Of a DNA stretch of 64,000 bases, positions 1-64,000 are shown piece by piece. How positions within the stretch are numbered: the stretch's first letter is position 1; each line of letters opens with the position of its first letter. Source of the stretch: Georgenia subflava (GTDB lineage: Bacteria; Actinomycetota; Actinomycetes; Actinomycetales; Actinomycetaceae). The notes beneath the pieces are model-generated. The model had not been told where the DNA came from and did not search any database. It saw only the letters and a program-made list of their open reading frames with translations. The translations under genes and the position numbers were made by a program. The stretch covers positions 62,001-126,000 of the forward strand of contig NZ_VUKD01000007.1 in assembly GCF_009193155.1 (NCBI RefSeq). Reading direction: 5' to 3'.

Positions 1-1487
1 GTGTGCAGCACCGTCGCCAGGCGCGTGCGCTGCTCGGGCGCCTTGAGCTTGAAGGGCTCGGTACGGGTGACGTAGGTGTTCGCCTCGCCGACCAGGCGCA
101 TCGCCTCGGCGAGCGCCGCACGCTGGCGGTGGTGGGCGATGAGGTCACCCACCGAGGCGAAGCCGCCGCGGACCTGCTCCAGCAGCGCGGTGTCGATCAC
201 CTCGGGCTCGCCCGGCGTCGGGATCTCGCCGAAGTTCTTCGCGATCATCGAAGCGGTGCGGTTGACGAGGTTGCCCCAGCCGGCGACGAGCTCGCCGTTG
301 GTGCGGCGCACGAACTCCGACCAGGTGAAGTCGGCGTCCTGGGTCTCCGGGCCGGCGGCGGAGATGAAGTACCGCAGCGCGTCGGGCTGGTAGCGCTCGA
401 GGACGTCCCGGACGTAGATGACGACGCCGCGCGAGGAGGAGAACTGCTTGCCCTCCATGGTGAGGAACTCGCTCGAGACCACCTCGGTGGGCAGGTTGAG
501 CGTGCCGTACGTGCCGGGCGCTCCCCCGCTGTCGCCCTCGCCGTTGTGGCCGAGGAGCTCGGCGGGCCAGATCTGGGAGTGGAAGACGATGTTGTCCTTG
601 CCCATGAAGTAGTAGGACAGCGCCTCCGGGTCGTTCCACCAGGCCCGCCAGGCCTCGGGGTCGCCGGTGCGCCGCGCCCACTCGATCGAGGCGGAGAGGT
701 AGCCGACGACGGCGTCGAACCAGACGTAGAGCCGCTTGGTGGGCTGGTCCTCCCAGCCGGGGACCGGGATGCCCCAGTCGATGTCGCGCGTCATGGCGCG
801 CGGGCGGATCTCCTCCAGGATGTGCTGGCTGAACCGGATGACGTTGGGCCGCCAGGTGCCGGAGGCGGCCCGGTCGTCCAGCCACTTGCCCAGCGAGCCG
901 GCGAGCGCGGGCAGGTCGAGGAAGTAGTGCTCGGTCTCGACGAACTCCGGGGTCTCGCCGTTGATCTTGGACCGCGGGTCGATGAGGTCCGTGGGGTCGA
1001 GCTGGTTGCCGCAGTTGTCGCACTGGTCGCCGCGGGCGTCGCCGTACCCGCAGATGGGACAGGTGCCCTCGATGTAGCGGTCGGGCAGCGTGCGCCCGGT
1101 GGAGGGGCTGATGGCGGACTGGGTGGTGCGCTCGACCATGTAGCCGTTGTCGCGCACGGTGCGGAACATCTCCTGCACGACGGCGTAGTGGTTGCCGGTC
1201 GTGGTGCGGGTGAAGAGGTCGTAGCTCAGGCCCAGGGCGACGAGGTCCTCGACGATGACCCGGTTGTTGAGGTCCGCGAACTCCTTGGCGCTGACCCCCG
1301 CGGCGTCGGCCGCCACGAGGATCGGCGTCCCGTGCTCGTCCGTCCCCGAGACCATCAGCACCTCGTGCCCGGCCATGCGCATGTAGCGGGAGAAGACGTC
1401 GGAGGGGACGCCGAAGCCGGCGACGTGGCCGATGTGGCGCGGGCCGTTGGCGTACGGCCAGGCCACGGCGGAGAGGATGCGGGTCAT
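1..1487 (-). CDS. metG: Methionyl-tRNA synthetase, C-terminus outside window
   Basis: Class I synthetase charging tRNA-Met with methionine in the cytoplasm. Read from ATG at 1487 the protein begins [20 protein letters not shown], which contains the class I HIGH motif (HIGH after PR). A zinc-knuckle region with paired cysteines (CPICGYG then CDNCG) lies near 1012-1060, and the segment [12 protein letters not shown] is followed by KQFSSSR, the KMSKS-equivalent loop, near 450. About 495 codons are present and the frame stays open to base 1, so the anticodon-binding C-terminal part is cut by the window edge. No neighbour appears co-transcribed with it. Confidence 0.95.
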
Positions 1488-1554
1488 GCGGGCCAGCCTA
1501 GTTGGCGGCTCCCGGCAGCCCGCACGACGGCGGCGCGCGCCGGCGCCTGCTCCC

Positions 1555-2193
1555 CTACCGCCGGGTGCCCGAGCGCCCCCGGCGCCGTCGGCGGGACAGG
1601 GCGCCGGGGTCGACGGTGGACCACCACAACGCCGTCACCGCCGCGGCGCCGAGCACGGCCCACAGCACGGCCGAGCGGCCAGGGAACTCGTACGCCTGGA
1701 GGACCACGAGCCCGCCGGGCAGCGGTTGGAGGACCACCAGTCCCAGCACGACGGCGAGGACCACCATCGCGACGGGCGCCCCCGGCTCGTCGTGTCCCAG
1801 GCGACGCATCCCGTCGGCGGCGGCGACCGCCACGAGCAGCACCCCCAGGCCGGTCACCGCGAGGGCCGGCCAGGACAGCGTCCCCCCGCCCGCGACGGCC
1901 ACGAGCACGGTGGTCGACGCGAGCCAGCAGCCCGCGAGGACGGCCGGGACGAGCAGACGTTGTGCGGTGCGTCGCCGGCGGCCGGTCGGGGTGGGCGCCA
2001 CCACCGCGGCCGACGGCTCGTCGAGGCCGCTGGCGGCCGCGGCCGCGAGCACCCCGAGCCCCAGCCAGACCAGCACGTCGCCCACGCTCTCGCGCAGGCC
2101 GACCGCCGCGACGAGCAGCACGCCGGCGACTAGTGCCTGCCCGCCGACGGCGCGCCACGGCACCGCCCGCAGCTCCCCCAGCCTCGTGCTCAC
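1555..2193 (-). CDS. Hypothetical membrane protein, last gene of sigma-ABC operon
   Basis: I do not recognise a family. The 212-residue product has about six hydrophobic segments (for example [14 protein letters not shown] and [15 protein letters not shown]) and an Arg-rich tail ([13 protein letters not shown]), so it is probably an integral membrane protein. The GTG start at 2193 overlaps the stop of the upstream permease-like gene in a GTGA arrangement, which indicates translational coupling and fixes the start. By position it is probably a further membrane part or accessory of the ABC system encoded upstream. That role is inference from context only. Confidence 0.7.
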
Positions 2194-3074
2194 CTCAGGC
2201 GCACCAGGTCCGGACCGGTGACCGCGCTGAGCACCAGGCAGGTCACGGTCACCGCCGCGACCACGGCCAGCACCCGCAGCAGCCGTCGACGGGCCTCCCC
2301 GTGGGCCCCGTGCAGTGCCGCGGCGATCGCGGCCAGCGCGCAGAGACCGGCGACGTAGGGCAGGCGCCACCCGAGGTTCCCACCGAGCACGTAGAGCTCG
2401 CCCTCGGTCGGACCGGTGATGAGGATCGTGTAGGGCGCCGACAGGTGCACGAGATCGATCGCCAGGAGCGTGGGGCCGATGCCCAGGAAGGACCAGACGA
2501 TCAGGCCGACGGCGCCCACCAGACCGGCGGTCGGCCACCGCCACCACCGGGCGACCGTGACGCCGAGCAGCGGCCCGCCCAGGGCGGACAGCCATGCCGC
2601 GGCCAGGTAGGCGATGTGCGCCCCGGCGTCGACCCGCCCCGGGACCTCCTGGTAGGAGGCCGGGTCGGCGACGTACACGAGGGCGACGGCCACGGCACCA
2701 GCTCCGGCGATCGCCAGCGGCAGCAGGCAGGCCAGGCACAGGGCCCAGGTCTGGGTCGTCTCGCCGGCCGGCACGGCGACGACCGCGTCGGAGTCGCGCG
2801 TGGCGCCCGCAAGCCGGTTCATGGCGATGAACCCACCGATCCCGAGGCACAGGGCGATGCTGAAGGTGACGCTGTCAGTGAGCTGCCAGAGCTCGCGCTG
2901 CCTGGTGAGCACGAGCAGGTCGAGCAGGAGCAGGACATAGGCGGCCACACCGACGAGGAAGACCGGGTGGCGCGCGAGCCGGCGAGCCTCGACCGCGGCC
3001 AGGACGACCAGCGCGGTGCCCGGCCTGCGCTCGGAGGCGACCGGCGCGTCGCCGGTGGCGGTGGAGGCGCTCAT
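2190..3074 (-). CDS. ABC-2-type permease-like membrane protein
   Basis: A 294-residue integral membrane protein with about six predicted membrane segments (VFLVGVAAYVLLLLDLLVL near residue 40, then pairs near 70, 115, 165, 190 and the C-terminus). Its size and topology, and its position directly after an ABC ATPase gene with ATGA overlap (start 3074, ATPase stop 3071), make it the likely permease subunit of that transporter. It lacks clear sequence similarity to a named permease family that I can recognise. The substrate is unknown; such modules usually act in export or in cell-envelope stress responses (inference). Confidence 0.75.
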   Translation of the reverse strand: MSASTATGDAPVASERRPGTALVVLAAVEARRLARHPVFLVGVAAYVLLLLDLLVLTRQRELWQLTDSVTFSIALCLGIGGFIAMNRLAGATRDSDAVVAVPAGETTQTWALCLACLLPLAIAGAGAVAVALVYVADPASYQEVPGRVDAGAHIAYLAAAWLSALGGPLLGVTVARWWRWPTAGLVGAVGLIVWSFLGIGPTLLAIDLVHLSAPYTILITGPTEGELYVLGGNLGWRLPYVAGLCALAAIAAALHGAHGEARRRLLRVLAVVAAVTVTCLVLSAVTGPDLVRLR

Positions 3075-3940
3075 GACGTCACCGCCGGCTCTGCCTTCGT
3101 CCCGCGCAGGAGCAGGTAGGCGTCCTCGACGGTCGGCTCCGCGAGCTCGGTGCCGACCGGAGCGTGCTGTCCCACCATCCGGAAGCGTCCCGTGCCGGTC
3201 CGCCACGAGGACAGGGAGTCCGGGGAAGGCTCGTCGGCCAGCCAGACCTTCCCGACGGCGGAACCGACCAGGTCGGCGACGGACCCGTCGTAACGGACCC
3301 GTCCGCCGTCGAGCACGATCACCCGCTCGCACAGCGCGGCGATGTCCTCCGTCTGGTGGGTGGCCAGCAGGACCGTGGAGCGCCGCCCGGCGGCGGAGAG
3401 CACGCCGCGCAGGGAGGCTCGCTGCTCCGGGTCCAGGCCGGTGGTGGGCTCGTCCAGGACGAGCAGGTCCGGGTCACCGATGAGCGCCTGGGCCAGCGCG
3501 ACCCTGCGCTGCTGCCCGCCGGAGAGGCGGCGGAGGCGGCTGGTGGCCTGGTCGCCGAGCCCGACGAGGCCGAGGACGCGTCGTACCTCCGCGTGCCGTG
3601 CCCCCGTCTCGGTCCACTCCTTCAGCACCGCCAGGTAGTCGACGAAGCGGAAGGCGGTGAACCCACGGGGGAAGCCGTTGGCCTGCGGCAGGTATCCGAG
3701 CCGGCGGCGCACCTCGGTGCGGGCGGTGACGTCACCCGGGTCGCGCCCGAGCAGCCGGACCGTCCCGGCGGTGGGGGCCAGCACCGTGGCAAGGATGCGC
3801 AGCAGCGTCGTCTTCCCTGCGCCGTTGGGCCCGAGGAGCCCGGTGACACCCGGACCGAAGCCGAGGTCGACGTCGTCGAGGACGGTGGTGGCGCCGAAGC
3901 GCCGGGTGACACCGGACAGGGTCACGGAGGTGGTGGTCAT
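3071..3940 (-). CDS. ABC transporter ATP-binding protein
   Basis: Cytoplasmic ATPase subunit of 289 residues. The Walker A motif is GPNGAGKTT near residue 38, the Q-loop is YLPQ, the signature is LSGGQQRR, Walker B is LLVLDEPTTG, and the switch histidine is in ATHQTED. The C-terminal 70 residues form an extra regulatory-like extension (KVWLADEPSPDSLSSW onward), as in CcmA/DrrA-type exporters' ATPases. The start at ATG 3940 overlaps the anti-sigma gene stop by 4 bases, and its own stop overlaps the permease-like gene. It probably powers the membrane protein(s) encoded downstream. The substrate cannot be told from sequence. Confidence 0.93.
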   Translation of the reverse strand: MTTTSVTLSGVTRRFGATTVLDDVDLGFGPGVTGLLGPNGAGKTTLLRILATVLAPTAGTVRLLGRDPGDVTARTEVRRRLGYLPQANGFPRGFTAFRFVDYLAVLKEWTETGARHAEVRRVLGLVGLGDQATSRLRRLSGGQQRRVALAQALIGDPDLLVLDEPTTGLDPEQRASLRGVLSAAGRRSTVLLATHQTEDIAALCERVIVLDGGRVRYDGSVADLVGSAVGKVWLADEPSPDSLSSWRTGTGRFRMVGQHAPVGTELAEPTVEDAYLLLRGTKAEPAVTS

Positions 3941-4767
3941 GGCGTTCTCCCGAGGAGGGCGAGGTGGTCGGACCGCATCCAGAAGACTGCGGCGGCTGCG
4001 ACGGCGAGCGCCGCGTAGACGGACAGCAGGGAGGGAGTGATGACGTCGAGTGGGGTGTGGAAGCCACGTCCGACGGCGCCTGCCGTGGCGACCCAGACCA
4101 CTGCGACCCCGGCCGCGGCGATGCTGGGCCGGACCCACGTGGAGGCGGCGAGCGTGAGGCCGATGCAGGCGGCAGTGGGCAGGAGCCAGGCCACTGCGGT
4201 CCATCCCGGCCCCGGGAGCACTGCCGCTCCGACCGCGGCCACCGGCAAGGACGTGGCGACCACCGCGAGCGTGCGCAGCAGCACGAGCCGCACCCTCGGG
4301 TACGCGGTGGCCAGGCTCGTCTCGTAGGAGTCGTCCGCGTCGGGGCCGTAGGCGACGGCGACGCCGCAGACGGGGACCAGCGGAGCCACCACGAGGAACA
4401 ACCAGGTCCCGCGGGACCCGGCGAATGCGGCGGCGGCGATCACGAAGAGCAGGACGAGCAGCGTGCCCGTCAGCCAGGATCGGCGCATCGCCGGGGCGGC
4501 GGTGATCAGGAGCGCATCCGTCTCGGGCAGCCCCAGCCGCGTCAGCACCCGCTCGAGCCAGGGCGTCGGGGCTTGGACCCGCTCCACGACGGCGGCCCAG
4601 GTGTCCTCCAGCCCGCCGGGTGAGGTAGCCGCGATCGTGGCCCGGCATGTCGCACAGCCGAGCAGGTGCTGCTCGACCGACGCGCTGACGACGGCGTCGG
4701 TGCGGCCGGCGACGTAGCGGGCGACGAGTTCCTCGCCGGCGTGCCAGGCGTGCGGTTCGGTGGTCAT
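3937..4767 (-). CDS. Membrane anti-sigma factor with zinc-finger motif
   Basis: The N-terminal cytoplasmic part has the H-x3-C-x2-C signature of zinc anti-sigma domains (QHLLGCATC, residues about 33-41). It is followed by about six membrane segments from residue 95 to the C-terminus (276 residues in all). Such proteins bind and inhibit the partner ECF sigma factor until a membrane or redox signal releases it. The gene overlaps the sigma gene by ATGA, with AGGAGG ahead of the ATG at 4767, and also overlaps the ABC ATPase gene. Direct coupling of an anti-sigma factor to an ABC operon suggests that the transporter is the regulated output, or part of signal sensing (inference). Confidence 0.82.
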   Translation of the reverse strand: MTTEPHAWHAGEELVARYVAGRTDAVVSASVEQHLLGCATCRATIAATSPGGLEDTWAAVVERVQAPTPWLERVLTRLGLPETDALLITAAPAMRRSWLTGTLLVLLFVIAAAAFAGSRGTWLFLVVAPLVPVCGVAVAYGPDADDSYETSLATAYPRVRLVLLRTLAVVATSLPVAAVGAAVLPGPGWTAVAWLLPTAACIGLTLAASTWVRPSIAAAGVAVVWVATAGAVGRGFHTPLDVITPSLLSVYAALAVAAAAVFWMRSDHLALLGRTP

Positions 4768-5315
4768 GCCGGACCTCCTGCGAGCTCGGCGCGCAGCTGA
4801 GCCTTGGCCCGGTGCAGGCGCGACTTGACGGTGTTGGTCGGGATGCCCAGGAGCTGGGCGGCCTCCCGGCTGGTGAGCCCGTCCAGGACGGTGGCCTGGA
4901 CGACCGCACGCATCTCAGGGCTCAGGTGGGCCAGTGCCTGGCCGAGGTCGCCGTACTCCACGCCGAGCAGGACGGACTGCTCCGCGCTGGGCACCGCGTC
5001 CCGCTCGTCGGCCGCCAGCGGCACGAGGCGCGCCCGCGGGCGCGTGCGGAGCCGAGAGACGAGCCGGCGGACGGCGATGCCCCAGAGCCAGGCCGCGACC
5101 TCACCGTCCTCGCGCCACCGGCCGGCGTCGCGCCAGACCACGGTGAAGCAGTCCTGCAGCGCGTCGGAGACCAGGTCCGGGTCGTTGCACCGGCGCGTCA
5201 GCCGGATCGACAGCCAGGGGGCGTGCCGGTCGTAGAGCTCGCGCAGCGCGCCGAGGTCCCCGGCAGCGAGAGCCGTGAGCAGCTCCGCGTCCGAGAGATC
5301 CCCGTCGGTCTCCAT
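4764..5315 (-). CDS. ECF RNA polymerase sigma factor
   Basis: A 183-residue extracytoplasmic-function sigma factor. Region 2 runs over about residues 20-90 (ELYDRHAPWLSIRLTRRC, then DALQDCFTVVWRDAGRW, the sigma2.2/2.3 core-binding and melting part). Region 4 covers about residues 120-175 (LSPEMRAVVQATVLDGLTS, then REAAQLLGIPTNTVKSRLHR, a classical -35-binding helix-turn-helix). The start ATG at 5315 is the first gene of the operon sigma/anti-sigma/ABC ATPase/permease-like/membrane protein, all with 4-base overlaps. A candidate autoregulated promoter lies just upstream. Confidence 0.92.
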   Translation of the reverse strand: METDGDLSDAELLTALAAGDLGALRELYDRHAPWLSIRLTRRCNDPDLVSDALQDCFTVVWRDAGRWREDGEVAAWLWGIAVRRLVSRLRTRPRARLVPLAADERDAVPSAEQSVLLGVEYGDLGQALAHLSPEMRAVVQATVLDGLTSREAAQLLGIPTNTVKSRLHRAKAQLRAELAGGPA

Positions 5316-5322
5316 ATCACTA

Positions 5323-5351
5323 CTGTCGCTCCGGAGCCGGGGATCGGTTCC
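5323..5351 (-). promoter_or_regulatory. Candidate ECF-type promoter of the sigma operon
   Basis: On the minus strand GGAACC (5351-5346) is followed after 17 bases by CGACAG (5328-5323), 8 bases ahead of the sigma start codon. GGAAC -35 elements with a CG-containing -10 are typical of ECF sigma autoregulation. The short distance to the ATG would make the transcript almost leaderless, which weakens the call. Confidence 0.35.
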
Positions 5352-5379
5352 TTGATCCGACGCGGAACATTGGGGTGCG

Positions 5380-5520
5380 CCTCGGCCTACCGCGGGACGC
5401 CGGCCTGCCTCGGCCCACCGCGGAGTGCTGGCCCCCCCTCGGCCTACCGCGGGACGCCGGCCTGCCTCGGCCTACCGAGGAGTGCTGGCCCGCCTCGGCG
5501 TACCGCGGGACGCCGGCCTG
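5380..5520. repeat. Five tandem 28-bp intergenic repeats
   Basis: Units start at 5380, 5408, 5437, 5465 and 5493 (28 bp, one of 29 bp). The type form reads CCTCGGCCTACCGCGG then GACGCCGGCCTG. Units 1, 3 and 5 are nearly identical; units 2 and 4 share a variant second half (AGTGCTGGCC). The array fills the gap between the sigma operon promoter and the stop codon of the DHA2 exporter gene, both on the minus strand. It looks non-coding. Confidence 0.85.
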
Positions 5521-5530
5521 CCTCTGCCGG

Positions 5531-7045
5531 TTACGCGACACGGATCCCGTCGTCCTCGACCGCCTTGTCGTCGACCTCGGCAGGTGCGCCGTCGTCGACC
5601 TCCGCCGGACGGCGGACGAAGAACGCGGCGACGACGGCGAAGAGCGAGAGCACGGCCCCGCACAGGAACGCCGCCCGGATGCCGCCGGCGGTCGCCGCGA
5701 CCTCGGAGGCGCCGCCCGAGGTCAGCGACGCGGCCCGGGTGACCATGACGACGACGAAGAGCGACGTCCCCGCAGCACCGGCGAGCTGCTGCACGGTGCC
5801 GACCAGGGCGCTGGCGTGCGAGTACAGCTCCGGCCGTACGGCCCCGAGGGAGGTGGTGAACAGCGGGGTGAACATCAGCCCCAGGCCGAGGCTGAGCACC
5901 AGATGGGAACCGAGGACCATCAGCGAGGGCGTGCCCTGGTCCAGCTGCGTCAGCGACCAGAGCGCGCCGCTGACGGCGAACGCACCGGGGATCACGAGCA
6001 CGCGCGGACCACGACGGTCGTAGACGCGGCCGACGACGGGGCCGAGCAGGCCCATGAGGAGTCCGCCGGGCAGGAGCAGCAGGCCGGTGCCGAGAGGCGT
6101 GAGGCCGAGCACGTCCTGGGTGTAGATGGGCAGGAGGATGATCGTGCCGAACAGCGCCAGCATGAACAGGAACATCAGCGAGACGCCGACGGTGAACATG
6201 CGGGCAGAGAAGGTGCGCAGGTCGAGCAGCGCGTTGTCCGTGCGCTGCAGCGAGCGCTGACGCAGGACGAACACCACGAGGGCGCCGGTCCCGACCGCCA
6301 GGGGGATCCAGGGGTTGACCGCCGTGCCGCCCTGGACCGCGGCACCGAAGGCGCTGAGGCCGTAGATCAGCCCGCCGAACGCCACGGCCGAGACGAGCAC
6401 CGACGGCACGTCGATCGCGTGCTTGCGCGGGCTGGAGACGTTGCGGACACGGACCGCGCCGAGCCCGAGGGACAGCAGCGCGATCGGCAGGACCAGCCAG
6501 AACATCCAGCGCCAGTCCAGGACGCTGAGGATCAGGCCGGAGACCGTCGGGCCGATCGCCGGGGCGACCGACATGACGATGCCGATGTTGCCCATCGTGC
6601 GACCGCGCAGGTGGGCGGGCACGAGGGTCATGATCGTCGTCATGAGCAGCGGCATCATGATCGCGGTACCGCTCGCCTGGACCACCCGGCCCAGGACGAG
6701 GAAGCTGAAGCCCGGCGCGATCGCGCACAGCAGCGTGCCGGTGCTGAACAACGACATCGCCGCCATGAAGATCGGGCGGGTGTTGTACCGCTGGAGGAGG
6801 AATCCCGTCACCGGGATGACCACCGCCATCGTCAGCATGAACGCCGTGGTGAGCCACTGCCCGGCGCTCGCCCCGATGGCGAGGCTCTCCATGACCCGCG
6901 GCAGCGCGACGCCCATGATCGTCTCGTTGAGGATCACGACGAACGACGAGACGAGCAGCAGCGAGATGACCAGCCGGGTCTCCGGCTGAAGACGCTCAGG
7001 GGGCGCGGGCCTGGTGTCGGCCGGGGCCGTGGTGCTCTCGGTCAT
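5531..7045 (-). CDS. DHA2-family MFS multidrug exporter
   Basis: A 504-residue integral membrane protein with about fourteen hydrophobic helices, the size of EmrB/QacA-type drug:proton antiporters. Family marks include LNETIMGVALPRVMESL in helix 1 (the motif D1-like region), motif A around RYNTRPIFMAAMSLFS, and motif C (APAIGPTVSG) of antiporters. The ATG at 7045 is preceded by GGAGG at good spacing. The C-terminal tail is acidic (AEVDDGAPAEVDDKAVEDDG). It stands alone with no adjacent regulator and is likely to export hydrophobic or cationic compounds; the exact substrate is unknown. Confidence 0.9.
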   Translation of the reverse strand: MTESTTAPADTRPAPPERLQPETRLVISLLLVSSFVVILNETIMGVALPRVMESLAIGASAGQWLTTAFMLTMAVVIPVTGFLLQRYNTRPIFMAAMSLFSTGTLLCAIAPGFSFLVLGRVVQASGTAIMMPLLMTTIMTLVPAHLRGRTMGNIGIVMSVAPAIGPTVSGLILSVLDWRWMFWLVLPIALLSLGLGAVRVRNVSSPRKHAIDVPSVLVSAVAFGGLIYGLSAFGAAVQGGTAVNPWIPLAVGTGALVVFVLRQRSLQRTDNALLDLRTFSARMFTVGVSLMFLFMLALFGTIILLPIYTQDVLGLTPLGTGLLLLPGGLLMGLLGPVVGRVYDRRGPRVLVIPGAFAVSGALWSLTQLDQGTPSLMVLGSHLVLSLGLGLMFTPLFTTSLGAVRPELYSHASALVGTVQQLAGAAGTSLFVVVMVTRAASLTSGGASEVAATAGGIRAAFLCGAVLSLFAVVAAFFVRRPAEVDDGAPAEVDDKAVEDDGIRVA

Positions 7046-7540
7046 GGTTCCTCCGCGTCCGCCGGATCTGTGGTGGTGTGTCGGTTGCTCTCACCCGTAC
7101 GTCGATCGGGGTGGGCCGATCTCGACGTCGCAGCCGGTTCGTCGGCGAGGGCCCTGCTCGGCGACCACGCGTCCGTGCGGCGGAGACCGCTCGTAGTTGC
7201 GTGCTTTCGCGCCCGCGCCGCCCGCCTGACCGGCCCGTCAATTGTGTGCGGGTGAGAAGGTCGGGTGAAAGGGATTTATGCCCTCGCTGGTGTGACTGCG
7301 CCCACACCCGCGGTCGACCCTGGCCCTCCTGCTCGCGGGCCACCGTGGTGCCGCCCGGGCTCGTGTGCCGGGCGCGCTCGTCCGCCGCCACGCGGATGCC
7401 GCCCGACCCCGTTCGCGGGCCACCGGGATACCGCCCGGTCTCGTGTGCCGTCCGCGGCTCGTGCACGACTGCGCCCCCACCCTGGGAGAATGGTCGTCAG
7501 CAGTCCGGCAAGATCGGACAGAGAGAGGTTGAGGTCGGTC
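7046..7540. other. Divergent gap with no supported gene
   Basis: This 495-bp region separates the DHA2 exporter (minus) from pncA (plus), so it should hold both promoters. I see no convincing coding frame. Its one clear feature is the pair of 40-bp direct repeats at 7331-7370 and 7411-7450. Confidence 0.6.
7331..7450. repeat. Two 40-bp direct repeats, 80 bp apart
   Basis: Copies at 7331-7370 and 7411-7450 match at about 35 of 40 positions and share CGCGGGCCACCG, CCGCCCGG and CTCGTGTGCCG. They lie in the non-coding region upstream of pncA. Confidence 0.75.
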
Positions 7541-8134
7541 ATGAGCGAGAACACCGAGTCGCGCCCCCGCGCGCTGATCCTGGTGGACGTCCAGCCCACC
7601 TTCTGCGAGGGCGGTGCGCTTCCCACCGAGGGCGCCAACGCCGTCTCCGAGCGCGTCGGCCGCTTCGCTGTCGACCGCCGCGACGACTACGCGATCGTCG
7701 TGACCACCCAGGACTGGCACATCGACCCGGGCGAGCACTTCTCCGAGACGCCGGACTTCGTCGACACGTGGCCGCCGCACGGCGTGGCGGGCACTCCGGA
7801 GGCCGAGCTGCACCCGGCGCTCGAGGGCGTGACCGTCGATGCGTCGGTGAAGAAGGGCATGTACGCCGCTGCGTACTCGGGCTTCGAGGGCACCGACTCC
7901 GACGGGCGCACCCTCGCGCAGATCCTCGACGCTGCCGGGGTGCGGGAGGTCGACGTCGTGGGGCTGGTGGAGTCGCACTGCGTGAAGGAGACCGCGCTCG
8001 ACGCGAAGAAGCTCGGTCTGCGCACCCGCGTCCTGACCGACCTGACTGTGCCGGTGAGCCCGGAGCTCGGCGCCCAGGCGCGTCGGCAGATGACCGCCGT
8101 GGGGATCGAGCTGGCGGAGTCCGGCCAGTCCTGA
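7541..8134 (+). CDS. pncA: Nicotinamidase
   Basis: Hydrolyses nicotinamide to nicotinate and ammonia in NAD salvage. The isochorismatase fold is plain in 197 residues. The catalytic triad is Asp in LILVDVQPTF (about residue 16), Lys in SVKKGMYAAAYSGF (about residue 105) and Cys in GLVESHCVKETALDAKKLG (about residue 147). The metal-binding ligands D and H occur in TTQDWHIDPGEHF. The ATG at 7541 is preceded by GAGAGAGG and gives the usual family length; upstream extensions of the frame are not needed. A long palindrome follows the stop and may end transcription. Confidence 0.93.
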   Translation: MSENTESRPRALILVDVQPTFCEGGALPTEGANAVSERVGRFAVDRRDDYAIVVTTQDWHIDPGEHFSETPDFVDTWPPHGVAGTPEAELHPALEGVTVDASVKKGMYAAAYSGFEGTDSDGRTLAQILDAAGVREVDVVGLVESHCVKETALDAKKLGLRTRVLTDLTVPVSPELGAQARRQMTAVGIELAESGQS

Positions 8135-8241
8135 CGGATGTCCCGCCGGCCCGGCGGTCGGTAGGCGGGGCAGGCGGGCGGACGGGCAGCCGGACCGGCA
8201 ACCACCGGCTCGCAGTCAGATCCGATCGGGCGCTCGCACCG

Positions 8242-8282
8242 TCCGAAGGGTTTGTACCGATAATCGGTACTAACCCTTCGGA
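8242..8282. terminator. Near-perfect 20-bp-arm inverted repeat
   Basis: Arms 8242-8261 and 8263-8282 are complementary at 19 of 20 positions (outer TCCGAAGGGTT with AACCCTTCGGA, inner GTACCGAT with ATCGGTAC) around a single A. It lies between the convergent pncA and rsmI genes, where a bidirectional terminator is expected. It lacks a strong T-run, so termination is inferred and another role is possible. Confidence 0.55.
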
Positions 8283-8289
8283 CAGTGGT

Positions 8290-8454
8290 ACCAGCGCTGG
8301 CGCCGATGCAGCTGGTGACTGGCACCGCGCTGGTGGCGACGAAACAGGCGTATGGCAACCGCGCTGGCGCCGACGCAGCCGGCGACTGGCGTCCGCGCCG
8401 ACGCAGCAGGCGTCCGACACCCGCGCTGGCGCCTAGGCAGCTAGCGACGGCGGC
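8290..8454. repeat. Five tandem ~34-bp intergenic repeats
   Basis: Units begin at 8290, 8324, 8358, 8392 and 8420. The period is exactly 34 bp except for unit 4, which has lost 6 bp. The core is ACCGCGCTGGCGCCGACGCA followed by GCCGGCGACTGGC. The array directly follows the 8242-8282 palindrome and ends near the rsmI stop codon. Confidence 0.75.
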
Positions 8455-8465
8455 TCTGCCTGACG

Positions 8466-9299
8466 TCAGCCGCGCGCGTCGAGGGCGGCCTGATAGAGCT
8501 CGCGCTTGCTCAGGCCGGTCTCGGCCGCGACCGTCGCCGCTGCGTCCTTCAGCCGCGCGCCGGCGTCGGCGAGGGCGAGCACACGGCCCACATGGTCGAC
8601 GACCGAGGCCACGACCGGCTCGGCACCGGCGACGACGATCGTGATCTCGCCCCGCACACCGCCGCTCGCCCAGTCGACGAGGGCGCCGAGGGTGTCGCGA
8701 CGCACTTCCTCGTAGGTCTTGGTCAGCTCGCGACAGACGGCGGCCTGCCGGTCGGCGCCGAAGGTCTCGGCCATGTCCGCCAGCGTGGCCGCGAGCCGGT
8801 GCGGCGACTCGAAGAAGATCATTGTGCGTCGCTCGTCCGCCAGCGCTCTGAGGGCCCGCGCCCGGTCGCCGCCCTTGCGCGGGACGAAGCCCTCGAAGCA
8901 GAACCGGTCGGTCGCCAGGCCGGAGAGCGCAAGCGCGGTGAGCACGGCGGAGGGTCCGGGGAGCACTGAGACGCGCACGCCGGCGTCCGCCGCGACGCGC
9001 ACGAGCCGGTAGCCGGGGTCGGAGACGGCGGGCATGCCTGCGTCGGAGACGACGAGCACCCGTGCACCGTCCTGGGCGGCGCGGACGAGGTCCGGCGCGC
9101 GCTGGTGCTCGTTGTGCTCGTGGAAGCTGATGACCCGGGCGGTGACCCGCACACCGAGCCGCGATGCCAGGGCGCGCAGGCGGCGAGTGTCCTCGGCGGC
9201 GACCAGGTCGGCGTCGGTCAGGGCCCGGCGTAGCCGGGGCGGCGCGTCGGCGGCGTCACCGATGGGCGTGGCGGCCAGCAGGATGACGCCCGGCGTCAT
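8466..9299 (-). CDS. rsmI: 16S rRNA (cytidine-1402-2'-O)-methyltransferase
   Basis: SAM-dependent 2'-O-methylation of C1402 in 16S rRNA. Motifs of the tetrapyrrole-methylase-like fold are visible: [16 protein letters not shown] at the N-terminus, [44 protein letters not shown], and FFESPHRL. From ATG 9299 the protein has 277 residues, the usual family length. The frame stays open to ATG 9572, which would add 91 residues of low-complexity sequence built on an 11-fold hexanucleotide repeat. That start lies only 11 bases from the divergent PMT gene and leaves no promoter space, so I prefer the short form, with moderate certainty. Confidence 0.88.
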
Positions 9300-9370
9300 C
9301 GAGGGAGCGGCGTCCTCGGCACGCGGATCGGCGCCGGATTTGGCGTCCACATCGGAGTCGGTGAGCCCGT

Positions 9371-9441
<71 letters not shown>

Positions 9442-9583
9442 AAGGGATCGAAGTCGGCATGCGCTTCGGCGGCGTCCTCGGCACGCGGATCAGCGGCGAC
9501 GTCTCGGGCGGAATCCTCCTGGTCAGGGGGCTGCGCGGGGGGACTCACCCGCTCAGTCTCCCCCATCGCCATACACTCGCCCG

Positions 9584-11752
9584 ATGACCACGCCAGACCG
9601 GACGCCGCAGCTCGACGGCGCCGGCCCGACCGACCGGGAATGGTCTGGCGACGGTTCCGCCCGCACAGTCCTGCGCCGGTCCCTCCGCGACCGGCTCGAC
9701 TCGTCGGCCGCGACGACGGACGACGACGCCGCGCACGCCGAACCGGACGCCGGACCGAGCGACGCCGCGCACGCCGGACCGAACGACGACGTTCACGCCC
9801 GACCGGGCGACGTCGCGCACGACCAACTGAGCGACGTCGCGCGAGCCGACGTCACCCACGGCGCACCCGGCGCCGGCCTCCGGGCGCCGCGCACCGCCGT
9901 CGAGATCGAGGACGACCTGCGCACCCGCCTCGGCCTCCGCGGCCTGGGCGAGCGGCTCGACCCCACGGCACGGCTGTGGGGCTGGCTCGGCCCGCTCGTC
10001 GTCACCGCGCTGGCCGCCGTCCTGCGGCTGGTCAACCTCAACCACCCGTCCCGCCTGATCTTCGACGAGACCTACTACGTCAAGCAGGCGTACTCGATGC
10101 TCACCCTGGGCTACGAGGGCGACTGGCCGGCGGAGGACGCCAACGACCGCTTCATCCAGGGCGACTTCTCCGACCTTTCCACCGAGGCGGACTACGTGGT
10201 CCACCCGTCCGTCGGGAAGTGGATGATCGCCCTCGGCCTGCGCCTGTTCGGCGCGGACAACGGAGCGGGCTGGCGGTTCTCCGCGGCCGTCGTCGGCACG
10301 CTCTCGGTGCTGATCGTCGCGCGGCTGGCCACCCGCATGTTCGGCTCGGCGCTGCTGGGCACGGTGGCGGGGCTGCTGCTCGCGATCGACGGCCTGCACC
10401 TGACCGAGTCCCGCACCTCGCTGCTCGACATCTTCCTCATGTTCTGGGTGCTGGTCGGCTTCTGGTTCGTGCTGCAGGACCGCACCGCGACGCGCGCGGT
10501 GCTCGCCAGGCGCGCCGCGGCGGAGCTCGCCGGAAGCCAGGCCGGCGGACCCGCCCGGCTCCGCGACGCCTGGGGCCCGCGGGTCGGACCGCGGTGGTGG
10601 CTGGTCGGTGCCGGCGTCGCGCTGGGGCTGGCGACCGGGGTGAAGTGGTCGGGCCTGTACGCGGTCGCCGTCTTCGGGATCATGGTGTTCGTCTGGGACA
10701 CGTGCGCCCGGCGGGCCGTCGGGGCGCGGCTGTGGTTCGGCGGCGGCGTGCTGCGCGGCGGGGTGCCGGCCTTCCTCGCGTTGGTCCCCACGGCGGCGCT
10801 GACCTACGTGGCGACCTGGTTCTCCTGGTTCACCCACCCGACGGCGTACCGGCGCCAGTGGGCCGCGGACCTGCGCGAGAGCGGCGAGGCGCTCCCGCGC
10901 TCCTGGCTCCCGGACACGCTGAACTCCTGGTGGGAGTACCACCTGGTGATGTGGGACTTCCACAACGGCCTCGACTCCGAGCACTCCTACGAGGCGCACC
11001 CGCTCGGCTGGATCGTCCAGTGGCGGCCGACCTCGTTCTTCTGGCCGGACCCCGCGCCGCCGCCCGAGGCGTGCGGGGCGGACCGGTGCGTGCAGGCGAT
11101 CACCTCGCTGGGCAACCCGGCGCTCTGGTGGTTCGCCGCGGCGGCGCTGGTGGCGCTGGTGTGGGTCGCGCTGCGGCAGCGGGACTGGCGGGCCTGGGCG
11201 ATCCTCGCCGGGTACGCGGCGATGTACCTGCCCTGGTTCGGGTACGCACACCGCACGATCTTCACGTTCTACGCCGTCGCCTTCGTGCCCTACGTCGTGC
11301 TGTGCCTGACGTTCGTGCTCGGCTGGGCGACCGGGCTGCTGAGACCGGCGCGGCCCGAGACGCCGTCCGGGCCGGACCGGAGCGCGTGGCCGACGGCGCC
11401 CGGCGAGCCCTCCGAGCGGCAGTCCGACGGCGACGTCGAAAGCGCCCGGGAGAACGACGGCGACCGCGAACGCGCCATGGACGGCGATCGCGAGAAGAAC
11501 GACGACAGCCGCGATGGGTCCGGCGACGGCCGAGATGGCGACGGCAGACCACGGCCGGCACCGCCGTCGCGCCTCGCGTTGTTCCTCTCCGACGACGGCA
11601 CCGCCCGTCCGGGAGCCGCCGGCTGGGCGCTGCTCGGAGTCGTGGTCGGTCTGGCGGCCGCCCTCGCGGTCTTCTACTGGCCGGTGTGGACGGGACAGAC
11701 CGTCTCCTACGACTTCTGGCGCCTGCACATGTGGCTGCCCAGCTGGATCTAG
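9584..11752 (+). CDS. Polyprenol-phosphate-mannose protein mannosyltransferase (PMT, GT39)
   Basis: An integral membrane GT-C enzyme that moves mannose from polyprenyl-phosphate-mannose to Ser/Thr of secreted proteins. The first periplasmic loop carries the catalytic acidic pair in [16 protein letters not shown], followed by [12 protein letters not shown]. About ten or more membrane helices are seen, with the conserved [11 protein letters not shown] and [17 protein letters not shown] segments. Two features differ from homologues: an N-terminal run of about 70 residues rich in Asp, Ala and His ([20 protein letters not shown]), and a charged insert of about 75 residues near residue 600 ([19 protein letters not shown]) before the last membrane segments. 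ATG 9584 is divergent from rsmI. Confidence 0.92.
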
Positions 11753-11773
11753 CCTCCGCCGTACGGTGGTGCC

Positions 11774-12727
11774 GTGACCGAGGACTTCCTGATCGCCCGC
11801 AACCCGGAGGAGGGCACCACGCTGCCCTACCTGCTGCGGATCCCGCTCGGGCCGGACGGTATCGTGCTCAAGGCCAAGGAGACCTGGCCGCGCACCAACA
11901 AGGTGTACTGCCACCGCGCGGTCGGCTGGCCGCGGGAGCCCGAGATCGTCGAGGCCGTGCCGGTGCGCTCGTGCGTGCGTCGCGGTGCGGCGATCGACCT
12001 CGTGCTCGACAGGGGCCGCGAGAACCGCTCCCAGTTCGTCCTGACGCGCATCCGCGGCGGGCGGGAGGCGATCTTCTGGCAGACCGCGCGCACGGCGAAG
12101 CAGGCCCGACCGGCGGTCGCCGTGCCGACCGCCCGGGCCGCGGGGATCAAGGACCTGCCGATCATCGTCGACAGCCACGAGCGCTACGCGTGGAAGTTCG
12201 CCGACCAGCAGCCGACCACCACCGTGCGCGGGCTCGCCGCCGGCGACTACGCGGTCGAGTGGGACGGACGCGTCGTCGCCTCGGTCGAGCGCAAGAGCCT
12301 GGCCGACCTCGTCGCTACGCTCACCGGCGGTCGGATGCGGTACCTGCTGGCCGACCTCGCCGAGCTGCCCCGCGCGGCGGTGGTGGTCGAGGACCGCTAC
12401 TCCAAGGTGTTCTCCCTCGACCGGGTGCGCCCCGCCGTGGTGGCCGACGGGCTCGCCGAGTGCGCTGCCCGCTTCCCCCAGGTCCCCATCATGTTCTGCG
12501 AGACCCGCCCGCTCGCCCAGGAGTGGACCTACCGGTTCCTCGCGGCGGCGCTGCGCGAGAGCGTCGAAGAGGCCGGCGGTGACGTCCGGGTCGCCGACCT
12601 ACGGCCCGCCACCGCCCCCACCGCCGGGGAGATCCGCCGCTGGGCGCGCGAGCACGGCTACACCCTCTCCGACCGCGGCCGGATCGCCGCCGAGGTGCTC
12701 GCCGCGTTCGAGCGCCGCAACGACTGA
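11774..12727 (+). CDS. ERCC4-family nuclease with C-terminal Lsr2 DNA-binding domain
   Basis: A 317-residue protein with three parts. Residues 1-125 have no recognised domain. An ERCC4 (XPF/Mus81-type) nuclease domain covers about 130-245, with LPIIVDSHERYAWKF, then GDYAVEWDG and SVERKSLADL, which fits the GD-Xn-ERK-X3-D active-site signature exactly. A C-terminal domain at about 280-313 (EIRRWAREHGYTLSDRGRI) matches the Lsr2 AT-hook-like motif that binds AT-rich minor grooves. It probably cuts branched or selected DNA, targeted by the Lsr2 part (inference). GTG start at 11774, 22 bases after the PMT gene on the same strand. Confidence 0.85.
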   Translation: MTEDFLIARNPEEGTTLPYLLRIPLGPDGIVLKAKETWPRTNKVYCHRAVGWPREPEIVEAVPVRSCVRRGAAIDLVLDRGRENRSQFVLTRIRGGREAIFWQTARTAKQARPAVAVPTARAAGIKDLPIIVDSHERYAWKFADQQPTTTVRGLAAGDYAVEWDGRVVASVERKSLADLVATLTGGRMRYLLADLAELPRAAVVVEDRYSKVFSLDRVRPAVVADGLAECAARFPQVPIMFCETRPLAQEWTYRFLAAALRESVEEAGGDVRVADLRPATAPTAGEIRRWAREHGYTLSDRGRIAAEVLAAFERRND

Positions 12728-12924
12728 GTCCGCCCGGGCCGCGGGCCCGGACCACCCGCGGTTCCCGGTACGGGGCACTGGTCGCCGCCGCGTCAGGGAA
12801 GCCGGGGCGCCGGCGTCGAGCAGCGACTGCCACATCCGCACGGCGGAGGCGGGCCGGGCGGCCTGGAAGGATGGCCCGGGTGGTGGGCGCGCTCGCCCGT
12901 CACCCGTGTCGGAGGGGAGAACCT

Positions 12925-13752
12925 GTGAGCCGCACCGTCCGTGGCGCCCACATCGTCATCACCGGAGCCAACCGCGGCATGGGCCGGCTCTTCGCCGAGC
13001 GTGCCGCTGCCGAGGGCGCGGCCGTCCTGGACCTGTGGGGACGCGACGCCGACGCGCTCGCGGCGGTGGCCGCCGAGCTGGCCCGACCCGGCGTGGAGTT
13101 GCGCACGACGACCGTCGACCTCGCCGCCCCCGACGCCCTGGACGACGCCGCGGCCACGCTGCTCGCCGAGGGCCGGGTGCCCGACGTGCTGGTCAACAAC
13201 GCCGGCGTCATCACGTCCAACGCATACTTCTGGCACCTCGCCCCCGACGACGCCACCCGCACGGTCCAGGTGAACACCCTGGCGCCCATGCGTCTCGTCA
13301 GCCGCCTGCTGCCGGCGATGATCGAGGACCGCGGCCGGCCGAAGCGGCTGCTCAACGTGGCCTCCGCCGCGGGCATCGTCCCGAACCCGCGCATGGCCGT
13401 CTACGCCGCGTCCAAGGCGGCGCTGCTCTCCTGGTCAGACACGCTTCGCCTCGAGCTCGCCCAGGCCGGGCACGAGCACGTCCGGGTCACGACGTTCAGC
13501 CCGTCCTACGTCGACACCGGCATGTTCGCCGGCACCCGGCCGGTCCTGCTCACCCCCGTGCTGGACCCCGGCCGCGCCGTCGGCCAGGCGTGGCGCGCGA
13601 TGCTCGCGGGGCGGGCCCACGTGATCACCCCGCCCACGGTGCACGTGGCGCGGGCCGGCCGCGGCCTGCTCCCGTCGCGGGCGTGGGACGCCGTCGCCCG
13701 CACCTTCGGGGTGCACCGGTCGATGGACTCCTTCACCGGTCGGGCGGACTGA
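12925..13752 (+). CDS. Short-chain dehydrogenase/reductase
   Basis: A 275-residue Rossmann-fold oxidoreductase. The NAD(P)-binding motif is TGANRGMG near residue 13 (T-G-x3-G-x-G), with LVNNAGV near 93. The catalytic Ser lies in NVASAAG, with the pair YAASKAA (Y-x3-K) at about residue 158. The long C-terminus after SYVDTGMFAGTRP is typical of classical SDRs acting on lipids or secondary alcohols. The substrate is unknown. GTG 12925 is chosen because GGAGGGGA lies at 12911-12918; an ATG at 12871 would add 18 unsupported residues. Confidence 0.88.
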   Translation: MSRTVRGAHIVITGANRGMGRLFAERAAAEGAAVLDLWGRDADALAAVAAELARPGVELRTTTVDLAAPDALDDAAATLLAEGRVPDVLVNNAGVITSNAYFWHLAPDDATRTVQVNTLAPMRLVSRLLPAMIEDRGRPKRLLNVASAAGIVPNPRMAVYAASKAALLSWSDTLRLELAQAGHEHVRVTTFSPSYVDTGMFAGTRPVLLTPVLDPGRAVGQAWRAMLAGRAHVITPPTVHVARAGRGLLPSRAWDAVARTFGVHRSMDSFTGRAD

Positions 13753-13778
13753 CCTGACCTGGGACGCACCGGCCGGCG

Positions 13779-14459
13779 TCAGCTCGTGGTGACCCAGACC
13801 GCCTCGGCCGCGGCCAGCCCGATCTCCGTCGGCGCCGCCGAGCCGGCCACCTGCACCGTGATGGTCCCGGCGAAGTCGCGCCGCTCGAGCACGTCGAGCT
13901 CCGTGTCCAGCGCGACCCCGAGGTCGGTGAAGTAGCGCAGCACCTGCGGGTCGGTGTCGGAGATGCGCGCCACGCGCACCCGCACGCCGCCGTCGACCAG
14001 GTGCAGCTGGGCGGCCGGCGGGCTCGGCACCGCGCCGTCGCGGCTGGGGATCGGGTCGCCGTGCGGGTCCCGGTCGGGGTGCCCGAGGCGCGCGTCGAGG
14101 GCGTCGACCAGCCGGTCGGAGACGGCGTGCTCGAGCACCTCGGCCTCGTCGTGCACCTCGTCCCAGGCGTACCCGAGCTCGGCCACGAGGAAGGTCTCCA
14201 GGATGCGGTGCCGGCGTACGACGGCGACGGCGGCCGCGCGGCCGGCGTCGGTCAGCTCGATGGCTCCGTAGCGGGCGTGGGCGAGCAGCCCCTGACCGGT
14301 GAGCTTCTTGACCGCCTCGGAGACGGTGGAGGGCGAGAAGCCCATGCGCCGGGCGAGCGACGTGGTGGTGACGGGGTCGTCGGACCACTCCTGCGCCGAC
14401 CAGATCACCTTGAGGTAGTCCTGGGTGGCGGCGGTCAGCTCGTCGATCACGGCTGTCAC
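13779..14459 (-). CDS. DtxR/MntR-family metal-dependent repressor
   Basis: Metal-sensing repressor of 226 residues. The N-terminal winged helix reads TAATQDYLKVIW, then TTSLARRMGFSPSTVSEAVKKL. The dimerisation and metal-binding domain includes ETFLVAELGYAWDEVHDEAEVLEHAVSD split by the usual Glu, His and Asp ligands. A C-terminal SH3-like (FeoA) domain covers about residues 150-226. GTG 14459 sits one base after the stop of the permease gene, so it is the fourth gene of the metal-importer operon and is probably translationally coupled. It probably represses that operon when Mn(II) or Fe(II) is plentiful, through the palindrome at 17,120. A start 30 bases upstream is possible but would overlap the permease gene. 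Confidence 0.9.
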   Translation of the reverse strand: MTAVIDELTAATQDYLKVIWSAQEWSDDPVTTTSLARRMGFSPSTVSEAVKKLTGQGLLAHARYGAIELTDAGRAAAVAVVRRHRILETFLVAELGYAWDEVHDEAEVLEHAVSDRLVDALDARLGHPDRDPHGDPIPSRDGAVPSPPAAQLHLVDGGVRVRVARISDTDPQVLRYFTDLGVALDTELDVLERRDFAGTITVQVAGSAAPTEIGLAAAEAVWVTTS

Positions 14460-14460
14460 G

Positions 14461-15312
14461 CTACGCGACGGCGACCGCGGCGCGCCCACGACGACGCAGG
14501 AGCCCGCGGCGCGGGGCGAGGAGGTACGCGACGGCGAAGGCGCCGCCCTGGGCGAGGACGACCATCGGCCCCGAGGCGGTGTCGAGGTAGTAGCTGGCGT
14601 AGATCCCGACGACGGCGCAGCCGGCCGCGAGCGCCGGGGCGAGGAGCAGCATCCGGGAGATGCGGTCGCTGAGCAGGCGGGCGGTCGCGCCGGGGATGAT
14701 CAGCATCGCGACGACGAGGACGACGCCCACCGCCTGCAGCGCGACCACGACGGTCAGCGCGAGCAGCACGAGGAGGAGCGCGCCGAGCCGGCGCGGGCTC
14801 AGCCCGATGGCGTGGGCGTGGGTGGGGTCGAACGCGTACAGCGTCAGGTCACGACGCCGGAGCAGCAGCACCGCCAGGGTCACCGCCCCGAGCACGAGCA
14901 CTTGGGCCAGGTCGGCGGTGGAGACCCCGAGGAGGTTGCCGAACAGGATGTGGTTGAGGTCGGTCTGGCTGGGCGTGACCGAGACGAGCACCAGGCCGAG
15001 GGCGAACAGCACCGTGAACACGACGCCGATCGCGGCGTCCTCCTTGATGACCGAGCGGTCGCGCACCACCCCGATGAGGCCGACGGCGAGCAGCCCGAAC
15101 ACCAGCGCGCCGACGGCGAACGGGGTGCCGAGCACGTACGCGAGCACGACGCCGGGCAGCACGGCGTGCGAGACGGCGTCGCCCATCAGCGACCAGCCGA
15201 TGAGGACCAGCCAGCAGCTGAGCACCCCGCAGACCACCGCCGCGACGACCGAGACGAGGAACGCGCGCTGCATGAAGGCGTAGGCGAGCGGCTCGGCGAG
15301 GACCTCGATCAC
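14461..15312 (-). CDS. Metal ABC transporter permease (MntB/ZnuB type)
   Basis: A 283-residue permease of the ABC-3 family, with about eight membrane helices. Family marks include LIGWSLMGDAVSHAVLPGVVLAY in the first third, GVVFTVLFALGLVL, and ILFGNLLGVS in the middle. It overlaps the ATPase gene by ATGA at 15,309-15,312, and its stop is followed after one base by the DtxR start. It forms the membrane channel of the importer with the ATPase and the lipoprotein encoded upstream. The DtxR/MntR-type regulator in the same operon favours manganese or iron over zinc (inference). Confidence 0.92.
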   Translation of the reverse strand: MIEVLAEPLAYAFMQRAFLVSVVAAVVCGVLSCWLVLIGWSLMGDAVSHAVLPGVVLAYVLGTPFAVGALVFGLLAVGLIGVVRDRSVIKEDAAIGVVFTVLFALGLVLVSVTPSQTDLNHILFGNLLGVSTADLAQVLVLGAVTLAVLLLRRRDLTLYAFDPTHAHAIGLSPRRLGALLLVLLALTVVVALQAVGVVLVVAMLIIPGATARLLSDRISRMLLLAPALAAGCAVVGIYASYYLDTASGPMVVLAQGGAFAVAYLLAPRRGLLRRRGRAAVAVA

Positions 15313-16127
15313 GACTGCCCCTCCCGTCGGTGGTGGCCGCGCGCCGGCTCCTGGGCCGGGACCTCGGCGGGGTCGACGCCGAAGGCACGCGCGAGGTTCT
15401 CCGGCAGGAGCACCTCCCGCGGGTCGGCGTGCAGCAGCACCCGGCGCTGGAGGAGGACGGCGTCGTCGCAGAGCACGTCGAGGGACTGCAGGTCGTGCGT
15501 GGAGACGAGCACCGTGCGCCCGTCGGCGGCGAGCTCGCGCAGCAGGCGCGAGACGGTGGCCTCGGACCGCTTGTCGACCCCGGCGAACGGCTCGTCGAGG
15601 AGCAGCACCCTCGCCTCCTGCGCGAGGCCTCGGGCCACGAAGGCGCGCTTGCGCTGCCCGCCGGACAGCGCCCCGATCTGCCGGTGGGCGAGGTCGGTGA
15701 GCTCCACGCGCGCCAGGGCCTCGGCGACGGCGTCGTGGTCCGCCCGTCGCGGCCGCCGGGTCAGACCGAGGTGGCCGTAGCGCCCGGTCATGACGACGTC
15801 GCGCACGGAGACGGGGAAGGTCCAGTCGACGTCCTCGGTCTGCGGCACGTAGCTCACCGTGCCGCGCCGGCGGGCCTGCTCGGGCGTCATCCCGTGCACC
15901 CGGACCCGCCCGGAGTCCGGCCGCACCAGCCCCATGAGCGCCTTGAACAGGGTCGACTTGCCGGAGCCGTTCATCCCGACCAGGCCGGTGACCCGGGCGG
16001 GGGCGAGAGCGAACGTCGCGCCGTCCAGGGCGGTGACGGCGCCGTAGCGCACCACGAGGTTCTCGACCTCCAGGGCGAGCGGCCCGGCGGTGGCCCGTGA
16101 CGCCGTCGGGCGCTGCGTCGTCGTCAT
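15309..16127 (-). CDS. Metal ABC transporter ATP-binding protein
   Basis: A 272-residue ATPase. Walker A is GMNGSGKST near residue 53, the Q-loop is YVPQTEDVDWTFPVSV (the DWxFPV signature typical of Mn/Zn importers' ATPases), the signature is LSGGQRKR, Walker B is VLLLDEPFAG and the switch His is in STHDLQSL. ATG 16127 overlaps the binding-protein stop by ATGA. A C-terminal tail (VPAQEPARGHHRREGQS) is rich in basic residues and His. It energises metal uptake with its neighbours. Confidence 0.94.
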   Translation of the reverse strand: MTTTQRPTASRATAGPLALEVENLVVRYGAVTALDGATFALAPARVTGLVGMNGSGKSTLFKALMGLVRPDSGRVRVHGMTPEQARRRGTVSYVPQTEDVDWTFPVSVRDVVMTGRYGHLGLTRRPRRADHDAVAEALARVELTDLAHRQIGALSGGQRKRAFVARGLAQEARVLLLDEPFAGVDKRSEATVSRLLRELAADGRTVLVSTHDLQSLDVLCDDAVLLQRRVLLHADPREVLLPENLARAFGVDPAEVPAQEPARGHHRREGQS

Positions 16128-17086
16128 GGCAGGTCCTCCCCGGTGAGACCGGTGACGATGGTCGCGGCGTCGTGGCGCAGCAGGTCGAGGTAGGTGGGGA
16201 CCGGGCCGCCGGGCCCGGACAGCGAGTCGACGAAGAGGGTCCCGCCGTAGCGTGCGCCGGTCTCGGCGGCGACCTGGCGCTGGGCGTCGCCGTTGACGGT
16301 CGACTCGCAGAACACGGCTGGTACGTCCTCGGCGCGGACCCGGTCGATGACGGCGGCGACCTGGCGGGGGGTGGACTGGCGCTCGGAGTTGACCGGCCAC
16401 AGGTAGGCCTCGGCCAGGCCGGCGTCGCGCGCGAGGTAGGAGAAGGCGCCCTCGCAGGTGACGAGCACGCGCTGGTCCGGCGGCAGCGCCCGCAGCGACT
16501 CGACGAGCTCGACGCGCAGCTCCTCCAGCTCGGCGGCGTAGGCGGCGCCGTTGGCCGCGAAGTCCCCGGCGTGGGCGGGGTCGAGGTCGCTCAGGGCCTC
16601 GACGATGTTGTCCACGTACACCTGCCCGCCTGACGGCGACATCCACGCGTGCGGGTTCACCACGCCGTCCTCCCCCGCGATCGCGATGGTCTTGACGCCG
16701 TCGGAGAGGACCACGTGCTCGGCGTCGACGTCGGCGACGAACTGGGCGAACCAGGCCTCGAGCCCCAGGCCGTTGTCCAGGACCAGGTCCGCCCCGGCCG
16801 CGCGGCGCAGGTCCTCGGGCGTGGGCTCATAGCCGTGGATCTCCGCGCCGACGTCGGTGATCGACTCCACGCGCAGGTGGTCACCGGCGACGTTGCGGGC
16901 CATGTCGGCCAGCACGGTGAAGGTGGTGAGCACGACCGGCCGGTCGTCGTCGACCGCGCTGTCCGTCGTCGGCGCCGCACCGGCGTCCCCCCGGCCCGAC
17001 CCGCAGGCAGCCGCGCCGACGCCCACGGCGACGGCGAGCGCCGCCACGGTCAGCGGGCGGCCGAGCTGGCCCCGACGCCGGTCCAC
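16124..17086 (-). CDS. Metal ABC transporter substrate-binding lipoprotein
   Basis: Cluster 9 (ZnuA/MntC-type) metal-binding lipoprotein. A basic N-region and hydrophobic stretch end in the lipobox-like AAAC, then GSGRGDAG. Metal ligands are placed as in the family: His in IHGYEPTPED, His in VVNPHAWMSP, Glu in FCESTVNG and Asp in FVDSLSG. I choose GTG 17086 (320 residues) because a start at 17128 would run through the palindromic operator and lengthen the signal peptide unusually. The choice is not certain, since neither start has a strong ribosome-binding site. First gene of the operon binding protein/ATPase/permease/DtxR. Confidence 0.88.
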   Translation of the reverse strand: MDRRRGQLGRPLTVAALAVAVGVGAAACGSGRGDAGAAPTTDSAVDDDRPVVLTTFTVLADMARNVAGDHLRVESITDVGAEIHGYEPTPEDLRRAAGADLVLDNGLGLEAWFAQFVADVDAEHVVLSDGVKTIAIAGEDGVVNPHAWMSPSGGQVYVDNIVEALSDLDPAHAGDFAANGAAYAAELEELRVELVESLRALPPDQRVLVTCEGAFSYLARDAGLAEAYLWPVNSERQSTPRQVAAVIDRVRAEDVPAVFCESTVNGDAQRQVAAETGARYGGTLFVDSLSGPGGPVPTYLDLLRHDAATIVTGLTGEDLP

Positions 17087-17119
17087 GACCGCGTCATGTA
17101 GGCGACCCCACGGGGTATT

Positions 17120-17135
17120 TTTCGGCACACCGAAA
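17120..17135. promoter_or_regulatory. Palindromic operator, likely DtxR-family site
   Basis: TTTCGG-CACA-CCGAAA is a perfect 6-4-6 inverted repeat 33 bases ahead of the preferred start of the metal-binding lipoprotein. Its position before the only promoter of an operon ending in a DtxR-type repressor makes autoregulation by that protein the simplest reading. Confidence 0.6.
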
Positions 17136-17320
17136 CTTTAGGACGACGCCCCTGCCCCCACAAGCCGCAGCACGAGCAGTACGCCGGCGGGAGCAATGCT
17201 GTGCACCGCGACGGCACGGCTCCCGAGCCAGCAAGGGACCGCCGGCAAGGACCGGCAGTCACTCCGAGGGCGGCGCTCCGGTATCGGACAGCCGGGGCTC
17301 GGTCGCGCCGAGCCGTCCTG

Positions 17321-18844
17321 TCAGTCGCTCTCGACGGTGCCGTCCGACGCGGCCCAGGGCACCTCGACCGAGCGGTGGAAGGCCCAGTCCTCCCGGTGCC
17401 ACAGCGGCTCCTGGGCGGCGAGCCGGCGGGCGAAGTCGTCGAAGCCGCCGGACGCGCGTCGCTCCTGCGGCGTCCATGCGACCTCGGCAGCGGCCACCAG
17501 CCGGGGCAGGAGCATGGTGAAGAGCTCGTCCCGGGTGGTCACCGTCTCGGTCCACAGGGCTGCCTCGACGCCGCGCACCCGTGCCGGGTCGAGCCCGTCG
17601 ACCAGCGTCGCCGGGTCCCACTCGTAGGACCGGCGCACGTCGGTGTGCCCGGACCAGTCGAGCCCGAGGGGGAAGTCCGGGGTGTACTTCATGTCGAGGT
17701 AGACGTGGTCCGACGGCGAGAGTATGACGTCGTGCCCACGGGCGGCCGCCGCGAGCACCCCGTCGGTCGCCATTCCCGACGCCCACAGCTGCACGAGCGC
17801 GCCCGGCGGGAGGGTGGCGACGCCGGCCTCCTGCCACACCACGAGGTCCTTGCCCGTGGCGGCGACGACCTCGCCGAGGACCTCGATGAACTCGCGGTAG
17901 TCCTGGGGGTCCATCGTCTCGGCCTCGTCCCCGCCGCCGTGGACGTACCGGCCCGGCGTCATGGCGGCCAGCTCGCTGAAGACGTCGCGGACGAACGGCA
18001 GGGTGGCCGGCTCGTGGAGCGTGATCTTGGACCGGCCCACATGGGTGCCGTCGGCCACCTCGGCGGGCTCGCCCGACGGCGTGAGCTCGCCGTAGGCGTG
18101 CTGCGCGGCGGTGACGTGGCCGGGCGTGTCGATCTCCGGCACGAGGGTGACGCGCCGCAGCGCGGCGTACTCGACCAGCTCGGCGTAGTCCGCGGCCGAG
18201 AGGTATCCGGCGCCGCCACCGCCGACCTGGGTGGTTCCGGAACGCTCGGTGAGCAGCGGTCGGGACACCAGCTCGAGGCGCCATCCCTGGTCGTCGGTCA
18301 GGTGCAGGTGCAGGACGTTGAGCTTGTAGGTCGCGGCCAGGTCGATGACGCCCTTGAGGACGTCGACGTCGAACCAGTGCCTGACGACGTCGACCATCAC
18401 GCCGCGCCACGGGTAGCGCGGGGCGTCCTCGACGTGCAGCGCCGGCAGTACCACCGGGCCGTCGGCGTCGGGCCGCACGGAGTCGAGGACCTGGAGGAGC
18501 GTGCCCGCCCCTCGGAACAGACCGATCGGCTCGGCGGCGGCGACCACGACCTGGTCGGCGTCGATCGTCAGCGTGTAGCTCTCGTCCGGGGCGGCGCCGC
18601 CCTCCCCCGTGCCGGTGAGGCGGAGCTCGACCGTACCGCTGCGGCGCACGTCCGGGCCGGGGTCGGCCGGGCCGACGATCGCCGGTCCCCCGGTCACCGC
18701 ACCGAGCAGGTCACCCAGGTGTGCGACGGCGACGGCGTCGATGCGGTCGTCCGCGGGCACCACCACCCGCACCGGTGCCTCGAGGCGGAAGCCGGGGCCG
18801 TCCCCGAGGTCGAGGCGGGCGGGGGCTGGGACGAGGGACAGCAT
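17321..18844 (-). CDS. Beta-N-acetylhexosaminidase, GH20
   Basis: Removes terminal beta-linked GlcNAc or GalNAc from chitin oligomers or glycoconjugates. The GH20b N-terminal domain covers about residues 1-120 and the catalytic barrel starts at PRYPWRGVMVDVVRHWF. The substrate-assisted Asp-Glu dyad is in YVHGGGDEAETM (about residue 310). LHLHLTDDQGWRLEL and PEIDTPGHVTAA are conserved loops, and WASGMATDG with YEWDPATLVDGLDPARVRG close the barrel. ATG 18844 follows GGAGG at normal spacing and gives 507 residues. No signal peptide is visible, so it is probably cytoplasmic and acts on imported oligosaccharides (inference). Confidence 0.93.
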   Translation of the reverse strand: MLSLVPAPARLDLGDGPGFRLEAPVRVVVPADDRIDAVAVAHLGDLLGAVTGGPAIVGPADPGPDVRRSGTVELRLTGTGEGGAAPDESYTLTIDADQVVVAAAEPIGLFRGAGTLLQVLDSVRPDADGPVVLPALHVEDAPRYPWRGVMVDVVRHWFDVDVLKGVIDLAATYKLNVLHLHLTDDQGWRLELVSRPLLTERSGTTQVGGGGAGYLSAADYAELVEYAALRRVTLVPEIDTPGHVTAAQHAYGELTPSGEPAEVADGTHVGRSKITLHEPATLPFVRDVFSELAAMTPGRYVHGGGDEAETMDPQDYREFIEVLGEVVAATGKDLVVWQEAGVATLPPGALVQLWASGMATDGVLAAAARGHDVILSPSDHVYLDMKYTPDFPLGLDWSGHTDVRRSYEWDPATLVDGLDPARVRGVEAALWTETVTTRDELFTMLLPRLVAAAEVAWTPQERRASGGFDDFARRLAAQEPLWHREDWAFHRSVEVPWAASDGTVESD

Positions 18845-19102
18845 CGTGATCCTCCAGGTGCCGCCGAGGGGCGGTTCGGGCGCGGACAGACGGCGACCGG
18901 AGCGGCCGACCTGCACGAACGCTACCGGCGCAGACTGGAGACCGCGTAGTCCGCCCCGCTCCGACCAGAGGTGCGCCCGCCCGGAGTCACTCGCTCGGAC
19001 GTGGCCATCGGTCCGCTGCGCACATCCGCCCGGGTCGGCAACCACTTGCTATGTGCCTGCGGGCCGGCAACTACGTGCTGCCTGCCTGCCCGGGCGCTCG
19101 TC

Positions 19103-19573
19103 TCACTCGGCCGACTGTGCCGACTGTGCGCTGACCGCCGAGGGAGCACTGACCGGCGACGCCGCCGAGACCTCCTGGGGGGCGGGCGCGGGAACCTGGA
19201 CCGGTGCGGGGGCCGGTGCAGGCGCCGGTGCGGGCGCAGGGCCTGGTGCCGGTGCCGGTGCCGAGGCGGGGCTGGCCGCGCTGACGGCGGTGGTGGCGCT
19301 ACCGGGGTCCGTCGCGGCGGGGTCGGTCGCCCGCCGGTCCATCTCGGCAACGGTGGCCGAGGCCGCGGCGAGCAGCGCGCTGCCCGGCACGGGCAGGTCG
19401 GCCGCGGTGCCGGCGTTGACCGCTGCAGCGGTCCCTGTGCCGGCCCGGGTCCCCATGTCTACGCCCTCGATCGCCTGGGTCTGCGGAGAGTCCGCCATCG
19501 CCATGGATATGCCGCCGACCACGCCGGCGGCTGTCAGCGATCCGGTGATCGTCCAGATCATGCGCGACTTCAT
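19103..19573 (-). CDS. Small secreted Pro/Ala-rich protein
   Basis: No family is recognised. The 156-residue product begins MKSRMIWTITGSLTAAGVVG and has a probable signal peptide cut near AMA-DS, or an uncleaved anchor. Residues 45-100 are Ala/Thr-rich, followed by a run of alternating Ala-Pro (APAPAPGPAPAPAPAPAP) and an Ala/Ser-rich tail ending QSAQSAE. Such sequences are usually extended and envelope-exposed. ATG 19573 is preceded by GAAGGGG. An in-frame start further upstream at 19723 adds 50 residues before the signal-like segment and is less likely. It stands alone. Confidence 0.65.
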   Translation of the reverse strand: MKSRMIWTITGSLTAAGVVGGISMAMADSPQTQAIEGVDMGTRAGTGTAAAVNAGTAADLPVPGSALLAAASATVAEMDRRATDPAATDPGSATTAVSAASPASAPAPAPGPAPAPAPAPAPAPVQVPAPAPQEVSAASPVSAPSAVSAQSAQSAE

Positions 19574-20013
19574 CTCTTGACCCCTTCGGCGCCCGGTCAC
19601 AGGCACCTCGTCCGACGTCCTGAACCTATTCTGGTCGGACCCGGTGAGAAAGCACGGAGAGGCAGATGAGAAGACTCTCATCTGCCGTTCACCTGCTGTT
19701 TGCCTGAGGTCGCGGTCCGGCACTGTCGGTCGAAACGCCGCCGAAGCCGGAGAGTCTCCGCCGAAGGGTCGCTAGCCGGGCTTCGGCCGGCGACCAACCT
19801 CACGACCCGTCGAGAAGAGTCGCCAGCCGGGCTTCGGCCGGCGACCAACCTTCCGACCCGCCGACCGGGACGTTGCTCTCGTGTCGTACGGTGGCCGGTG
19901 GCGGGCGACGTCCCGGACCCGTCGTACGGTGGTCCGTGGCGGGCGACGCCCCCATCCCCCGCCGCGGCTGCGTCGTCGTGCCGCGGCGTCCGCCATGAGC
20001 CAGGAGCCGATGC
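19574..20013. other. Repeat-bearing intergenic region, no gene seen
   Basis: This 440-bp gap lies between divergent genes (secreted protein, minus; CynX-like transporter, plus). It contains two pairs of direct repeats, at 19,768-19,851 and from about 19,883 to 19,950, and no convincing coding frame. Confidence 0.6.
19768..19851. repeat. Two 33-bp hairpin-forming direct repeats
   Basis: Copies at 19,768-19,800 and 19,819-19,851 differ at one base and are 51 bp apart. Each contains GTCGCCAGCCGGGCTTCGGC then CGGCGAC, which can fold on itself (GTCGCC with GGCGAC). A second pair sharing GTCGTACGGTGG and GTGGCGGGCGACG starts at 19,883 and 19,921. Confidence 0.75.
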
Positions 20014-21243
20014 ATGACCGTGTCCGACCGCAACGCGCGCCCGCTGTCGGCCGCGCTCCTTCTGGCGGGGATCCTGCTGGTCGCGATCAACCTGCGGCCC
20101 GTCATCACGTCGGTGGGCCCGATCCTTCCGCAGATCGGCGCGGACACCGGCCTCGGCAGCGCCGAGCTCGGCGTCCTGGCCGCCGTGCCGGTGATCGCGT
20201 TCGCCGTCGTCTCACCGCTGGTGCACCCGCTGGCGCGCCGGTTCGGGATGGAGCGCACGGTGCTGGTCGCCCTGCTCGTGCTCGGGCTGGGCACCCTGCT
20301 GCGCTCGTTGCCCGGCCCGACGGCGAACCTGTGGCTAGGCACGGTGCTAATCGGGGCGACGGTCGGGGTGGGCAACGTGGCGCTGCCGGCCATCGTGAAG
20401 AAGGACTTCCCGTTCCGGGTCTCGGCCACCACCGGCTGGTACGTGGCCACCCAGAGCGTCTTCGCGGCGATCGCGTCCGGACTGGCGGTGCCGCTGGCCG
20501 GCGTCGGCACCTGGCGACTCTCGCTCGGACTCTGGGCGGTGCTCATCGTGGTGGGGGTCCTGGTCTGGCTGCCGCGCATCACCCACGCGCGCCGCACCGG
20601 CGACCAGGCTGAGCGAACCCCGGACCTCGCGCGGACGATCCCGGCGACGAGGCCGGCGGGGATTGCAGGTCGCTCGGTGTACCGCACCCGGCTCGCCTGG
20701 CTGGTAGCTGCCTACATGGGACTGCAGTCGCTGGTCTTCTACACGCTCCTGAACTGGCTGCCGAGCGTCGAGCAGGACCTCGGGGTCGACGCCGCCACCG
20801 CCGGGTGGCACCTGTTCACGTTCCAGGCCGTCGCGATCGGGTCGAACCTGGCCGTGCCGTCGCTGATGCACCTTTTCGGTGACCAGCGGTTCGCCGCCTC
20901 GTTCGTCCCGACCCTCATGGTCGTGGCGATGCTCGGGCTCTGGCTGGCGCCCGGGCTGCTGCTCGTCTGGGTGGTGATGATCGGCCTGAGCACCGGCGCC
21001 GCCTTCGTGGTCGCCCTGTCACTGGTGGGGCTGCGCTCGGCCGACGCGACGACGGCGAGCCAGCTCTCCTCCATGTCCCAGGCGGTCGGATACGGCGTCG
21101 CCGCGCTGGGCCTGGTGGGGGCAGGCGTGCTGCGCGACCTCACCGGTCCGGGGCCGATGCTGCTCGTTTGCCTGGCGGTCGTCGCACTCGCGCAGCTCGT
21201 CGTCGGCCTCATGGTGGGACGTGAGCGGGTCCTGCAGGCGTGA
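20014..21243 (+). CDS. CynX/NimT-family MFS transporter
   Basis: A 409-residue integral membrane protein with twelve predicted helices. The N-terminus AINLRPVITSVGPILPQIGA is the hallmark of the CynX/NimT (cyanate/nitroimidazole) branch of the major facilitator superfamily. A central loop of about 40 residues (THARRTGDQAERTPDLARTI) separates the two six-helix halves. The true substrate is unknown; the family includes exporters of small anions and drugs. Start ATG 20,014. It converges on the reductase-methyltransferase fusion gene across an array of 19-bp repeats. Confidence 0.88.
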   Translation: MTVSDRNARPLSAALLLAGILLVAINLRPVITSVGPILPQIGADTGLGSAELGVLAAVPVIAFAVVSPLVHPLARRFGMERTVLVALLVLGLGTLLRSLPGPTANLWLGTVLIGATVGVGNVALPAIVKKDFPFRVSATTGWYVATQSVFAAIASGLAVPLAGVGTWRLSLGLWAVLIVVGVLVWLPRITHARRTGDQAERTPDLARTIPATRPAGIAGRSVYRTRLAWLVAAYMGLQSLVFYTLLNWLPSVEQDLGVDAATAGWHLFTFQAVAIGSNLAVPSLMHLFGDQRFAASFVPTLMVVAMLGLWLAPGLLLVWVVMIGLSTGAAFVVALSLVGLRSADATTASQLSSMSQAVGYGVAALGLVGAGVLRDLTGPGPMLLVCLAVVALAQLVVGLMVGRERVLQA

Positions 21244-21311
21244 CCGCGACGTCAGCTGCCTGGGGGACGGGCGGACGTCAGCCCGTTCGAGCGGCCGGTC
21301 CCCCGGCGGGA

Positions 21312-21416
21312 CGGTCGTCAGCCGTAGGGACGGTCGTCAGCCTTCCGAGCGGTCGTCAGCCGTCCAGACGGTCGTCAGTTGTCCGGGCGGTCGTCAGCCG
21401 TTCGGGCGGTCGTCAG
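21312..21416. repeat. Six tandem repeats with an exact 19-bp period
   Basis: The core CGGTCGTCAG recurs at 21312, 21331, 21350, 21369, 21388 and 21407, always 19 bp apart; the other 9 bases vary (mostly CCGTCC/CCGTTC forms). The last unit contains the stop codon of the minus-strand fusion gene (21413-21415). The array fills the gap between two convergent genes. Confidence 0.9.
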
Positions 21417-23242
21417 CGGTTCGACCGGTCGGTGCGGCGCAGCCGAACGACGTTGTCGGTGCGGCCGGCGGCACCACCGTCTGGAGACCGCATCGCGACG
21501 GCTCGGCTCTCGGCCACCTCGACCGTCCAGCCGTCGAGGTCCAGCCCGGACAGCACCGCGTCGGCCCTCGGGTAGTGCACCGGCGGTGGCCCCTCGACCC
21601 ACGACGGCGGCCCCTCGTGCCCGATGATCAGCAACGTCCCGCCCGGGGCGACCGCCGCGGCCGCCCGGGGCAGGATCCGCGCCCGCTCCAGCTCCACCGG
21701 TGAGTGCAGGTAGGCCGCAGTGACCAGGTCCCAGCTGCCCTGCGGGAAGTCCGCCTCGAGGTCGTGCCGCAACCACGTGATGCCGCCATCGACTCCGGCA
21801 GCGGCCGCCGCCGCACCGGCCTGGGCGAGCGCCTTCTCGGAGATGTCAATGCCGGTGACGGTCCAACCGTTGCCGGCGAGCCAGATCGCGTCCGCACCGG
21901 TGCCGCACCCCAGATCCAACGCCGAGCGTCCCGTGACCGGCCGCTCGGTGAGCTCTGCGACAAGCACCGCATTGGGCTCGCCGCTCCACGGGCCTGCGTC
22001 CCCGTAGAACTCGTCCCAGAACTGGGCGGTGGTCGAAGCATGGCGGTCGCCGTCGTGGTGGCGGTCGCCGTCGTGGTGGGGGTCGCCGTCGTGGTGGGGG
22101 TCGCCGTCGTGGTGGCGGTGGTCTCCGCCGCCATCGTCGTGGTCGTCGCCGTCGTGCTCGTGCTCGTGCTCGTCATGGTGGTCGTCGTGGCCGTCGCCCT
22201 CGCGCTGGTCGCGGTGGTGGTGGTCGCCACCGTCGCCGTCGTGATGACTGTCGCGATTGGACTGTCGGCGCGGAGTGGGACGTGCGGTGTCCGCGACGGC
22301 GCCTGACTCGACAGCCACCCGGGTCTCCTCCATCACCAGGTCGGCGTTGATCTGCGCCCCGGCCATGGCACCGGCAGCAGCGGAGGTGCCGACCTGTGCG
22401 CTCAGGTCCGTCACGTTGCCGGCCGCCCACACCCCGGACACCTCGGTCCGACCGGTCTGGTCGCAGGCGATGTGCAGCCCAGTGCCGCTCGGGTGCTCCA
22501 CCGCGTGGAGACCCAACTCGGAGACGAAGCTCGCGCGCGCCTCCATCCTCGTCGCCACCACCATCGCGTCACGGGGCACAATCCGGCCGTCGGCCATGCG
22601 GACGCCGGCCAGCCTGTCGTCGACGACCTGCACGGATGCCACCTCCCCATCGACCACGGTGATGCGGCGTGCCGCCAGCTGCCCGGCCTGCTCGTCCGTC
22701 AGCTGAGAGCCGTTGGTGAGATAGACGACGTCGTCGCTGAGCTGGCTGAAGAGCAGCGCCTGGTGCACCGACATCGGTCCGCTCGCGAGCACGCCGACCG
22801 CCTGGTCGCGAACCTCCCAGCCGTGACAGTAGGGGCAGTGCAGCACGTCCCGTCCCCAGCGCTCGCGGAGCCCCGGCACCTCGGGCAGCACGTCCACCAG
22901 CCCGGTCGTGACGAGCAGTCGCCGGGTGTGCACGGACTGCCCACCGCTCAGGACCACTGTGAAGCCGGTCGCGTCTCGGCTCGCCCCGACGACCTCGTCG
23001 TCGACCACCTGGCCGCCGTACCGGCGCACCTCCGCACGGCCACGTGCCAGCAGCTCGGCCGGAGGTATGCCGTCGTGGCCGAGGAGTCCGTGCACACCGT
23101 CGGCCGGGGCGTTGCGGGGCGCGCCGGCGTCGATGACCACCACCGACCGTCTCGACCTGGCGAGCATCAGCGCACCGTTCAGCCCTGCCGCACCGCCACC
23201 GATCACCACCACGTCATAGCTGTCCATCAGCTCGTCGGTCAT
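21413..23242 (-). CDS. Thioredoxin-reductase-like flavoprotein fused to SAM methyltransferase
   Basis: A 609-residue two-domain protein. Residues about 1-305 form a thioredoxin-reductase-like FAD/NAD(P) enzyme: FAD motif DVVVIGGGAAGLNGALML, redox motif CPYCHGWEV, NAD(P) segment VGVLASGPMSVHQALL and the C-terminal FAD motif VWAAGNVTDLSAQVG. Residues about 335-400 are a linker almost wholly of His, Asp and Gly (repeats of DPHHDG/DRHHDG), which could bind metal. Residues about 405-609 form a class I methyltransferase with ALDLGCGTGADAIWLA and TGIDISEKAL. ATG 23242 has GGAGGTGG upstream. Divergent from an XRE-cupin regulator. The domains might detoxify a common substrate such as a metalloid or a reactive thiol (inference). 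Confidence 0.88.
   Translation of the reverse strand: MTDELMDSYDVVVIGGGAAGLNGALMLARSRRSVVVIDAGAPRNAPADGVHGLLGHDGIPPAELLARGRAEVRRYGGQVVDDEVVGASRDATGFTVVLSGGQSVHTRRLLVTTGLVDVLPEVPGLRERWGRDVLHCPYCHGWEVRDQAVGVLASGPMSVHQALLFSQLSDDVVYLTNGSQLTDEQAGQLAARRITVVDGEVASVQVVDDRLAGVRMADGRIVPRDAMVVATRMEARASFVSELGLHAVEHPSGTGLHIACDQTGRTEVSGVWAAGNVTDLSAQVGTSAAAGAMAGAQINADLVMEETRVAVESGAVADTARPTPRRQSNRDSHHDGDGGDHHHRDQREGDGHDDHHDEHEHEHDGDDHDDGGGDHRHHDGDPHHDGDPHHDGDRHHDGDRHASTTAQFWDEFYGDAGPWSGEPNAVLVAELTERPVTGRSALDLGCGTGADAIWLAGNGWTVTGIDISEKALAQAGAAAAAAGVDGGITWLRHDLEADFPQGSWDLVTAAYLHSPVELERARILPRAAAAVAPGGTLLIIGHEGPPSWVEGPPPVHYPRADAVLSGLDLDGWTVEVAESRAVAMRSPDGGAAGRTDNVVRLRRTDRSNR
22045..22114. repeat. Four 18-bp repeats encoding the His/Asp linker
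   Basis: GGTCGCCGTCGTGGTG recurs at 22045, 22063, 22081 and 22099, period 18 bp, so copy-number change keeps the reading frame of the fusion gene. It encodes repeats of (P/R)HHDGD on the minus strand. Confidence 0.85.
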
Positions 23243-23298
23243 GTCGACCACCTCCGCGAACCAGCATGCGAGCCCGACATGCCATGCCGCAAACGTCC

Positions 23299-23313
23299 TT
23301 GCTGTTATGGCAA
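23299..23313. promoter_or_regulatory. Imperfect palindrome between divergent genes, likely operator
   Basis: TTGCTGTTATGGCAA has TTGC/GCAA outer arms and a T-A pair next to the centre (two mismatched pairs in 15 bp). It lies 11 bases ahead of the XRE-cupin gene and 57 bases ahead of the fusion gene, as expected for an operator bound by the adjacent regulator. Confidence 0.45.
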
Positions 23314-23323
23314 ACTCGTTGGT

Positions 23324-23905
23324 GTGGACGACCTCGAGCAGATCCTGAGCACCATCGGTCCGCGCCTGCGTGCCCTGCGTCGCGAGCGCGAGATCACGCT
23401 CGCAGCACTCTCGGGCGAGACCGGGATCTCGGTCAGCACGCTGTCCAGGCTGGAGTCGGGCGAAAGGCGCGCGACGCTGGAGCTGCTGCTGCCCCTGGCG
23501 CAGGCGTACGGCGTCGCGCTCGACGAGCTCGTGGACGCTCCCCCGACCGGGGACCCCCGGATCCACCTGCGACCGGTGACGCACGAGGGCATGACGATGC
23601 TGCCTCTGACGCGACGACCCGGGGGCATCCAGGCCTACAAGATCGTGCTGTCCGGCGACCACCGGGAGCCCGAGCTGAAGACGCACGAGGGCTATGAGTG
23701 GGTCTATGTCCTCGACGGCCGGCTCAGGATGGTCCTGGGCGAGCGGGATCTCGTCCTGACCCCGGGCGAGGCGGCCGAGTTCGACACCCGGGTGCCGCAC
23801 TGGTTCGGCCCCGCCGACGCCGAGCCCGTCGAGTTCCTCAGCCTCTTCGGCCAGCAGGGCGAGCGTGCACACCTACGCGCTCGACCCCGGCGTCAGCAGA
23901 TCTGA
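23324..23905 (+). CDS. XRE-family regulator with cupin domain
   Basis: A 193-residue regulator. An N-terminal XRE helix-turn-helix spans about residues 10-65 (LRREREITLAALSGETGISV, then STLSRLESGERRATLELL). A C-terminal double-stranded beta-helix (cupin) spans about residues 95-180 (THEGYEWVYVLDGRLRMVL, then LTPGEAAEFDTRVPHWF), which normally binds a small effector or metal. GTG 23324 is used because the first HTH residues follow at once and no ATG is in frame nearby; upstream frame sequence is antisense to the fusion gene. It probably controls the divergent reductase-methyltransferase gene. Confidence 0.87.
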   Translation: MDDLEQILSTIGPRLRALRREREITLAALSGETGISVSTLSRLESGERRATLELLLPLAQAYGVALDELVDAPPTGDPRIHLRPVTHEGMTMLPLTRRPGGIQAYKIVLSGDHREPELKTHEGYEWVYVLDGRLRMVLGERDLVLTPGEAAEFDTRVPHWFGPADAEPVEFLSLFGQQGERAHLRARPRRQQI

Positions 23906-24017
23906 GGAGGAGGCGCCCCGACCGTGATCGAGGCCGATCGCCAGCACGCATGGCACGCGAACGGGGCCGACGGAGCATGCTCCGTCGGCCCCGTCGTCAG
24001 ACGTTCATCTCAGCGGG

Positions 24018-24707
24018 CTACCACTTGATCATCGTGCCGTTGGCGATGTTGTAGTACATGCCGATGTGCGTGTAGAAGTTCATCGCACCGAACAGGGCGA
24101 ACGCGACGCCACCGATGGCGAAGGCCCACACGGCCCAGCGCAGCAGGTGCGGACGGCCGGTCCAGAAAGCGATCGCGAACAGCAGAGCACCGAGAGCCAC
24201 GACGCCCCACAGGCCACCGAGGAACAGCGCCTCGATGAGCGGTAGGTGGCCGAAGCGGCCGGTGATGGGCTCCTCCGGCGGCGCCGCACCCAGCTGGTAG
24301 CGGACGAACGAGATCGCGATGACGGCCATCCCCAGACCGAGGACGCCGACGAAGATGCTGGCCGGCTTGAGGCCCTCCAACGTCTTGGCGTTCACGCCGT
24401 CGACGTCACCCGCGTAGAGCGAGCGGTGGCGCCACAGGTAGACCGCGGCGAGGAGCAGCAGCGCGCCGAAGCCGGCTGCGGGCTGACCGAACGCGATGTT
24501 GGCGTACTCGAAGCCGTCGCCACCGTAGGGCCAGGTCACCGTGGTGTGCAGTCCCAACACGAACAGCAGCAGGCCGGTGACCCCGAAGAACGCCGCCCAG
24601 CCCTCACTGTCGATCCGCTGCTTGCGGATGAGGTCCGAGAGGAACTTCGCGAATCCGAGGAGCCCCGCCCCCGCGGTGATGGAGATGAGCTCGTTGTAGA
24701 CGACCAC
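24018..24707 (-). CDS. DUF981-like integral membrane protein
   Basis: A 229-residue protein with about seven membrane helices (ISITAGAGLLGFAKFLSDL, AFFGVTGLLLFVLGLHTTV and so on) and short polar loops. It resembles the DUF981 family of uncharacterised membrane proteins (recognition from memory, moderate certainty). Short motifs HTTVTWPYGG and FYTHIGMYYNIANGTMIKW at the C-terminus are probably family-specific. GTG 24707 has GGGAAGG at 9 bases; GTG 24737 would add 10 residues. Upstream, 24,752-24,765 carries two GTTCAA direct repeats in an AT-richer stretch that may be promoter or operator. The function is unknown. Confidence 0.75.
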   Translation of the reverse strand: MVVYNELISITAGAGLLGFAKFLSDLIRKQRIDSEGWAAFFGVTGLLLFVLGLHTTVTWPYGGDGFEYANIAFGQPAAGFGALLLLAAVYLWRHRSLYAGDVDGVNAKTLEGLKPASIFVGVLGLGMAVIAISFVRYQLGAAPPEEPITGRFGHLPLIEALFLGGLWGVVALGALLFAIAFWTGRPHLLRWAVWAFAIGGVAFALFGAMNFYTHIGMYYNIANGTMIKW

Positions 24708-24929
24708 GTCTGGCGCCTTCCCTTCTTCCGCCGGCACGTCAGCGCCGATTGTTCAATGTTCAACTATCAAGATAACGGACGCGGACCATGGCCTATTCCA
24801 GCTGGCGGAGTGTCCAGTAGCACAGCAGCCTGACCACCAGGCGCGTTCGTCGACCAGATCTGACCAACACACGGCGCTAGAAGTCGGATCGGAGCGCTCG
24901 CTGAACCGTGCCGCCAGCTATGCCGCCGG

Positions 24930-25661
24930 TCAGCCCACCAGGTCCAGTGCCCGGCGCAGCATGTTGATTCCGCGGGTCGCGCCGGGGACGGCACTGTCGG
25001 TCTTGTCCTGGGTGACGCGGAAGATCATGTTGCCGAGGTACCGCCGGTCCAGCTTGGTGAGTTCCGCGCTGCGTAAGTCGGCGATCTGAAGCAGCGAGGC
25101 GAGCGTGGCGAAGTCGATCTGGTGTCGCTCGCGGGCGTGGTCGACAAGAATCTCGGTGGTGGCGGACTTCCCGACCAGCGCGCCGATCAGGTTCGGCCGG
25201 CGTACATGGCCCGCCCGTCCGGCGACCTCCACCTCGACCGTCTCGGTGCGGCTCAGCGCCTGCTGGGAGCCGGGCGCCTCGATAGTGGTGCCGCCGGTCG
25301 CGCCCGTCTTGCTAGCCCCCGCCTCGCCCAGATGTCGCGGGATCAGCACGTCGAACTGTGCACCGTCCTCGCGGACCCAGCGGTGTTGGTGGCCCTGGGG
25401 GCTCTCTCCGGCACTGCTGAACCCGATGTCGAGCAGCACCTCGGTGAACCGCCGGAGCACCTGCGGGTAGGTCCGCACGTCGAGGACCGCGTCGAGATCG
25501 GTTGTGGGCCGCGGTGGGGACTCGCCTCGCTCGACGCAGTGCAGATGCACGAGTTGCCCGCCCACGAGCGACCAGCCGTGCGGCATTCGCTCGGCGACGT
25601 CCAGCAGCGCGGTCCAGCCAGCCTCCTGCTGCGGCACCATCGTCGGCATGACGACAGTCAC
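24930..25661 (-). CDS. Nucleotidyltransferase-fold protein, possible toxin
   Basis: A 243-residue protein with the minimal nucleotidyltransferase signature: LVGGQLVHLH, then RPTTDLDAVLDV (the paired Asp residues) and a third acidic residue in AQFDVLIPRHL. This arrangement, with the downstream RPNLIGALVGKSAT segment, resembles the AbiEii/MNT-like group, whose members can modify tRNA or proteins as toxins. GTG 25661 overlaps the stop of the upstream HTH gene by GTGA, so the two are translationally coupled. The toxin role is inferred from fold and pairing. It may instead be a house-keeping transferase. Confidence 0.65.
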   Translation of the reverse strand: MTVVMPTMVPQQEAGWTALLDVAERMPHGWSLVGGQLVHLHCVERGESPPRPTTDLDAVLDVRTYPQVLRRFTEVLLDIGFSSAGESPQGHQHRWVREDGAQFDVLIPRHLGEAGASKTGATGGTTIEAPGSQQALSRTETVEVEVAGRAGHVRRPNLIGALVGKSATTEILVDHARERHQIDFATLASLLQIADLRSAELTKLDRRYLGNMIFRVTQDKTDSAVPGATRGINMLRRALDLVG

Positions 25662-26311
25662 GAGACCCGCCCCAGCAGCGCCAGCCCGGCACGTGTCTCG
25701 CGCGGCCCACCGCGGTCGAACAGGTCGGCGGCACTGAACAACTTCGGCACCTCTTCCATGACGAGGTCCGTGACGTGCAGCAGGACGTTGGGGCGGTTCG
25801 GTTGATCATCGAGGCTCAGGAAGAGATCCTCGGCGAGCCCTGGAAGGTCCTCTTCGTTGATGTACCCCTCGACCTCGGTGCCGGAGGCGAGCCCGGCGCG
25901 AGGATCGGAGATGCCACTGAGCCGGATCCGTGCGTCCTCCCGCAGCAAGTTCAGATCCTGGGGATGGACCTCGAGATGGATACCGCGCGCCCGTGAAGCC
26001 AGCCACGAACTGACCAACCGGGGAACCTCCTCCACCGGATCGTTCTCGATCCGGGCCAGCCGCTCCTTCAGTCGCGCCCGCTCGGATGGACGGTGCGGGA
26101 ACGCCCCTTCCTTCGCCTGGACCAGTGCCGTCACCATCGACGGGGACATCGGCCGGGAGACCCTGGCGGGGCGCATCTCAGCGCTATCGATGAGCCAGGT
26201 CGATCCGATCTTCTCGGCTCGCAGCGAGCCGTCCGCGATGCGCTGGTGCACCCTGTTCCGGGTCACCCCCAGACGCCGCGCCGCCTCGCCCACCGGGAGG
26301 AGTTCTGCCAT
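25658..26311 (-). CDS. HTH DNA-binding protein, possible antitoxin
   Basis: A 217-residue protein. Residues 5-45 (LPVGEAARRLGVTRNRVHQR, then IADGSLRAEKIGSTWLI) are a MerR/excisionase-like DNA-binding helix-turn-helix. The remaining 170 residues are acidic and have no family I recognise (VMEEVPKLFSAADLFDRGG near the end). It is the first gene of a two-gene operon with a nucleotidyltransferase-fold protein, overlapping by GTGA. Order and overlap fit an antitoxin/toxin or defence pair. TGTGTAG repeats precede the ATG at 26311 and could be a self-regulated operator. It lies just outside the tRNA-remnant boundary. Confidence 0.65.
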   Translation of the reverse strand: MAELLPVGEAARRLGVTRNRVHQRIADGSLRAEKIGSTWLIDSAEMRPARVSRPMSPSMVTALVQAKEGAFPHRPSERARLKERLARIENDPVEEVPRLVSSWLASRARGIHLEVHPQDLNLLREDARIRLSGISDPRAGLASGTEVEGYINEEDLPGLAEDLFLSLDDQPNRPNVLLHVTDLVMEEVPKLFSAADLFDRGGPRETRAGLALLGRVS

Positions 26312-26454
26312 AACACAAGCCTACACATCTACACAGGGAAGTGTGAGCTCGGCAAGGTATCCACAAGCACCTACGCAAAGCCGAGGCGTACGGCATGACG
26401 TACGGACATGGGGTTTCACCGTCCTTCGGTCGGTGTCCTCCCAGGCAAGCGAAA

Positions 26455-26490
26455 GGCCGTTGACCTGCACTTTCGTGCTGATCAACGGCC
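26455..26490 (-). terminator. tRNA-type terminator hairpin
   Basis: Read on the minus strand, GGCCGTTGATCAGCAC pairs with GTGCAGGTCAACGGCC (14 of 16 positions) around a short loop and is followed by CTTTCGC. It lies 10 bases beyond the tRNA-Ala-like 3' end and is matched by a diverged copy at 60,867-60,900. Confidence 0.65.
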
Positions 26491-26499
26491 TCTCAGGAG

Positions 26500-26535
26500 T
26501 GGAGCTAGGGGGATTCGAACCCCCGACCTCCTCAC
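26500..26535 (-). repeat. tRNA-Ala 3'-end remnant, probable attachment site
   Basis: Minus strand reads GAGGAGGTCGGGGGTTCGAA then TCCCCCTAGCTCCA. This is an intact T-arm (GGGGG-TTCGAAT-CCCCC) plus the acceptor 3' strand TAGCTCC and the discriminator A of a tRNA-Ala. No D-arm or anticodon arm lies upstream, so it is not a working tRNA. Such 3' fragments are left at the far end of elements that integrate into tRNA genes. Confidence 0.7.
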
Positions 26536-26690
26536 GGTCGAAGGGAAGTCCCGTCACCCAGCCAAGACGGCTGATCTGGTTGTCTCACCGGGCCAGAAAC
26601 TCCCGGGATCCCGCGGATCTCTGACCCTTCTGGCAAGTTTCGCAGACTTCGCCGACAACGCGCAATCGCACGCGAACACGCGCGTTTGGC

Positions 26691-26738
26691 CCGTGGCAGA
26701 ACCGTGGCACGAACGGATTCCGTGGCACAACCGTGGCA
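26691..26738. repeat. Four CCGTGGCA repeats spaced 11-18-11 bp
   Basis: CCGTGGCA occurs at 26691, 26702, 26720 and 26731 as two pairs with the same internal spacing. Short direct repeats close to an attachment site are typical of arm-type binding sites of tyrosine integrases (inference). Confidence 0.55.
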
Positions 26739-27034
26739 CGAACTCGTCCGCCGTCGGAGGGTTGGCGAACGCAAAAGGCGTTCAGGAGTTCCAGGCTTAA
26801 GAGTCGAAACTTCCATCCAGCCACCGATACCCAGGGCGATTCAACTGGCCGACGTCTACGAACAGTACGTGCAAGAATCAGACCCACCGTTGCCACCACC
26901 GGGGTGGGGTAGGATGTTGACCCCTGGATGCGGCGTTGCTCCCACAGCCGCCCCTGCTCGGTCCTGGCCGGGGCTCAAGCACGCCGCAGCTAGGGTGGCG
27001 ACATGCCAGTTTCTCTCGCCCTCTCCTTGCCCCG

Positions 27035-27766
27035 ATGACGGCACCACTACTGATCGCCGTCTTCCTCGGCGGACTCGCACAACGAGCCACGGGTATGGGA
27101 TTGGTGCTCGTCTCTGCGCCGTTCATCGTCGTCGCACTCGGCCCCGCGCAAGGCGTGGTCGTCGGCAACCTGCTTGGTATCGTCGCGAGCGTTCTGGTGT
27201 ACGCCCGTGTCCGGAACTCGGTGGAGTGGCGGATGCTCTGGGGAATGTTGCCCGCCGCCGTCGTAGGCGTTGTGGCGGGCACACTCCTCGCGGAGAAGCT
27301 GCCGACAGCGTGGGCCCAGGTACTCGTCGGCGTGCTCGTACTCGTGGCGATGCTCCTCTCATTCCTGATCGCGCGGATTCGGCACATTCACCGCGGCCCG
27401 AAGGTCACGGCGGTGGCGGGCGCGGCATCTGGGGCGATGGCTGCGCTCGCCGGGATCGGGGGCCCAGCCATGGCGGTGCTGCGTACCCTGACGCGGTGGG
27501 ACCACGTGGGCTTTACAGCCACCCTGCAGCCGTTCTTCATTGGCATCTCCACTGTGACGGTGTTCGCTCGGGTGACAGCCGATCCGGAGGCATGGCCGGA
27601 CCTAGGACTGGGATGGCTCGCGATCGGATTGGCGATGTTGCTGGGCGTTGCGCTCGGCGACGTCATGGCTCGACGCCTGCGTGCCCGAATGGTCGGCGCC
27701 GGGATCACGGTCGTAGCGTCGTTGGGGGCCGTGTGGACGTTGATCGACGGCATTGCCGCTCTCTGA
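27035..27766 (+). CDS. TauE/SafE-family membrane permease
   Basis: A 243-residue protein with about eight membrane helices. The two-fold pattern of the sulfite-exporter (TauE/SafE) family is clear: FLGGLAQRATGMGLVLVSAP at the N-terminus and GAMAALAGIGGPAMAVL at the start of the second half. Members move sulfite, sulfoacetate or other organosulfur anions; the substrate here is unknown. The gene lies just inside the island boundary and has no partner. The ATG at 27035 gives the usual family length. Confidence 0.85.
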   Translation: MTAPLLIAVFLGGLAQRATGMGLVLVSAPFIVVALGPAQGVVVGNLLGIVASVLVYARVRNSVEWRMLWGMLPAAVVGVVAGTLLAEKLPTAWAQVLVGVLVLVAMLLSFLIARIRHIHRGPKVTAVAGAASGAMAALAGIGGPAMAVLRTLTRWDHVGFTATLQPFFIGISTVTVFARVTADPEAWPDLGLGWLAIGLAMLLGVALGDVMARRLRARMVGAGITVVASLGAVWTLIDGIAAL

Positions 27767-28493
27767 TCGCGAAGCGCGAGCGGTTGGCGGTCACACCTCG
27801 GCCTGGTCAGAGCTTAGCCAAGGGAACGCCCCTCACCACCTGTGGTTCAGGGCTGCCGGCGAGGGCTTCATCAGCACCGTCGCCTTGCGCTCCTGCGCCG
27901 GTATCCCCTGGCTGCTCGGGAGCACGCCCGCCAGGTCACGGCGCCCAGGACGGACGAGGACAACACCGCATGGCGTGTTTGGAGTGCTAGAGCCGCTGCC
28001 GGAGGTGCCGAGGACGACACGTTCAAGCACAGATGTCATGCTCTACTGACTGATCCGTGCGTGATTTCGACTTTCCGCGCGTCCGGGAAGTGGTGGACAG
28101 TAGCCGCTGAGGGCGAGCATGGCGAGCGCGATCAGGGCGCTGGCATCGCCGGCCGGGATCAGGCCGCGCGGGCGGGAGGGACCGCCGCACCGAGCAGGCG
28201 TCTAACGCGAGGGTGGAGATCGTGTAGACGCCACGGGCGACCAGGGCGTCGATCTTCATGACGCGCATCCATTCCGGTGCGCGAGCGGCCCCATGTCTCA
28301 ACGACGTCGTGCGGGGCGATGGAGCCGGTATGCGTACCGGCCGACGCAGTCCTGACCTCCATCGCCCACCTCATCGACCAGATCGAGTAGGGTCGCTGCT
28401 CCCTTTCCCTGTGTCTATGTGGGGCCCGGCGGCAGCGGCCTCCCTGTGCCGTTCTTCAACGGTTCTCCGCCCGGATCTGTCAGGTGACGGCTC
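27767..28493. other. Gap of 727 bp without a supported gene
   Basis: Open frames exist on both strands but none has recognisable motifs, a good ribosome-binding site or a plausible amino-acid composition. A plus-strand frame ending at 28390 (ADAVLTSIAHLIDQIE) reads like a protein C-terminus, and the region may hold decayed gene fragments. I cannot assign them. Confidence 0.45.
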
Positions 28494-29375
28494 TCAGCCT
28501 GGCAACACACGGGCTATGGCTACCGCGATGCCCCGGTGGAGCACCCCTCGGCTGACCGATCCGAGCAGGAGGTTAGCCAAGCCGCTGTGCCCGCGGCTTC
28601 CCACGACGACGAGGCTCTCCGCCCCGGCCACGGCGAGGATGGCATCGACCGGGTGCCCGGCCAGGTGCCGTACGTCTGCCGGAACACCGTGCGCGGCGGC
28701 GAGCTGGTCGACGATCCGGCCAAGGTCCTCCTTGTGCTCGTCGGCGATGCGTGCGAGCAGCGTGGTCGCGTCCGGGGAGTACAAGAAGGCCGCGTGGGGC
28801 GGTGTCCCGGCGGCGACGACGACCACGGCGACATCCCGGCGAGCACCTTCCTGGAACGCGTACGCGAGCGCCTCGACCGGCGGGTCCGCCGGATCCGCCC
28901 CGACGACAACCGGTCCGGGCATGCTGGCCGGTGCCTCTTCGCGGACGACGACCACCGGACCGTGTGCGTGAGCCGCGACCTTTTGGGAGACCGACCCGAG
29001 CAGTGTGCTGGTGAACGGGCCGCGGCCACGCGCCCCGACCACAACCAGAGCGGCTCGTCGCGAGGCCTCGACGAGGACCACCGCCGCACCGTCAGGCACA
29101 GCTGCGCCGGTTACCGGCACACCCGGGTGCTCCTCGCGCACCCGGGCAACCTCCTCCTGGACCATGCGTTCACCCAAGGCTGTCAGCTCCGCCACGGAAA
29201 CCGGGCGCGTGCCCCCGACGCCCAGCACGGTCCACTCAGGCGAGTAGATGATCACCAACCCGGTTCCACGGCGGTCGGCCTCCTCGACGGCCCAGTCCAC
29301 GGCACGCCGGGCCGGTGCCGACCAGTCGGTCCCCACGATGACCGCGCCCACCGGCACATCCAGTTCCAACGCCAT
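28494..29375 (-). CDS. Universal stress protein, two tandem UspA domains
   Basis: A 293-residue cytoplasmic protein made of two Usp folds. Domain 1 (residues about 10-140) starts VGAVIVGTDWSAPARRAVDW and ends VVVGARGRGPFTSTLLGSVS. Domain 2 (about 150-290) ends VVVGSRGHSGLANLLLGSVS. The G-2x-G-9x-G(S/T) ATP-binding motif is present in both, so ATP binding is likely. Such tandem Usps act in dormancy, hypoxia and stress survival in actinobacteria. ATG 29375 gives a normal length. MgtE lies next upstream on the same strand with a 226-bp gap. Confidence 0.92.
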   Translation of the reverse strand: MALELDVPVGAVIVGTDWSAPARRAVDWAVEEADRRGTGLVIIYSPEWTVLGVGGTRPVSVAELTALGERMVQEEVARVREEHPGVPVTGAAVPDGAAVVLVEASRRAALVVVGARGRGPFTSTLLGSVSQKVAAHAHGPVVVVREEAPASMPGPVVVGADPADPPVEALAYAFQEGARRDVAVVVVAAGTPPHAAFLYSPDATTLLARIADEHKEDLGRIVDQLAAAHGVPADVRHLAGHPVDAILAVAGAESLVVVGSRGHSGLANLLLGSVSRGVLHRGIAVAIARVLPG

Positions 29376-29601
29376 GACGCACCATCCTCGTCCGCTCGCA
29401 AGCCTGGTACCACGACACCTGCCGGGACGCACCAACCCGTACGAGTGGTCCAGCGCGACGCCGCGTACCTGCTGCACATCCAAGCTCCGCCCCCGGCGCG
29501 TGGCAAGCCGCTGGACACTGCCGGCCCGGCCCCAGAGCCCCTCGATCCCAGCCGCTGCGGCCACCGCAGAGGGGCCGGTCCGACCCTCGAGTGAGCGGTA
29601 C

Positions 29602-30963
29602 CTAGAGGCTCAGTACCGCCTTGGCGATGAGGAAGTAGATGATGAGCCCGGTGGCGTCGACGAACGTCGTGATGAACGGGTTGGAGAACACCGCGGGGTC
29701 GGCGCACACAGTCTTCGCTGCCAAGGGCATCAGTCCGCCGACCGTGGCGGCAAGTGTGCAGATCGCCAGCAGTGTCAGGCCGATCACGGCGCCGACGGAC
29801 GGGTCGTAGAAGAGCGCTGCCAGAGCGAAGCCGGCGGTGCCCAGCACAAGGCCCAGGCTCATTCCTGTCCAGGCCTCGCGGACAGGGACTCTTCGAAAGT
29901 CACGGGGCGTGACATCATCAAGTGCCAAGGCCCTCGTGATGGTCGTGGCCGCTTGGTTTCCGGTGTTCCCGCCTGTGCCGATGAGCAGCGGGATGAACAC
30001 GGAGAGGACCACCATCTGCGAGATGGTCGCCTCGAAGACTTCGAGGACCTGGACGGTCAGCGTCGCGCCGATGGCGAGGACCAGCAACCAGACGAGGCGT
30101 GAACGCACGATCGCGTGTACTGGCGTCGAGAGATACGGCCGGCGTAGCGGCTCCGACCCGGCGATGCGTGCCTGGTCCTCACTCTCGGCGTCCTCGAGGA
30201 TCCGCAGGGCGTCGTCTACCGTGAGGATGCCGACCAGGAGTTCCTCCTCGTCCACGACGAGCAGCGCCAGCAGTTTCAGGTCGGCGCAGCGCCGCGCCGC
30301 GGCCTCGGCATCCGAGCTGGCCAGGACGGAGTAGGGCGGTCGCATCAGTTGGTCGACTCGTGCATGGTCGGGCTCGGCGCGCATCAGGTCGCGCAGGCTC
30401 ATGACACCCACCAGGCGACGGTCGTCATCGATCACCGGCACGGTGTACACCGTCTCGGCGTCCTCGATCCTGGAACGAACCCGGTCGAGCGCCACTGCCA
30501 CGGACATCTCCGCGTGGACGGCGACATACCTGGGGCTCATCCGTCGTCCGATCGACCCCGCTGGATAACCGAGCACTGCCGCGGTGCTCCCGCGCTCCCC
30601 CTGCGACAGGCCTTGCAGGAGGCGGGTGGCGACGGTAGCCGGCAGCTCGTCTAGCAGGCTGACACGGTCGTCCGGCCCGAGCCGGGCGAATATCTGGGCC
30701 ACGTCCTCGTCACCCAACCCGCGCACCAGACCGCTCTGAAGGGCCGGACCCAGCCCCTCGAAGACCTCCACCGCAAGGTCTTTCGGCAGCAATCGGTACA
30801 CGACAGCTCGGTCTCGTTCGGAGAGGCGCTCCAGAACCGCGATCACCTGCGGAGCCCTCAGCGGAGCGAGCATCTCGGTCAGCTCAATCAACGCTTGCGC
30901 ACGAAGGGCCCGTTTGCTGAGTCTGGTCGTGGCTTCCAGGTCCGAATCGCCGACGCTCACCAT
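29602..30963 (-). CDS. mgtE: Magnesium transporter MgtE
   Basis: A homodimeric Mg2+ channel of the plasma membrane, about 453 residues. An N-terminal superhelical domain (residues about 30-130) has repeats such as ERLSERDRAVVYRLLPKDLA. Two CBS domains (about 135-260) include VYTVPVIDDDRRLVGVMSLR and LLALLVVDEEELLVGILTVD. Five membrane helices follow from about residue 285, with the conserved pore stretch PLLIGTGGNTGNQAATTITR. The ATG at 30963 is preferred because GAGGAG lies 8 bases upstream; GTG 30972 is the alternative. No M-box riboswitch was recognised ahead of it. Confidence 0.94.
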   Translation of the reverse strand: MVSVGDSDLEATTRLSKRALRAQALIELTEMLAPLRAPQVIAVLERLSERDRAVVYRLLPKDLAVEVFEGLGPALQSGLVRGLGDEDVAQIFARLGPDDRVSLLDELPATVATRLLQGLSQGERGSTAAVLGYPAGSIGRRMSPRYVAVHAEMSVAVALDRVRSRIEDAETVYTVPVIDDDRRLVGVMSLRDLMRAEPDHARVDQLMRPPYSVLASSDAEAAARRCADLKLLALLVVDEEELLVGILTVDDALRILEDAESEDQARIAGSEPLRRPYLSTPVHAIVRSRLVWLLVLAIGATLTVQVLEVFEATISQMVVLSVFIPLLIGTGGNTGNQAATTITRALALDDVTPRDFRRVPVREAWTGMSLGLVLGTAGFALAALFYDPSVGAVIGLTLLAICTLAATVGGLMPLAAKTVCADPAVFSNPFITTFVDATGLIIYFLIAKAVLSL

Positions 30964-31080
30964 GCCCACCACTCCTCATGCTTGTGCGACAACCCACCCA
31001 ACACCATGGGTCTGACCACGAGGTCCGGATGACTTGCGCCCCTGTGGCGTGCGGGGCGGCAAGACGCCGCCACGACCTTC

Positions 31081-31749
31081 TCAGGACGCGAAGAGTCGCC
31101 CCTCCCATCGGGCGTGGTGCTCGGCCCCGACGTCGATCAGCGGAGCGCCGGAGGCAGGCAACTGGTCCGGTGCCGTGGTGGCGTAGTCGGCGGCGGTGCT
31201 CGCGAGCTGCTCCAGCGATGGCATCAACCGGACGAGCGCAGCATGGATGCGGAACGGGTCCAGGGGCAACACCTTCGCCGCGGCATTGGCCGGCCCGGTC
31301 ACCGAGTCGTACAGCGCGGCGAGGGCGGCGTCGCCGGCGGCGAGGCCCAGGGCGGCGGCTGCGCCGCCGAGCGCGATCGGATGGTGCGGCGCTGGCGGCA
31401 GAACGGTCAGCTTCGGGTGTGGCGCGATCGTGTTCACGGCGCGTAACAACTGGCGGCCTAGAGCTCGTGAGACCGCACGGAGGGCGGGTGAGGGGGTCCG
31501 GGCGTCGAGCTCGTCCTCCAGCAGCTGGAGCCGGTTGTCGTCTTCGCTCGCCGTTGCGGCGCAGGCGGCTGCCGCAAACGATGCGACGACGACACCGGTG
31601 GTATGGACGCGGCCGCGCAGAAAGGACTCCAGTCCGGCGACGTCACGCACCCGCCCGGACTGTACGCTCGCCTCCAGCCCCGCGGAGTGTGCGTACGCAC
31701 CGGTGGGGAACCGGCCGTCGGTGAGCAGCAGCAGCGCCGCAGTTGTCAT
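31081..31749 (-). CDS. ureF: Urease accessory protein UreF
   Basis: A helical chaperone that binds the UreD-urease complex and recruits UreG for nickel insertion. The 222-residue product shows LLTDGRFPTGAYAHSAGLEA at the N-terminus (the family's FPxGxFxHSxGLE motif) and LRAVSRALGRQLLRAV, PHHPIALGG and DPFRIHAALVRLMPSLEQLA later. It is transcribed away from ureG, an unusual split since ureF normally lies within the ure operon. ATG 31749 gives the normal length. A perfect 16-bp palindrome lies in the divergent gap. Confidence 0.9.
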   Translation of the reverse strand: MTTAALLLLTDGRFPTGAYAHSAGLEASVQSGRVRDVAGLESFLRGRVHTTGVVVASFAAAACAATASEDDNRLQLLEDELDARTPSPALRAVSRALGRQLLRAVNTIAPHPKLTVLPPAPHHPIALGGAAAALGLAAGDAALAALYDSVTGPANAAAKVLPLDPFRIHAALVRLMPSLEQLASTAADYATTAPDQLPASGAPLIDVGAEHHARWEGRLFAS

Positions 31750-31868
31750 CGCCACGGCCTCAGCCGTCCCGTTGCCGATCTGGCCAAGTGCTGGCGCCCG
31801 CCATCTCGCTCCAGCCGTGGCGTGCGGCCATCCCGCATCTCCCGGCCGTGCGACAAGTCGGGGCTTAT

Positions 31869-31884
31869 CGACATGATCATGTCG
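31869..31884. promoter_or_regulatory. Perfect 16-bp palindrome between ureF and ureG
   Basis: CGACATGATCATGTCG is its own reverse complement and lies in the 301-bp gap between the divergent ureF and ureG genes, which otherwise shows no gene. It does not match the NikR or Nur operators as I know them. It is a candidate operator for an unknown regulator. Confidence 0.4.
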
Positions 31885-32050
31885 TCCCTGTCGTCGCCTG
31901 ACTGATGTCCGTCCGTGGTGGCACGCTAACCGGTATCCGTGCTGGGCGCCCTTCACCGACCGCCGCAGTACCTACGACCGAACGATTGACGCGATCGGTT
32001 CAGAGGCCAAGACTGACACTCCTGCCAGGCTCACCCGGAAGGGACTCGTC

Positions 32051-32824
32051 ATGATCTCAGATGTGCCCGAACCGTTGTCTGGACCGGCACCGCGTGCCGG
32101 TATCCGTGCCCTGCGTCTGGGGGTGGCTGGTCCGGTGGGTACGGGCAAGAGTTCTGTTATTGCCACCTTGTGCCGGCAGCTGGCAGACCGGCTCAACATC
32201 GGGGTGATCACGAATGACATCTACACCGACGAAGATGCCCGCTTCCTTCGCTCGGCCGGGGTCCTGCCCGCCGAACGGATCCGGGCCGTTGAGACGGGCG
32301 CCTGCCCGCACACCGCCATCCGTGACGATGTCACCATGAACCTCATCGCCGTCGAAGATCTGGAGGCGGACTTTGCCCCGCTGGACCTGGTCCTGGTGGA
32401 GAGCGGCGGGGACAACCTCACCGCCACCTTCTCCCCCGCCCTGGTGGACGCCCAGATCTTCGTGCTCGACGTCGCTGGCGGCGGAGACGTGGCCCGCAAG
32501 GGTGGGCCGGGGATCGCAAGAGCCGACCTGCTGATCGTCAACAAGATTGACCTCGGCCCGCACGTCGATGTCGACGTCGAACGGATGGTCGCTGACGCCA
32601 CCGCCGCCCGGGATGGTGCGCCGGTGCTCGCCTTGTCCCGCAAGCGCCCCGACACCGTGGAGCGGCTGTGCGCCTGGGTGCTGTGGCTGCATCAGCAGCA
32701 CCTGCACGGACAGCACGTCCCCACCGACCCGGGCCCGATGGCCCCGCACTTCCACGCCATGCCCGGCGGCGGCTACGTCCACGCCCACGATCAGGACAGC
32801 GAGCACGAGCACACCCCTCGATAG
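32051..32824 (+). CDS. ureG: Urease accessory GTPase UreG
   Basis: SIMIBI-class GTPase that delivers nickel to apo-urease. The P-loop is [12 protein letters not shown] (about residue 26), the base motif is NKID, and the metal-binding CPH is in [13 protein letters not shown]. The C-terminal 45 residues are His-rich ([12 protein letters not shown], then [17 protein letters not shown]), which could store or pass on nickel. This matters because no ureE, the usual nickel metallochaperone, is present. ATG 32051 follows GAAGGGA. The next gene downstream is the broken nickel permease. Confidence 0.95.
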
Positions 32825-33299
32825 CAGACCCGTTCGCAACGCCTGGGCCCGGATGCGGTGCCGGCAGAACGGGACGCTGCGCCGTCGAGAGTCGACGGAC
32901 GGGATCGTGGCAGGCGGCGAGAACTATCGCGGTTCACGCGACGTCGACCCTTTGCTCGCGCAGGTTGACGCCACCGTCGCGCCGCCAGAGAGGGTCCGGC
33001 ATGATCGATGCCCTCGCATGCAACGCCACGACAAGGGGACGCCGATGTTGAGCCGATCAGTGGGGTGGGACGCCGCCACCCGTCGTTCCATGGCGGGGAT
33101 GCTGGCACAGCCGTGGCGGGCCCGATGGTGCTGGGGTGGGGAATGGTCTTCGCCGTCGTCCTGCCAGGGCACTACGACGTGGGCGACGGCGCCCTGCTCG
33201 GGCTCGGCATGGCGTTCACCGCGTTCATCCTGGGGCCCTGACCCTGGTTCGTGGACACGCTGATTCCCGCATCGCGGGAGAGAGCGAGAATCTAGAACT

Positions 33300-33665
33300 A
33301 TGGCCCGTAAGAACTACTCCGATGAGTTCCGTCGGCAGGCCGTCGATTTGTACGAGTCCACTCCGGGCGCGACGGTGCGGGGCATCGCCGATGACCTGGG
33401 CGTCGAGCGGGGCACGTTGCGCCACTGGCTCGGCCTGTACGGGACCGGCAAGAAGACCGCCGCCGACGGCACGCCCACCGCCAGCCCGCTCAAGCCTGCC
33501 CAGCCGGAGCCATCGCCGGCTGTGAAGGAGGAGACCGACGAGCAGCAGATCGCCCGGCTTCAGGCCCGGGTCAACGAGCTGGAGGCAGAGAGGACCAAGC
33601 TCACGACCGAGCGAGAGATCCTCAGGTCGGCGGCGAAGTATTTCGCCGGGGAGACGAACTGGTGA
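33300..33665 (+). CDS. IS3-family transposase OrfA
   Basis: A 121-residue DNA-binding subunit. The N-terminus (ARKNYSDEFRRQAVDLYEST) is an IS3/IS911-type helix-turn-helix, and a leucine-rich coiled coil follows at about residues 80-115 (IARLQARVNELEAERTKL). It binds the element's inverted repeats. The stop overlaps the OrfB start by GTGA, so OrfB may be made by coupled translation as well as by frameshifting. Confidence 0.94.
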   Translation: MARKNYSDEFRRQAVDLYESTPGATVRGIADDLGVERGTLRHWLGLYGTGKKTAADGTPTASPLKPAQPEPSPAVKEETDEQQIARLQARVNELEAERTKLTTEREILRSAAKYFAGETNW

Positions 33666-34567
33666 GCCGCTTCCAGTTCGTCGCCGACCACTCCGGCACC
33701 TTCGAGGTGAAGCGGTTGTGTGAGCTCGTCGAGATCGAGCGCTCGTCCTACTACGCCTGGAAGGCCGGGGCACCGGCGCGGGCGGCCCGGGCCGCGGCTG
33801 ATGCCGAGCTGGCCGAGAAGATCCGGACCATCCACAACCAGGACAACACCGTCGGGGCTCCGCGGATCACCGCAGAGCTCAACGATGCGGTCGCGGCCGG
33901 GGAGCGGGTCAACCACAAGCGGGTCGCGCGGGTGATGCGCGAGCACGGTATCCGCGGCTACCGCAAGCGCCGGCGGGTCCGGACCACGATCCCGGAGCCG
34001 TCGGGGCAGAAGGTGCCCGACCTGCTCAAGCGAGACTTCACCGCACAGGCGCCGAACCAGCGCTACGTCGGTGACATCACCTACCTCCCGCTCGCCGACG
34101 GGCAGAACCTGTACCTGGCCACGGTGATCGACTGCTACAGCCGTCGATTGGTGGGCTGGTCGCTGGCCGATCACATGCGCACCAGCCTCGTCGAGGACGC
34201 GCTCACCTCCGCAGCCGCGACCCGCGGCGGCGGAAGAGCGCTGGCCGGCGCCATCTTCCACTCCGACCACGGGTCGGTCTATACCTCCAAGGACTACGCC
34301 CGCCTGTGTGCCAGGCTCGGGGTGACCCAGTCGATGGGAGCCGTGGGCACGAGCGCTGACAACAGCCTGGCCGAGTCGTTCAACGCGACCCTCAAGCGTG
34401 AGGTCCTCCAGGACGAGAACGTCTGGCCCGACGAGGCCACCTGCCGCCGCCAGGTGTTCCGGTGGATCGTGCGTTACAACACCCGCCGACGGCACTCCTG
34501 GTGCCGCTACCAGTCACCGTCCACCTACGAAACTCACCACACTGCTACCCTCGCGCCAGCAGCGTAA
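33662..34567 (+). CDS. IS3-family transposase OrfB (DDE integrase)
   Basis: A 301-residue catalytic subunit with an rve/DDE fold. An N-terminal HTH_21 region (NQDNTVGAPRITAELND, then HKRVARVMREHGIRGYRKR) precedes the catalytic residues: Asp in RYVGDITYLPL, Asp in FHSDHGSVYTS and Glu in SLAESFNATLKREVL, with the usual 35-residue D-E spacing. It cuts and joins the IS ends. GTG start at 33662 overlaps OrfA. The frame is intact, so the element may still be active. Confidence 0.95.
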   Translation: MSRFQFVADHSGTFEVKRLCELVEIERSSYYAWKAGAPARAARAAADAELAEKIRTIHNQDNTVGAPRITAELNDAVAAGERVNHKRVARVMREHGIRGYRKRRRVRTTIPEPSGQKVPDLLKRDFTAQAPNQRYVGDITYLPLADGQNLYLATVIDCYSRRLVGWSLADHMRTSLVEDALTSAAATRGGGRALAGAIFHSDHGSVYTSKDYARLCARLGVTQSMGAVGTSADNSLAESFNATLKREVLQDENVWPDEATCRRQVFRWIVRYNTRRRHSWCRYQSPSTYETHHTATLAPAA

Positions 34568-35589
34568 TCCCCACCCCGTGTCCACGTTCCGGGGGCAAGG
34601 CCCCTGGGTGTTCGGCACGCCTTCGATGCCGACCACATCGCGGCGATCGACAACACCACCCGTGCCTTGGTGCGCGAGAGTGGACGACCGACCGTCTCCG
34701 TCGGGTTCTGGTTCGCGCTCGGGCACTCCACGGTCGTGGTCGCGGCTGTGGGGCTGCTGGCGGCCGGAGTCAACACCCTGGCCGCCCAGATCAGCGCGGA
34801 CGACTCGGTCCTGGCTTCCGTCACCAGTGTCTGGGGGCCTCTGGTCTCAGGCGGCTTCCTGATCCTGATCGGGACGGTCAACCTGGTCTCCTTGGTGGGG
34901 ATCTGGCGCGTCTTCCGTCGCCTGAGCACGGGCGAGTACGACCAGGACCAGCTCGATGAGCAGCTACACCAGCGAGGCGTGCTCGCTCGGGCCTTGCGTC
35001 CCGTGACCCGGCACATCGATCGCCCGTGGAAGATGTATCCGGTGGGGCTGCTGTTCGGCCTCGGGTTCGACACCGCTACGACGATCGGGCTCTTCGTTAT
35101 CGGCAGCGGAGCAGCCGTCAGTGCCCCTTGGTACGTGGTCCTGGTCCTGCCGGTGCTGTTCACCGCGGGAATGACGCTGTTCGACACCTTGGACGGGATC
35201 GTGATGAGCCGGGCCTACCGGTGGGCTTTCGCCCGGCCGGTGCGCAGGGTGTACTACAACCTCACGGTCACCGCGATGTCGGTGGGGGTCGCATTCTTGG
35301 TCGCCGCCGTGACCCTGGCCGGGCTCCTCACAGCAGACACGAGGGCCAGCGCAGCCCCGGTGGCGTGGCTCGCCGAGCTCGACCTTGAGAACTTCGGCCT
35401 CGTCATCGTCGGGCTCCTCCTGCTGACCTGGCTGGGTGCGGTGGCGTTCTGGAAGGTCGGCGGCATCGAGGCACGCTACTCAGGGGAAGCGTGATCGGTG
35501 GCGTTGCCGGTCCCATCTGGCCCGAGTAGATTCGGCAGGCCAGCACGTGACGGCGCGGTCGCCTGGTTGCTACAGCTCGGAGGACACCG

Positions 35590-35892
35590 ATGTTCTTGAC
35601 GACGTACGAGCAGGAACGGTTGCTTGTCTATACCGCGGCGAAGCTGGCGGTTGAGCGCAAGGAGCGAGGGCTGAAGCTCAATCTCCCCGAAGCCACCGCG
35701 ATCGTGACCGCCTACCTGCTGGAGGGAGCACGCAACGGGGACTCCGTCGCCGATCTGATGGAGTCGGGCCGGGAGATCCTCACTCGTGACGACGTCATGG
35801 AAGGGGTGCCCGAGATGCTCGCGCAGGTTCAGGTCGAAGCCACCTTCCCGGACGGCACGAAGCTCGTGACCGTGACAGGACCGATCCAGTGA
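35590..35892 (+). CDS. ureA: Urease gamma subunit UreA
   Basis: A 100-residue subunit of urease, which splits urea into ammonia and carbamate. The product starts [20 protein letters not shown] and contains the family segments [20 protein letters not shown] and [26 protein letters not shown] lies just ahead of ATG 35590, and the stop overlaps ureB by GTGA. First gene of ureABCD, 95 bases after the broken nickel permease. Confidence 0.96.
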
Positions 35893-36426
35893 GGGTGACC
35901 GAGAACCCCTTCGGCCGGCCACGTCGCGCTGGGGAGGACCGCGATCCCAACTACTCCCACCCAAGCGACAACCCGGGCTACGACACCGGAGTGGTGTACA
36001 ACCACAAGACCAAGCACCCCTCCTCGGGCCCGGGCACGCTCAGCCAGCCGCGCCGGCCGGGGTCGAACGAGCGTCAGGCACCACAACGGCAGAGCGGCAA
36101 GCAGATCCACGCCTACGAGGCGGTCATCCCCGGCGAGATCTTCTGCGACGACGACCCGGTCGAGCTCAACGCGGGCGCACCGGTGACCACCGTGCGAGTG
36201 GTCAACACCGCCGACCGCCCCGTGCAGATCGGCTCGCACTACCACTTCGCCGAGGTCAACGCCGCGCTCGACCTCGACCGGACCGCGGCCTGGGGAAAAC
36301 GGCTGAACGTGCTCGCGGGCGGCTCCATGCGCTTCGAGCCAGGGGCTGTCGAAGAGGTCGAACTCGTCCCCATCGGCGGTCAGCGCATCGTCCGAGGTCT
36401 ACGCGGCCTGTGCGGAGGGCAGCTCG

Positions 36427-36449
<23 letters not shown>
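35889..36449 (+). CDS. ureB: Urease beta subunit UreB with long N-terminal extension
   Basis: The beta domain covers residues about 78-186 ([54 protein letters not shown]). Ahead of it are about 75 polar residues ([20 protein letters not shown] and onward) not usual for this 100-130 residue family. GTG 35889 overlaps the ureA stop by GTGA, which supports the long form; GTG codons at 35895 and about 35,991 are alternatives. The gene overlaps ureC by 23 bases. The extension may be a disordered linker of the kind seen where ureA and ureB are fused (inference). Confidence 0.9.
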
Positions 36450-38136
<1,687 letters not shown>

Positions 38137-38155
38137 GCGCCCCGTCCACGGCACA

Positions 38156-39052
38156 GTGACGCAGACCCAGGCAGGCGCTACCGCGGCAGGCCGGACGCCC
38201 CCGCCCGCGCCGCCACGCGAACCGGGCATCGCACCGCGTGCCGCGATGCACGCCCGCGCGGCGGTGAGCACGGCACGCTCAGGCCCTCCGGAAGGAGGTC
38301 CCACAGGTCGCACGCGGCTCGTCCGGATGCGCTCCCAGGCACCGCTCGTCCTCCGGCCGACCGTCCTCGTACGGGACGAGCCCGGCGCGATCGCCGGTCC
38401 GCAGCCGGCGCGGGTGTCCGTGGCCGCTGGCGCCGCCGGGCCGATCGGCGGTGACCACCTCTCCCTCGACATCGACGTCGGTCCCGGCAGCACCCTCGTA
38501 CTCGGCGAGATCTCGGCGCGGCTGCTGTTGCCCGGACCGCACGCAGAGCAGTCCCGCTCTACGACCACTGTCCGCGTCGACAGGGGCGGCACACTGATCT
38601 GGCTCCCACAGCCCATGATCGCCGCCACCGGCTGCCGGCACCTCAACGACGTGCACGTCGAGCTCGCGGAGGGTGCCCGGCTGCTGCTGCGTGAAGAGGT
38701 GGTGCTCGGCCGGCACGAGGAAGTGCCCGGCACCCTCGCCCAGCACGTGCGCGTGCGGCGGGCCGGCCGCCCCCTGTACGACCAACGTCTTGACTTCGGC
38801 CCTGAGGCCATCGGTTGGGACAGCCCGGCAGTCGCCGGCTCCAGCCGGGCGCTGGGCTCGGTTCTCGTCGTGGACCCCTCCTGGGCCGACGCAACACCAC
38901 CGGCTCAGCCCCTGGGCGAGGATGCCGCCGTGCTACCACTATCTGGTCCGGCAGTGCTGATCTCAGCTACCAGCCCGGACAGCCTGACACTTCGACGCGC
39001 CCTCACGACCGGCCTACGCTCCCTCGGTCACCCCTGGGCACCATCGGTATGA
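38156..39052 (+). CDS. ureD: Urease accessory protein UreD
   Basis: Scaffold protein that binds apo-urease and forms the nickel channel with UreF. Family segments are GPTGRTRLVRMRSQAPLVLR, GGDHLSLDIDVGPGSTLVLG, and GGTLIWLPQPMIAATGCRH. The start is uncertain. GTG 38156 (298 residues) avoids the ureC overlap; ATG 38087 would overlap ureC by 50 bases; ATG 38246 would give about 268 residues, near the usual length. It ends the ureABCD operon. A strong hairpin at 39,157-39,188 follows. Confidence 0.88.
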   Translation: MTQTQAGATAAGRTPPPAPPREPGIAPRAAMHARAAVSTARSGPPEGGPTGRTRLVRMRSQAPLVLRPTVLVRDEPGAIAGPQPARVSVAAGAAGPIGGDHLSLDIDVGPGSTLVLGEISARLLLPGPHAEQSRSTTTVRVDRGGTLIWLPQPMIAATGCRHLNDVHVELAEGARLLLREEVVLGRHEEVPGTLAQHVRVRRAGRPLYDQRLDFGPEAIGWDSPAVAGSSRALGSVLVVDPSWADATPPAQPLGEDAAVLPLSGPAVLISATSPDSLTLRRALTTGLRSLGHPWAPSV

Positions 39053-39156
39053 ACCGATCTGACTTCGCGACGGCCTCCGGCTGCCCTTGACCCCGGAGCC
39101 TCTACGACCCCGCCCGCGAGCAAGGACGCGGGCACGATGCCCACTAACCAGGTCTC

Positions 39157-39188
39157 CACGGTTCCAGGGGATTGCCACTGGAACCGTG
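39157..39188. terminator. Hairpin between convergent ureD and arsC
   Basis: CACGGTTCCAG and CTGGAACCGTG form a perfect 11-bp stem around a 10-base loop, followed by TTGGG on the plus strand. The position between convergent genes suits a terminator, though there is no long T-run. Confidence 0.6.
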
Positions 39189-39242
39189 TTGGGATACGAG
39201 CGGGTCGCCCGCATGGGATTGGTCGTTGGTGCCGTTCGGCTC

Positions 39243-39659
39243 CTACGCGCTTGGGATGTGCATCGACTCGAGTAGGTCAATAACGCGGGACCGGATGTCG
39301 TCTCGGATGCGCCGGACCGCCTCGAGGTCCTGGCCTGCGGGGTCATCGAGCGTCCAGTCCTCGTAGCGCTTGCCAGGAAACACCGGGCACACGTCACCAC
39401 ACCCCATCGTGATCACCACGTCGGAGGACGACACGGCGTCGGACGTGAGGATCTTGGGCTGCTGGGTGGTGATGTCGATGCCGACCTCACCCATGGCCGC
39501 CACGGCGACCGGGTTGACCTGGTCTGCCGGCATCGAGCCAGCCGAGCGGACCTCGACGAGGTCGCCGGCGAGCTCACGCAGGAAGCCGGCCGCCATCTGC
39601 GAGCGGCCAGCGTTGTGCACGCACACGAAGAGCACGCTCGGACGGGGCGACACGGTCAT
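39243..39659 (-). CDS. arsC: Arsenate reductase, low-molecular-weight phosphatase type
   Basis: Reduces arsenate to arsenite. The 138-residue protein has the P-loop VCVHNAGRSQMAAG (C-x5-R), the resolving-cysteine region TMGCGDVCPVFPG and the catalytic Asp in EDWTLDDPAGQ, the thioredoxin- or mycothiol-coupled class. ATG 39659 overlaps the arsR stop by ATGA, so the two are coupled. It converges on ureD. Confidence 0.93.
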   Translation of the reverse strand: MTVSPRPSVLFVCVHNAGRSQMAAGFLRELAGDLVEVRSAGSMPADQVNPVAVAAMGEVGIDITTQQPKILTSDAVSSSDVVITMGCGDVCPVFPGKRYEDWTLDDPAGQDLEAVRRIRDDIRSRVIDLLESMHIPSA

Positions 39660-40018
39660 CGGTCGGTGCCCAGCACGGCACCAAGAGTGCTCTGGACGAG
39701 GTCCCGAGCCCCGGGAGCGACGGCGAAGTAGGCCCACTTGCCGCGCTGCTCCCGGGTCACCAGCCCGACCTTTGCGAGCGTAGTCATGTGGTGGGAGACC
39801 GTCGGCTGGGACAGCCCGACGGGGTCAGTCAGGTCGCAGACACACGCCTCACCTTCGGCGCGGGCCGCGATGAGCGACAGCAGCCGCAGCCGCGTTGGAT
39901 CGGCTAGGGCCTTGAACACCGCAGCCGCATCCCGCGCCGAGTCCGGGGCCAGGGCCTCGGTCGCAGGTGAGCAGCACCCGGCCTCCTCGGTGGTGACCAG
40001 CGGGAGCAGTGTCGTCAT
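39656..40018 (-). CDS. arsR: ArsR-family metalloid-responsive repressor
   Basis: A 120-residue winged-helix repressor. The As(III) site is suggested by ACVCDLTDPVGLSQPTVSHH (CVC in the recognition helix region, the classical ELCVCDL type), with a further CC pair at residues about 15-16. ALADPTRLRLLSLI is the family's first helix pair. The ATG at 40018 fits the family length. It forms an operon with arsC, is divergent from arsM, and has a perfect inverted repeat in the shared gap. Confidence 0.92.
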   Translation of the reverse strand: MTTLLPLVTTEEAGCCSPATEALAPDSARDAAAVFKALADPTRLRLLSLIAARAEGEACVCDLTDPVGLSQPTVSHHMTTLAKVGLVTREQRGKWAYFAVAPGARDLVQSTLGAVLGTDR

Positions 40019-40074
40019 GACACCGATCATGACACACGTATTGACAGACGTCGATGGGAAGAGGACTCTCAGAC

Positions 40075-40094
40075 GCATCGAAATTCGTCGATGC
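40075..40094. promoter_or_regulatory. ArsR operator between arsR and arsM
   Basis: GCATCGA-AATTCG-TCGATGC is a perfect 7-6-7 inverted repeat in the 93-bp gap between divergent arsR and arsM. ATCGA-type half sites around TTCG are typical of ArsR operators. TTGACA at 40,041-40,046 may be a -35 box for arsM. Confidence 0.65.
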
Positions 40095-40111
40095 ATATTG
40101 AGGAGCGGGTC

Positions 40112-40891
40112 ATGAGCGTGAACGAGCGGATGCGCGAGCTGGTCCGCGCCAGGTACGCCTCCGCGGCACAGTCGGCGGCCACGGGCGTCTCCGCCGGGGA
40201 CGACAGCTGCTGCGGGTCCGGACCGAGCTGCGGCACGCCGGGACAGGGGGCGGCATTCGGTCCGGGGCTGTACGACGTGCCGGACATCGACGGCCTGCCG
40301 CAGTTGGCAGTCCTGGCCAGCCTGGGGTGCGGCAACCCAACCGCAGTCACCGAGCTGCGCGAGGGGGACCGTGTCCTCGACCTCGGCTCCGGCGGCGGGA
40401 TCGACGTCCTGCTTTCCGCGCGGCGGGTCGGCCCCACGGGCTTCGCCTACGGCGTCGACATGACCGAGGAGATGCTCGAGCTCGCACGAGCCAACGCTGC
40501 CCAGGCCGGCGCAACCAACGTCGAGTTCCGCAAGGGCACCATCGAGGACCTGCCCCTGCCCGACGACACTATCGACGTCGTCATCTCCAACTGCGTCATC
40601 AACCTCTCCACGGACAAGCCCGCCGTCCTCGCCGAGATGTATCGTGTCCTCGTCCCCGGAGGACGCGTCGGAGTCTCCGACGTCGTCGCGGAAGACGAAC
40701 TCAGCCCCGCCGACCGTGCCGAGCGTGGCAGCTACGTGGGCTGCGTCGCCGGCGCCCTGTCCCGCACCGAGTACCTCGACAGTCTCGCCGCGGCCGGATT
40801 CGTCGACACCGAGGTGGAGTTCACCCACCAGATAGCCGACGGCATGCACAGCGCGATCATCCGCGCCACCAAGGTCACCCGAGCAGAGTGA
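40112..40891 (+). CDS. arsM: Arsenite S-adenosylmethionine methyltransferase
   Basis: Methylates As(III) to mono-, di- and trimethyl arsenic. The 259-residue enzyme has the SAM motif VLDLGSGGGIDVLLSARRVG and the arsenic-binding cysteines of ArsM: an N-terminal pair in DSCCGSGPSC, Cys in ASLGCGNPT, Cys in ISNCVINLS and Cys in YVGCVAGAL. ATG 40112 is preceded by GAGGAG; the operator and promoter shared with arsR lie just upstream. With ArsC and no ArsB/Acr3 in the window, detoxification would run through reduction and methylation. Confidence 0.94.
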   Translation: MSVNERMRELVRARYASAAQSAATGVSAGDDSCCGSGPSCGTPGQGAAFGPGLYDVPDIDGLPQLAVLASLGCGNPTAVTELREGDRVLDLGSGGGIDVLLSARRVGPTGFAYGVDMTEEMLELARANAAQAGATNVEFRKGTIEDLPLPDDTIDVVISNCVINLSTDKPAVLAEMYRVLVPGGRVGVSDVVAEDELSPADRAERGSYVGCVAGALSRTEYLDSLAAAGFVDTEVEFTHQIADGMHSAIIRATKVTRAE

Positions 40892-41120
40892 CCGCAACCT
40901 TTCGGCGAGGCAGGTCCGGGTGCTAGAACCTCGCATCCCTATTAAGGGTCCCTTGCCGGCCGCCTCACGAGCGTCGCGAAAACCTGGCGCCTATCGCCGC
41001 CGTCGCCATCAGTCACCTCGAACCTGTGGCAACCCCCAGCTGGGGTTCTGCATTGCCATGAGCGGCGCGTGCCCGCTGCATGGTCGAATCCCGAGCGAAG
41101 GCACGAGGTGCCGCCGCAAG

Positions 41121-41495
41121 TCAGGTAACCGTCCGCTGGCACACCATGAGCGGGTTGCCGTCGGGATCGCGGAACTGGAGGAACATGACGCTGCCAATGT
41201 CTTGGACCTCGGAGTCGAACTTGACACCGAGGTCGCGCAGGAATGACACGGTGACCGCCATGTCACTTGTCCAGAAGAAGAAGCGCGGCGGCCCGGACGT
41301 GTCAAACTCAGGCCGGTTCGCGTCGAGTGCTAGGCGCGTCTCGCCACTGGTAGGCAGGTCGTAGATCGTCGCGCTGTGCGTAGGCTCCGCCTCCGGTAGT
41401 CCCAGCAGCGTGGAGTACCACCGGGCGGAGCGGGCCATGTCCCGCACCGGGATGAAGACCTGACCGATTCGGTTCTCGATGGGGCTCGTCGTCAC
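41121..41495 (-). CDS. VOC (glyoxalase/bleomycin-resistance) family protein
   Basis: A 124-residue single-domain protein with the paired beta-alpha-beta-beta-beta units of the vicinal-oxygen-chelate fold: QVFIPVRDMARSARWYSTLL at the N-terminus and FLQFRDPDGNPLMVCQR at the C-terminus. The latter carries the usual acidic-Asn-Pro turn. Members are metal-dependent lyases, dioxygenases or drug-binding proteins; the role here is unknown. GTG 41495 is preferred because the domain begins a few residues later. Confidence 0.85.
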   Translation of the reverse strand: MTTSPIENRIGQVFIPVRDMARSARWYSTLLGLPEAEPTHSATIYDLPTSGETRLALDANRPEFDTSGPPRFFFWTSDMAVTVSFLRDLGVKFDSEVQDIGSVMFLQFRDPDGNPLMVCQRTVT

Positions 41496-41889
41496 GCACG
41501 GCAACCTACCCAGCGCGCGCCGGCGATGCACTCGACCGTTGGCGACGCCTGGCAGAGCTCAGGTGAGGCGGCGTGGGAGATCACCGTCGCGCAGTCCTGT
41601 GTGGTCACCAGCGGAAAGATCCGCTGCCTCACATCCTCGGTCCCGTAAAGGGATCCGTCTGCGAGACCCCGCTGCTCATGCAGCAGACGGACGGGCTATT
41701 TCGGAGAATCGTCCAGCGGCCGGCCTAGGGTGCCACCATGAATTTTGATTTCTCGACGTTCGAGGATCCCAGTCCAGCCTGCTCTGCGGTATTTGATGCG
41801 CATCGTGCGGTTGTTCATCACCATTGTGGTCATATCGTCACCGGGCGGCACAACAAAACCTCCGCAGAACCCGCGTTGTTCGTGGAGCC
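41496..41889. other. Gap of 394 bp without a supported gene
   Basis: No frame on either strand has recognisable motifs, and open frames here have no good start signals. The region separates two minus-strand genes. Confidence 0.5.
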
Positions 41890-42459
41890 CTATCTGATGA
41901 GGGTGCGCACGACACGTGCTGGCGAGCCGACGACGACTGTGTCGTCCGGCACGTCCGTGGTGACCACAGCCGCGGCCGCTACGACGGCGTTGTTCCCGTC
42001 CTGACGCACGCCAGGATCGTCGCGTTCGACCCGATCCAGACGTTCTGGCCGATGACAACAGAGGCTGGGTGCATGTCGGCGCGCCGGCTGGGGGGCGAGG
42101 TCGTGGTTGAGGGTGGCGATCACGGTGTTGTGCCCGATGAGGCAGCCGTCCCCGATCGTGATGCCGCCCAGGTTCTGGAACTTGCAGCTGGAGTTGATGA
42201 ACACCCGGTTGCCGAGGGTGATGTTCTTGCCGAAGTCGGAGTGGAACGGTGGAAAGATGGTTACCGACACGTCGATGGGACGGCCGGTCAGCTCGGCCAA
42301 CAGTTCACGCACGGTCGCGGGTTCGTGATATGAGCCGTTGAGCTTCGCGGTGATGCGCAGCGCCTCTTGGCTGGTGCGGTGCATGACCTCGTGGAGCGGC
42401 AAGCTTCCGGCAATGGGCCGGCCGGAGTTCAGGGCCCGGAGGAGGTCAGAGAGAGCCAC
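41890..42459 (-). pseudogene. Sugar O-acetyltransferase (maltose/galactoside type), double frameshift
   Basis: Left-handed beta-helix acetyltransferase of the Maa/LacA/NodL group. The N-terminal half is clear from GTG 42459 (after GGGGAGGAG): ELTGRPIDVSVTIFPPFHSD, GKNITLGNRVFINSSC, GCLIGHNTVIATLNHDLAPQ. The next 26 codons make sense only in another frame (DMHPASVVIGQNVWIGSN, with ATIL following), after which the first frame resumes with GNNAVVAAAAVVTTDVP and ends VVGSPARVVRTLIR. So two indels, near 42,078 and 42,006, bracket part of the catalytic helix. A sequencing error could not be excluded. Confidence 0.8.
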
Positions 42460-42535
42460 GCCGGCTCCTCCCCTCGGACGGACCTGGGTACGTCCGGTGG
42501 CATGCGCGGCAGCGCCGGCACGCAGGCAATCTGGC

Positions 42536-42850
42536 TCAGGGTTTGTCAAGGACGGCGAAGGTCGTCTCGGACAGGTCGCGGTTGGCGGTGAACAGCTTCA
42601 TGGTCGCGTCGGTGATCCCGAAGCTGCCCAGACGAGCGGTGTGTTTCTCCACGTAGCGCGTCGCCGACTCCTCATCGGCGAACAGGTACACCCCGCCGGC
42701 CTTGTCGTCCTGAGGGTTCTCCGTCCACACCTTCCAGACCAGCCCTTCCTCCGCGGCGATGTCGGCCGCGAGCTCGGCGTACGCCGTCGCTGCGTCGCTG
42801 CCGAAGGGCCCGTCGGAGGAGAACTCGACGTAGAGCAGAGTGGTGGTCAT
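42536..42850 (-). CDS. YdhR-type monooxygenase-like protein
   Basis: A 104-residue ferredoxin-like alpha/beta barrel protein of the YdhR group: TLLYVEFSSDGPFGSDAAT, GLVWKVWTENPQDDKAGGVY, LFADEESATRYVEKHTARLG. Members are small, often dimeric proteins proposed to oxidise aromatic compounds without cofactors; activity is unproven here. ATG 42850 lies two bases after the upstream SnoaL-like gene's stop, so the two form an operon. Confidence 0.82.
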   Translation of the reverse strand: MTTTLLYVEFSSDGPFGSDAATAYAELAADIAAEEGLVWKVWTENPQDDKAGGVYLFADEESATRYVEKHTARLGSFGITDATMKLFTANRDLSETTFAVLDKP

Positions 42851-42852
42851 GG

Positions 42853-43236
42853 TCAGGCCGTCCCGAACGGGTTGTCGATGACGAAGCGCCACCCGCCGTC
42901 GGCACCCCTGCGGGCGACGTCGGAGGTGGCCCCGGCGAGGTCGACCTCGTTTCCGTCCGTAGACGTGCCCTTGATCGTCCAGTCGTAGATGAGCAGGGCG
43001 ATCTCGTCCACGACGAAGCTCTGACGGAGCGTGAGGTTGATCGGCAGGCCCATCGCCACGAAGCCCTCGAGGCCCGCGCGATAGTCCTCACCGAAGACGA
43101 GCGTGCCAGGCTGCGGGACGAAGCCCGAGCCTTCCTCGGCCAGGGCGAGCATGCCGTCGACGTCGCCGGCGTTGAACCGCTCACCCCAGGCCGGGTGGAG
43201 GTCGGTGGCATTCTCGATGAACGGGGTGGTGGACAT
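42853..43236 (-). CDS. SnoaL-like (NTF2-fold) protein
   Basis: A 127-residue cone-shaped NTF2-fold protein: HPAWGERFNAGDVDGMLALA at the start, then LEGFVAMGLPINLTLRQSFV and DGGWRFVIDNPFGTA at the end, the usual last strand of SnoaL-like domains. Such proteins are small isomerases, hydrolases or binding proteins. ATG 43236 has GAGGAG upstream. The frame is open further upstream into a transporter remnant, but that extension is fortuitous. Confidence 0.82.
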   Translation of the reverse strand: MSTTPFIENATDLHPAWGERFNAGDVDGMLALAEEGSGFVPQPGTLVFGEDYRAGLEGFVAMGLPINLTLRQSFVVDEIALLIYDWTIKGTSTDGNEVDLAGATSDVARRGADGGWRFVIDNPFGTA

Positions 43237-43489
43237 ACCGGGCTCCTCTGCTCTGTACGTGTCGCGTCCGCGCACGCCCCGAGGGTGTCGCCATCTGATG
43301 TTGTCGAACCTCACGGTACTGGCGTCCTGTCCGGTCGGCTCGACAGGGCGCCCGCGCAGCGCTCGGCCATCGGCCGCGTCTGGCGCGCGCCGATTCATGA
43401 GGAACGTGGAGGTGTGGGCGACCGCGTGAGAAGGGCGTCGTGGCACGCGGCGAAAGTCGCCGCCAAGGACGAGCTGGCCGGCGCCCAGG

Positions 43490-43677
43490 CCGGCCACGAA
43501 GGCCGTCAGCGTCAGCTGCACGCCCGAGGCCGAGGTCTCAAGGTCACTGGTGATCTGCGGGAACGCCGGCAGATACATGTCGGTGGCCAGCGGTGAGACC
43601 GCCGAGAGCAAAGCCAACGTCCCCACGAGCAGCGCCGTGAGCCTGGGAACACCGACGAACCGTGACCTCACGGCCAC
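43490..43677 (-). pseudogene. N-terminal remnant of Bcr/CflA-type MFS transporter
   Basis: From GTG 43677 the frame reads PRLTALLVGTLALLSAVSPL then ATDMYLPAFPQITSDLETS, the unmistakable start of Bcr/CflA drug exporters (first helix and the DMYLPAFP motif). Similarity ends after QLVLG near 43,490, where unrelated Arg-rich sequence begins. More than 300 residues are missing. The rest of the gene is nowhere in the window. Confidence 0.85.
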
Positions 43678-43768
43678 CCCCGCTTCGCGGCCCGGGCCGA
43701 TCTGCCGCCCGGAACTATGTGGTGACGAACGAGCTCGGGCACTGGACCGGTCCGGGCCGCTGGCCGTC

Positions 43769-44560
43769 TCATGGTCCGGTGCGGATCATCTCGGTGATCT
43801 CCGATTCCCACCCCTCACTCGTCGGAGACGGGCTGTAGACGAGCCAGGTGGCGCCGGCCTCGGCGTACTCCTGGGCGGGGATGCCCTCGAGCCGGTGGAC
43901 CACGATCTCCCAGCCCGCACGAGGCGGGGACTCCAGGCGGGCGAGGTGCGCGGCGAGCTCGTCGGGGGTGAGATGGCGGCCGGGTGCCACAGGGGCCACT
44001 CCGTCCCAGCGCAGGGCACGGGCGAGGGGCTTACGGTTGGGCACCACGCCGGCTACCCAGATGGGTCGGCGGGGCCGCTGCACCGGCCGCGGATGGAGGT
44101 CGGCCTTGATCCGGTAGTGCTCGCCGGTGAAGTCCGTGGGTACGCGCATGAGCTGGTCGATCAGCTCGAGTGACTCATCGAGCATCGCAGCCCGAACCCG
44201 CGCATCGACCTCGTCACCCAGGTCGCCGAAGTCCCGGTCCACTGGCTCACCCAGCCCCACCCCGAGGACGGCGCGGCCGCCGCTGAGGTGGTCCAGCGTG
44301 GTCAGGTGCTTGGCCACCACGTGCGGGCAGCGGCGCGAGAGCGGGGTGACGAGCGTGCCGAGCCGGACCCGTTCGGTGACCTGGGCGATGGCGCCGAGCA
44401 GCACCCACGGGTCGAGCGGTGCCACCCCGGGGCTCCACTGAATGTGGCCACAGGAAGGCGCCGTCCCAGCCGGCCGCCTCGGCCTCGCGCGCCCAGCCCA
44501 CCACGGTGGCGGCGTCGGTGAACGGGGGAACGTTGACCGCATGCTTGATGCCTCGACCAT
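43769..44560 (-). pseudogene. LLM-class flavin-dependent oxidoreductase, frameshifted
   Basis: A luciferase-like monooxygenase remnant. The N-terminal strand (KHAVNVPPFTDAATVVGWAR, EAEAAGWDGAFLWP) lies in one frame, without an acceptable start codon. The remainder (HIQWSPGVAPLDPWVLLGAI, VGLGEPVDRDFGDLGDEVD, and the C-terminal GATWLVYSPSP) continues in another frame from about 44,455. It follows the alcohol dehydrogenase gene by 20 bases on the same strand, so it was once part of that operon. Either a real indel or a sequencing error would explain it. Confidence 0.82.
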
Positions 44561-44582
44561 CCTTCGATTCGGTGCGTGGGGG

Positions 44583-45617
44583 TCAGGGGCGGATGAGGAC
44601 CTTGAGGGCTTCGCGCGAGTCCATGAGGCGGTAGGCCTCGACGATGTCATCGAGCCCGAGCCTCCGGTCGAAGACTCGACCGGGCTGGATCTGTCCGGCG
44701 AGCACCTGGGGCAGGGCGGCCTCGAGGTAGCGGCGCTGGGCGGCCGGGCCTCCGGTGAGGGTGGCGTTCTTCCCGAACAGCGAGGCCATCCCGACGGGGG
44801 CCTCCTCATACTGCGGCACGCCGACCCGGCTGATCGTGCCGCCGGGCCGGAGGACGCCGTAGGCCTGCTCGTAGGCGGGCAGGTGGCCCACGGCGTCCAC
44901 CACCACGTGGGAACCGTCACCGCCGGTGAGCTCCATGACCTTGGCGATGCCTTCCTCGCCGCGTTCCGGGACGACGTCGTCGGCGCCGAACTCCCGGCCC
45001 AGGTCGGTGCGGTCGGTGTGACGGCCCATGAGGATGATCCGCTCGGCACCCACCTGCCGGGCGGCGAGCACCGTCAGCAGGCCCACGGCCCCGTCCCCGA
45101 TCACGGTGACCGTCTTGCCCGGGGACACCCCGCCGGTGTAGGCGGCGTGATAGCCGGTGAGATAGACGTCGGCCAGGGTCAGCAGCGAGGGCATCAAGGA
45201 CTCGTCCGTGCCCTCGGGGATCACCACGGCGGTGCCGTCGGCCTGGGGAACGCGCAGCCTCTCGGCCTGCGTCGCCGAGGGGGCGCCATCGAAGAAGCCG
45301 CCGTGCACGCAGGAGGTGTTGAACCCCTCCCGGCAGTACACGCAGGTGTTGTCCGACCACGAGAACGGCACGATCACCGTGTCGCCCACGGTCAGGGCGG
45401 TGACGTCCGCACCGACCTCCTCGACGACGCCGACGGCCTCATGTCCCATCCGCCTGCCGTTCTGGCTGGGTGCCATCGAGCGATAGGGATGCAGGTCCGA
45501 GCCGCACACACTGGCGTAGGTCACCCGGACGACGGCGTCGGTGGGCTCATCGATGGTGGGGTCGGGGACCTCCTCGACGCGGACGTCGCCGGGGCCGTAC
45601 ATGACTGTTGCGCGCAA
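44583..45617 (-). CDS. Zinc-type alcohol dehydrogenase
   Basis: A 344-residue MDR-superfamily oxidoreductase. The catalytic zinc ligands are Cys in ASVCGSDLHPYRS and His-Glu in MGHEAVGVVEE. The structural-zinc loop keeps CVYC and one further Cys (FNTSC), so it looks partial. The NAD(P) motif is VTVIGDGAVGLLTVLAA, and MGRHTDRTDLGREFGADDVV is the cofactor-binding strand region. The start is probably TTG 45617 (LRATVMYGPGDVRVEEV), since the first strand is needed; ATG 45602 would remove it. It follows an MFS gene by 46 bases. The alcohol or aldehyde substrate is unknown. Confidence 0.87.
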   Translation of the reverse strand: MRATVMYGPGDVRVEEVPDPTIDEPTDAVVRVTYASVCGSDLHPYRSMAPSQNGRRMGHEAVGVVEEVGADVTALTVGDTVIVPFSWSDNTCVYCREGFNTSCVHGGFFDGAPSATQAERLRVPQADGTAVVIPEGTDESLMPSLLTLADVYLTGYHAAYTGGVSPGKTVTVIGDGAVGLLTVLAARQVGAERIILMGRHTDRTDLGREFGADDVVPERGEEGIAKVMELTGGDGSHVVVDAVGHLPAYEQAYGVLRPGGTISRVGVPQYEEAPVGMASLFGKNATLTGGPAAQRRYLEAALPQVLAGQIQPGRVFDRRLGLDDIVEAYRLMDSREALKVLIRP

Positions 45618-45663
45618 GATTCGTCTCTCTCTGTTCGTTTCGTGGTGCGGGATCTTTGGTATG

Positions 45664-46914
45664 TCAGGTTGCCGCGCTCATGACGGCTGGCGCCGTGCGC
45701 GGTGTGCGGGAGCGCTGGCTGATGGCCAGTGCACTCGTGGGGACGAGGGTCAGGGCGGCCAGGACCGTGGCCACAACGACGGGGCCAACCGGCCCGAAGC
45801 CAGATTCCAGGGCGATACCACCGACCCAGGACGCGGCCGCGGTTCCGGAGTTGAACGCCGCCACGCTGAGCGAGGAACCCAACATAGGGGCGTGACCTGC
45901 GTAGCGCACCGCCAGCGCGATCAGGACCGGGTTCGCGCCCAGGCCGAAGAGTCCGAACAACACGATGAGGACGACGGTAGGAAGGGGCGAGCCGGAGACG
46001 AGGACGAGGGCCAGCAGGATCAGTGTCGTGGCGGCGGGCGCCACGATCGTGACCGCGTGGGGACGGGTGTCACCGAGCCGGCCGCCCAGGACCGAGCCGG
46101 CGACCGAACCGAGCCCGAAGCCGGCGAGCACCGGCGCGATCAGACCAGGAGAGATGCCCGCCCGGTCGGTGAGCAGCGGCGCGATGTAGGAGTAGGCCGC
46201 GAAGACGGCACCGGTCGTAGCAGCACTGGCGCCCAGCACCAGCCACAGCCGGCCCGAGCGAAGCGCGCCCAGCTCGGAGCGGATCGAGACCGACTGGTTG
46301 CCCGGATCGTTGTGGGGGACCTGGCGCGCGATGAGCACCACCGCGGCGACGGCCAGGACGGCCAGGGCCCAGAAGATGGCCCGCCAGCCGATGACCTGGC
46401 CGGCGAACGCGCCCACCGGCACACCCAGCACGGTCGCCAACATCCCCCCGGCATTGACGATCCCCAGGGCGCGTGAACTCGCCCCTGGGCCTGCGAGTCG
46501 GGCGGCGGTCACGGCCGCGACGGCCCAGAACGCCCCGGTGGCCAGCGCGGTGACGAATCGCGCGGCCAGCAGCACCGCGAAGCTCGAGCCGATGGCGACG
46601 ACCACATGCCCGAGGGCGAAAACGACCAGGGCAAGCATCAGCGTGCGGCGCTGCGGGATGCGCCGCGTGGCCAAGGCCATGACCGGCGCGCCCACGACCA
46701 TGCCGATCGCGAAGACGGTGATCAGCAAGCCAGCCTGAGCAAGGCTGACCTCGACGTCGGCAGCGATCTCCGGAAGCAGGCCGGCCACCACGAACTCCGT
46801 CGTGCCCATGAGGAACAGGCCCAGCGCCAGGGCGTAGACCGCCGAGGGAAGACCGGCAGGGCCGCTGCGGCCGGTCGCGGACCGAGCGGAAGCCGGAAGG
46901 GCTTCATCGTGCAT
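45664..46914 (-). CDS. DHA1-family MFS exporter
   Basis: A 416-residue, twelve-helix transporter of the AraJ/YdhP-like DHA1 group: LGLFLMGTTEFVVAGLLPEI in helix 1 (the GTTEFV motif), APVMALATRRIPQRRTLM around motif A, and GLGSVAGSVLGGRLGDTRPH at the second motif A. It is likely to export sugars, chloramphenicol-like drugs or other small compounds. It is divergent from an XRE-family regulator with a perfect inverted repeat between them and probably heads an operon with the alcohol dehydrogenase. Confidence 0.9.
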   Translation of the reverse strand: MHDEALPASARSATGRSGPAGLPSAVYALALGLFLMGTTEFVVAGLLPEIAADVEVSLAQAGLLITVFAIGMVVGAPVMALATRRIPQRRTLMLALVVFALGHVVVAIGSSFAVLLAARFVTALATGAFWAVAAVTAARLAGPGASSRALGIVNAGGMLATVLGVPVGAFAGQVIGWRAIFWALAVLAVAAVVLIARQVPHNDPGNQSVSIRSELGALRSGRLWLVLGASAATTGAVFAAYSYIAPLLTDRAGISPGLIAPVLAGFGLGSVAGSVLGGRLGDTRPHAVTIVAPAATTLILLALVLVSGSPLPTVVLIVLFGLFGLGANPVLIALAVRYAGHAPMLGSSLSVAAFNSGTAAASWVGGIALESGFGPVGPVVVATVLAALTLVPTSALAISQRSRTPRTAPAVMSAAT

Positions 46915-47008
46915 GGGAGTGCCTCGCATCGTGTCGACGAACCCGGTCAACGGACCGAGGGGCTTGCTGTCGTGATCGAGTACACCGCCCGGCACCCATG
47001 CGTGGAAG

Positions 47009-47036
47009 GTTGAGCTTGCGGGGGTACAAGCTCAAC
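47009..47036. promoter_or_regulatory. Perfect 10-8-10 inverted repeat, likely operator
   Basis: GTTGAGCTTG and CAAGCTCAAC (47,009-47,018 and 47,027-47,036) are exact reverse complements with an 8-base spacer. They lie 30 bases ahead of the XRE-family regulator gene and 95 bases ahead of the divergent MFS gene, so this is probably that regulator's binding site. Confidence 0.7.
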
Positions 47037-47065
47037 CCCCCTCACCCGTCGGTACGGCTCTTATC

Positions 47066-48007
47066 GTGGAGGCCATGGACAACCGGGCATCGATCAAGGA
47101 CTTTCTCGCCAGCCGCCGCGCCCGGCTGTCCCCGACCGAGGTCGGCCTGCCCACCAGCGCCCGGCGCCGCGTCCCGGGCCTGCGCCGCGAGGAGGTCGCG
47201 GTCCTGGCCGGGGTGAGCACCGAGTGGTACACCCGCCTGGAGAAGGGCCACATCGCCGGCGTCTCCGAGGACGTGCTCGACGCCGTCGCCCACGCGCTGC
47301 GCCTGGACGACGAGGAACGCACCTACCTGTTCGACCTCGCCCGCGCCGCCCGGCCCACCCGCTCCATCCCTACTCGGCGGCGCGAGGTCGCACTGGGACC
47401 GCCCGTCCACTGGATGCTCGACTCGATCACCCTGTCAGCCGCGTTCGTGCGCGACGGGCGCCTCGACGTCATCGCCACCAACCCCCTGGCCAGGGCCCTG
47501 CACGCTCCGATGTTCGCCAGCCCGACCACCACCGGCCACGGTCGCGCGAACTTCGCGCGCTACCACTTCCTCGACCCGGACTCCCGCGGCTTCTTCATCG
47601 ACTGGGACGACGGCGCCAGCGCCACCGTCGCGCTGCTGCGAGCCGAGGCCGCACGCGAACCCCACGACCGAGCGCTACGCGAACTCATCGGCGAGCTGTC
47701 AACCCTCAGCGAGGAGTTCCGCGCCCTGTGGGCGGCCCACAATGTGCGCATCCGCCACGAAGGCACCAAACGACTCCAGCACCCCGACGTCGGCGCGCTC
47801 GAGCTGACCTACCAGTCCGCCAACCTCCCGGCTCCGGGGCGGACCGTGCACGACCTGTCGCTCTACACCGCCGAACCAGGCACCGAGCACGAGGAACGAC
47901 TCAAGCTCCTCGCCAGCCTGGCGGCACCCAGCCCGCACAGCCGACCAGACGACCCCGCCCGATCACGGGCCCCACGTCCGAGACCGAGAGGCACGACAGC
48001 ACCGTGA
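47066..48007 (+). CDS. XRE-family regulator with MmyB-like ligand domain
   Basis: A 313-residue regulator common in actinobacteria. An N-terminal helix-turn-helix spans residues about 10-75 (IKDFLASRRARLSPTEVGLP, then RVPGLRREEVAVLAGVSTEWY). An MmyB-like ligand-binding domain spans about 110-275 (LDVIATNPLARALHAPMF, then YHFLDPDSRGFFIDWDDGA). It is divergent from an MFS exporter it probably controls. ATG 47075 is an alternative start, but its GGAGG would be only two bases away. The stop overlaps a DUF2255-like remnant by GTGA. Confidence 0.9.
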   Translation: MEAMDNRASIKDFLASRRARLSPTEVGLPTSARRRVPGLRREEVAVLAGVSTEWYTRLEKGHIAGVSEDVLDAVAHALRLDDEERTYLFDLARAARPTRSIPTRRREVALGPPVHWMLDSITLSAAFVRDGRLDVIATNPLARALHAPMFASPTTTGHGRANFARYHFLDPDSRGFFIDWDDGASATVALLRAEAAREPHDRALRELIGELSTLSEEFRALWAAHNVRIRHEGTKRLQHPDVGALELTYQSANLPAPGRTVHDLSLYTAEPGTEHEERLKLLASLAAPSPHSRPDDPARSRAPRPRPRGTTAP

Positions 48008-48387
48008 GCACCTGAACTTCCGAGCAGCGGCAGTCGATCGGCCAGGCCGACGAACTGCTGCTCGCCCCGCGCCACACCGCCGAGACCCTGCGGCGCTACG
48101 TCACTATCTGGGTCGTCGAAGTCGGCGGCGACCTGTACGTGCGCTCCGCAGCCGGATCCGGCGGGACCTGGTACCGCCATGCCCGGACCACCCACGAGGG
48201 CCGCATCCGCGCAGGCGGCGTGGAAGCCGACGTCACGCTCCAGGAGGCGGGCAACAACACCCCTGACCTGACCGATGCCATCCAGACCGAGTACCACCGC
48301 ATATACGACCACCACGGCCCCGACATCACCCGAGGTGCCCTCTCCCGCCGAGCGCAGAACGCCACCTACCGGCTCCTGCCTCGCTGA
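48004..48387 (+). pseudogene. DUF2255-like gene with a nonsense codon at position 4
   Basis: From GTG 48004 (overlapping the regulator's stop by GTGA) the frame reads VST-stop-TSEQRQSIGQADEL, then RRYVTIWVVEVGGDLYVRSA and GRIRAGGVEADVTLQEAG. This matches the DUF2255 family, whose members start with a W-T-S-E-type sequence. The fourth codon is TGA (48,013-48,015) where homologues have Trp, so one G-to-A change explains it. No good start follows before the conserved core. Otherwise the frame is clean to 48,387, so decay looks recent. Confidence 0.75.
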
Positions 48388-48463
48388 CCCGCACCCCAGC
48401 ACGCCAGCACACCGGCCTGCGGGCCGGCGACCGGCTGCTATCCCCTGAATGGAGAACGACGTC

Positions 48464-49483
48464 ATGGATGTCTCGACTCTCACCCTGAACAACGGCGTGC
48501 CCATGCCGCGTCTGGGCTATGGACTGTTCCTCACGCCCCCACAGGACGCCGCTGAACTGGTCAGCGAGGCACTTCGTGCCGGCTACCGCCTCATCGACAC
48601 CGCCGCCGCGTACGGCAACGAACGCGGCGTGGGCGAGGCGATCCGCCACTCCGGCCTCGACCGGTCGGAAATCTTCATCGAGACCAAAGTCTGGATCAGC
48701 GACTTCGGTTACGACGAGACTCTGCACGCCTTCGACAAGAGCGCGACCAAGCTCGGCGTAGACCCGATCGACCTGCTGCTGCTCCACCAGGCGCTGCCCA
48801 GCCACTTCGACCGCACCATCGACGCCTACCACGCCCTTGAACGGCTCCTCGACGAGGGACTGGTGCGCGCGATCGGCGTCAGCAACTTCATGGCCGAGCA
48901 CCTGGACCGGCTCCTCGCCGAAACCTCGATCGTGCCCGCGGTCAACCAGCTGGAGCTGCCTCCGTACTTCCACCAGGCCGAGCTGCGTGCCAAGGGCGAG
49001 CAGCTCGGCATCGTCTCCCAGGGCTGGTCCCCCATCGGTGGGGTCATCAACTACGAGGACACCGCGTTCTCCAGCCCGCTGGAAGACCCGGTCATCCTCG
49101 ACATCGCCGACGCTCACGCCAAGAACCCCGCACAGGTGGTGTCGCGCTGGCATCTGCAAACCGGCCGCTCCGTCATCCCGAAGTCGACCAAGCCAGAGCG
49201 CATCGCGCAGAACTTCGACGTCTTCGACTTCAAGCTCACCGACGTCGACATCACTCGCATCGACGCCCTGGCGGCGAGTGCGCTGAGGTCGTGCCGGCAA
49301 CTCAGTCGGGCAACGGCGTGCGGGTCGTCGTGGAGAGCCGCTCCTTCACGTCCAGTACAGCGAGGGATCGACGCCGCCCGTGACCTCGGCAGCTCGAACC
49401 GCCCGTGCCGGAGTCGTCGTCAGGCGGCGCCGCGGGGTCAGCTCGTGGCGCGCTGGCGCCGTTCCTGCTCGCGGCGGCTGTAG
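48464..49483 (+). CDS. Aldo/keto reductase with replaced C-terminus
   Basis: NADPH-dependent reductase of the 2,5-diketogluconate-reductase type. Core motifs: RLGYGLFLTPPQ, AGYRLIDTAAAYGNERGVGE (catalytic Asp and Tyr), Lys in IETKVW, His in LLLLHQALP, ALERLLDEGLVRAIGVSNF and the cofactor-binding SVIPKSTKPERIAQN. Family similarity stops at TDVDITRIDALAA (about 49,273), near the normal end. About 70 Arg/Ser-rich residues follow that resemble no protein and run antisense into the next gene. It may still be active. ATG 48464 is chosen for its GGAGAA. Confidence 0.8.
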   Translation: MDVSTLTLNNGVPMPRLGYGLFLTPPQDAAELVSEALRAGYRLIDTAAAYGNERGVGEAIRHSGLDRSEIFIETKVWISDFGYDETLHAFDKSATKLGVDPIDLLLLHQALPSHFDRTIDAYHALERLLDEGLVRAIGVSNFMAEHLDRLLAETSIVPAVNQLELPPYFHQAELRAKGEQLGIVSQGWSPIGGVINYEDTAFSSPLEDPVILDIADAHAKNPAQVVSRWHLQTGRSVIPKSTKPERIAQNFDVFDFKLTDVDITRIDALAASALRSCRQLSRATACGSSWRAAPSRPVQRGIDAARDLGSSNRPCRSRRQAAPRGQLVARWRRSCSRRL

Positions 49484-50493
49484 GTGGCGGCACGGATCGC
49501 CTGGTCCGAGTCGAAGTTGGAACCGATGGCGCCTCCCATCATGCCCAGCGATGCGGCCAGCCATGTCAACCGCAGGTGGTCGAGAACCGATGCCGGACGA
49601 TGCAGCTGGCTGGTGAGGTATTCGGTGGTGATGATCGTGAGCGCAGCCCCGAGCAGCACCAGGTAGAGCACCACGTACATCAGCGCCACGCTCAGCAGGA
49701 CCGTGATGACGGTGGCGGCGTTGTCGGACCACGGGTTGCCTTGGTCGTCGATGCCGCGGTCGGTGGTCCACATGCCGTTGTAGAAGATCAGCCAGAACGA
49801 CAGTGCCATGATCACCGCGACGCTGATCAGCGCGAGCCGTGCCGGCGGTAGCGAGTCCGCCATCGTCCAGATGGTGGCGTAGAAGATGCCGAACGCGCCG
49901 GTGCCGACGCCGGCCGCGCCCGTGCTGGAGAGGGCGGCCAGGAGGCGTCCGGGCCGGTTGTTGCGCACCATTCCGGCAAGGAGCCGCATCCGATCCATCC
50001 AGCTGGGCCGGATCAGGTACCGGGGGCTACCGGAAGATGTCGGCTCGGCCGTGCCGCCGGCTGCGCGGACGGCCGCGGCCGCGTCCTCGTTGCGGTCCAT
50101 CAGGGAGTGGATGAGCGGCACCAGCAGGGCACGGGTGCGGGCGGTGACGCGCCAGGCGCCGAGCACCGGCAGAGAGACGAGGGCGGCGCGTGCTTCTGGG
50201 CCGACCTCGGCCAGCATCGGTTCGGTGTCGTGCCGGCGCGGCAGGTCGGTGAGGTAGACGACGGCATCCCAGCCGTGGTCCTCGAGCAGGCGCGGGGCGT
50301 GCTCGACCAGCGGGATGTCGCCGGCGGCCGTGAGCGGGAGCGTCCCGCGACTGATCTCGATCCGCCAGGTGGCCGACCCCTCGAAATCGCGCGCAAGCTC
50401 GCGGCCGAGGTCCCCCGCCAGGTGCTCGGCGACCTGCTCGGGCAGTCCCGGGTCGGCGATCAGGCCGACCGTCACGTTGCGAGGCACGATCAC
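49438..50493 (-). CDS. Unrecognised membrane protein
   Basis: A 351-residue protein of no family I can name. The N-terminal 150 residues are soluble and nucleotide-binding-like in pattern (NVTVGLIADPGLPEQVAEHL, then HGWDAVVYLTDLPRRHDTEP). The C-terminal part holds about four membrane helices (IFYATIWTMADSLPPARLAL, ISVAVIMALSFWLIFYNGMW, VITVLLSVALMYVVLYLVLL), with a further hydrophobic stretch before the Arg-rich tail. GTG 50493 has GGAG upstream. Its 3' end overlaps the odd tail of the aldo/keto reductase by 46 bases. Confidence 0.65.
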   Translation of the reverse strand: MIVPRNVTVGLIADPGLPEQVAEHLAGDLGRELARDFEGSATWRIEISRGTLPLTAAGDIPLVEHAPRLLEDHGWDAVVYLTDLPRRHDTEPMLAEVGPEARAALVSLPVLGAWRVTARTRALLVPLIHSLMDRNEDAAAAVRAAGGTAEPTSSGSPRYLIRPSWMDRMRLLAGMVRNNRPGRLLAALSSTGAAGVGTGAFGIFYATIWTMADSLPPARLALISVAVIMALSFWLIFYNGMWTTDRGIDDQGNPWSDNAATVITVLLSVALMYVVLYLVLLGAALTIITTEYLTSQLHRPASVLDHLRLTWLAASLGMMGGAIGSNFDSDQAIRAATYSRREQERRQRATS

Positions 50494-50737
50494 CTGTTTC
50501 TCCGGCTCCGTGTGCCGGGTAGCGGGTGGACCACCAAGCCTATTCTGGGCCGGCCCGACCCGCTGTCGGGCCTGAACTCGCACCCGCCGCCTCGAAGCTG
50601 CTACCGCTGGCAGGTCGGTCTCTCCGAGAGCTTCGTGCACCTACAGTTCTCTCCTTCCGTGCACTCCCCCGCCCTTCACGACCTCGTGGGCTTCCTGCGC
50701 CCTGTTACCGTGACCCGACTTTAGGGGGTGAGGCACG

Positions 50738-51480
50738 TCAGGAGGCGAACACACGCTCCCCTCCCCGTAGGGCGTGCTGCTCGGCACCGATGTCCAGCGG
50801 GGCGCACCGCGGGGAGGCAGCTCGGGCGGCCGTGTCCGCGAGGTCTGGAAGCAGGGTGTGGCCGATGCCGCAGCGCTCTTGGGGCACACGATCAACGCTG
50901 GAGCTGCGCCCGGAGGTTCGGGATCCGGCGACACTGCCGAGCATCGAGGCGATGGCGAAGATGGTCACCGTCGCCCAGTCCAGGTCGGTCGCTGTCCACA
51001 CGCCCGCAAGGCCCGTGAGCAGCCCGCCCGTTGATCCCGCGGTGGGGACAACCAGCACCCGACCCATCGGGCCGTGACCACCGAGGCGATGGCCCACCCA
51101 CATCCGGGGGCAGGCCCGGAGAGCCCGGTGGATCCGCAACCGGCTCCGTGCTCGGCGCCTCTTCGGTGACGTCGCTCCGTACCGACGCGCCGGCCGCGTG
51201 GGTTGGGCGTCGTCGTGCGTTGCGCAGCATCAGCGCCGATACCACCGCGAGCAGGCCGGCGAAGGTGAGCATCAGGGCTGCCGGATCGACGGTGGCCAAC
51301 AGACACGAGGCGAGGAAGGACCGTGCGGCACCGAGCACACCGAAAGCGGCGCCGTGGGTCCAGCTGATGTTCCTCGCCCGGGCATGGGAGATGAGCGCGC
51401 CGGCCGACGTCGCGCCGACGATGGCGAGCGAGGCGGAGGCGGCGTCGTACGGGGCGTGGCGAGGCGGTAGACGAAGATCG
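50738..51480 (-). pseudogene. Degraded TauE/SafE-type permease
   Basis: Pieces of a sulfite-exporter-like permease lie in different frames: SLAIVGATSAGALISHARAR with FAGLLAVVSALMLRNARRR (about 51,190-51,450), then VLVVPTAGSTGGLLTGLAG and ATVTIFAIASMLGSVAGSR (about 50,890-51,070). The two halves have the family's order, but frame changes and a missing N-terminal part rule out a working gene. It abuts another broken transporter. Confidence 0.7.
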
Positions 51481-52085
51481 GGACGGTCAGGATGCGACGA
51501 TGCCGAGGCCAATCGTCATGCGATGGATGGTCGGCGATGAGGCCGACGAGCGGCGAGAGCGCATACATTCCAGCGACGTGCAGGCTGATCGTGATCCGAT
51601 GATGGTCAGCGAGCCGCCCTGGTGGCGAGATGCGCCGGCGTCATGGTCATGATCGAGACAATCACCACCTGGGCAGTGAGTATCGCGATCACCGCGAACC
51701 TGGCTCGCCGATTCGCTCGCAGCTCCGCATGGACAGCGCGAATACGTCCCCGCTGCGCGCCGCTTGGCGTCGCCTGAGACGTTGGGGCCGGTTGCCCCAG
51801 GACAAGGAGCGGGTCCAGGCGCAGCAAGAGGAAGATGATGGGGCCGGCTAGCGCGAGCCAGATCGCCGCGATGAGGAACGCGCCGTCATAGACGGTCAGC
51901 CCGATCGCTCGGTTGAGGATCTCCCCCGGCACGCCGAGGTTGGGGCCAAGGACCGAACCCAAGGTCCCCACCCAGACGACAAGGGCGAGCGGGCGAGCCT
52001 TGTGGTGGGGTTCGGCAAGGTCCGTCGCGGGCGCGACACCGACGCCCACGGTGCCGACGATCTGGGTGATGACTAGCACGAGCAT
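51480..52085 (-). pseudogene. MFS transporter with internal deletion
   Basis: From ATG 52085 the frame gives MLVLVITQIVGTVGVGVAPA then TDLAEPHHKARPLALVVWVG. In related actinobacterial MFS proteins these two segments are separated by roughly 90 residues (helices 2-4), so an internal deletion has joined them. The frame continues (IIFLLLRLDPLLVLGQP, VIVSIMTMTPAHLATRA), stops at 51,606, and the expected next segment MYALSPLVGLIADH is in a different frame near 51,530. Confidence 0.75.
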
Positions 52086-52369
52086 CGTGCGCCGTTGGAT
52101 GGCCCCGATAGCCGAAGGTCTGTCGCGGACGCGGATCGAGTGGCTCCGCTACTTCCCCGGGCTGGTCATAGCCCCGCAACTGGACAGATCTCAGCCCGTT
52201 CGCCGCCCTCGACAAGTTGCGGCGGCTCGTCCTCCGACACGTCGTCGGCACCCGACCGCTGAACCGCTGATCGCGCCAGCAAGCCAGACGGCATGTACCC
52301 CTCAACGGCGGGCCGGTTTACATGATGACGGCGGGCTGATTACTACTGGCCGGGAGCATTTAGACGCTG

Positions 52370-53020
52370 CTACGCCGGCGGCGTTGGCCACCCACCAACG
52401 TCGATCACGCGGTCGGCACGGCGCTTCGTGGTTGCAATCAGTTTGGCGTTCTGTTGGTCGCTGCCATGTGCATGTTCGTGAGCCGAAGCCGGGTCTCGAC
52501 CGAACTCCATGTGTCGGGCGATGAGTCGATCGAGCCGGGTATCCTCGTCTAGCTCCACGTACCAGCAGTCCGTCAGCATCTGGCGGATCCCCGCCCATGG
52601 CTCGTGGTCTACGAGCAGATAATTGCCCTCCACCACTACGAGGGGGATGTCGCGGGGTACGGCGATCGAAGCGGCGATTGGTTCCTCGATCTCGCGATGA
52701 AACGCCGGTGCGTACACGACGTCCTCGTCAGCTCGATGCAGCCGCTGCATTAGGCGGGCGAATCCGCCGGCGTCGAACGTGTCGATGGCGCCCTTGCGAT
52801 CTGTCCGGCCAAGCCGTTCCAGCTGGCACTGTGCGAGGTGGAAGCCGTCCATCGGCACCACCATTGCGTTGGCGCCCACAGCCTCAACGACCTGCCGGGC
52901 GAGTGTGGATTTTCCTGACCCCGGGGGCCCGACGATGCCGAGCATCTGGCGTTCACCGGTAGCGGCCAGTTCACGGGCTCGCGCCGCTAGTTCATCGAGG
53001 CCGTCGTGGAGTGCCGTCAT
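52370..53020 (-). CDS. P-loop nucleoside/sugar kinase of the uridine-kinase fold
   Basis: A 216-residue kinase. Walker A is GIVGPPGSGKSTLARQVVEA (about residues 28-47). VPMDGFHLAQCQLERLGRTD is the typical substrate-Asp strand of the phosphoribulokinase/uridine-kinase family, and IPLVVVEGNYLLVDHEPW corresponds to Walker B. Such kinases in sugar operons (FrcK-like) phosphorylate sugars or are of unknown role. It is last in the operon; its start overlaps the polyol dehydrogenase stop by ATGA. Confidence 0.85.
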   Translation of the reverse strand: MTALHDGLDELAARARELAATGERQMLGIVGPPGSGKSTLARQVVEAVGANAMVVPMDGFHLAQCQLERLGRTDRKGAIDTFDAGGFARLMQRLHRADEDVVYAPAFHREIEEPIAASIAVPRDIPLVVVEGNYLLVDHEPWAGIRQMLTDCWYVELDEDTRLDRLIARHMEFGRDPASAHEHAHGSDQQNAKLIATTKRRADRVIDVGGWPTPPA

Positions 53021-54483
53021 CGCAGCTGACGCAGCGCGGCGCGAGCGCCACCGGTGTGCATGGCGTTGAGGGCCTTGAGGTACGGCTCGACGAAGGCCGG
53101 CTGGTCGGCCAGGTCACCGAAGATGGCGCGGTTACGCAGGAAGGCGAGAGGGTCGGTGTGTTGTTCACTGGCCCGGCTCATCAGTTCTTCACGCAGGGGG
53201 TCGCGCACGTCGATCTGTTCGCCGTTCTCGCCGACGCCCTCTGCGTAGCGAGCCCAACTGGCGACCACGGCGGCACACACTTCGACCGATCGTCCGTGCT
53301 GGAGCTGGGTGAACGCGGCGGGCAGGAGAAACTTCGGGATGCGGTCGGAGGTGTCCTCGCAGATGCGCGTCAGGGAGTCGCGGATCTGGGGGTTGCCGAA
53401 CCGCTCGAGGACTGTGCGCCCGTAGGCATGGAAGTCCGTGCCGTGAATGGGTGTGAGAGTCGGGATGGCCTCGTCGTCGATGTAGCGCAGAAGCATGGCT
53501 TGGATATCGGGATCGGCGATCGCCTCGTGCACGTACTCGTGTCCTAGCAGGGTGCCGAAGTAGCACAGCGCCTGGTGAGTGCCGTTGGCAAGGCGCAGCT
53601 TCATCAGCTCGTAGGGGACGACGTCAGGCACGACCTCGACTCCGGCCTGTTCGTAGGGTGGCCGGCCGGCTACGAAGTTGTCCTCGAGGACCCACTGACG
53701 GAACGGTTCAGCGGTGACGGGCCAGCGGTCGGTGAGGCCGTACTCGTCGAGCAGGTGCTGGCGATCGGCGTCGACGGTGCGGGGGGTGACGCGGTCGACC
53801 ATGGAGTTGGGGAAGGTGAGGTGGTCCTCCATCCATTTCGCCATCTCGGGTTCCTTCGCCTGTGCGAAGCCGAGGAAGGCGGCGCGGGCGACGTGGCCGT
53901 TGCCTTGGACGTTGTCGCAAGACATGATGGTCACGCCGCCGAGGCCCTCGGCCCGGCGTTTGCGCATGGCCTCCAGCACGAGGCCGAAGGCGCTGTTCAG
54001 CGGCCGGTCGGCGGCGAGGTCGGCGCGGACGAGGGCGGAGTTGCCGAGGAACTCACCGGTGAGGTCGTCGACGTCGTATCCGCCTTCGGTGATGGTCAGG
54101 GACACGATCCGGGTGGCAGGGTCGGCAAGGCGGTCGATGACAACATCGGGGTCGCCCGGGGCGTGGTGGTACCGGTGGATGGCGCCGATGACGCGGCTGT
54201 CCCACTGCCCGTCGGCGGTCTTCTCGGTGAGGGTGTACAGCCCGTCCTGCGCTGCCAGGGCGTCACGAATGTCAGTGTGGTCGGGAATGATGCCCACCCC
54301 CGTCACCGCCCAGTCATGCGCATCGCCCCGATTGAATAGGTCGTCGAGGTACAGGGCGTGGTGGGCGCGATGGAAGTGCCCGACGCCGATGTGCACGATC
54401 CCGGTACGCAACTGGCTGCGGTCGTAGGACGGGACGGTGACGCGGGCAGGTACCTGCGGCAACGTGGCGTTACTCAGTTCCAT
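53017..54483 (-). CDS. Mannitol-dehydrogenase-family polyol dehydrogenase
   Basis: A 488-residue long-chain NAD(P)-dependent dehydrogenase that oxidises a sugar alcohol to a ketose (or the reverse). The N-terminal Rossmann motif is TGIVHIGVGHFHRAHHALYL. VTIMSCDNVQGNGHVARAAF and FPNSMVDRVTPRT are family hallmarks, and the catalytic Lys and neighbours are in PYELMKLRLANGTHQALCYF. Specificity (mannitol, arabinitol, altritol or other) cannot be read. It overlaps the kinase gene by ATGA and the PfkB gene by 10 bases. Confidence 0.92.
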   Translation of the reverse strand: MELSNATLPQVPARVTVPSYDRSQLRTGIVHIGVGHFHRAHHALYLDDLFNRGDAHDWAVTGVGIIPDHTDIRDALAAQDGLYTLTEKTADGQWDSRVIGAIHRYHHAPGDPDVVIDRLADPATRIVSLTITEGGYDVDDLTGEFLGNSALVRADLAADRPLNSAFGLVLEAMRKRRAEGLGGVTIMSCDNVQGNGHVARAAFLGFAQAKEPEMAKWMEDHLTFPNSMVDRVTPRTVDADRQHLLDEYGLTDRWPVTAEPFRQWVLEDNFVAGRPPYEQAGVEVVPDVVPYELMKLRLANGTHQALCYFGTLLGHEYVHEAIADPDIQAMLLRYIDDEAIPTLTPIHGTDFHAYGRTVLERFGNPQIRDSLTRICEDTSDRIPKFLLPAAFTQLQHGRSVEVCAAVVASWARYAEGVGENGEQIDVRDPLREELMSRASEQHTDPLAFLRNRAIFGDLADQPAFVEPYLKALNAMHTGGARAALRQLR

Positions 54484-55448
54484 CGGGAGATCTCCTTGGT
54501 GCGTGAGGCAAGCGGTGTGGCGGGCGCGGGGCTGCGCGGTAGTAAGGGCCCGGTGACCTGGCAGGTGGCCCGGGCCAACGCCATGGCGTCCGTCAGGGCG
54601 CGATGCCAGTCGCTCAGGTCTTGGCCTGCGTTCTCGGTGACCAGTTCAACGAGGAGGCGGGCGAAGACGGCGTCACCGGCGCCCATGGTGTCGACGACGG
54701 GGCTGTTTAGTGAGGCGGCAGGGACGTGGAGGGAACCTTTGGTGGTGTGCACCGTGGCACCGTCTTCGCCGTCGGTGACCACGACGGCGGCGGTGCCGGC
54801 CGAGCGGAGTTGAGGAACGGCATCGTCAGGACTGGGGAAGAGCAGTTCGATGTCCTGCCGGCTCGCTTTCACCAAGGTGGCGACCTCAGCCAGGCGTAGG
54901 ACGTTGGCGCGGTAGCGATCCCGGTCGCCGAGCAGGGTTGGCCGTACGTTTGGGTCGACGGCCAGCGGAAGGTCGCAAACATGGGCCACGTTGATGAGGG
55001 CTTCCACCTGGTCGGCATCCCCCAGCGGGAAGGAGCTGACGGCCAAGGCGCGGGCGGTGCGCAGCTGGGCGACAGCATCCGGGGGGTAGGTGTACTGGCG
55101 ATCGTGGACGGCGGCAGAAAATGCGTAGTTGGGTTCGCCGTCGATCCGGCGTGATCGAGCAGTTCCCGATTCGGGCCCGCTGGGCAGGGCGATCACTTCC
55201 ACAGCCTCGGCGTCCAGGGTCTCCCGGAGCCACCGCCCGGGATCGTCGGGCGCAGCGGGATACGCAAGCTGCGCCCGCATGCCCTGGCGGGCAATGCCGA
55301 TGGCGACGTTGAGCCCGGCGCCACCGGGGTGCCAGCTCTCGGTGGCGTCGTCGTCCTCAACGATGTCGACCAGCGCATCCCCGATCACAACGACGCCGTC
55401 GCGGTCCTTGAGCCCTTTGCCGGTGCCGCGCTCATGCCCGGTCGTCAC
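54474..55448 (-). CDS. PfkB-family carbohydrate kinase
   Basis: A 324-residue ribokinase-fold enzyme. The first PfkB signature is in WHPGGAGLNVAIGIARQGMR (about residues 40-60). The second, with the catalytic Asp, is in SPVVDTMGAGDAVFARLLVE (about residue 250, anion hole GAGD). PLAVDPNVRPTLLGDRDRYR and AAVVVTDGEDGATVHTTKG lie between. It resembles fructokinases; it probably phosphorylates the ketose made by the dehydrogenase encoded next. ATG 55448 overlaps the hxlB stop by ATGA. Confidence 0.9.
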   Translation of the reverse strand: MTTGHERGTGKGLKDRDGVVVIGDALVDIVEDDDATESWHPGGAGLNVAIGIARQGMRAQLAYPAAPDDPGRWLRETLDAEAVEVIALPSGPESGTARSRRIDGEPNYAFSAAVHDRQYTYPPDAVAQLRTARALAVSSFPLGDADQVEALINVAHVCDLPLAVDPNVRPTLLGDRDRYRANVLRLAEVATLVKASRQDIELLFPSPDDAVPQLRSAGTAAVVVTDGEDGATVHTTKGSLHVPAASLNSPVVDTMGAGDAVFARLLVELVTENAGQDLSDWHRALTDAMALARATCQVTGPLLPRSPAPATPLASRTKEISRWN

Positions 55449-55996
55449 AGGAAGTTCGTGTGGTTGTACGCCATCGTCTCGGCAGGGACGCCGCGGCGGT
55501 GCATCTGGTCGAGAACGATGCTGTCCAGCACGATAAGAGCGGACTCTTCGAACAGGGTCCCGCCGAACTGGGTGCTGCCGGCTACGGGTAGGACGAGGGC
55601 GGCGTCGGCGACCTCACGCAAAGGGCTGGAGTCTTGGTGAGTCACCAGGAGAACCTTGGCTCCCTCCGACTTGGCGACCTCCGCGAAGTTCAGGCTCACA
55701 GGCGTCTTGCCGCTGCCGGAGACCAGCACGAGGGTGTCGCCGTCACGGACGGAGGGTGCGGTGGCCTCTCCGACGAAATGCGCGGGTAAGCCCATGTGCA
55801 TGAAGCGCATGGCGACCATCTGAGCGGCCAGCCCGGACCGGCCCTGGCCGGAGAAGAACAGGCGGTGCTCACTGTTGAGGGTGTCGAAGTGCTGCGCGAA
55901 AGTGTCGTACTGGGCCAGGTCAAGATCCTTACCCACGCGAGCGAGTTCAGTGGTGGCGATCAGCCACGCGCCTGCGCGACCGTTGTACTCAGCCAC
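55445..55996 (-). CDS. hxlB: 6-phospho-3-hexuloisomerase homologue
   Basis: A 183-residue SIS-domain isomerase interconverting D-arabino-3-hexulose 6-phosphate and fructose 6-phosphate. Motifs: RLFFSGQGRSGLAAQMVAMR (sugar-phosphate-binding Ser loop), MHMGLPAHFVGEATAPSVRD, DTLVLVSGSGKTPVSLNFAE, and the tail RGVPAETMAYNHTNFL, which matches the family ending. GTG 55996 has AAGGAGG upstream and lies inside the end of hxlA (37-base overlap). Pairs with the synthase encoded just before it. Confidence 0.9.
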   Translation of the reverse strand: MAEYNGRAGAWLIATTELARVGKDLDLAQYDTFAQHFDTLNSEHRLFFSGQGRSGLAAQMVAMRFMHMGLPAHFVGEATAPSVRDGDTLVLVSGSGKTPVSLNFAEVAKSEGAKVLLVTHQDSSPLREVADAALVLPVAGSTQFGGTLFEESALIVLDSIVLDQMHRRGVPAETMAYNHTNFL

Positions 55997-56592
55997 GATG
56001 CCTCCTTCTCAGGGTTTGCTGCTCCGGTGACGCTGGAGCCGATGACGATGACGTCGGGGGCGACGGCCAGTACCTTCTCCAGGTTGGTGCGGCCGATGCC
56101 GCCGGCCAGGGAGACGCGGCAGCCGCGCTGGCGTCGGTCGGCGACGCGCGCGATGTGATCCTCGGTGCCGTTGCCGGCCAGGCGGGCATCGGACGGGGCA
56201 TGCAGGGCGAGCCACAGCTCGTCCTGGTCGAGGTCGGCCAGTGTGGCGACGTCGAAGGTGCCGTCCAGGATGGTGTCGAAGATGACCGTGCCGCCGTGTG
56301 CGCGGGCAACCTCCAGGGTCGCCGTCCGGGTGGCGGGGCTCGCCTGCGCGAGCACGGTCATCGCCGAAGCACCAGCACCGAAGACCATTGCCGCCTCGAG
56401 CGCTCCACCGTCGACCGTCTTGGTGTCGGCGAGGATCTCCGCCCCGCCGCTGAGCTCGGCGACGGTGGTGATCGCGGTCAGGCCGAAGCGTTTGAGGACC
56501 GGGGTGCCGACTTCAATGATGTCGAAGAACGGCGTCAGGCGAGGGACGAGCGCGAGATGTTCCGGCGCGTCCAGGGCCAACTGCAGGCGCAC
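55960..56592 (-). CDS. hxlA: 3-hexulose-6-phosphate synthase homologue
   Basis: A 210-residue TIM barrel of the orotidine-decarboxylase suprafamily. MRLQLALDAPEHLALV at the start and ILADTKTVDGGALEAAMVFG with the D-x-K-x-x-D catalytic motif identify the HPS/KGPDC group. Known reaction of HPS: ribulose 5-phosphate plus formaldehyde to 3-hexulose 6-phosphate. The usual HTGxD stretch is LHAPSDARLA here, so a different substrate (for example a keto-gulonate-like phosphate) is possible. GTG 56592 follows GGGAG. Adjacent hxlB favours the RuMP reaction, in either direction. Confidence 0.85.
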   Translation of the reverse strand: MRLQLALDAPEHLALVPRLTPFFDIIEVGTPVLKRFGLTAITTVAELSGGAEILADTKTVDGGALEAAMVFGAGASAMTVLAQASPATRTATLEVARAHGGTVIFDTILDGTFDVATLADLDQDELWLALHAPSDARLAGNGTEDHIARVADRRQRGCRVSLAGGIGRTNLEKVLAVAPDVIVIGSSVTGAANPEKEASWLSTTVAQARG

Positions 56593-56709
56593 TGGTGCTC
56601 CCTTTCGTGGATTGTGGGTCGGTCGGGTCCGCCGTCGTGCGGTGACGTGGTCGCCACCGTCGGCCCGGGTGCGGGCCGACGGCGGTTCTAGGGGTCGGAC
56701 TGCCAGCCC

Positions 56710-57474
56710 TTACGCGGCCGGGCTGTCAGCAAGGCCGGTGATGACCTTCAGCAGGCTGTCCGGGGTGAAGTTGGCCGTGGGTTCGTCGGCCACCACCTGG
56801 CCGAGCCGCAACACAACGACGCGGTCGGTCACTTCGAGGATGTGCGGCAGGGTGTGAGAAATGAAGACGACCCCCAGGCCGTTCTCGCGGGCCCGGCGCA
56901 TGACGTTCAAGACTTCACCGGCCTGACGCGCGCCGAGGTGGTTGGTTGGCTCATCGAGGATGATGACCTTTCGCGCCCATGCCACCGCTCGACCGATGGC
57001 CACGGCCTGACGTTGCCCGCCGGAGAACTCGTTCACCGTGCGACGTACCCCGGCGAAGCCGATGCCGGCGCGGTCCAGGGCCTCGCCGGCTTCGACCTCC
57101 ATGGCGGGCTTGTCCAGGAAGCCGAGCTTGCCAAGCAGGCCCGGTCGCAAGCGTTCGCGACCGAGGAAGACGTTCCCACTGACCGTCAGATCCGGACATA
57201 GACCCGAGTCTTGGTAGAGAGTCTCGATGCCTGCTTCGAGCGCTTCGCGCGGAGAGCGCCACGAGCGCTCGTCCCCATCGAGCCGAATGCTCCCACCATC
57301 GGGTTGCAGGGCACCGGACAGGATCTTGACCAGCGTGGACTTCCCGGCTCCGTTGTCTCCGACAAGTCCAACGATCTCGCCGCGGCGTACCGCCATGCTG
57401 GCGCCCTCGAGGGCCACCACACTGCCGTAGGACTTTGAGACCCCGACGGCCTCGTACACGACGTCGTCAGCCAT
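56710..57474 (-). CDS. Sugar ABC transporter ATPase, single-domain
   Basis: A 254-residue ATPase of the ribose/xylose (CUT2) class, but with one ATPase domain rather than the two of RbsA. Walker A is GLVGDNGAGKSTLVKILSG, the signature is EFSGGQRQAVAIGRAVAW, Walker B is VIILDEPTNHLGARQ and the switch His is in FISHTLPHI, the pattern of FrcA-like proteins. ATG 57474 overlaps the permease gene by 8 bases. It works with the permease and binding protein encoded upstream. Confidence 0.92.
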   Translation of the reverse strand: MADDVVYEAVGVSKSYGSVVALEGASMAVRRGEIVGLVGDNGAGKSTLVKILSGALQPDGGSIRLDGDERSWRSPREALEAGIETLYQDSGLCPDLTVSGNVFLGRERLRPGLLGKLGFLDKPAMEVEAGEALDRAGIGFAGVRRTVNEFSGGQRQAVAIGRAVAWARKVIILDEPTNHLGARQAGEVLNVMRRARENGLGVVFISHTLPHILEVTDRVVVLRLGQVVADEPTANFTPDSLLKVITGLADSPAA

Positions 57475-58525
57475 GTTTCGCACCTCTCGATCGCCCGACG
57501 TTCACGTGCTGCAGACCCACGGCAACGGCGATGAGGACACCGACCACCACCTGCTGCCAGTACGGCGCAACACCGATGAGGATCAGCCCGGAGAGCACCG
57601 CAGTGGTGATCAGGGCACCGAGGAAGGTGCCGATCATCTTGCCGGTGCCACCGAAAAGGCTGGTCCCGCCGATCACGGCCGCGGCGATCGCGTTGAGCTC
57701 GAAGCCCAGACCCGATGTCGGTGAGCCGGAGCCGAGCCGGATATAGACGAACAGTCCAGCCAGGGCCGCCATGAACCCTGAGAGCATGTAGACCTTCACC
57801 AGATGGCCACTCACGTTGATACCTGCGGCCCGGGCCGCGAAGTCGTTCGAGCCGATGGCGTAGGTCCAGCGCCCGAACCGGGTCTGCTCCAGTGCCACCC
57901 AGGCAATGACGAGGACTAGCAGCACCCCGATCAGCGGTGGTGTGAGCACATCCAGGATGCGGGTGTTCCCAATCGTGATGACCTCGCGCGGGCCACCCGC
58001 GATCTGCACACCGCGGGTGACCACGAGGGTCAGCCCCGCCCCGGCACCCATCGTCGCCAGGGTGGCGATGAAGGGGGCCAGCTTTGCCTTGACGATCAAC
58101 AGTCCGTTGACCAACCCGACAGTCACTCCGACCGCGATCGCGACGACGAAACCGGCGGTGATCGCCATCGCGGGTGAGGTGCCACCTTCGGTCAGGGCCC
58201 GAATGGTCAGCGCTGCGCTGACCCCCGACAGGCCGAGCGTGGAGCCGACGGACAGGTCGATGCCTGCCGTCACGATCACGTAGGTCTGCCCGATCGCTAA
58301 CAGCATCACCGGTGCCCAGTCCTGCAGGACGTTGCCAAGGGCGTGGGTGGAGAAGAACAGCGGGTTCAGTACGGTGAAGAAGGCGACCATGGCCACCAGG
58401 ACCCCGAAGAGGATCGTCTCCTGGCGCAGCAAGACACCCTTGACCTGGCTGCCGGAAGCACTCGCGCCTCGGCCTGTGCCGGTGGACGCCGATCCGGCGC
58501 GTGCCGGCCCGTCACCCTGCGTCAT
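57467..58525 (-). CDS. Sugar ABC transporter permease (RbsC/FrcC type)
   Basis: A 352-residue permease with about ten membrane helices. CUT2 family marks are LAIGQTYVIVTAGIDLSVGS (helix 3 loop), VGLVNGLLIVKAKLAPFIAT, YAIGSNDFAARAAGINV (the coupling loop) and AAAVIGGTSLFGGTGKMIGT. The first 45 residues are polar and Gly/Ser-rich. ATG 58525 follows GGGAGG. Second gene of the operon, 37 bases after the binding-protein gene. Confidence 0.93.
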   Translation of the reverse strand: MTQGDGPARAGSASTGTGRGASASGSQVKGVLLRQETILFGVLVAMVAFFTVLNPLFFSTHALGNVLQDWAPVMLLAIGQTYVIVTAGIDLSVGSTLGLSGVSAALTIRALTEGGTSPAMAITAGFVVAIAVGVTVGLVNGLLIVKAKLAPFIATLATMGAGAGLTLVVTRGVQIAGGPREVITIGNTRILDVLTPPLIGVLLVLVIAWVALEQTRFGRWTYAIGSNDFAARAAGINVSGHLVKVYMLSGFMAALAGLFVYIRLGSGSPTSGLGFELNAIAAAVIGGTSLFGGTGKMIGTFLGALITTAVLSGLILIGVAPYWQQVVVGVLIAVAVGLQHVNVGRSRGAKHG

Positions 58526-58562
58526 ACGCTGCCTCCCACCCCTCGTGCGCCGCCCGTCAGCC

Positions 58563-59570
58563 TCAGCTGGGGTACTGGTACTGCTTGGTCTCATCGAAGT
58601 TCTCCTGGGTGATGACCACGTTCTCCATCACGACGTCGGACTCGACAGCCGAGTCGTCGCCATTTATCGCCGCCACGATGTACTCCAGCGCGAGACCAGC
58701 CATGTCGCCCGGCTTCTGTGCCACCAGGGCGGTGAAAGCGCCGTCCTGCAGGTCGGCGACCTGGTTCTCGTATGCGTCATAGCCGATGAGTGCCACCTCA
58801 CCAACCTTGTCGTTGTTACGCAGGGCAGCCACCGTGCCAGTCCCCGAGGTGCCATCCACCGCAAAGATTCCCGCAAGGTCCGGGTGCTTGAGCAGCACCG
58901 TGCTCACGGCCGACGTCGCGGCCGCAGGCTGGGAGTTTGCGTACTCCTTGCCAACCAGTTCGATGTCCGGGTATTCCTCGAGCGCCTCCATGAAGCCCTG
59001 CTCACGCAGGGTGTTGGTGGTCGCCGTCGGGGAGCCGGACATCAGGAAGACCTTGCCCTCGCCGCCGATCTGCTCGGCGAGCGTGTGGCCGGCCAACCTG
59101 CCACCGTCGACGTTGTCGCCGGTGATGTGCGAGACCAGGTCGCTCTGGTCCGTGACGGTGGTGTCAACGGTGATGACCGGGATGTCCATCGAGACCGCCT
59201 CTGCCACGCTGGGCTGCAGCGCGTCAGGATCGGTCGGGACGATGATCAGGCCATCGACCTGCTGGGTGAGCATCGTGTCCACAAACGGAATCTGGGACTG
59301 CGGCGAGTACTCGTCCGGAGCTCCCTGCCAGATCAGCTCGATCCCCATTTCTTCAGCCTTGTCCTCGGCGCCCAGCTGCATCGCCAGGAAGAAGGGGTCT
59401 GAGGCGATTCCCGGCACGAAGCCGATCGTCAGAGCGTCCTCAGTTGCGGGCGTTGTACCACCCGCCCCGGTTTCCTGGCTCGCGGGTGCTCCCGACCCGC
59501 CGCTGCAGGCGGCGACGAGTGCCAGGGCGCTCGCTGCGGCGACGCCAGCCACTGCTCGTTGAATGCGCAT
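58563..59570 (-). CDS. Sugar-binding lipoprotein (ribose-type ABC importer)
   Basis: A 335-residue periplasmic-binding-protein-fold lipoprotein. The signal peptide VAGVAAASALALVAACSG ends in the lipobox AAC. Family segments are LTIGFVPGIASDPFFLAMQL, QQVDGLIIVPTDPDALQPSV, VITVDTTVTDQSDLVSHITG and AGIFAVDGTSGTGTVAALRN. Ligand class is sugar or polyol. First gene of the eight-gene minus-strand operon; 75 bases of leader separate it from the divergent LacI operator side. Confidence 0.93.
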   Translation of the reverse strand: MRIQRAVAGVAAASALALVAACSGGSGAPASQETGAGGTTPATEDALTIGFVPGIASDPFFLAMQLGAEDKAEEMGIELIWQGAPDEYSPQSQIPFVDTMLTQQVDGLIIVPTDPDALQPSVAEAVSMDIPVITVDTTVTDQSDLVSHITGDNVDGGRLAGHTLAEQIGGEGKVFLMSGSPTATTNTLREQGFMEALEEYPDIELVGKEYANSQPAAATSAVSTVLLKHPDLAGIFAVDGTSGTGTVAALRNNDKVGEVALIGYDAYENQVADLQDGAFTALVAQKPGDMAGLALEYIVAAINGDDSAVESDVVMENVVITQENFDETKQYQYPS

Positions 59571-59673
59571 GATCTCCGTACTCCCTTGTCGGTGACTGAT
59601 GTGCCGAGAGCGGAACTCTCGGCGCGGGCACCCGGTGGAGGAGGGGGCCTGTCGCCGCAGGCTAGGCCAAAGC

Positions 59674-59695
59674 CAAGCGCTTGCGCAAGCGCTTG
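59674..59695. promoter_or_regulatory. Perfect 22-bp palindromic LacI-family operator
   Basis: Two copies of CAAGCGCTTG separated by CG make a 22-bp perfect palindrome. Each half is itself a 10-bp palindrome, 12 bp apart. It lies between the divergent sugar operon (start 59,570) and the lacI-type gene (start 59,774). The GCGC/AAGCGCTT core is typical of LacI-family sites. Confidence 0.8.
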
Positions 59696-59773
59696 CGTGC
59701 TACCGGCGTGCTTCTCTACACTTTGTCCGGAAAGGACGCGACGCTGCGGTCCAGATACTCAGGGAGGGCTCGC

Positions 59774-60805
59774 TTGACCACGATGGCCGACGTGGCCCGG
59801 GTAGCCGGCGTCTCAGTCACGACTGTCTCCCACGTCATCAACCGCACACGAAACGTCGCCCCGGAGACCGCAGAAGTGGTTCTCGGGGCCGTTGCCAAGA
59901 CCGGCTACCGACACAACCTGGCAGCACGCGCCCTCGCCACGTCGTCAACGACGACGATCGGGCTCGCAATGTCGATCGTGACAAACCCGTACTTCGGAGC
60001 GTTGGCACACAGCCTTGAAGAACGCTTCCGCCAGGCCGGCTTCTCACTGGTCCTCGCCAACACCAACGACGACCCAGTACAAGCCCTCGACGTGATCGAG
60101 GACCTCCAGGCGCGACGAGTCAGTGGCATCATCGCCGTACCGCTGGAAGGCAGTCCAGAACTGACGGCAACGTTCAATCATCTCGTCGCCGCCCGATTCC
60201 CCCTTGTCTTCCTCGACCGCCGGTCAGAGATCGAGGTCGACCAGGTGTACTCGGAGAACGAGGGGCCGGTTTACGAACTCACTACTCATCTTGCCGAGTT
60301 GGGTCACCGACGCATTGGGCTCGTTACCGGTACCAGCGAGACCATGAGCGCCAAAGACCGACTCACCGGCTACACACGTGCTGTCACGGAACTAGGCCTT
60401 GATGCCGACCCTTCACTCGTAATCAGCGGGGAGTCCGACGAATCCGTGGCGCACACGGAAGTGAGGCGACACCTTGAGTCCCACGCAAGGGCTACCGCCC
60501 TCGTGGTCGCCAACAACCAGATGGCAATTGGTGCATTGCGCGCCGTCCGCGACTCTGGCCTCAAGGTACCCCGCGACATCGCCATCGCCAGCTTCGACGA
60601 CTTCGAAGGCGCCGACCTGCTCGATCCCGGTCTCACAGTGGTCCGGCAGGACACCGCAACTCTCGCGTCATCAGCCGTCAGCCTCTTGCTACGCCGCATC
60701 ACCAACCCGAGCCGCCAAGCTAGAACGGTTACCGTGCCGACCACGCTCGAGCACCGAGGATCATGCGGCTGCGGTCGCAAGCGCTACAGACAGCTCTCCG
60801 GGTGA
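59774..60805 (+). CDS. LacI-family transcriptional regulator
   Basis: A 343-residue regulator. The N-terminal LacI helix-turn-helix and hinge read MADVARVAGVSVTTVSHVIN, then LAARALATSSTTTIGLAMS. The periplasmic-binding-like effector domain follows (FLDRRSEIEVDQVYSENEG, HLAELGHRRIGLVTG, PRDIAIASFDDFEGADLLDP). The C-terminus SCGCGRKR is short and Cys-rich. TTG 59774 has AGGGAGGG at 5 bases; ATG 59783 is an alternative. Probably represses the divergent sugar operon until the imported sugar or its phosphate binds. Confidence 0.92.
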   Translation: MTTMADVARVAGVSVTTVSHVINRTRNVAPETAEVVLGAVAKTGYRHNLAARALATSSTTTIGLAMSIVTNPYFGALAHSLEERFRQAGFSLVLANTNDDPVQALDVIEDLQARRVSGIIAVPLEGSPELTATFNHLVAARFPLVFLDRRSEIEVDQVYSENEGPVYELTTHLAELGHRRIGLVTGTSETMSAKDRLTGYTRAVTELGLDADPSLVISGESDESVAHTEVRRHLESHARATALVVANNQMAIGALRAVRDSGLKVPRDIAIASFDDFEGADLLDPGLTVVRQDTATLASSAVSLLLRRITNPSRQARTVTVPTTLEHRGSCGCGRKRYRQLSG

Positions 60806-60866
60806 GCGTTACCCTCCTACCAAGGAAGGTGTTCCTTGTCGGTGAGGACGCCCTGGAATAACGAAG

Positions 60867-60900
60867 GCCGCTGACCTGCGCATCCGTGCGGTTCAGCGGC
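60867..60900 (-). terminator. Diverged copy of the tRNA terminator hairpin
   Basis: GCCGCTGA at one end and TCAGCGGC at the other form the stem. The arrangement GGCCGCTGACCTGCGC matches the 26,455-26,490 hairpin (GGCCGTTGACCTGCAC) in sequence and in distance from the adjoining tRNA-like end. Confidence 0.55.
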
Positions 60901-60910
60901 TTTCGCCGGG

Positions 60911-60939
60911 TGGAGCTAGGGGGTTCCAACCTCCGACCT
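60911..60939 (-). repeat. Degenerate tRNA-Ala 3'-end remnant
   Basis: TGGAGCTAGGGGGTTCCAAC then CTCCGACC corresponds to the 26,500-26,535 remnant (TGGAGCTAGGGGGATTCGAA), same strand. The acceptor TAGCTCC is intact, but the T-loop TTCGAAT has become TTGGAAC. Upstream tRNA arms are missing. Confidence 0.6.
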
Positions 60940-61277
60940 TCTCCCGCCGGTTTACAACTCCCGGCACTCCCCGAAGCCCGTCCGACCGCCAGCAAAATGT
61001 CCGTCATACCGTCGTGTTCCTCGTCGGTCATTGTGGCGTCGCAACGTCACACCTCAATCGCCACGTCTCCCAACGAGTAGGGCGAGCCGCGCGCGGATGA
61101 GACGCCGAACCAAGTCCAGAAGGCATTTACTCCACAACGGCAGGCTGGTTACTGGCGTCTCATAACCCCTTCGGCGTACCGCACGTGCTGACGGACCTCC
61201 GGTCGGGACACCCCTCTTGCCCTTTCGCAGATCTGGTCCTACTGTACATGACTAGACAGGTATAGATCGGAGGAATC
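60940..61277. other. Leader region of the rpiB operon, no gene seen
   Basis: This 338-bp stretch has no supported gene. At 61,242-61,259 CTGT and ACAG flank ten bases (ACATGACTAG), a weak inverted repeat just ahead of rpiB that could be a GntR/HutC-type operator. GGAGG lies 6 bases before the rpiB start. Confidence 0.45.
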
Positions 61278-61727
61278 ATGTTGATTGCGATTGGCAGTGA
61301 CCCCAATGCGCACGGCCTTAAGGATGCAGTGGCCGAGTATCTGGTCGAACTTGGACATGAAGTGCACGATTTCGGCGCGAACGACCCGCTCTATCCGAAG
61401 ACTGCGATAGCGGTAGCCCAAAGCGTTGCGAATGGCGAGGTCGACCGAGGAGTCGTGATGTGTGGTACCGGTATCGGCGTCTCGATCTCGGCGAACAAGG
61501 TGCCCGGCGCGCACTGCGCGTTGCTCACTGATGCGTACCAGGCTGAACGTGCGCAGCTCAGCAACAACGCGAACATGGTTGCATTCGGGGCACAGGTCAC
61601 GGGGGTTGAGTCGGTGAAGCGGCTGCTTCGCGACTATCTTTCGGTGTCCTACCTCGAAAATGACCGTAGCGCCCCGAAACTTGCTGTGTTGCACGAGTAC
61701 GACGTCGGGCGGCCGACGCGCTCATGA
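61278..61727 (+). CDS. rpiB: RpiB/LacAB-family sugar-phosphate isomerase
   Basis: A 149-residue isomerase; canonical RpiB interconverts ribose 5-phosphate and ribulose 5-phosphate. IAIGSDPNAHGLKDAVAEYL is the start, and the active-site Cys and phosphate loop are in GVVMCGTGIGVSISANKVPG. GAHCALLTDAYQAERAQLSN holds conserved His and Arg positions. Other members act on allose, galactose or tetrulose phosphates, so the substrate is not certain. ATG 61278 has GGAGG. Its stop overlaps the transketolase N-subunit gene by ATGA. Confidence 0.9.
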   Translation: MLIAIGSDPNAHGLKDAVAEYLVELGHEVHDFGANDPLYPKTAIAVAQSVANGEVDRGVVMCGTGIGVSISANKVPGAHCALLTDAYQAERAQLSNNANMVAFGAQVTGVESVKRLLRDYLSVSYLENDRSAPKLAVLHEYDVGRPTRS

Positions 61728-62563
61728 ACACCCGCGAATTAGTGACCGAGGCAACTCTGGCTCGCTTGAACGTGCTCCGGATGATCCGGGCTGGGAAGTC
61801 TGGCCATCTCGGTGGCGCTTTCTCGTGCATTGACATCGTCACTGCGCTGTATTTCGCGGTGCTGCGCGTGGAGCCGAGCGATCCGGCTGACCCCGATCGT
61901 GATCGGTTCCTACTCTCGGCCGGTCACAAAGCGTTGTCCCAGTACGCCGTGTTGGCCCGACGCGGCTTTTTCCCGGAGGAGTGGTTGGACACGTACGGGT
62001 CGGTGAGCACCAAACTTCCTGGGCACCCAGACATGCACAAGCTTCCCGGGGTGGAGGCAAACACTGGGGCGTTGGGGCACGGCCTGGCGATCGCGGCCGG
62101 GATGGCGCTGGGTCTCCGGGCCGCCGGCAACGGTGGGCGAGTGTTCACGATCCTCGGTGATGGAGAGTTGCCAGAGGGGTCGAACTGGGAGGGTGCGTCG
62201 ATCGCTTCGCATCACAAGCTCGGCAACCTGGTCGCGTTCATCGACGTCAACGACCTGCAGATCAGCGGGCGGACGGCGGACGTGATGAACATGGAGCCCA
62301 TCGCCGACAAATTCCGCGCATTTGGGTGGCGGACGACGACTATTGACGGCAACGACATCGACAGCATCCTCGGTTCTGTCAGGTACGCATCGTCGGACCC
62401 GTCGGCACCGACAGCGGTGGTTGCGCGCACCACGAAGGCGAAGGGCATCAGCTTCTTGGAAGGCACCCTCGCTTCGCACTACTGGAAGCCATCCGCGGAT
62501 GAACTCCGCGCTGCGGAGAGCGAACTGCGCGCGGCCTCGGGGCTGCTCGTCGGAAAGGAGTGA
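61724..62563 (+). CDS. Transketolase, N-terminal (thiamine-diphosphate-binding) subunit
   Basis: A 279-residue half-transketolase carrying the PP domain: GKSGHLGGAFSCIDIVTALY, GHGLAIAAGMALGLRAAG, and the ThDP/Mg motif GDGELPEGSNWEGASIASHH with NLVAFIDVNDLQISG. It needs the C-terminal subunit encoded 4 bases downstream. Split transketolases are often dedicated to particular sugar pathways rather than to the general pentose-phosphate route. Confidence 0.93.
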   Translation: MNTRELVTEATLARLNVLRMIRAGKSGHLGGAFSCIDIVTALYFAVLRVEPSDPADPDRDRFLLSAGHKALSQYAVLARRGFFPEEWLDTYGSVSTKLPGHPDMHKLPGVEANTGALGHGLAIAAGMALGLRAAGNGGRVFTILGDGELPEGSNWEGASIASHHKLGNLVAFIDVNDLQISGRTADVMNMEPIADKFRAFGWRTTTIDGNDIDSILGSVRYASSDPSAPTAVVARTTKAKGISFLEGTLASHYWKPSADELRAAESELRAASGLLVGKE

Positions 62564-62566
62564 TTC

Positions 62567-63505
62567 ATGACAGTCGACACGTTAGTCGATCCGAGAAGGA
62601 CCCTCGGTGAGGCCGTCACGCAAGCGGCTGCGCAAGATGAGCGGGTCGTCGTGCTTTCTGCCGACAGTGGCTTGTCGTCCGGGTTTCGGGCGTTCCGAGA
62701 GAAGTACCCGGATCGCTATTACGAGTTTGGGATCCAGGAGCACGGGGTCACAGGCGTCGCCGCCGGTCTTGCGACAACCGGGAGGATCCCGGTGTTCGCG
62801 GCGATTGCCGCGTTCGTGACGAACCGCAACTTCGAGGCGTTCCGCAATGATGTGGCTTACATGGCGCAGAACGTGAAGATTGTCGGCAGGAACGGCGGGA
62901 TGACGTACTCCGACCTTGGGCCCACACACTATTCGCTCGAGGACTATGCAATCATCCGCATGCTACCCGGCGTGGTGGTGCTCTCACCACAGGATCCGGG
63001 CGAGATCCGGGAAGCCGCTGCGGCGATGATTGCCCACGACGGTCCTGTGTACATGCGCATCGGTGGCCCGGCGATCCCGGATCTCTTCCCTCAAGAGAAG
63101 TTTGTGATCGGTGATGGACGTACGATTCGCCACGGCGACGCCGCCACGGTGGTCACCACCGGCACGATCACCCCCCAGGTAATCCGGGCGGTCGATCAAC
63201 TCGGCGAGCTAGGCATCAGTGTCGATCTGATTGGCATGCCGACCATTGAACCGATCGACGAAGCCTGCATCGTCGAGTCAGTTCGCCGCACGGGGCGGGT
63301 CATCACGATCGAGGAGCACTATGTCCGGGGCGGCCTGTCCGCGGCCGTCGCCGACGCCCTGGCCCGGCTCGCAGTAATACGCGACGCGATCGGGCTGCCG
63401 CATCAACATATCGTCACGGGAGACTACAACGCGCTTTTGGCTAAGTACGGCCTGGACGCGGAGGGCTTGACAGCCCGCCTCCGCGGCATCCTCGCCAGCG
63501 GATGA
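62567..63505 (+). CDS. Transketolase, C-terminal (pyrimidine-binding) subunit
   Basis: A 312-residue partner subunit with the Pyr domain (ERVVVLSADSGLSSGFRAFR, RYYEFGIQEHGVTGVAAGLA with the catalytic Glu, NGGMTYSDLGPTHYSLEDYA) and the C-terminal domain (AATVVTTGTITPQVIRAVDQ, VITIEEHYVRGGLSAAVADA). Translated right after the N-subunit. Together they transfer two-carbon units between sugar phosphates. Last gene of the rpiB operon; convergent with a GntR-type gene. Confidence 0.93.
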   Translation: MTVDTLVDPRRTLGEAVTQAAAQDERVVVLSADSGLSSGFRAFREKYPDRYYEFGIQEHGVTGVAAGLATTGRIPVFAAIAAFVTNRNFEAFRNDVAYMAQNVKIVGRNGGMTYSDLGPTHYSLEDYAIIRMLPGVVVLSPQDPGEIREAAAAMIAHDGPVYMRIGGPAIPDLFPQEKFVIGDGRTIRHGDAATVVTTGTITPQVIRAVDQLGELGISVDLIGMPTIEPIDEACIVESVRRTGRVITIEEHYVRGGLSAAVADALARLAVIRDAIGLPHQHIVTGDYNALLAKYGLDAEGLTARLRGILASG

Positions 63506-63613
63506 GACTCGCCGGTGGATGAGTAGCAGAACGACGGCCACCACCAGTAACCGTCGTCTTCTTCTCCCAGTTCCAGGAAGGTCTCCAGCGATGTCCCGTC
63601 AGGGGACGTCGTG

Positions 63614-64000
63614 TCAGACGCGCTTGTAGTCGAACTTCAACCGCATCGTGTCCCCGCGGAACACGATCGTCGAGTACTCAAACGCGGTTCCGGCACCGTC
63701 GGAGATCACGTCTGTGAGATGTAACGCCGGGTCACCTTTCCGCAGTTCGAGCAGTTTCGCGTCCGCTCCTTCGACCGCGACGGCCTCGAGATCCTCCTCG
63801 ACACTGTGCATCGGAAGGGCGAAGTTCTCCTCGAGGACTACGCACAGCTGCTCGTTGACCACGTCGAGCGTGTCAAGGTCTGGCGCGAGCCGTGCCGGCA
63901 CGAACGACCGGTGTACGCTCAAAGGCTTGCCGTCCACTGAGCGGAGTCGCACGATCGCGTAGACGTCGTCGTCCGCTTCGAGGCGCAGTCGCTCACTCAC
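63614..64000 (-). CDS. GntR-family regulator (UTRA domain), N-terminus outside window
   Basis: The visible 128 residues form a UTRA ligand domain of the HutC subfamily: LSVHRSFVPARLAPDLDTLD, VVLEENFALPMHSVEEDLEA, DAKLLELRKGDPALHLTDVI, and the last strand IVFRGDTMRLKFDYKRV. The DNA-binding winged helix lies beyond the right edge. It may regulate the adjacent rpiB-transketolase genes, given the weak inverted repeat at 61,242. Confidence 0.88.
   Translation of the reverse strand: MSERLRLEADDDVYAIVRLRSVDGKPLSVHRSFVPARLAPDLDTLDVVNEQLCVVLEENFALPMHSVEEDLEAVAVEGADAKLLELRKGDPALHLTDVISDGAGTAFEYSTIVFRGDTMRLKFDYKRV

Follow-up and report, generated by a model that had tools for sequence, protein, structure and literature searches.

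The gene at positions 11774–12727 of the window, by which we mean the whole 64-kb stretch of DNA that was analyzed, encodes a protein that its fold and motif place in the ERCC4 nuclease superfamily and that has a new architecture. An N-terminal domain, predicted to have the fold of the LigD 3'-phosphoesterase (PE), is followed by an ERCC4 nuclease domain with an intact active-site motif and by a short Lsr2-type tail, and the protein can be classed neither as an Lsr2 protein nor as a LigD phosphoesterase. The open reading frame fills this interval exactly on the + strand, starts with GTG and codes for 317 amino acids. In an alignment of 39 sequences (A1) the mean column identity of the whole protein is 55%, and the window's own genome contains one ERCC4 domain. 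We found no description of this family in the literature on ERCC4/XPF, Lsr2, LigD phosphoesterase and GIY-YIG among the matches listed, with subscription papers and preprints mostly outside the scope of the search. The features of the locus are collected in Table 1.

Table 1. Features of the nuclease locus, in window coordinates
Feature	Position	Strand	Basis
Complete gene: PE-fold domain, ERCC4 nuclease, Lsr2 tail	11774..12727	+	ORF and Pfam
N-terminal domain, residues 1–110, predicted LigD 3'-phosphoesterase (PE) fold	11774..12103	+	AlphaFold2 model, structure match, invariant residues
ERCC4 (XPF/Mus81/Hef-type) nuclease domain, about residues 128–266	12155..12571	+	Pfam, profile and structure match
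GDY of the active-site motif, residues 157–159	12242..12250	+	Invariant in alignment A1 (39 sequences)
ERK of the active-site motif, residues 172–174	12287..12295	+	Invariant in A1 (39 sequences)
D178 of the active-site motif	12305–12307	+	Nearly invariant in A1 (39 sequences)
Lsr2 DNA-binding domain, about residues 282–313	12617..12712	+	Pfam PF23359, solved Lsr2 domains
RGR motif, residues 301–303	12674..12682	+	Exact in 64 of 71 Lsr2-type tails
Putative -10 element TACGGT, 6 nt ahead of the GTG start	11762..11767	+	TANNNT recurrence upstream
Upstream neighbour pmt (protein O-mannosyltransferase); outside the system, insertion-site marker	9584..11752	+	
Downstream neighbour sdr (short-chain dehydrogenase); adjoins pmt in seven nuclease-free relatives	12871..13752	+	

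The ERCC4 nuclease domain

An earlier note on this gene had described a complete GD-Xn-ERK-X3-D active site. The motif is present as quoted there, as GDY (residues 157–159) followed by VERK (171–174) and SLAD, which ends in D178, and Pfam places ERCC4 (PF02732) at residues 132–255 with an E-value of 1.2e-12 and 48.4 bits, well over the cut-off of 24. In a profile comparison the ERCC4 part matched Hef (1j22) with an E-value of 1.7e-9. The top structural matches of the domain in Foldseek and VIA were Hef, XPF and Mus81, with VIA Z-scores of 15.8 to 2bgw (Aeropyrum XPF) and 15.3 to 1j24 (Pyrococcus Hef); at a Z-score of about 15 the nuclease domain of Pyrococcus Hef shares 24–25% identity with the window protein. 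Loss of the ERK triad in homologues, which the earlier note had named as a result that would speak against its reading, was not found: GDY..[VIL]ERK is kept in all 102 relatives with a complete core.

Archaeal Hef and XPF and eukaryotic XPF and Mus81 have the ERCC4 fold and the GDXnERKX3D motif in common with the window protein. They differ in the surrounding modules, since neither a helicase domain nor (HhH)2 was found in the window protein, and a PE-fold domain stands in front of the nuclease and an Lsr2 tail behind it. A Pfam search of the window protein returned no helix-hairpin-helix family at E ≤ 1. With no (HhH)2 and an Lsr2 module in its place (residues 284–316), we regard the protein as a variant architecture and not as a canonical XPF.

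The N-terminal domain

While the ERCC4 and Lsr2 domains named earlier were both recovered, a conserved N-terminal domain of about 110 residues had been overlooked. Its conservation is considerable, with a mean column identity of 68% for residues 1–117 in an alignment of 41 sequences (A2). Pfam gave nothing over cut-off in residues 1–131 of the window protein, and no Pfam family was matched by the 41 N-terminal domains apart from three single weak matches. AlphaFold2 modeled the domain alone with a pLDDT of 89.4 and a pTM of 0.81, and the full-length protein with a pLDDT of 89.8 and a pTM of 0.56. Both Foldseek and VIA-align ranked LigD 3'-phosphoesterase structures at the top for the N-terminal domain. 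For the model of the domain alone we obtained Z-scores of 10.8, 10.4, 8.7, 8.7, 8.3 and 7.7 to six PE entries, compared to 3.7 for the next chain, and the best of these matches extends over 103 residues with an rmsd of 2.8. The full-length model gave a Z-score of 10.9 to the PE structure 3p43; Foldseek's own best E-value for the domain is modest (5.1e-3). As the PE entries stand clear of the next row and two separate models agree, the N-terminal domain is predicted to have the PE beta-barrel fold.

A kinship with LigD PE at the level of sequence was considered and rejected. None of the 41 N-terminal domains matched LigD_N (PF13298) at E ≤ 10, in a search whose program filters drop most matches above 0.1. 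An hhalign comparison with LigD_N domains gave an unsupportive probability of 0.2–0.3, using 17 of the 30 fetched domains (13 were without the motif used for excision), and a search of the N-domain profile against solved structures returned one irrelevant antibody chain. From the unsupportive profile comparison it follows that the relation between the N-terminal domain and PE is one of fold.

For the LigD PE of P. aeruginosa, His42, His48 and Asp50 are named as manganese ligands and Arg52, His84 and Tyr88 as phosphate-binding residues (PMC8656161). In a joint alignment, whose register is inferred, these six residues fall in this order on N10, P18, L20, R22, W52 and P56 of the window protein, with FVxxKH..LHYDLR of LigD PE in register with F..ARN..LPYLLR. 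The metal ligands and His84, present in LigD PE, are thus replaced in the alignment of the window protein, which also shows no equivalent of the loop region that precedes the final strands of LigD PE. N10, L20 and W52 are invariant in A2 (41 sequences). Of the PE active-site residues, the window protein retains R22 alone, and R22 is not invariant among the relatives. At the register taken from the joint alignment, N10, P18 and L20 would have replaced the PE metal ligands, and our reading is that the domain may be a PE barrel without PE chemistry, now binding DNA or protein. Its net charge is +7 in the window protein and lies between +4 and +9 in six relatives for which we calculated it.

The Lsr2 tail and its history

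The C-terminus carries the tail EIRRWAREHGYTLSDRGRI, as quoted in the earlier note, and the Lsr2 DNA-binding domain claimed there was confirmed by two approaches: Pfam Lsr2_DNA-bd (PF23359) matches residues 282–313 (E-value 6.1e-13, 48.3 bits, cut-off 26.9), and the tail aligns with the solved Lsr2 DNA-binding domains 6qkp, 6qkq and 2kng. The module is probably DNA-binding in the window protein as well, and a tail that fails to bind DNA, the other result named in the earlier note as speaking against its reading, was not encountered in these comparisons. The RGR motif of Lsr2 has a minor-groove role, and we found it exactly in 64 of the 71 Lsr2-type tails. A C-terminal DNA-binding domain with RGR is what the protein has in common with the Lsr2 nucleoid protein of Actinomycetota, from which it differs in that it has one small tail on an enzyme and is without the Lsr2 N-terminal domain. 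For this dimerization/oligomerization domain there was no Pfam match at E ≤ 1, and residues 1–110 are occupied by the PE-fold domain instead. Two Lsr2 DNA-binding domains occur in the window's genome. One is that of the window protein; the other, which matches better, lies in a 118-aa frame at C3:558123 that we take to be an ordinary Lsr2. RefSeq-derived records already use the names 'ERCC4 domain-containing protein' or 'histone-like nucleoid-structuring protein Lsr2' for members of the family; the second name is misleading because no Lsr2 N-terminal domain was found and the tail is optional.

To follow the tail among the relatives we collected the loci on both strands and removed duplicates, which left 112 distinct rows. 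An Lsr2-type tail is present in 71 of them, window included; after leaving out 10 incomplete cores, 65 of 102 rows have the tail and 37 do not. The phylogenetic profile that had been proposed as a check on the earlier note thus shows a recurrent fusion, which can therefore be neither a chance event nor an assembly join. A quick tree without bootstrap was built from 101 rows (the 10 incomplete rows and one row with a masked run were dropped), and here 65 tailed and 4 untailed rows lie on one side of a branch with an SH-aLRT support of 92. On this tree the history of the tail takes four changes at the fewest, and at least three are required if one relies on the well-supported branches. This reads as one gain of the Lsr2 tail inside Actinomycetota and three losses. 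A more careful tree of 77 rows gave a matching tail clade at a support of 99/93 with two losses; it was derived from a smaller set of 87 rows (+ strand of the loci only), in which the nuclease motif is kept in 78 of 78 rows and RGR in 51 of 57. On the other side of the branch we observed untailed forms from Acidimicrobiia, Nitriliruptoraceae, Chloroflexota and unnamed Actinomycetota. With the root placed at the midpoint, we speak of a gain and not of a loss because the untailed form is spread more widely. In the phylum sample, 8 of 37 protein matches run through the tail and 29 do not. The PE-fold and ERCC4 domains are the older core, and the Lsr2 tail is a later, optional addition.

Two further observations concern other C-terminal combinations. 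The PADLOC profile PDLC03328 (type II methyltransferase) matches residues 260–313 near its own C-terminal end (E-value 3.4e-4), which suggests that Lsr2 DNA-binding domains may also be appended to restriction-modification enzymes; no PADLOC model covers most of the window protein, the methyltransferase profile matching the tail only. In addition, two relatives of 450 aa (L042:4529-5881 and L045:771-2123) have a GIY-YIG-like tail in place of Lsr2. About 190 further residues behind their PE-fold and ERCC4 domains have a GIY-YIG-like look, with Pfam matches under the cut-off (E-values of 0.083 and 0.26), and each protein looks like a fusion of two nucleases on one chain. The label Bifidobacterium breve of L042 is probably a mis-binning. 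SLX1-type GIY-YIG nucleases work together with XPF/Mus81, and the two relatives similarly pair a GIY-YIG-like domain with ERCC4, whereas the window protein is without GIY-YIG.

Distribution and mobility of the gene

Next, we determined how widely the protein occurs. It was found in 37 of 396 genomes of the phylum sample, 28 of 394 of the class sample, 6 of 151 of the family sample and 4 of 9 of the genus sample, and the taxa comprise some Actinomycetota and a few Chloroflexota. Plasmids carry copies too: 27 plasmid records from Mycobacterium, Rhodococcus, Streptomyces, Pseudonocardia and Mycolicibacterium contain the gene, and 22 of them match over at least 80% of the query. On the Rhodococcus plasmid pDK3 (L066:2674-7620) the homologue adjoins a Tn7-like gene set composed of a TnsA-like gene, a Mu-type transposase, an ATPase and TniQ.

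The flanking genes pmt and sdr allowed us to compare the insertion site. Among the 11 pmt-bearing genomes of the genus and family, G528 is the only one in which the nuclease gene separates pmt from sdr, as it does in the window. In seven of the 11 the two genes are adjacent with no nuclease gene between them, and in three no sdr match occurs in the short stretch examined. G402 and G502 have an empty pmt–sdr site and carry the nuclease gene elsewhere, in the case of G502 between a gene for an RNase T-fold exonuclease and a dynamin-like gene. In G489 a frame-split copy adjoins this exonuclease gene as well, and two further genes intervene ahead of the dynamin-like gene. This second site is empty in the window's genome, G528 and G514, where the exonuclease and dynamin genes adjoin; in G417 and G402 they are about 2 kb and about 6.5 kb apart, respectively, and both genomes are without the nuclease gene there. 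The copy of G502 groups with plasmid and other-family copies and not with the copy of the window (SH-aLRT 99, seven rows). In a single genus, then, each of two sites occurs with and without the gene, and the copies found there come from different branches, which suggests that the two sites were occupied independently. Within one family the gene occupies at least three chromosomal sites. The gene appears to be gained and lost as a single gene and to be dispensable for most relatives.

Of the 28 matches in the class sample, 6 are incomplete or frame-split (G591, G650, G654, G668, G672 and G868), and sequencing or assembly error is a possible cause for some of them. Among the loci, incomplete or frame-split copies were noted in L011, L102/L103 (G489), L163, L164, L165, L166 and L167.

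Elsewhere in the window, the rsmI ORF (8466–9572, - strand) is extended at its N-terminus by about 90 residues, which include a stretch weakly matching serine-aspartate repeat models, and its true start may lie further in. The G+C content is 0.71–0.75 in the first 24 kb compared to 0.61–0.72 at positions 24001–64000. No tRNA and no Rfam matches were found in the 64 kb.

Putative promoter, neighboring genes and possible links to repair

We analyzed 51 upstream regions, comprising the homologue loci, four plasmid loci and the window, with close relatives counted separately; four rows whose starts are uncertain and two that are short of upstream DNA were omitted. The pattern TANNNT occurs 6–8 nt ahead of the start in 25 of the 51 rows, compared to 0.3 on average at randomly chosen upstream positions, and is absent at this distance from the other 26. 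Its recurrence suggests that in many relatives the gene is transcribed leaderless and on its own, and the nuclease gene of the window would probably have its own leaderless promoter as well. A DNA-damage promoter was rejected, as neither type recurs: the 51 regions gave a single PafBC-like match and a single SOS-like match, the latter partial.

We then searched the neighbors in 35 loci, scanning 123 of 129 selected ORFs (the size of the other six led to their exclusion, three in L035, two in L052 and a long one in L039, and L041 gave none). No Pfam or PADLOC family recurs in more than two members. For PADLOC, 31 families were matched among the 123 neighbors, none of them in more than two members, and we rejected a defence island on this count, which covers the neighbors alone and is thus not an enrichment test. 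A conserved operon partner was likewise rejected, as clusters of neighboring ORFs were found only among close relatives or belong to general families. A phage origin was rejected too: phage records matched the ERCC4 part only, in one Halorubrum virus (2 records), and 9 pattern matches in viral contigs yielded 0 relatives.

Two loci place the gene next to LigD/LigC-type genes. In L010 a gene combining PE and Prim-Pol lies divergent at 27 bp from the nuclease gene (L010:4298-5974), and in L024 an ATP-dependent ligase gene lies divergent at 54 bp, followed by a Prim-Pol gene (L024:2935-5935). A divergent neighbor of LigD or LigC type was thus observed in 2 of the 35 loci with scanned neighbors. 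Across the phylum sample, LigD_N was found in 25 of the 37 nuclease-positive genomes compared to 197 of 396 overall (Fisher p 0.025, kinship ignored), and the window's own genome contains both LigD_N and Ku. The neighbors and the co-occurrence are hints that point towards end joining. LigD as a required partner was rejected: 12 of the 37 nuclease-positive genomes have no LigD_N match, from which we conclude that NHEJ is not required.

Discussion

We propose that the protein is a three-module structure-specific endonuclease with an accessory role in repair or recombination, a reading to which we give about an even chance. The PE-fold domain, its metal ligands lost, would provide the surface on which a junction or the end of a DNA duplex docks. 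Nicking of a flap, overhang or branch would be done by the ERCC4 domain, which probably acts as a dimer, and the Lsr2 tail would grip the nearby duplex via RGR, standing in for the (HhH)2 of archaeal and eukaryotic XPF. In the cell the protein would then have an accessory part in repairing or recombining DNA ends. Docking, nicking and gripping are all deduced from the domains, and the biological use from weaker hints. The earlier note had offered two purposes for the fusion, a nuclease directed to AT-rich, often foreign, DNA or to replication or repair structures. The joining of an ERCC4 nuclease with an intact motif to a probable DNA-binding module stands. Of the two purposes, the second fits better because a PE-like domain is now known, and the first is not borne out, since the tail is optional and later, no relatives were found in viral contigs and no defence system recurs among the scanned neighbors.

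A nuclease against invaders, steered by its Lsr2 tail to AT-rich and mostly foreign DNA and then degrading or nicking it, nevertheless deserves consideration. The sparse and patchy spread in the class and family samples and the copies on plasmids resemble what is seen for defence genes, some copies have possibly decayed, and the methyltransferase profile match suggests that restriction-modification enzymes use such a tail as well. However, the core is older without the tail, as also reflected in the many phylum-sample matches that do not run through it, no defence gene recurs among the neighbors, and no partner was found that would mark self DNA. Moreover, Lsr2 favors AT-rich DNA without being restricted to DNA of foreign origin. 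We therefore consider a defence role unlikely.

The mobility of the gene could also be that of a selfish, homing-like nuclease that cuts or nicks empty sites and is copied in by recombination. The several chromosomal sites in one family, the occurrence of two of them with and without the gene in a single genus, where the copies belong to different branches, and the gain, loss and possible decay of single copies would all fit a homing cycle. Yet ERCC4 nucleases recognize structure rather than sequence, the filled sites are intergenic with no common target noted, and ordinary transfer together with deletion accounts for the pattern equally, so that we regard homing as improbable. That the protein is a catalytically idle DNA-binding or silencing protein, as the Lsr2 product name given by RefSeq to several plasmid copies implies, is very improbable, because every complete row keeps the nuclease motif, the tail is dispensable and Pfam did not find the Lsr2 N-terminal domain.

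Returning to the structure-specific endonuclease, we tentatively suggest a more general scheme, which we hold to be possible rather than probable: these proteins may form a hitherto undescribed class of bacterial one-chain nucleases that process DNA ends or branches, in which a LigD-PE barrel stripped of its catalysis is the DNA-end reader of an XPF nuclease and the third module is exchangeable (none, Lsr2 or GIY-YIG). If this is true, bacteria would have in this family an equivalent, on one polypeptide, of the XPF/Mus81/SLX assemblies, and repair by Ku/LigD or LigC would have a mobile accessory in it. To our knowledge, XPF/Mus81-type nucleases have been studied almost wholly in archaea and eukaryotes, and the present family is a bacterial branch with its own domain logic. 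If the N-terminal domain is indeed a dead phosphoesterase that reads DNA ends, a part of the end-joining machinery would have been recruited to aim a structure-specific nuclease. This would raise the question which DNA structures the hosts of the family resolve with it.
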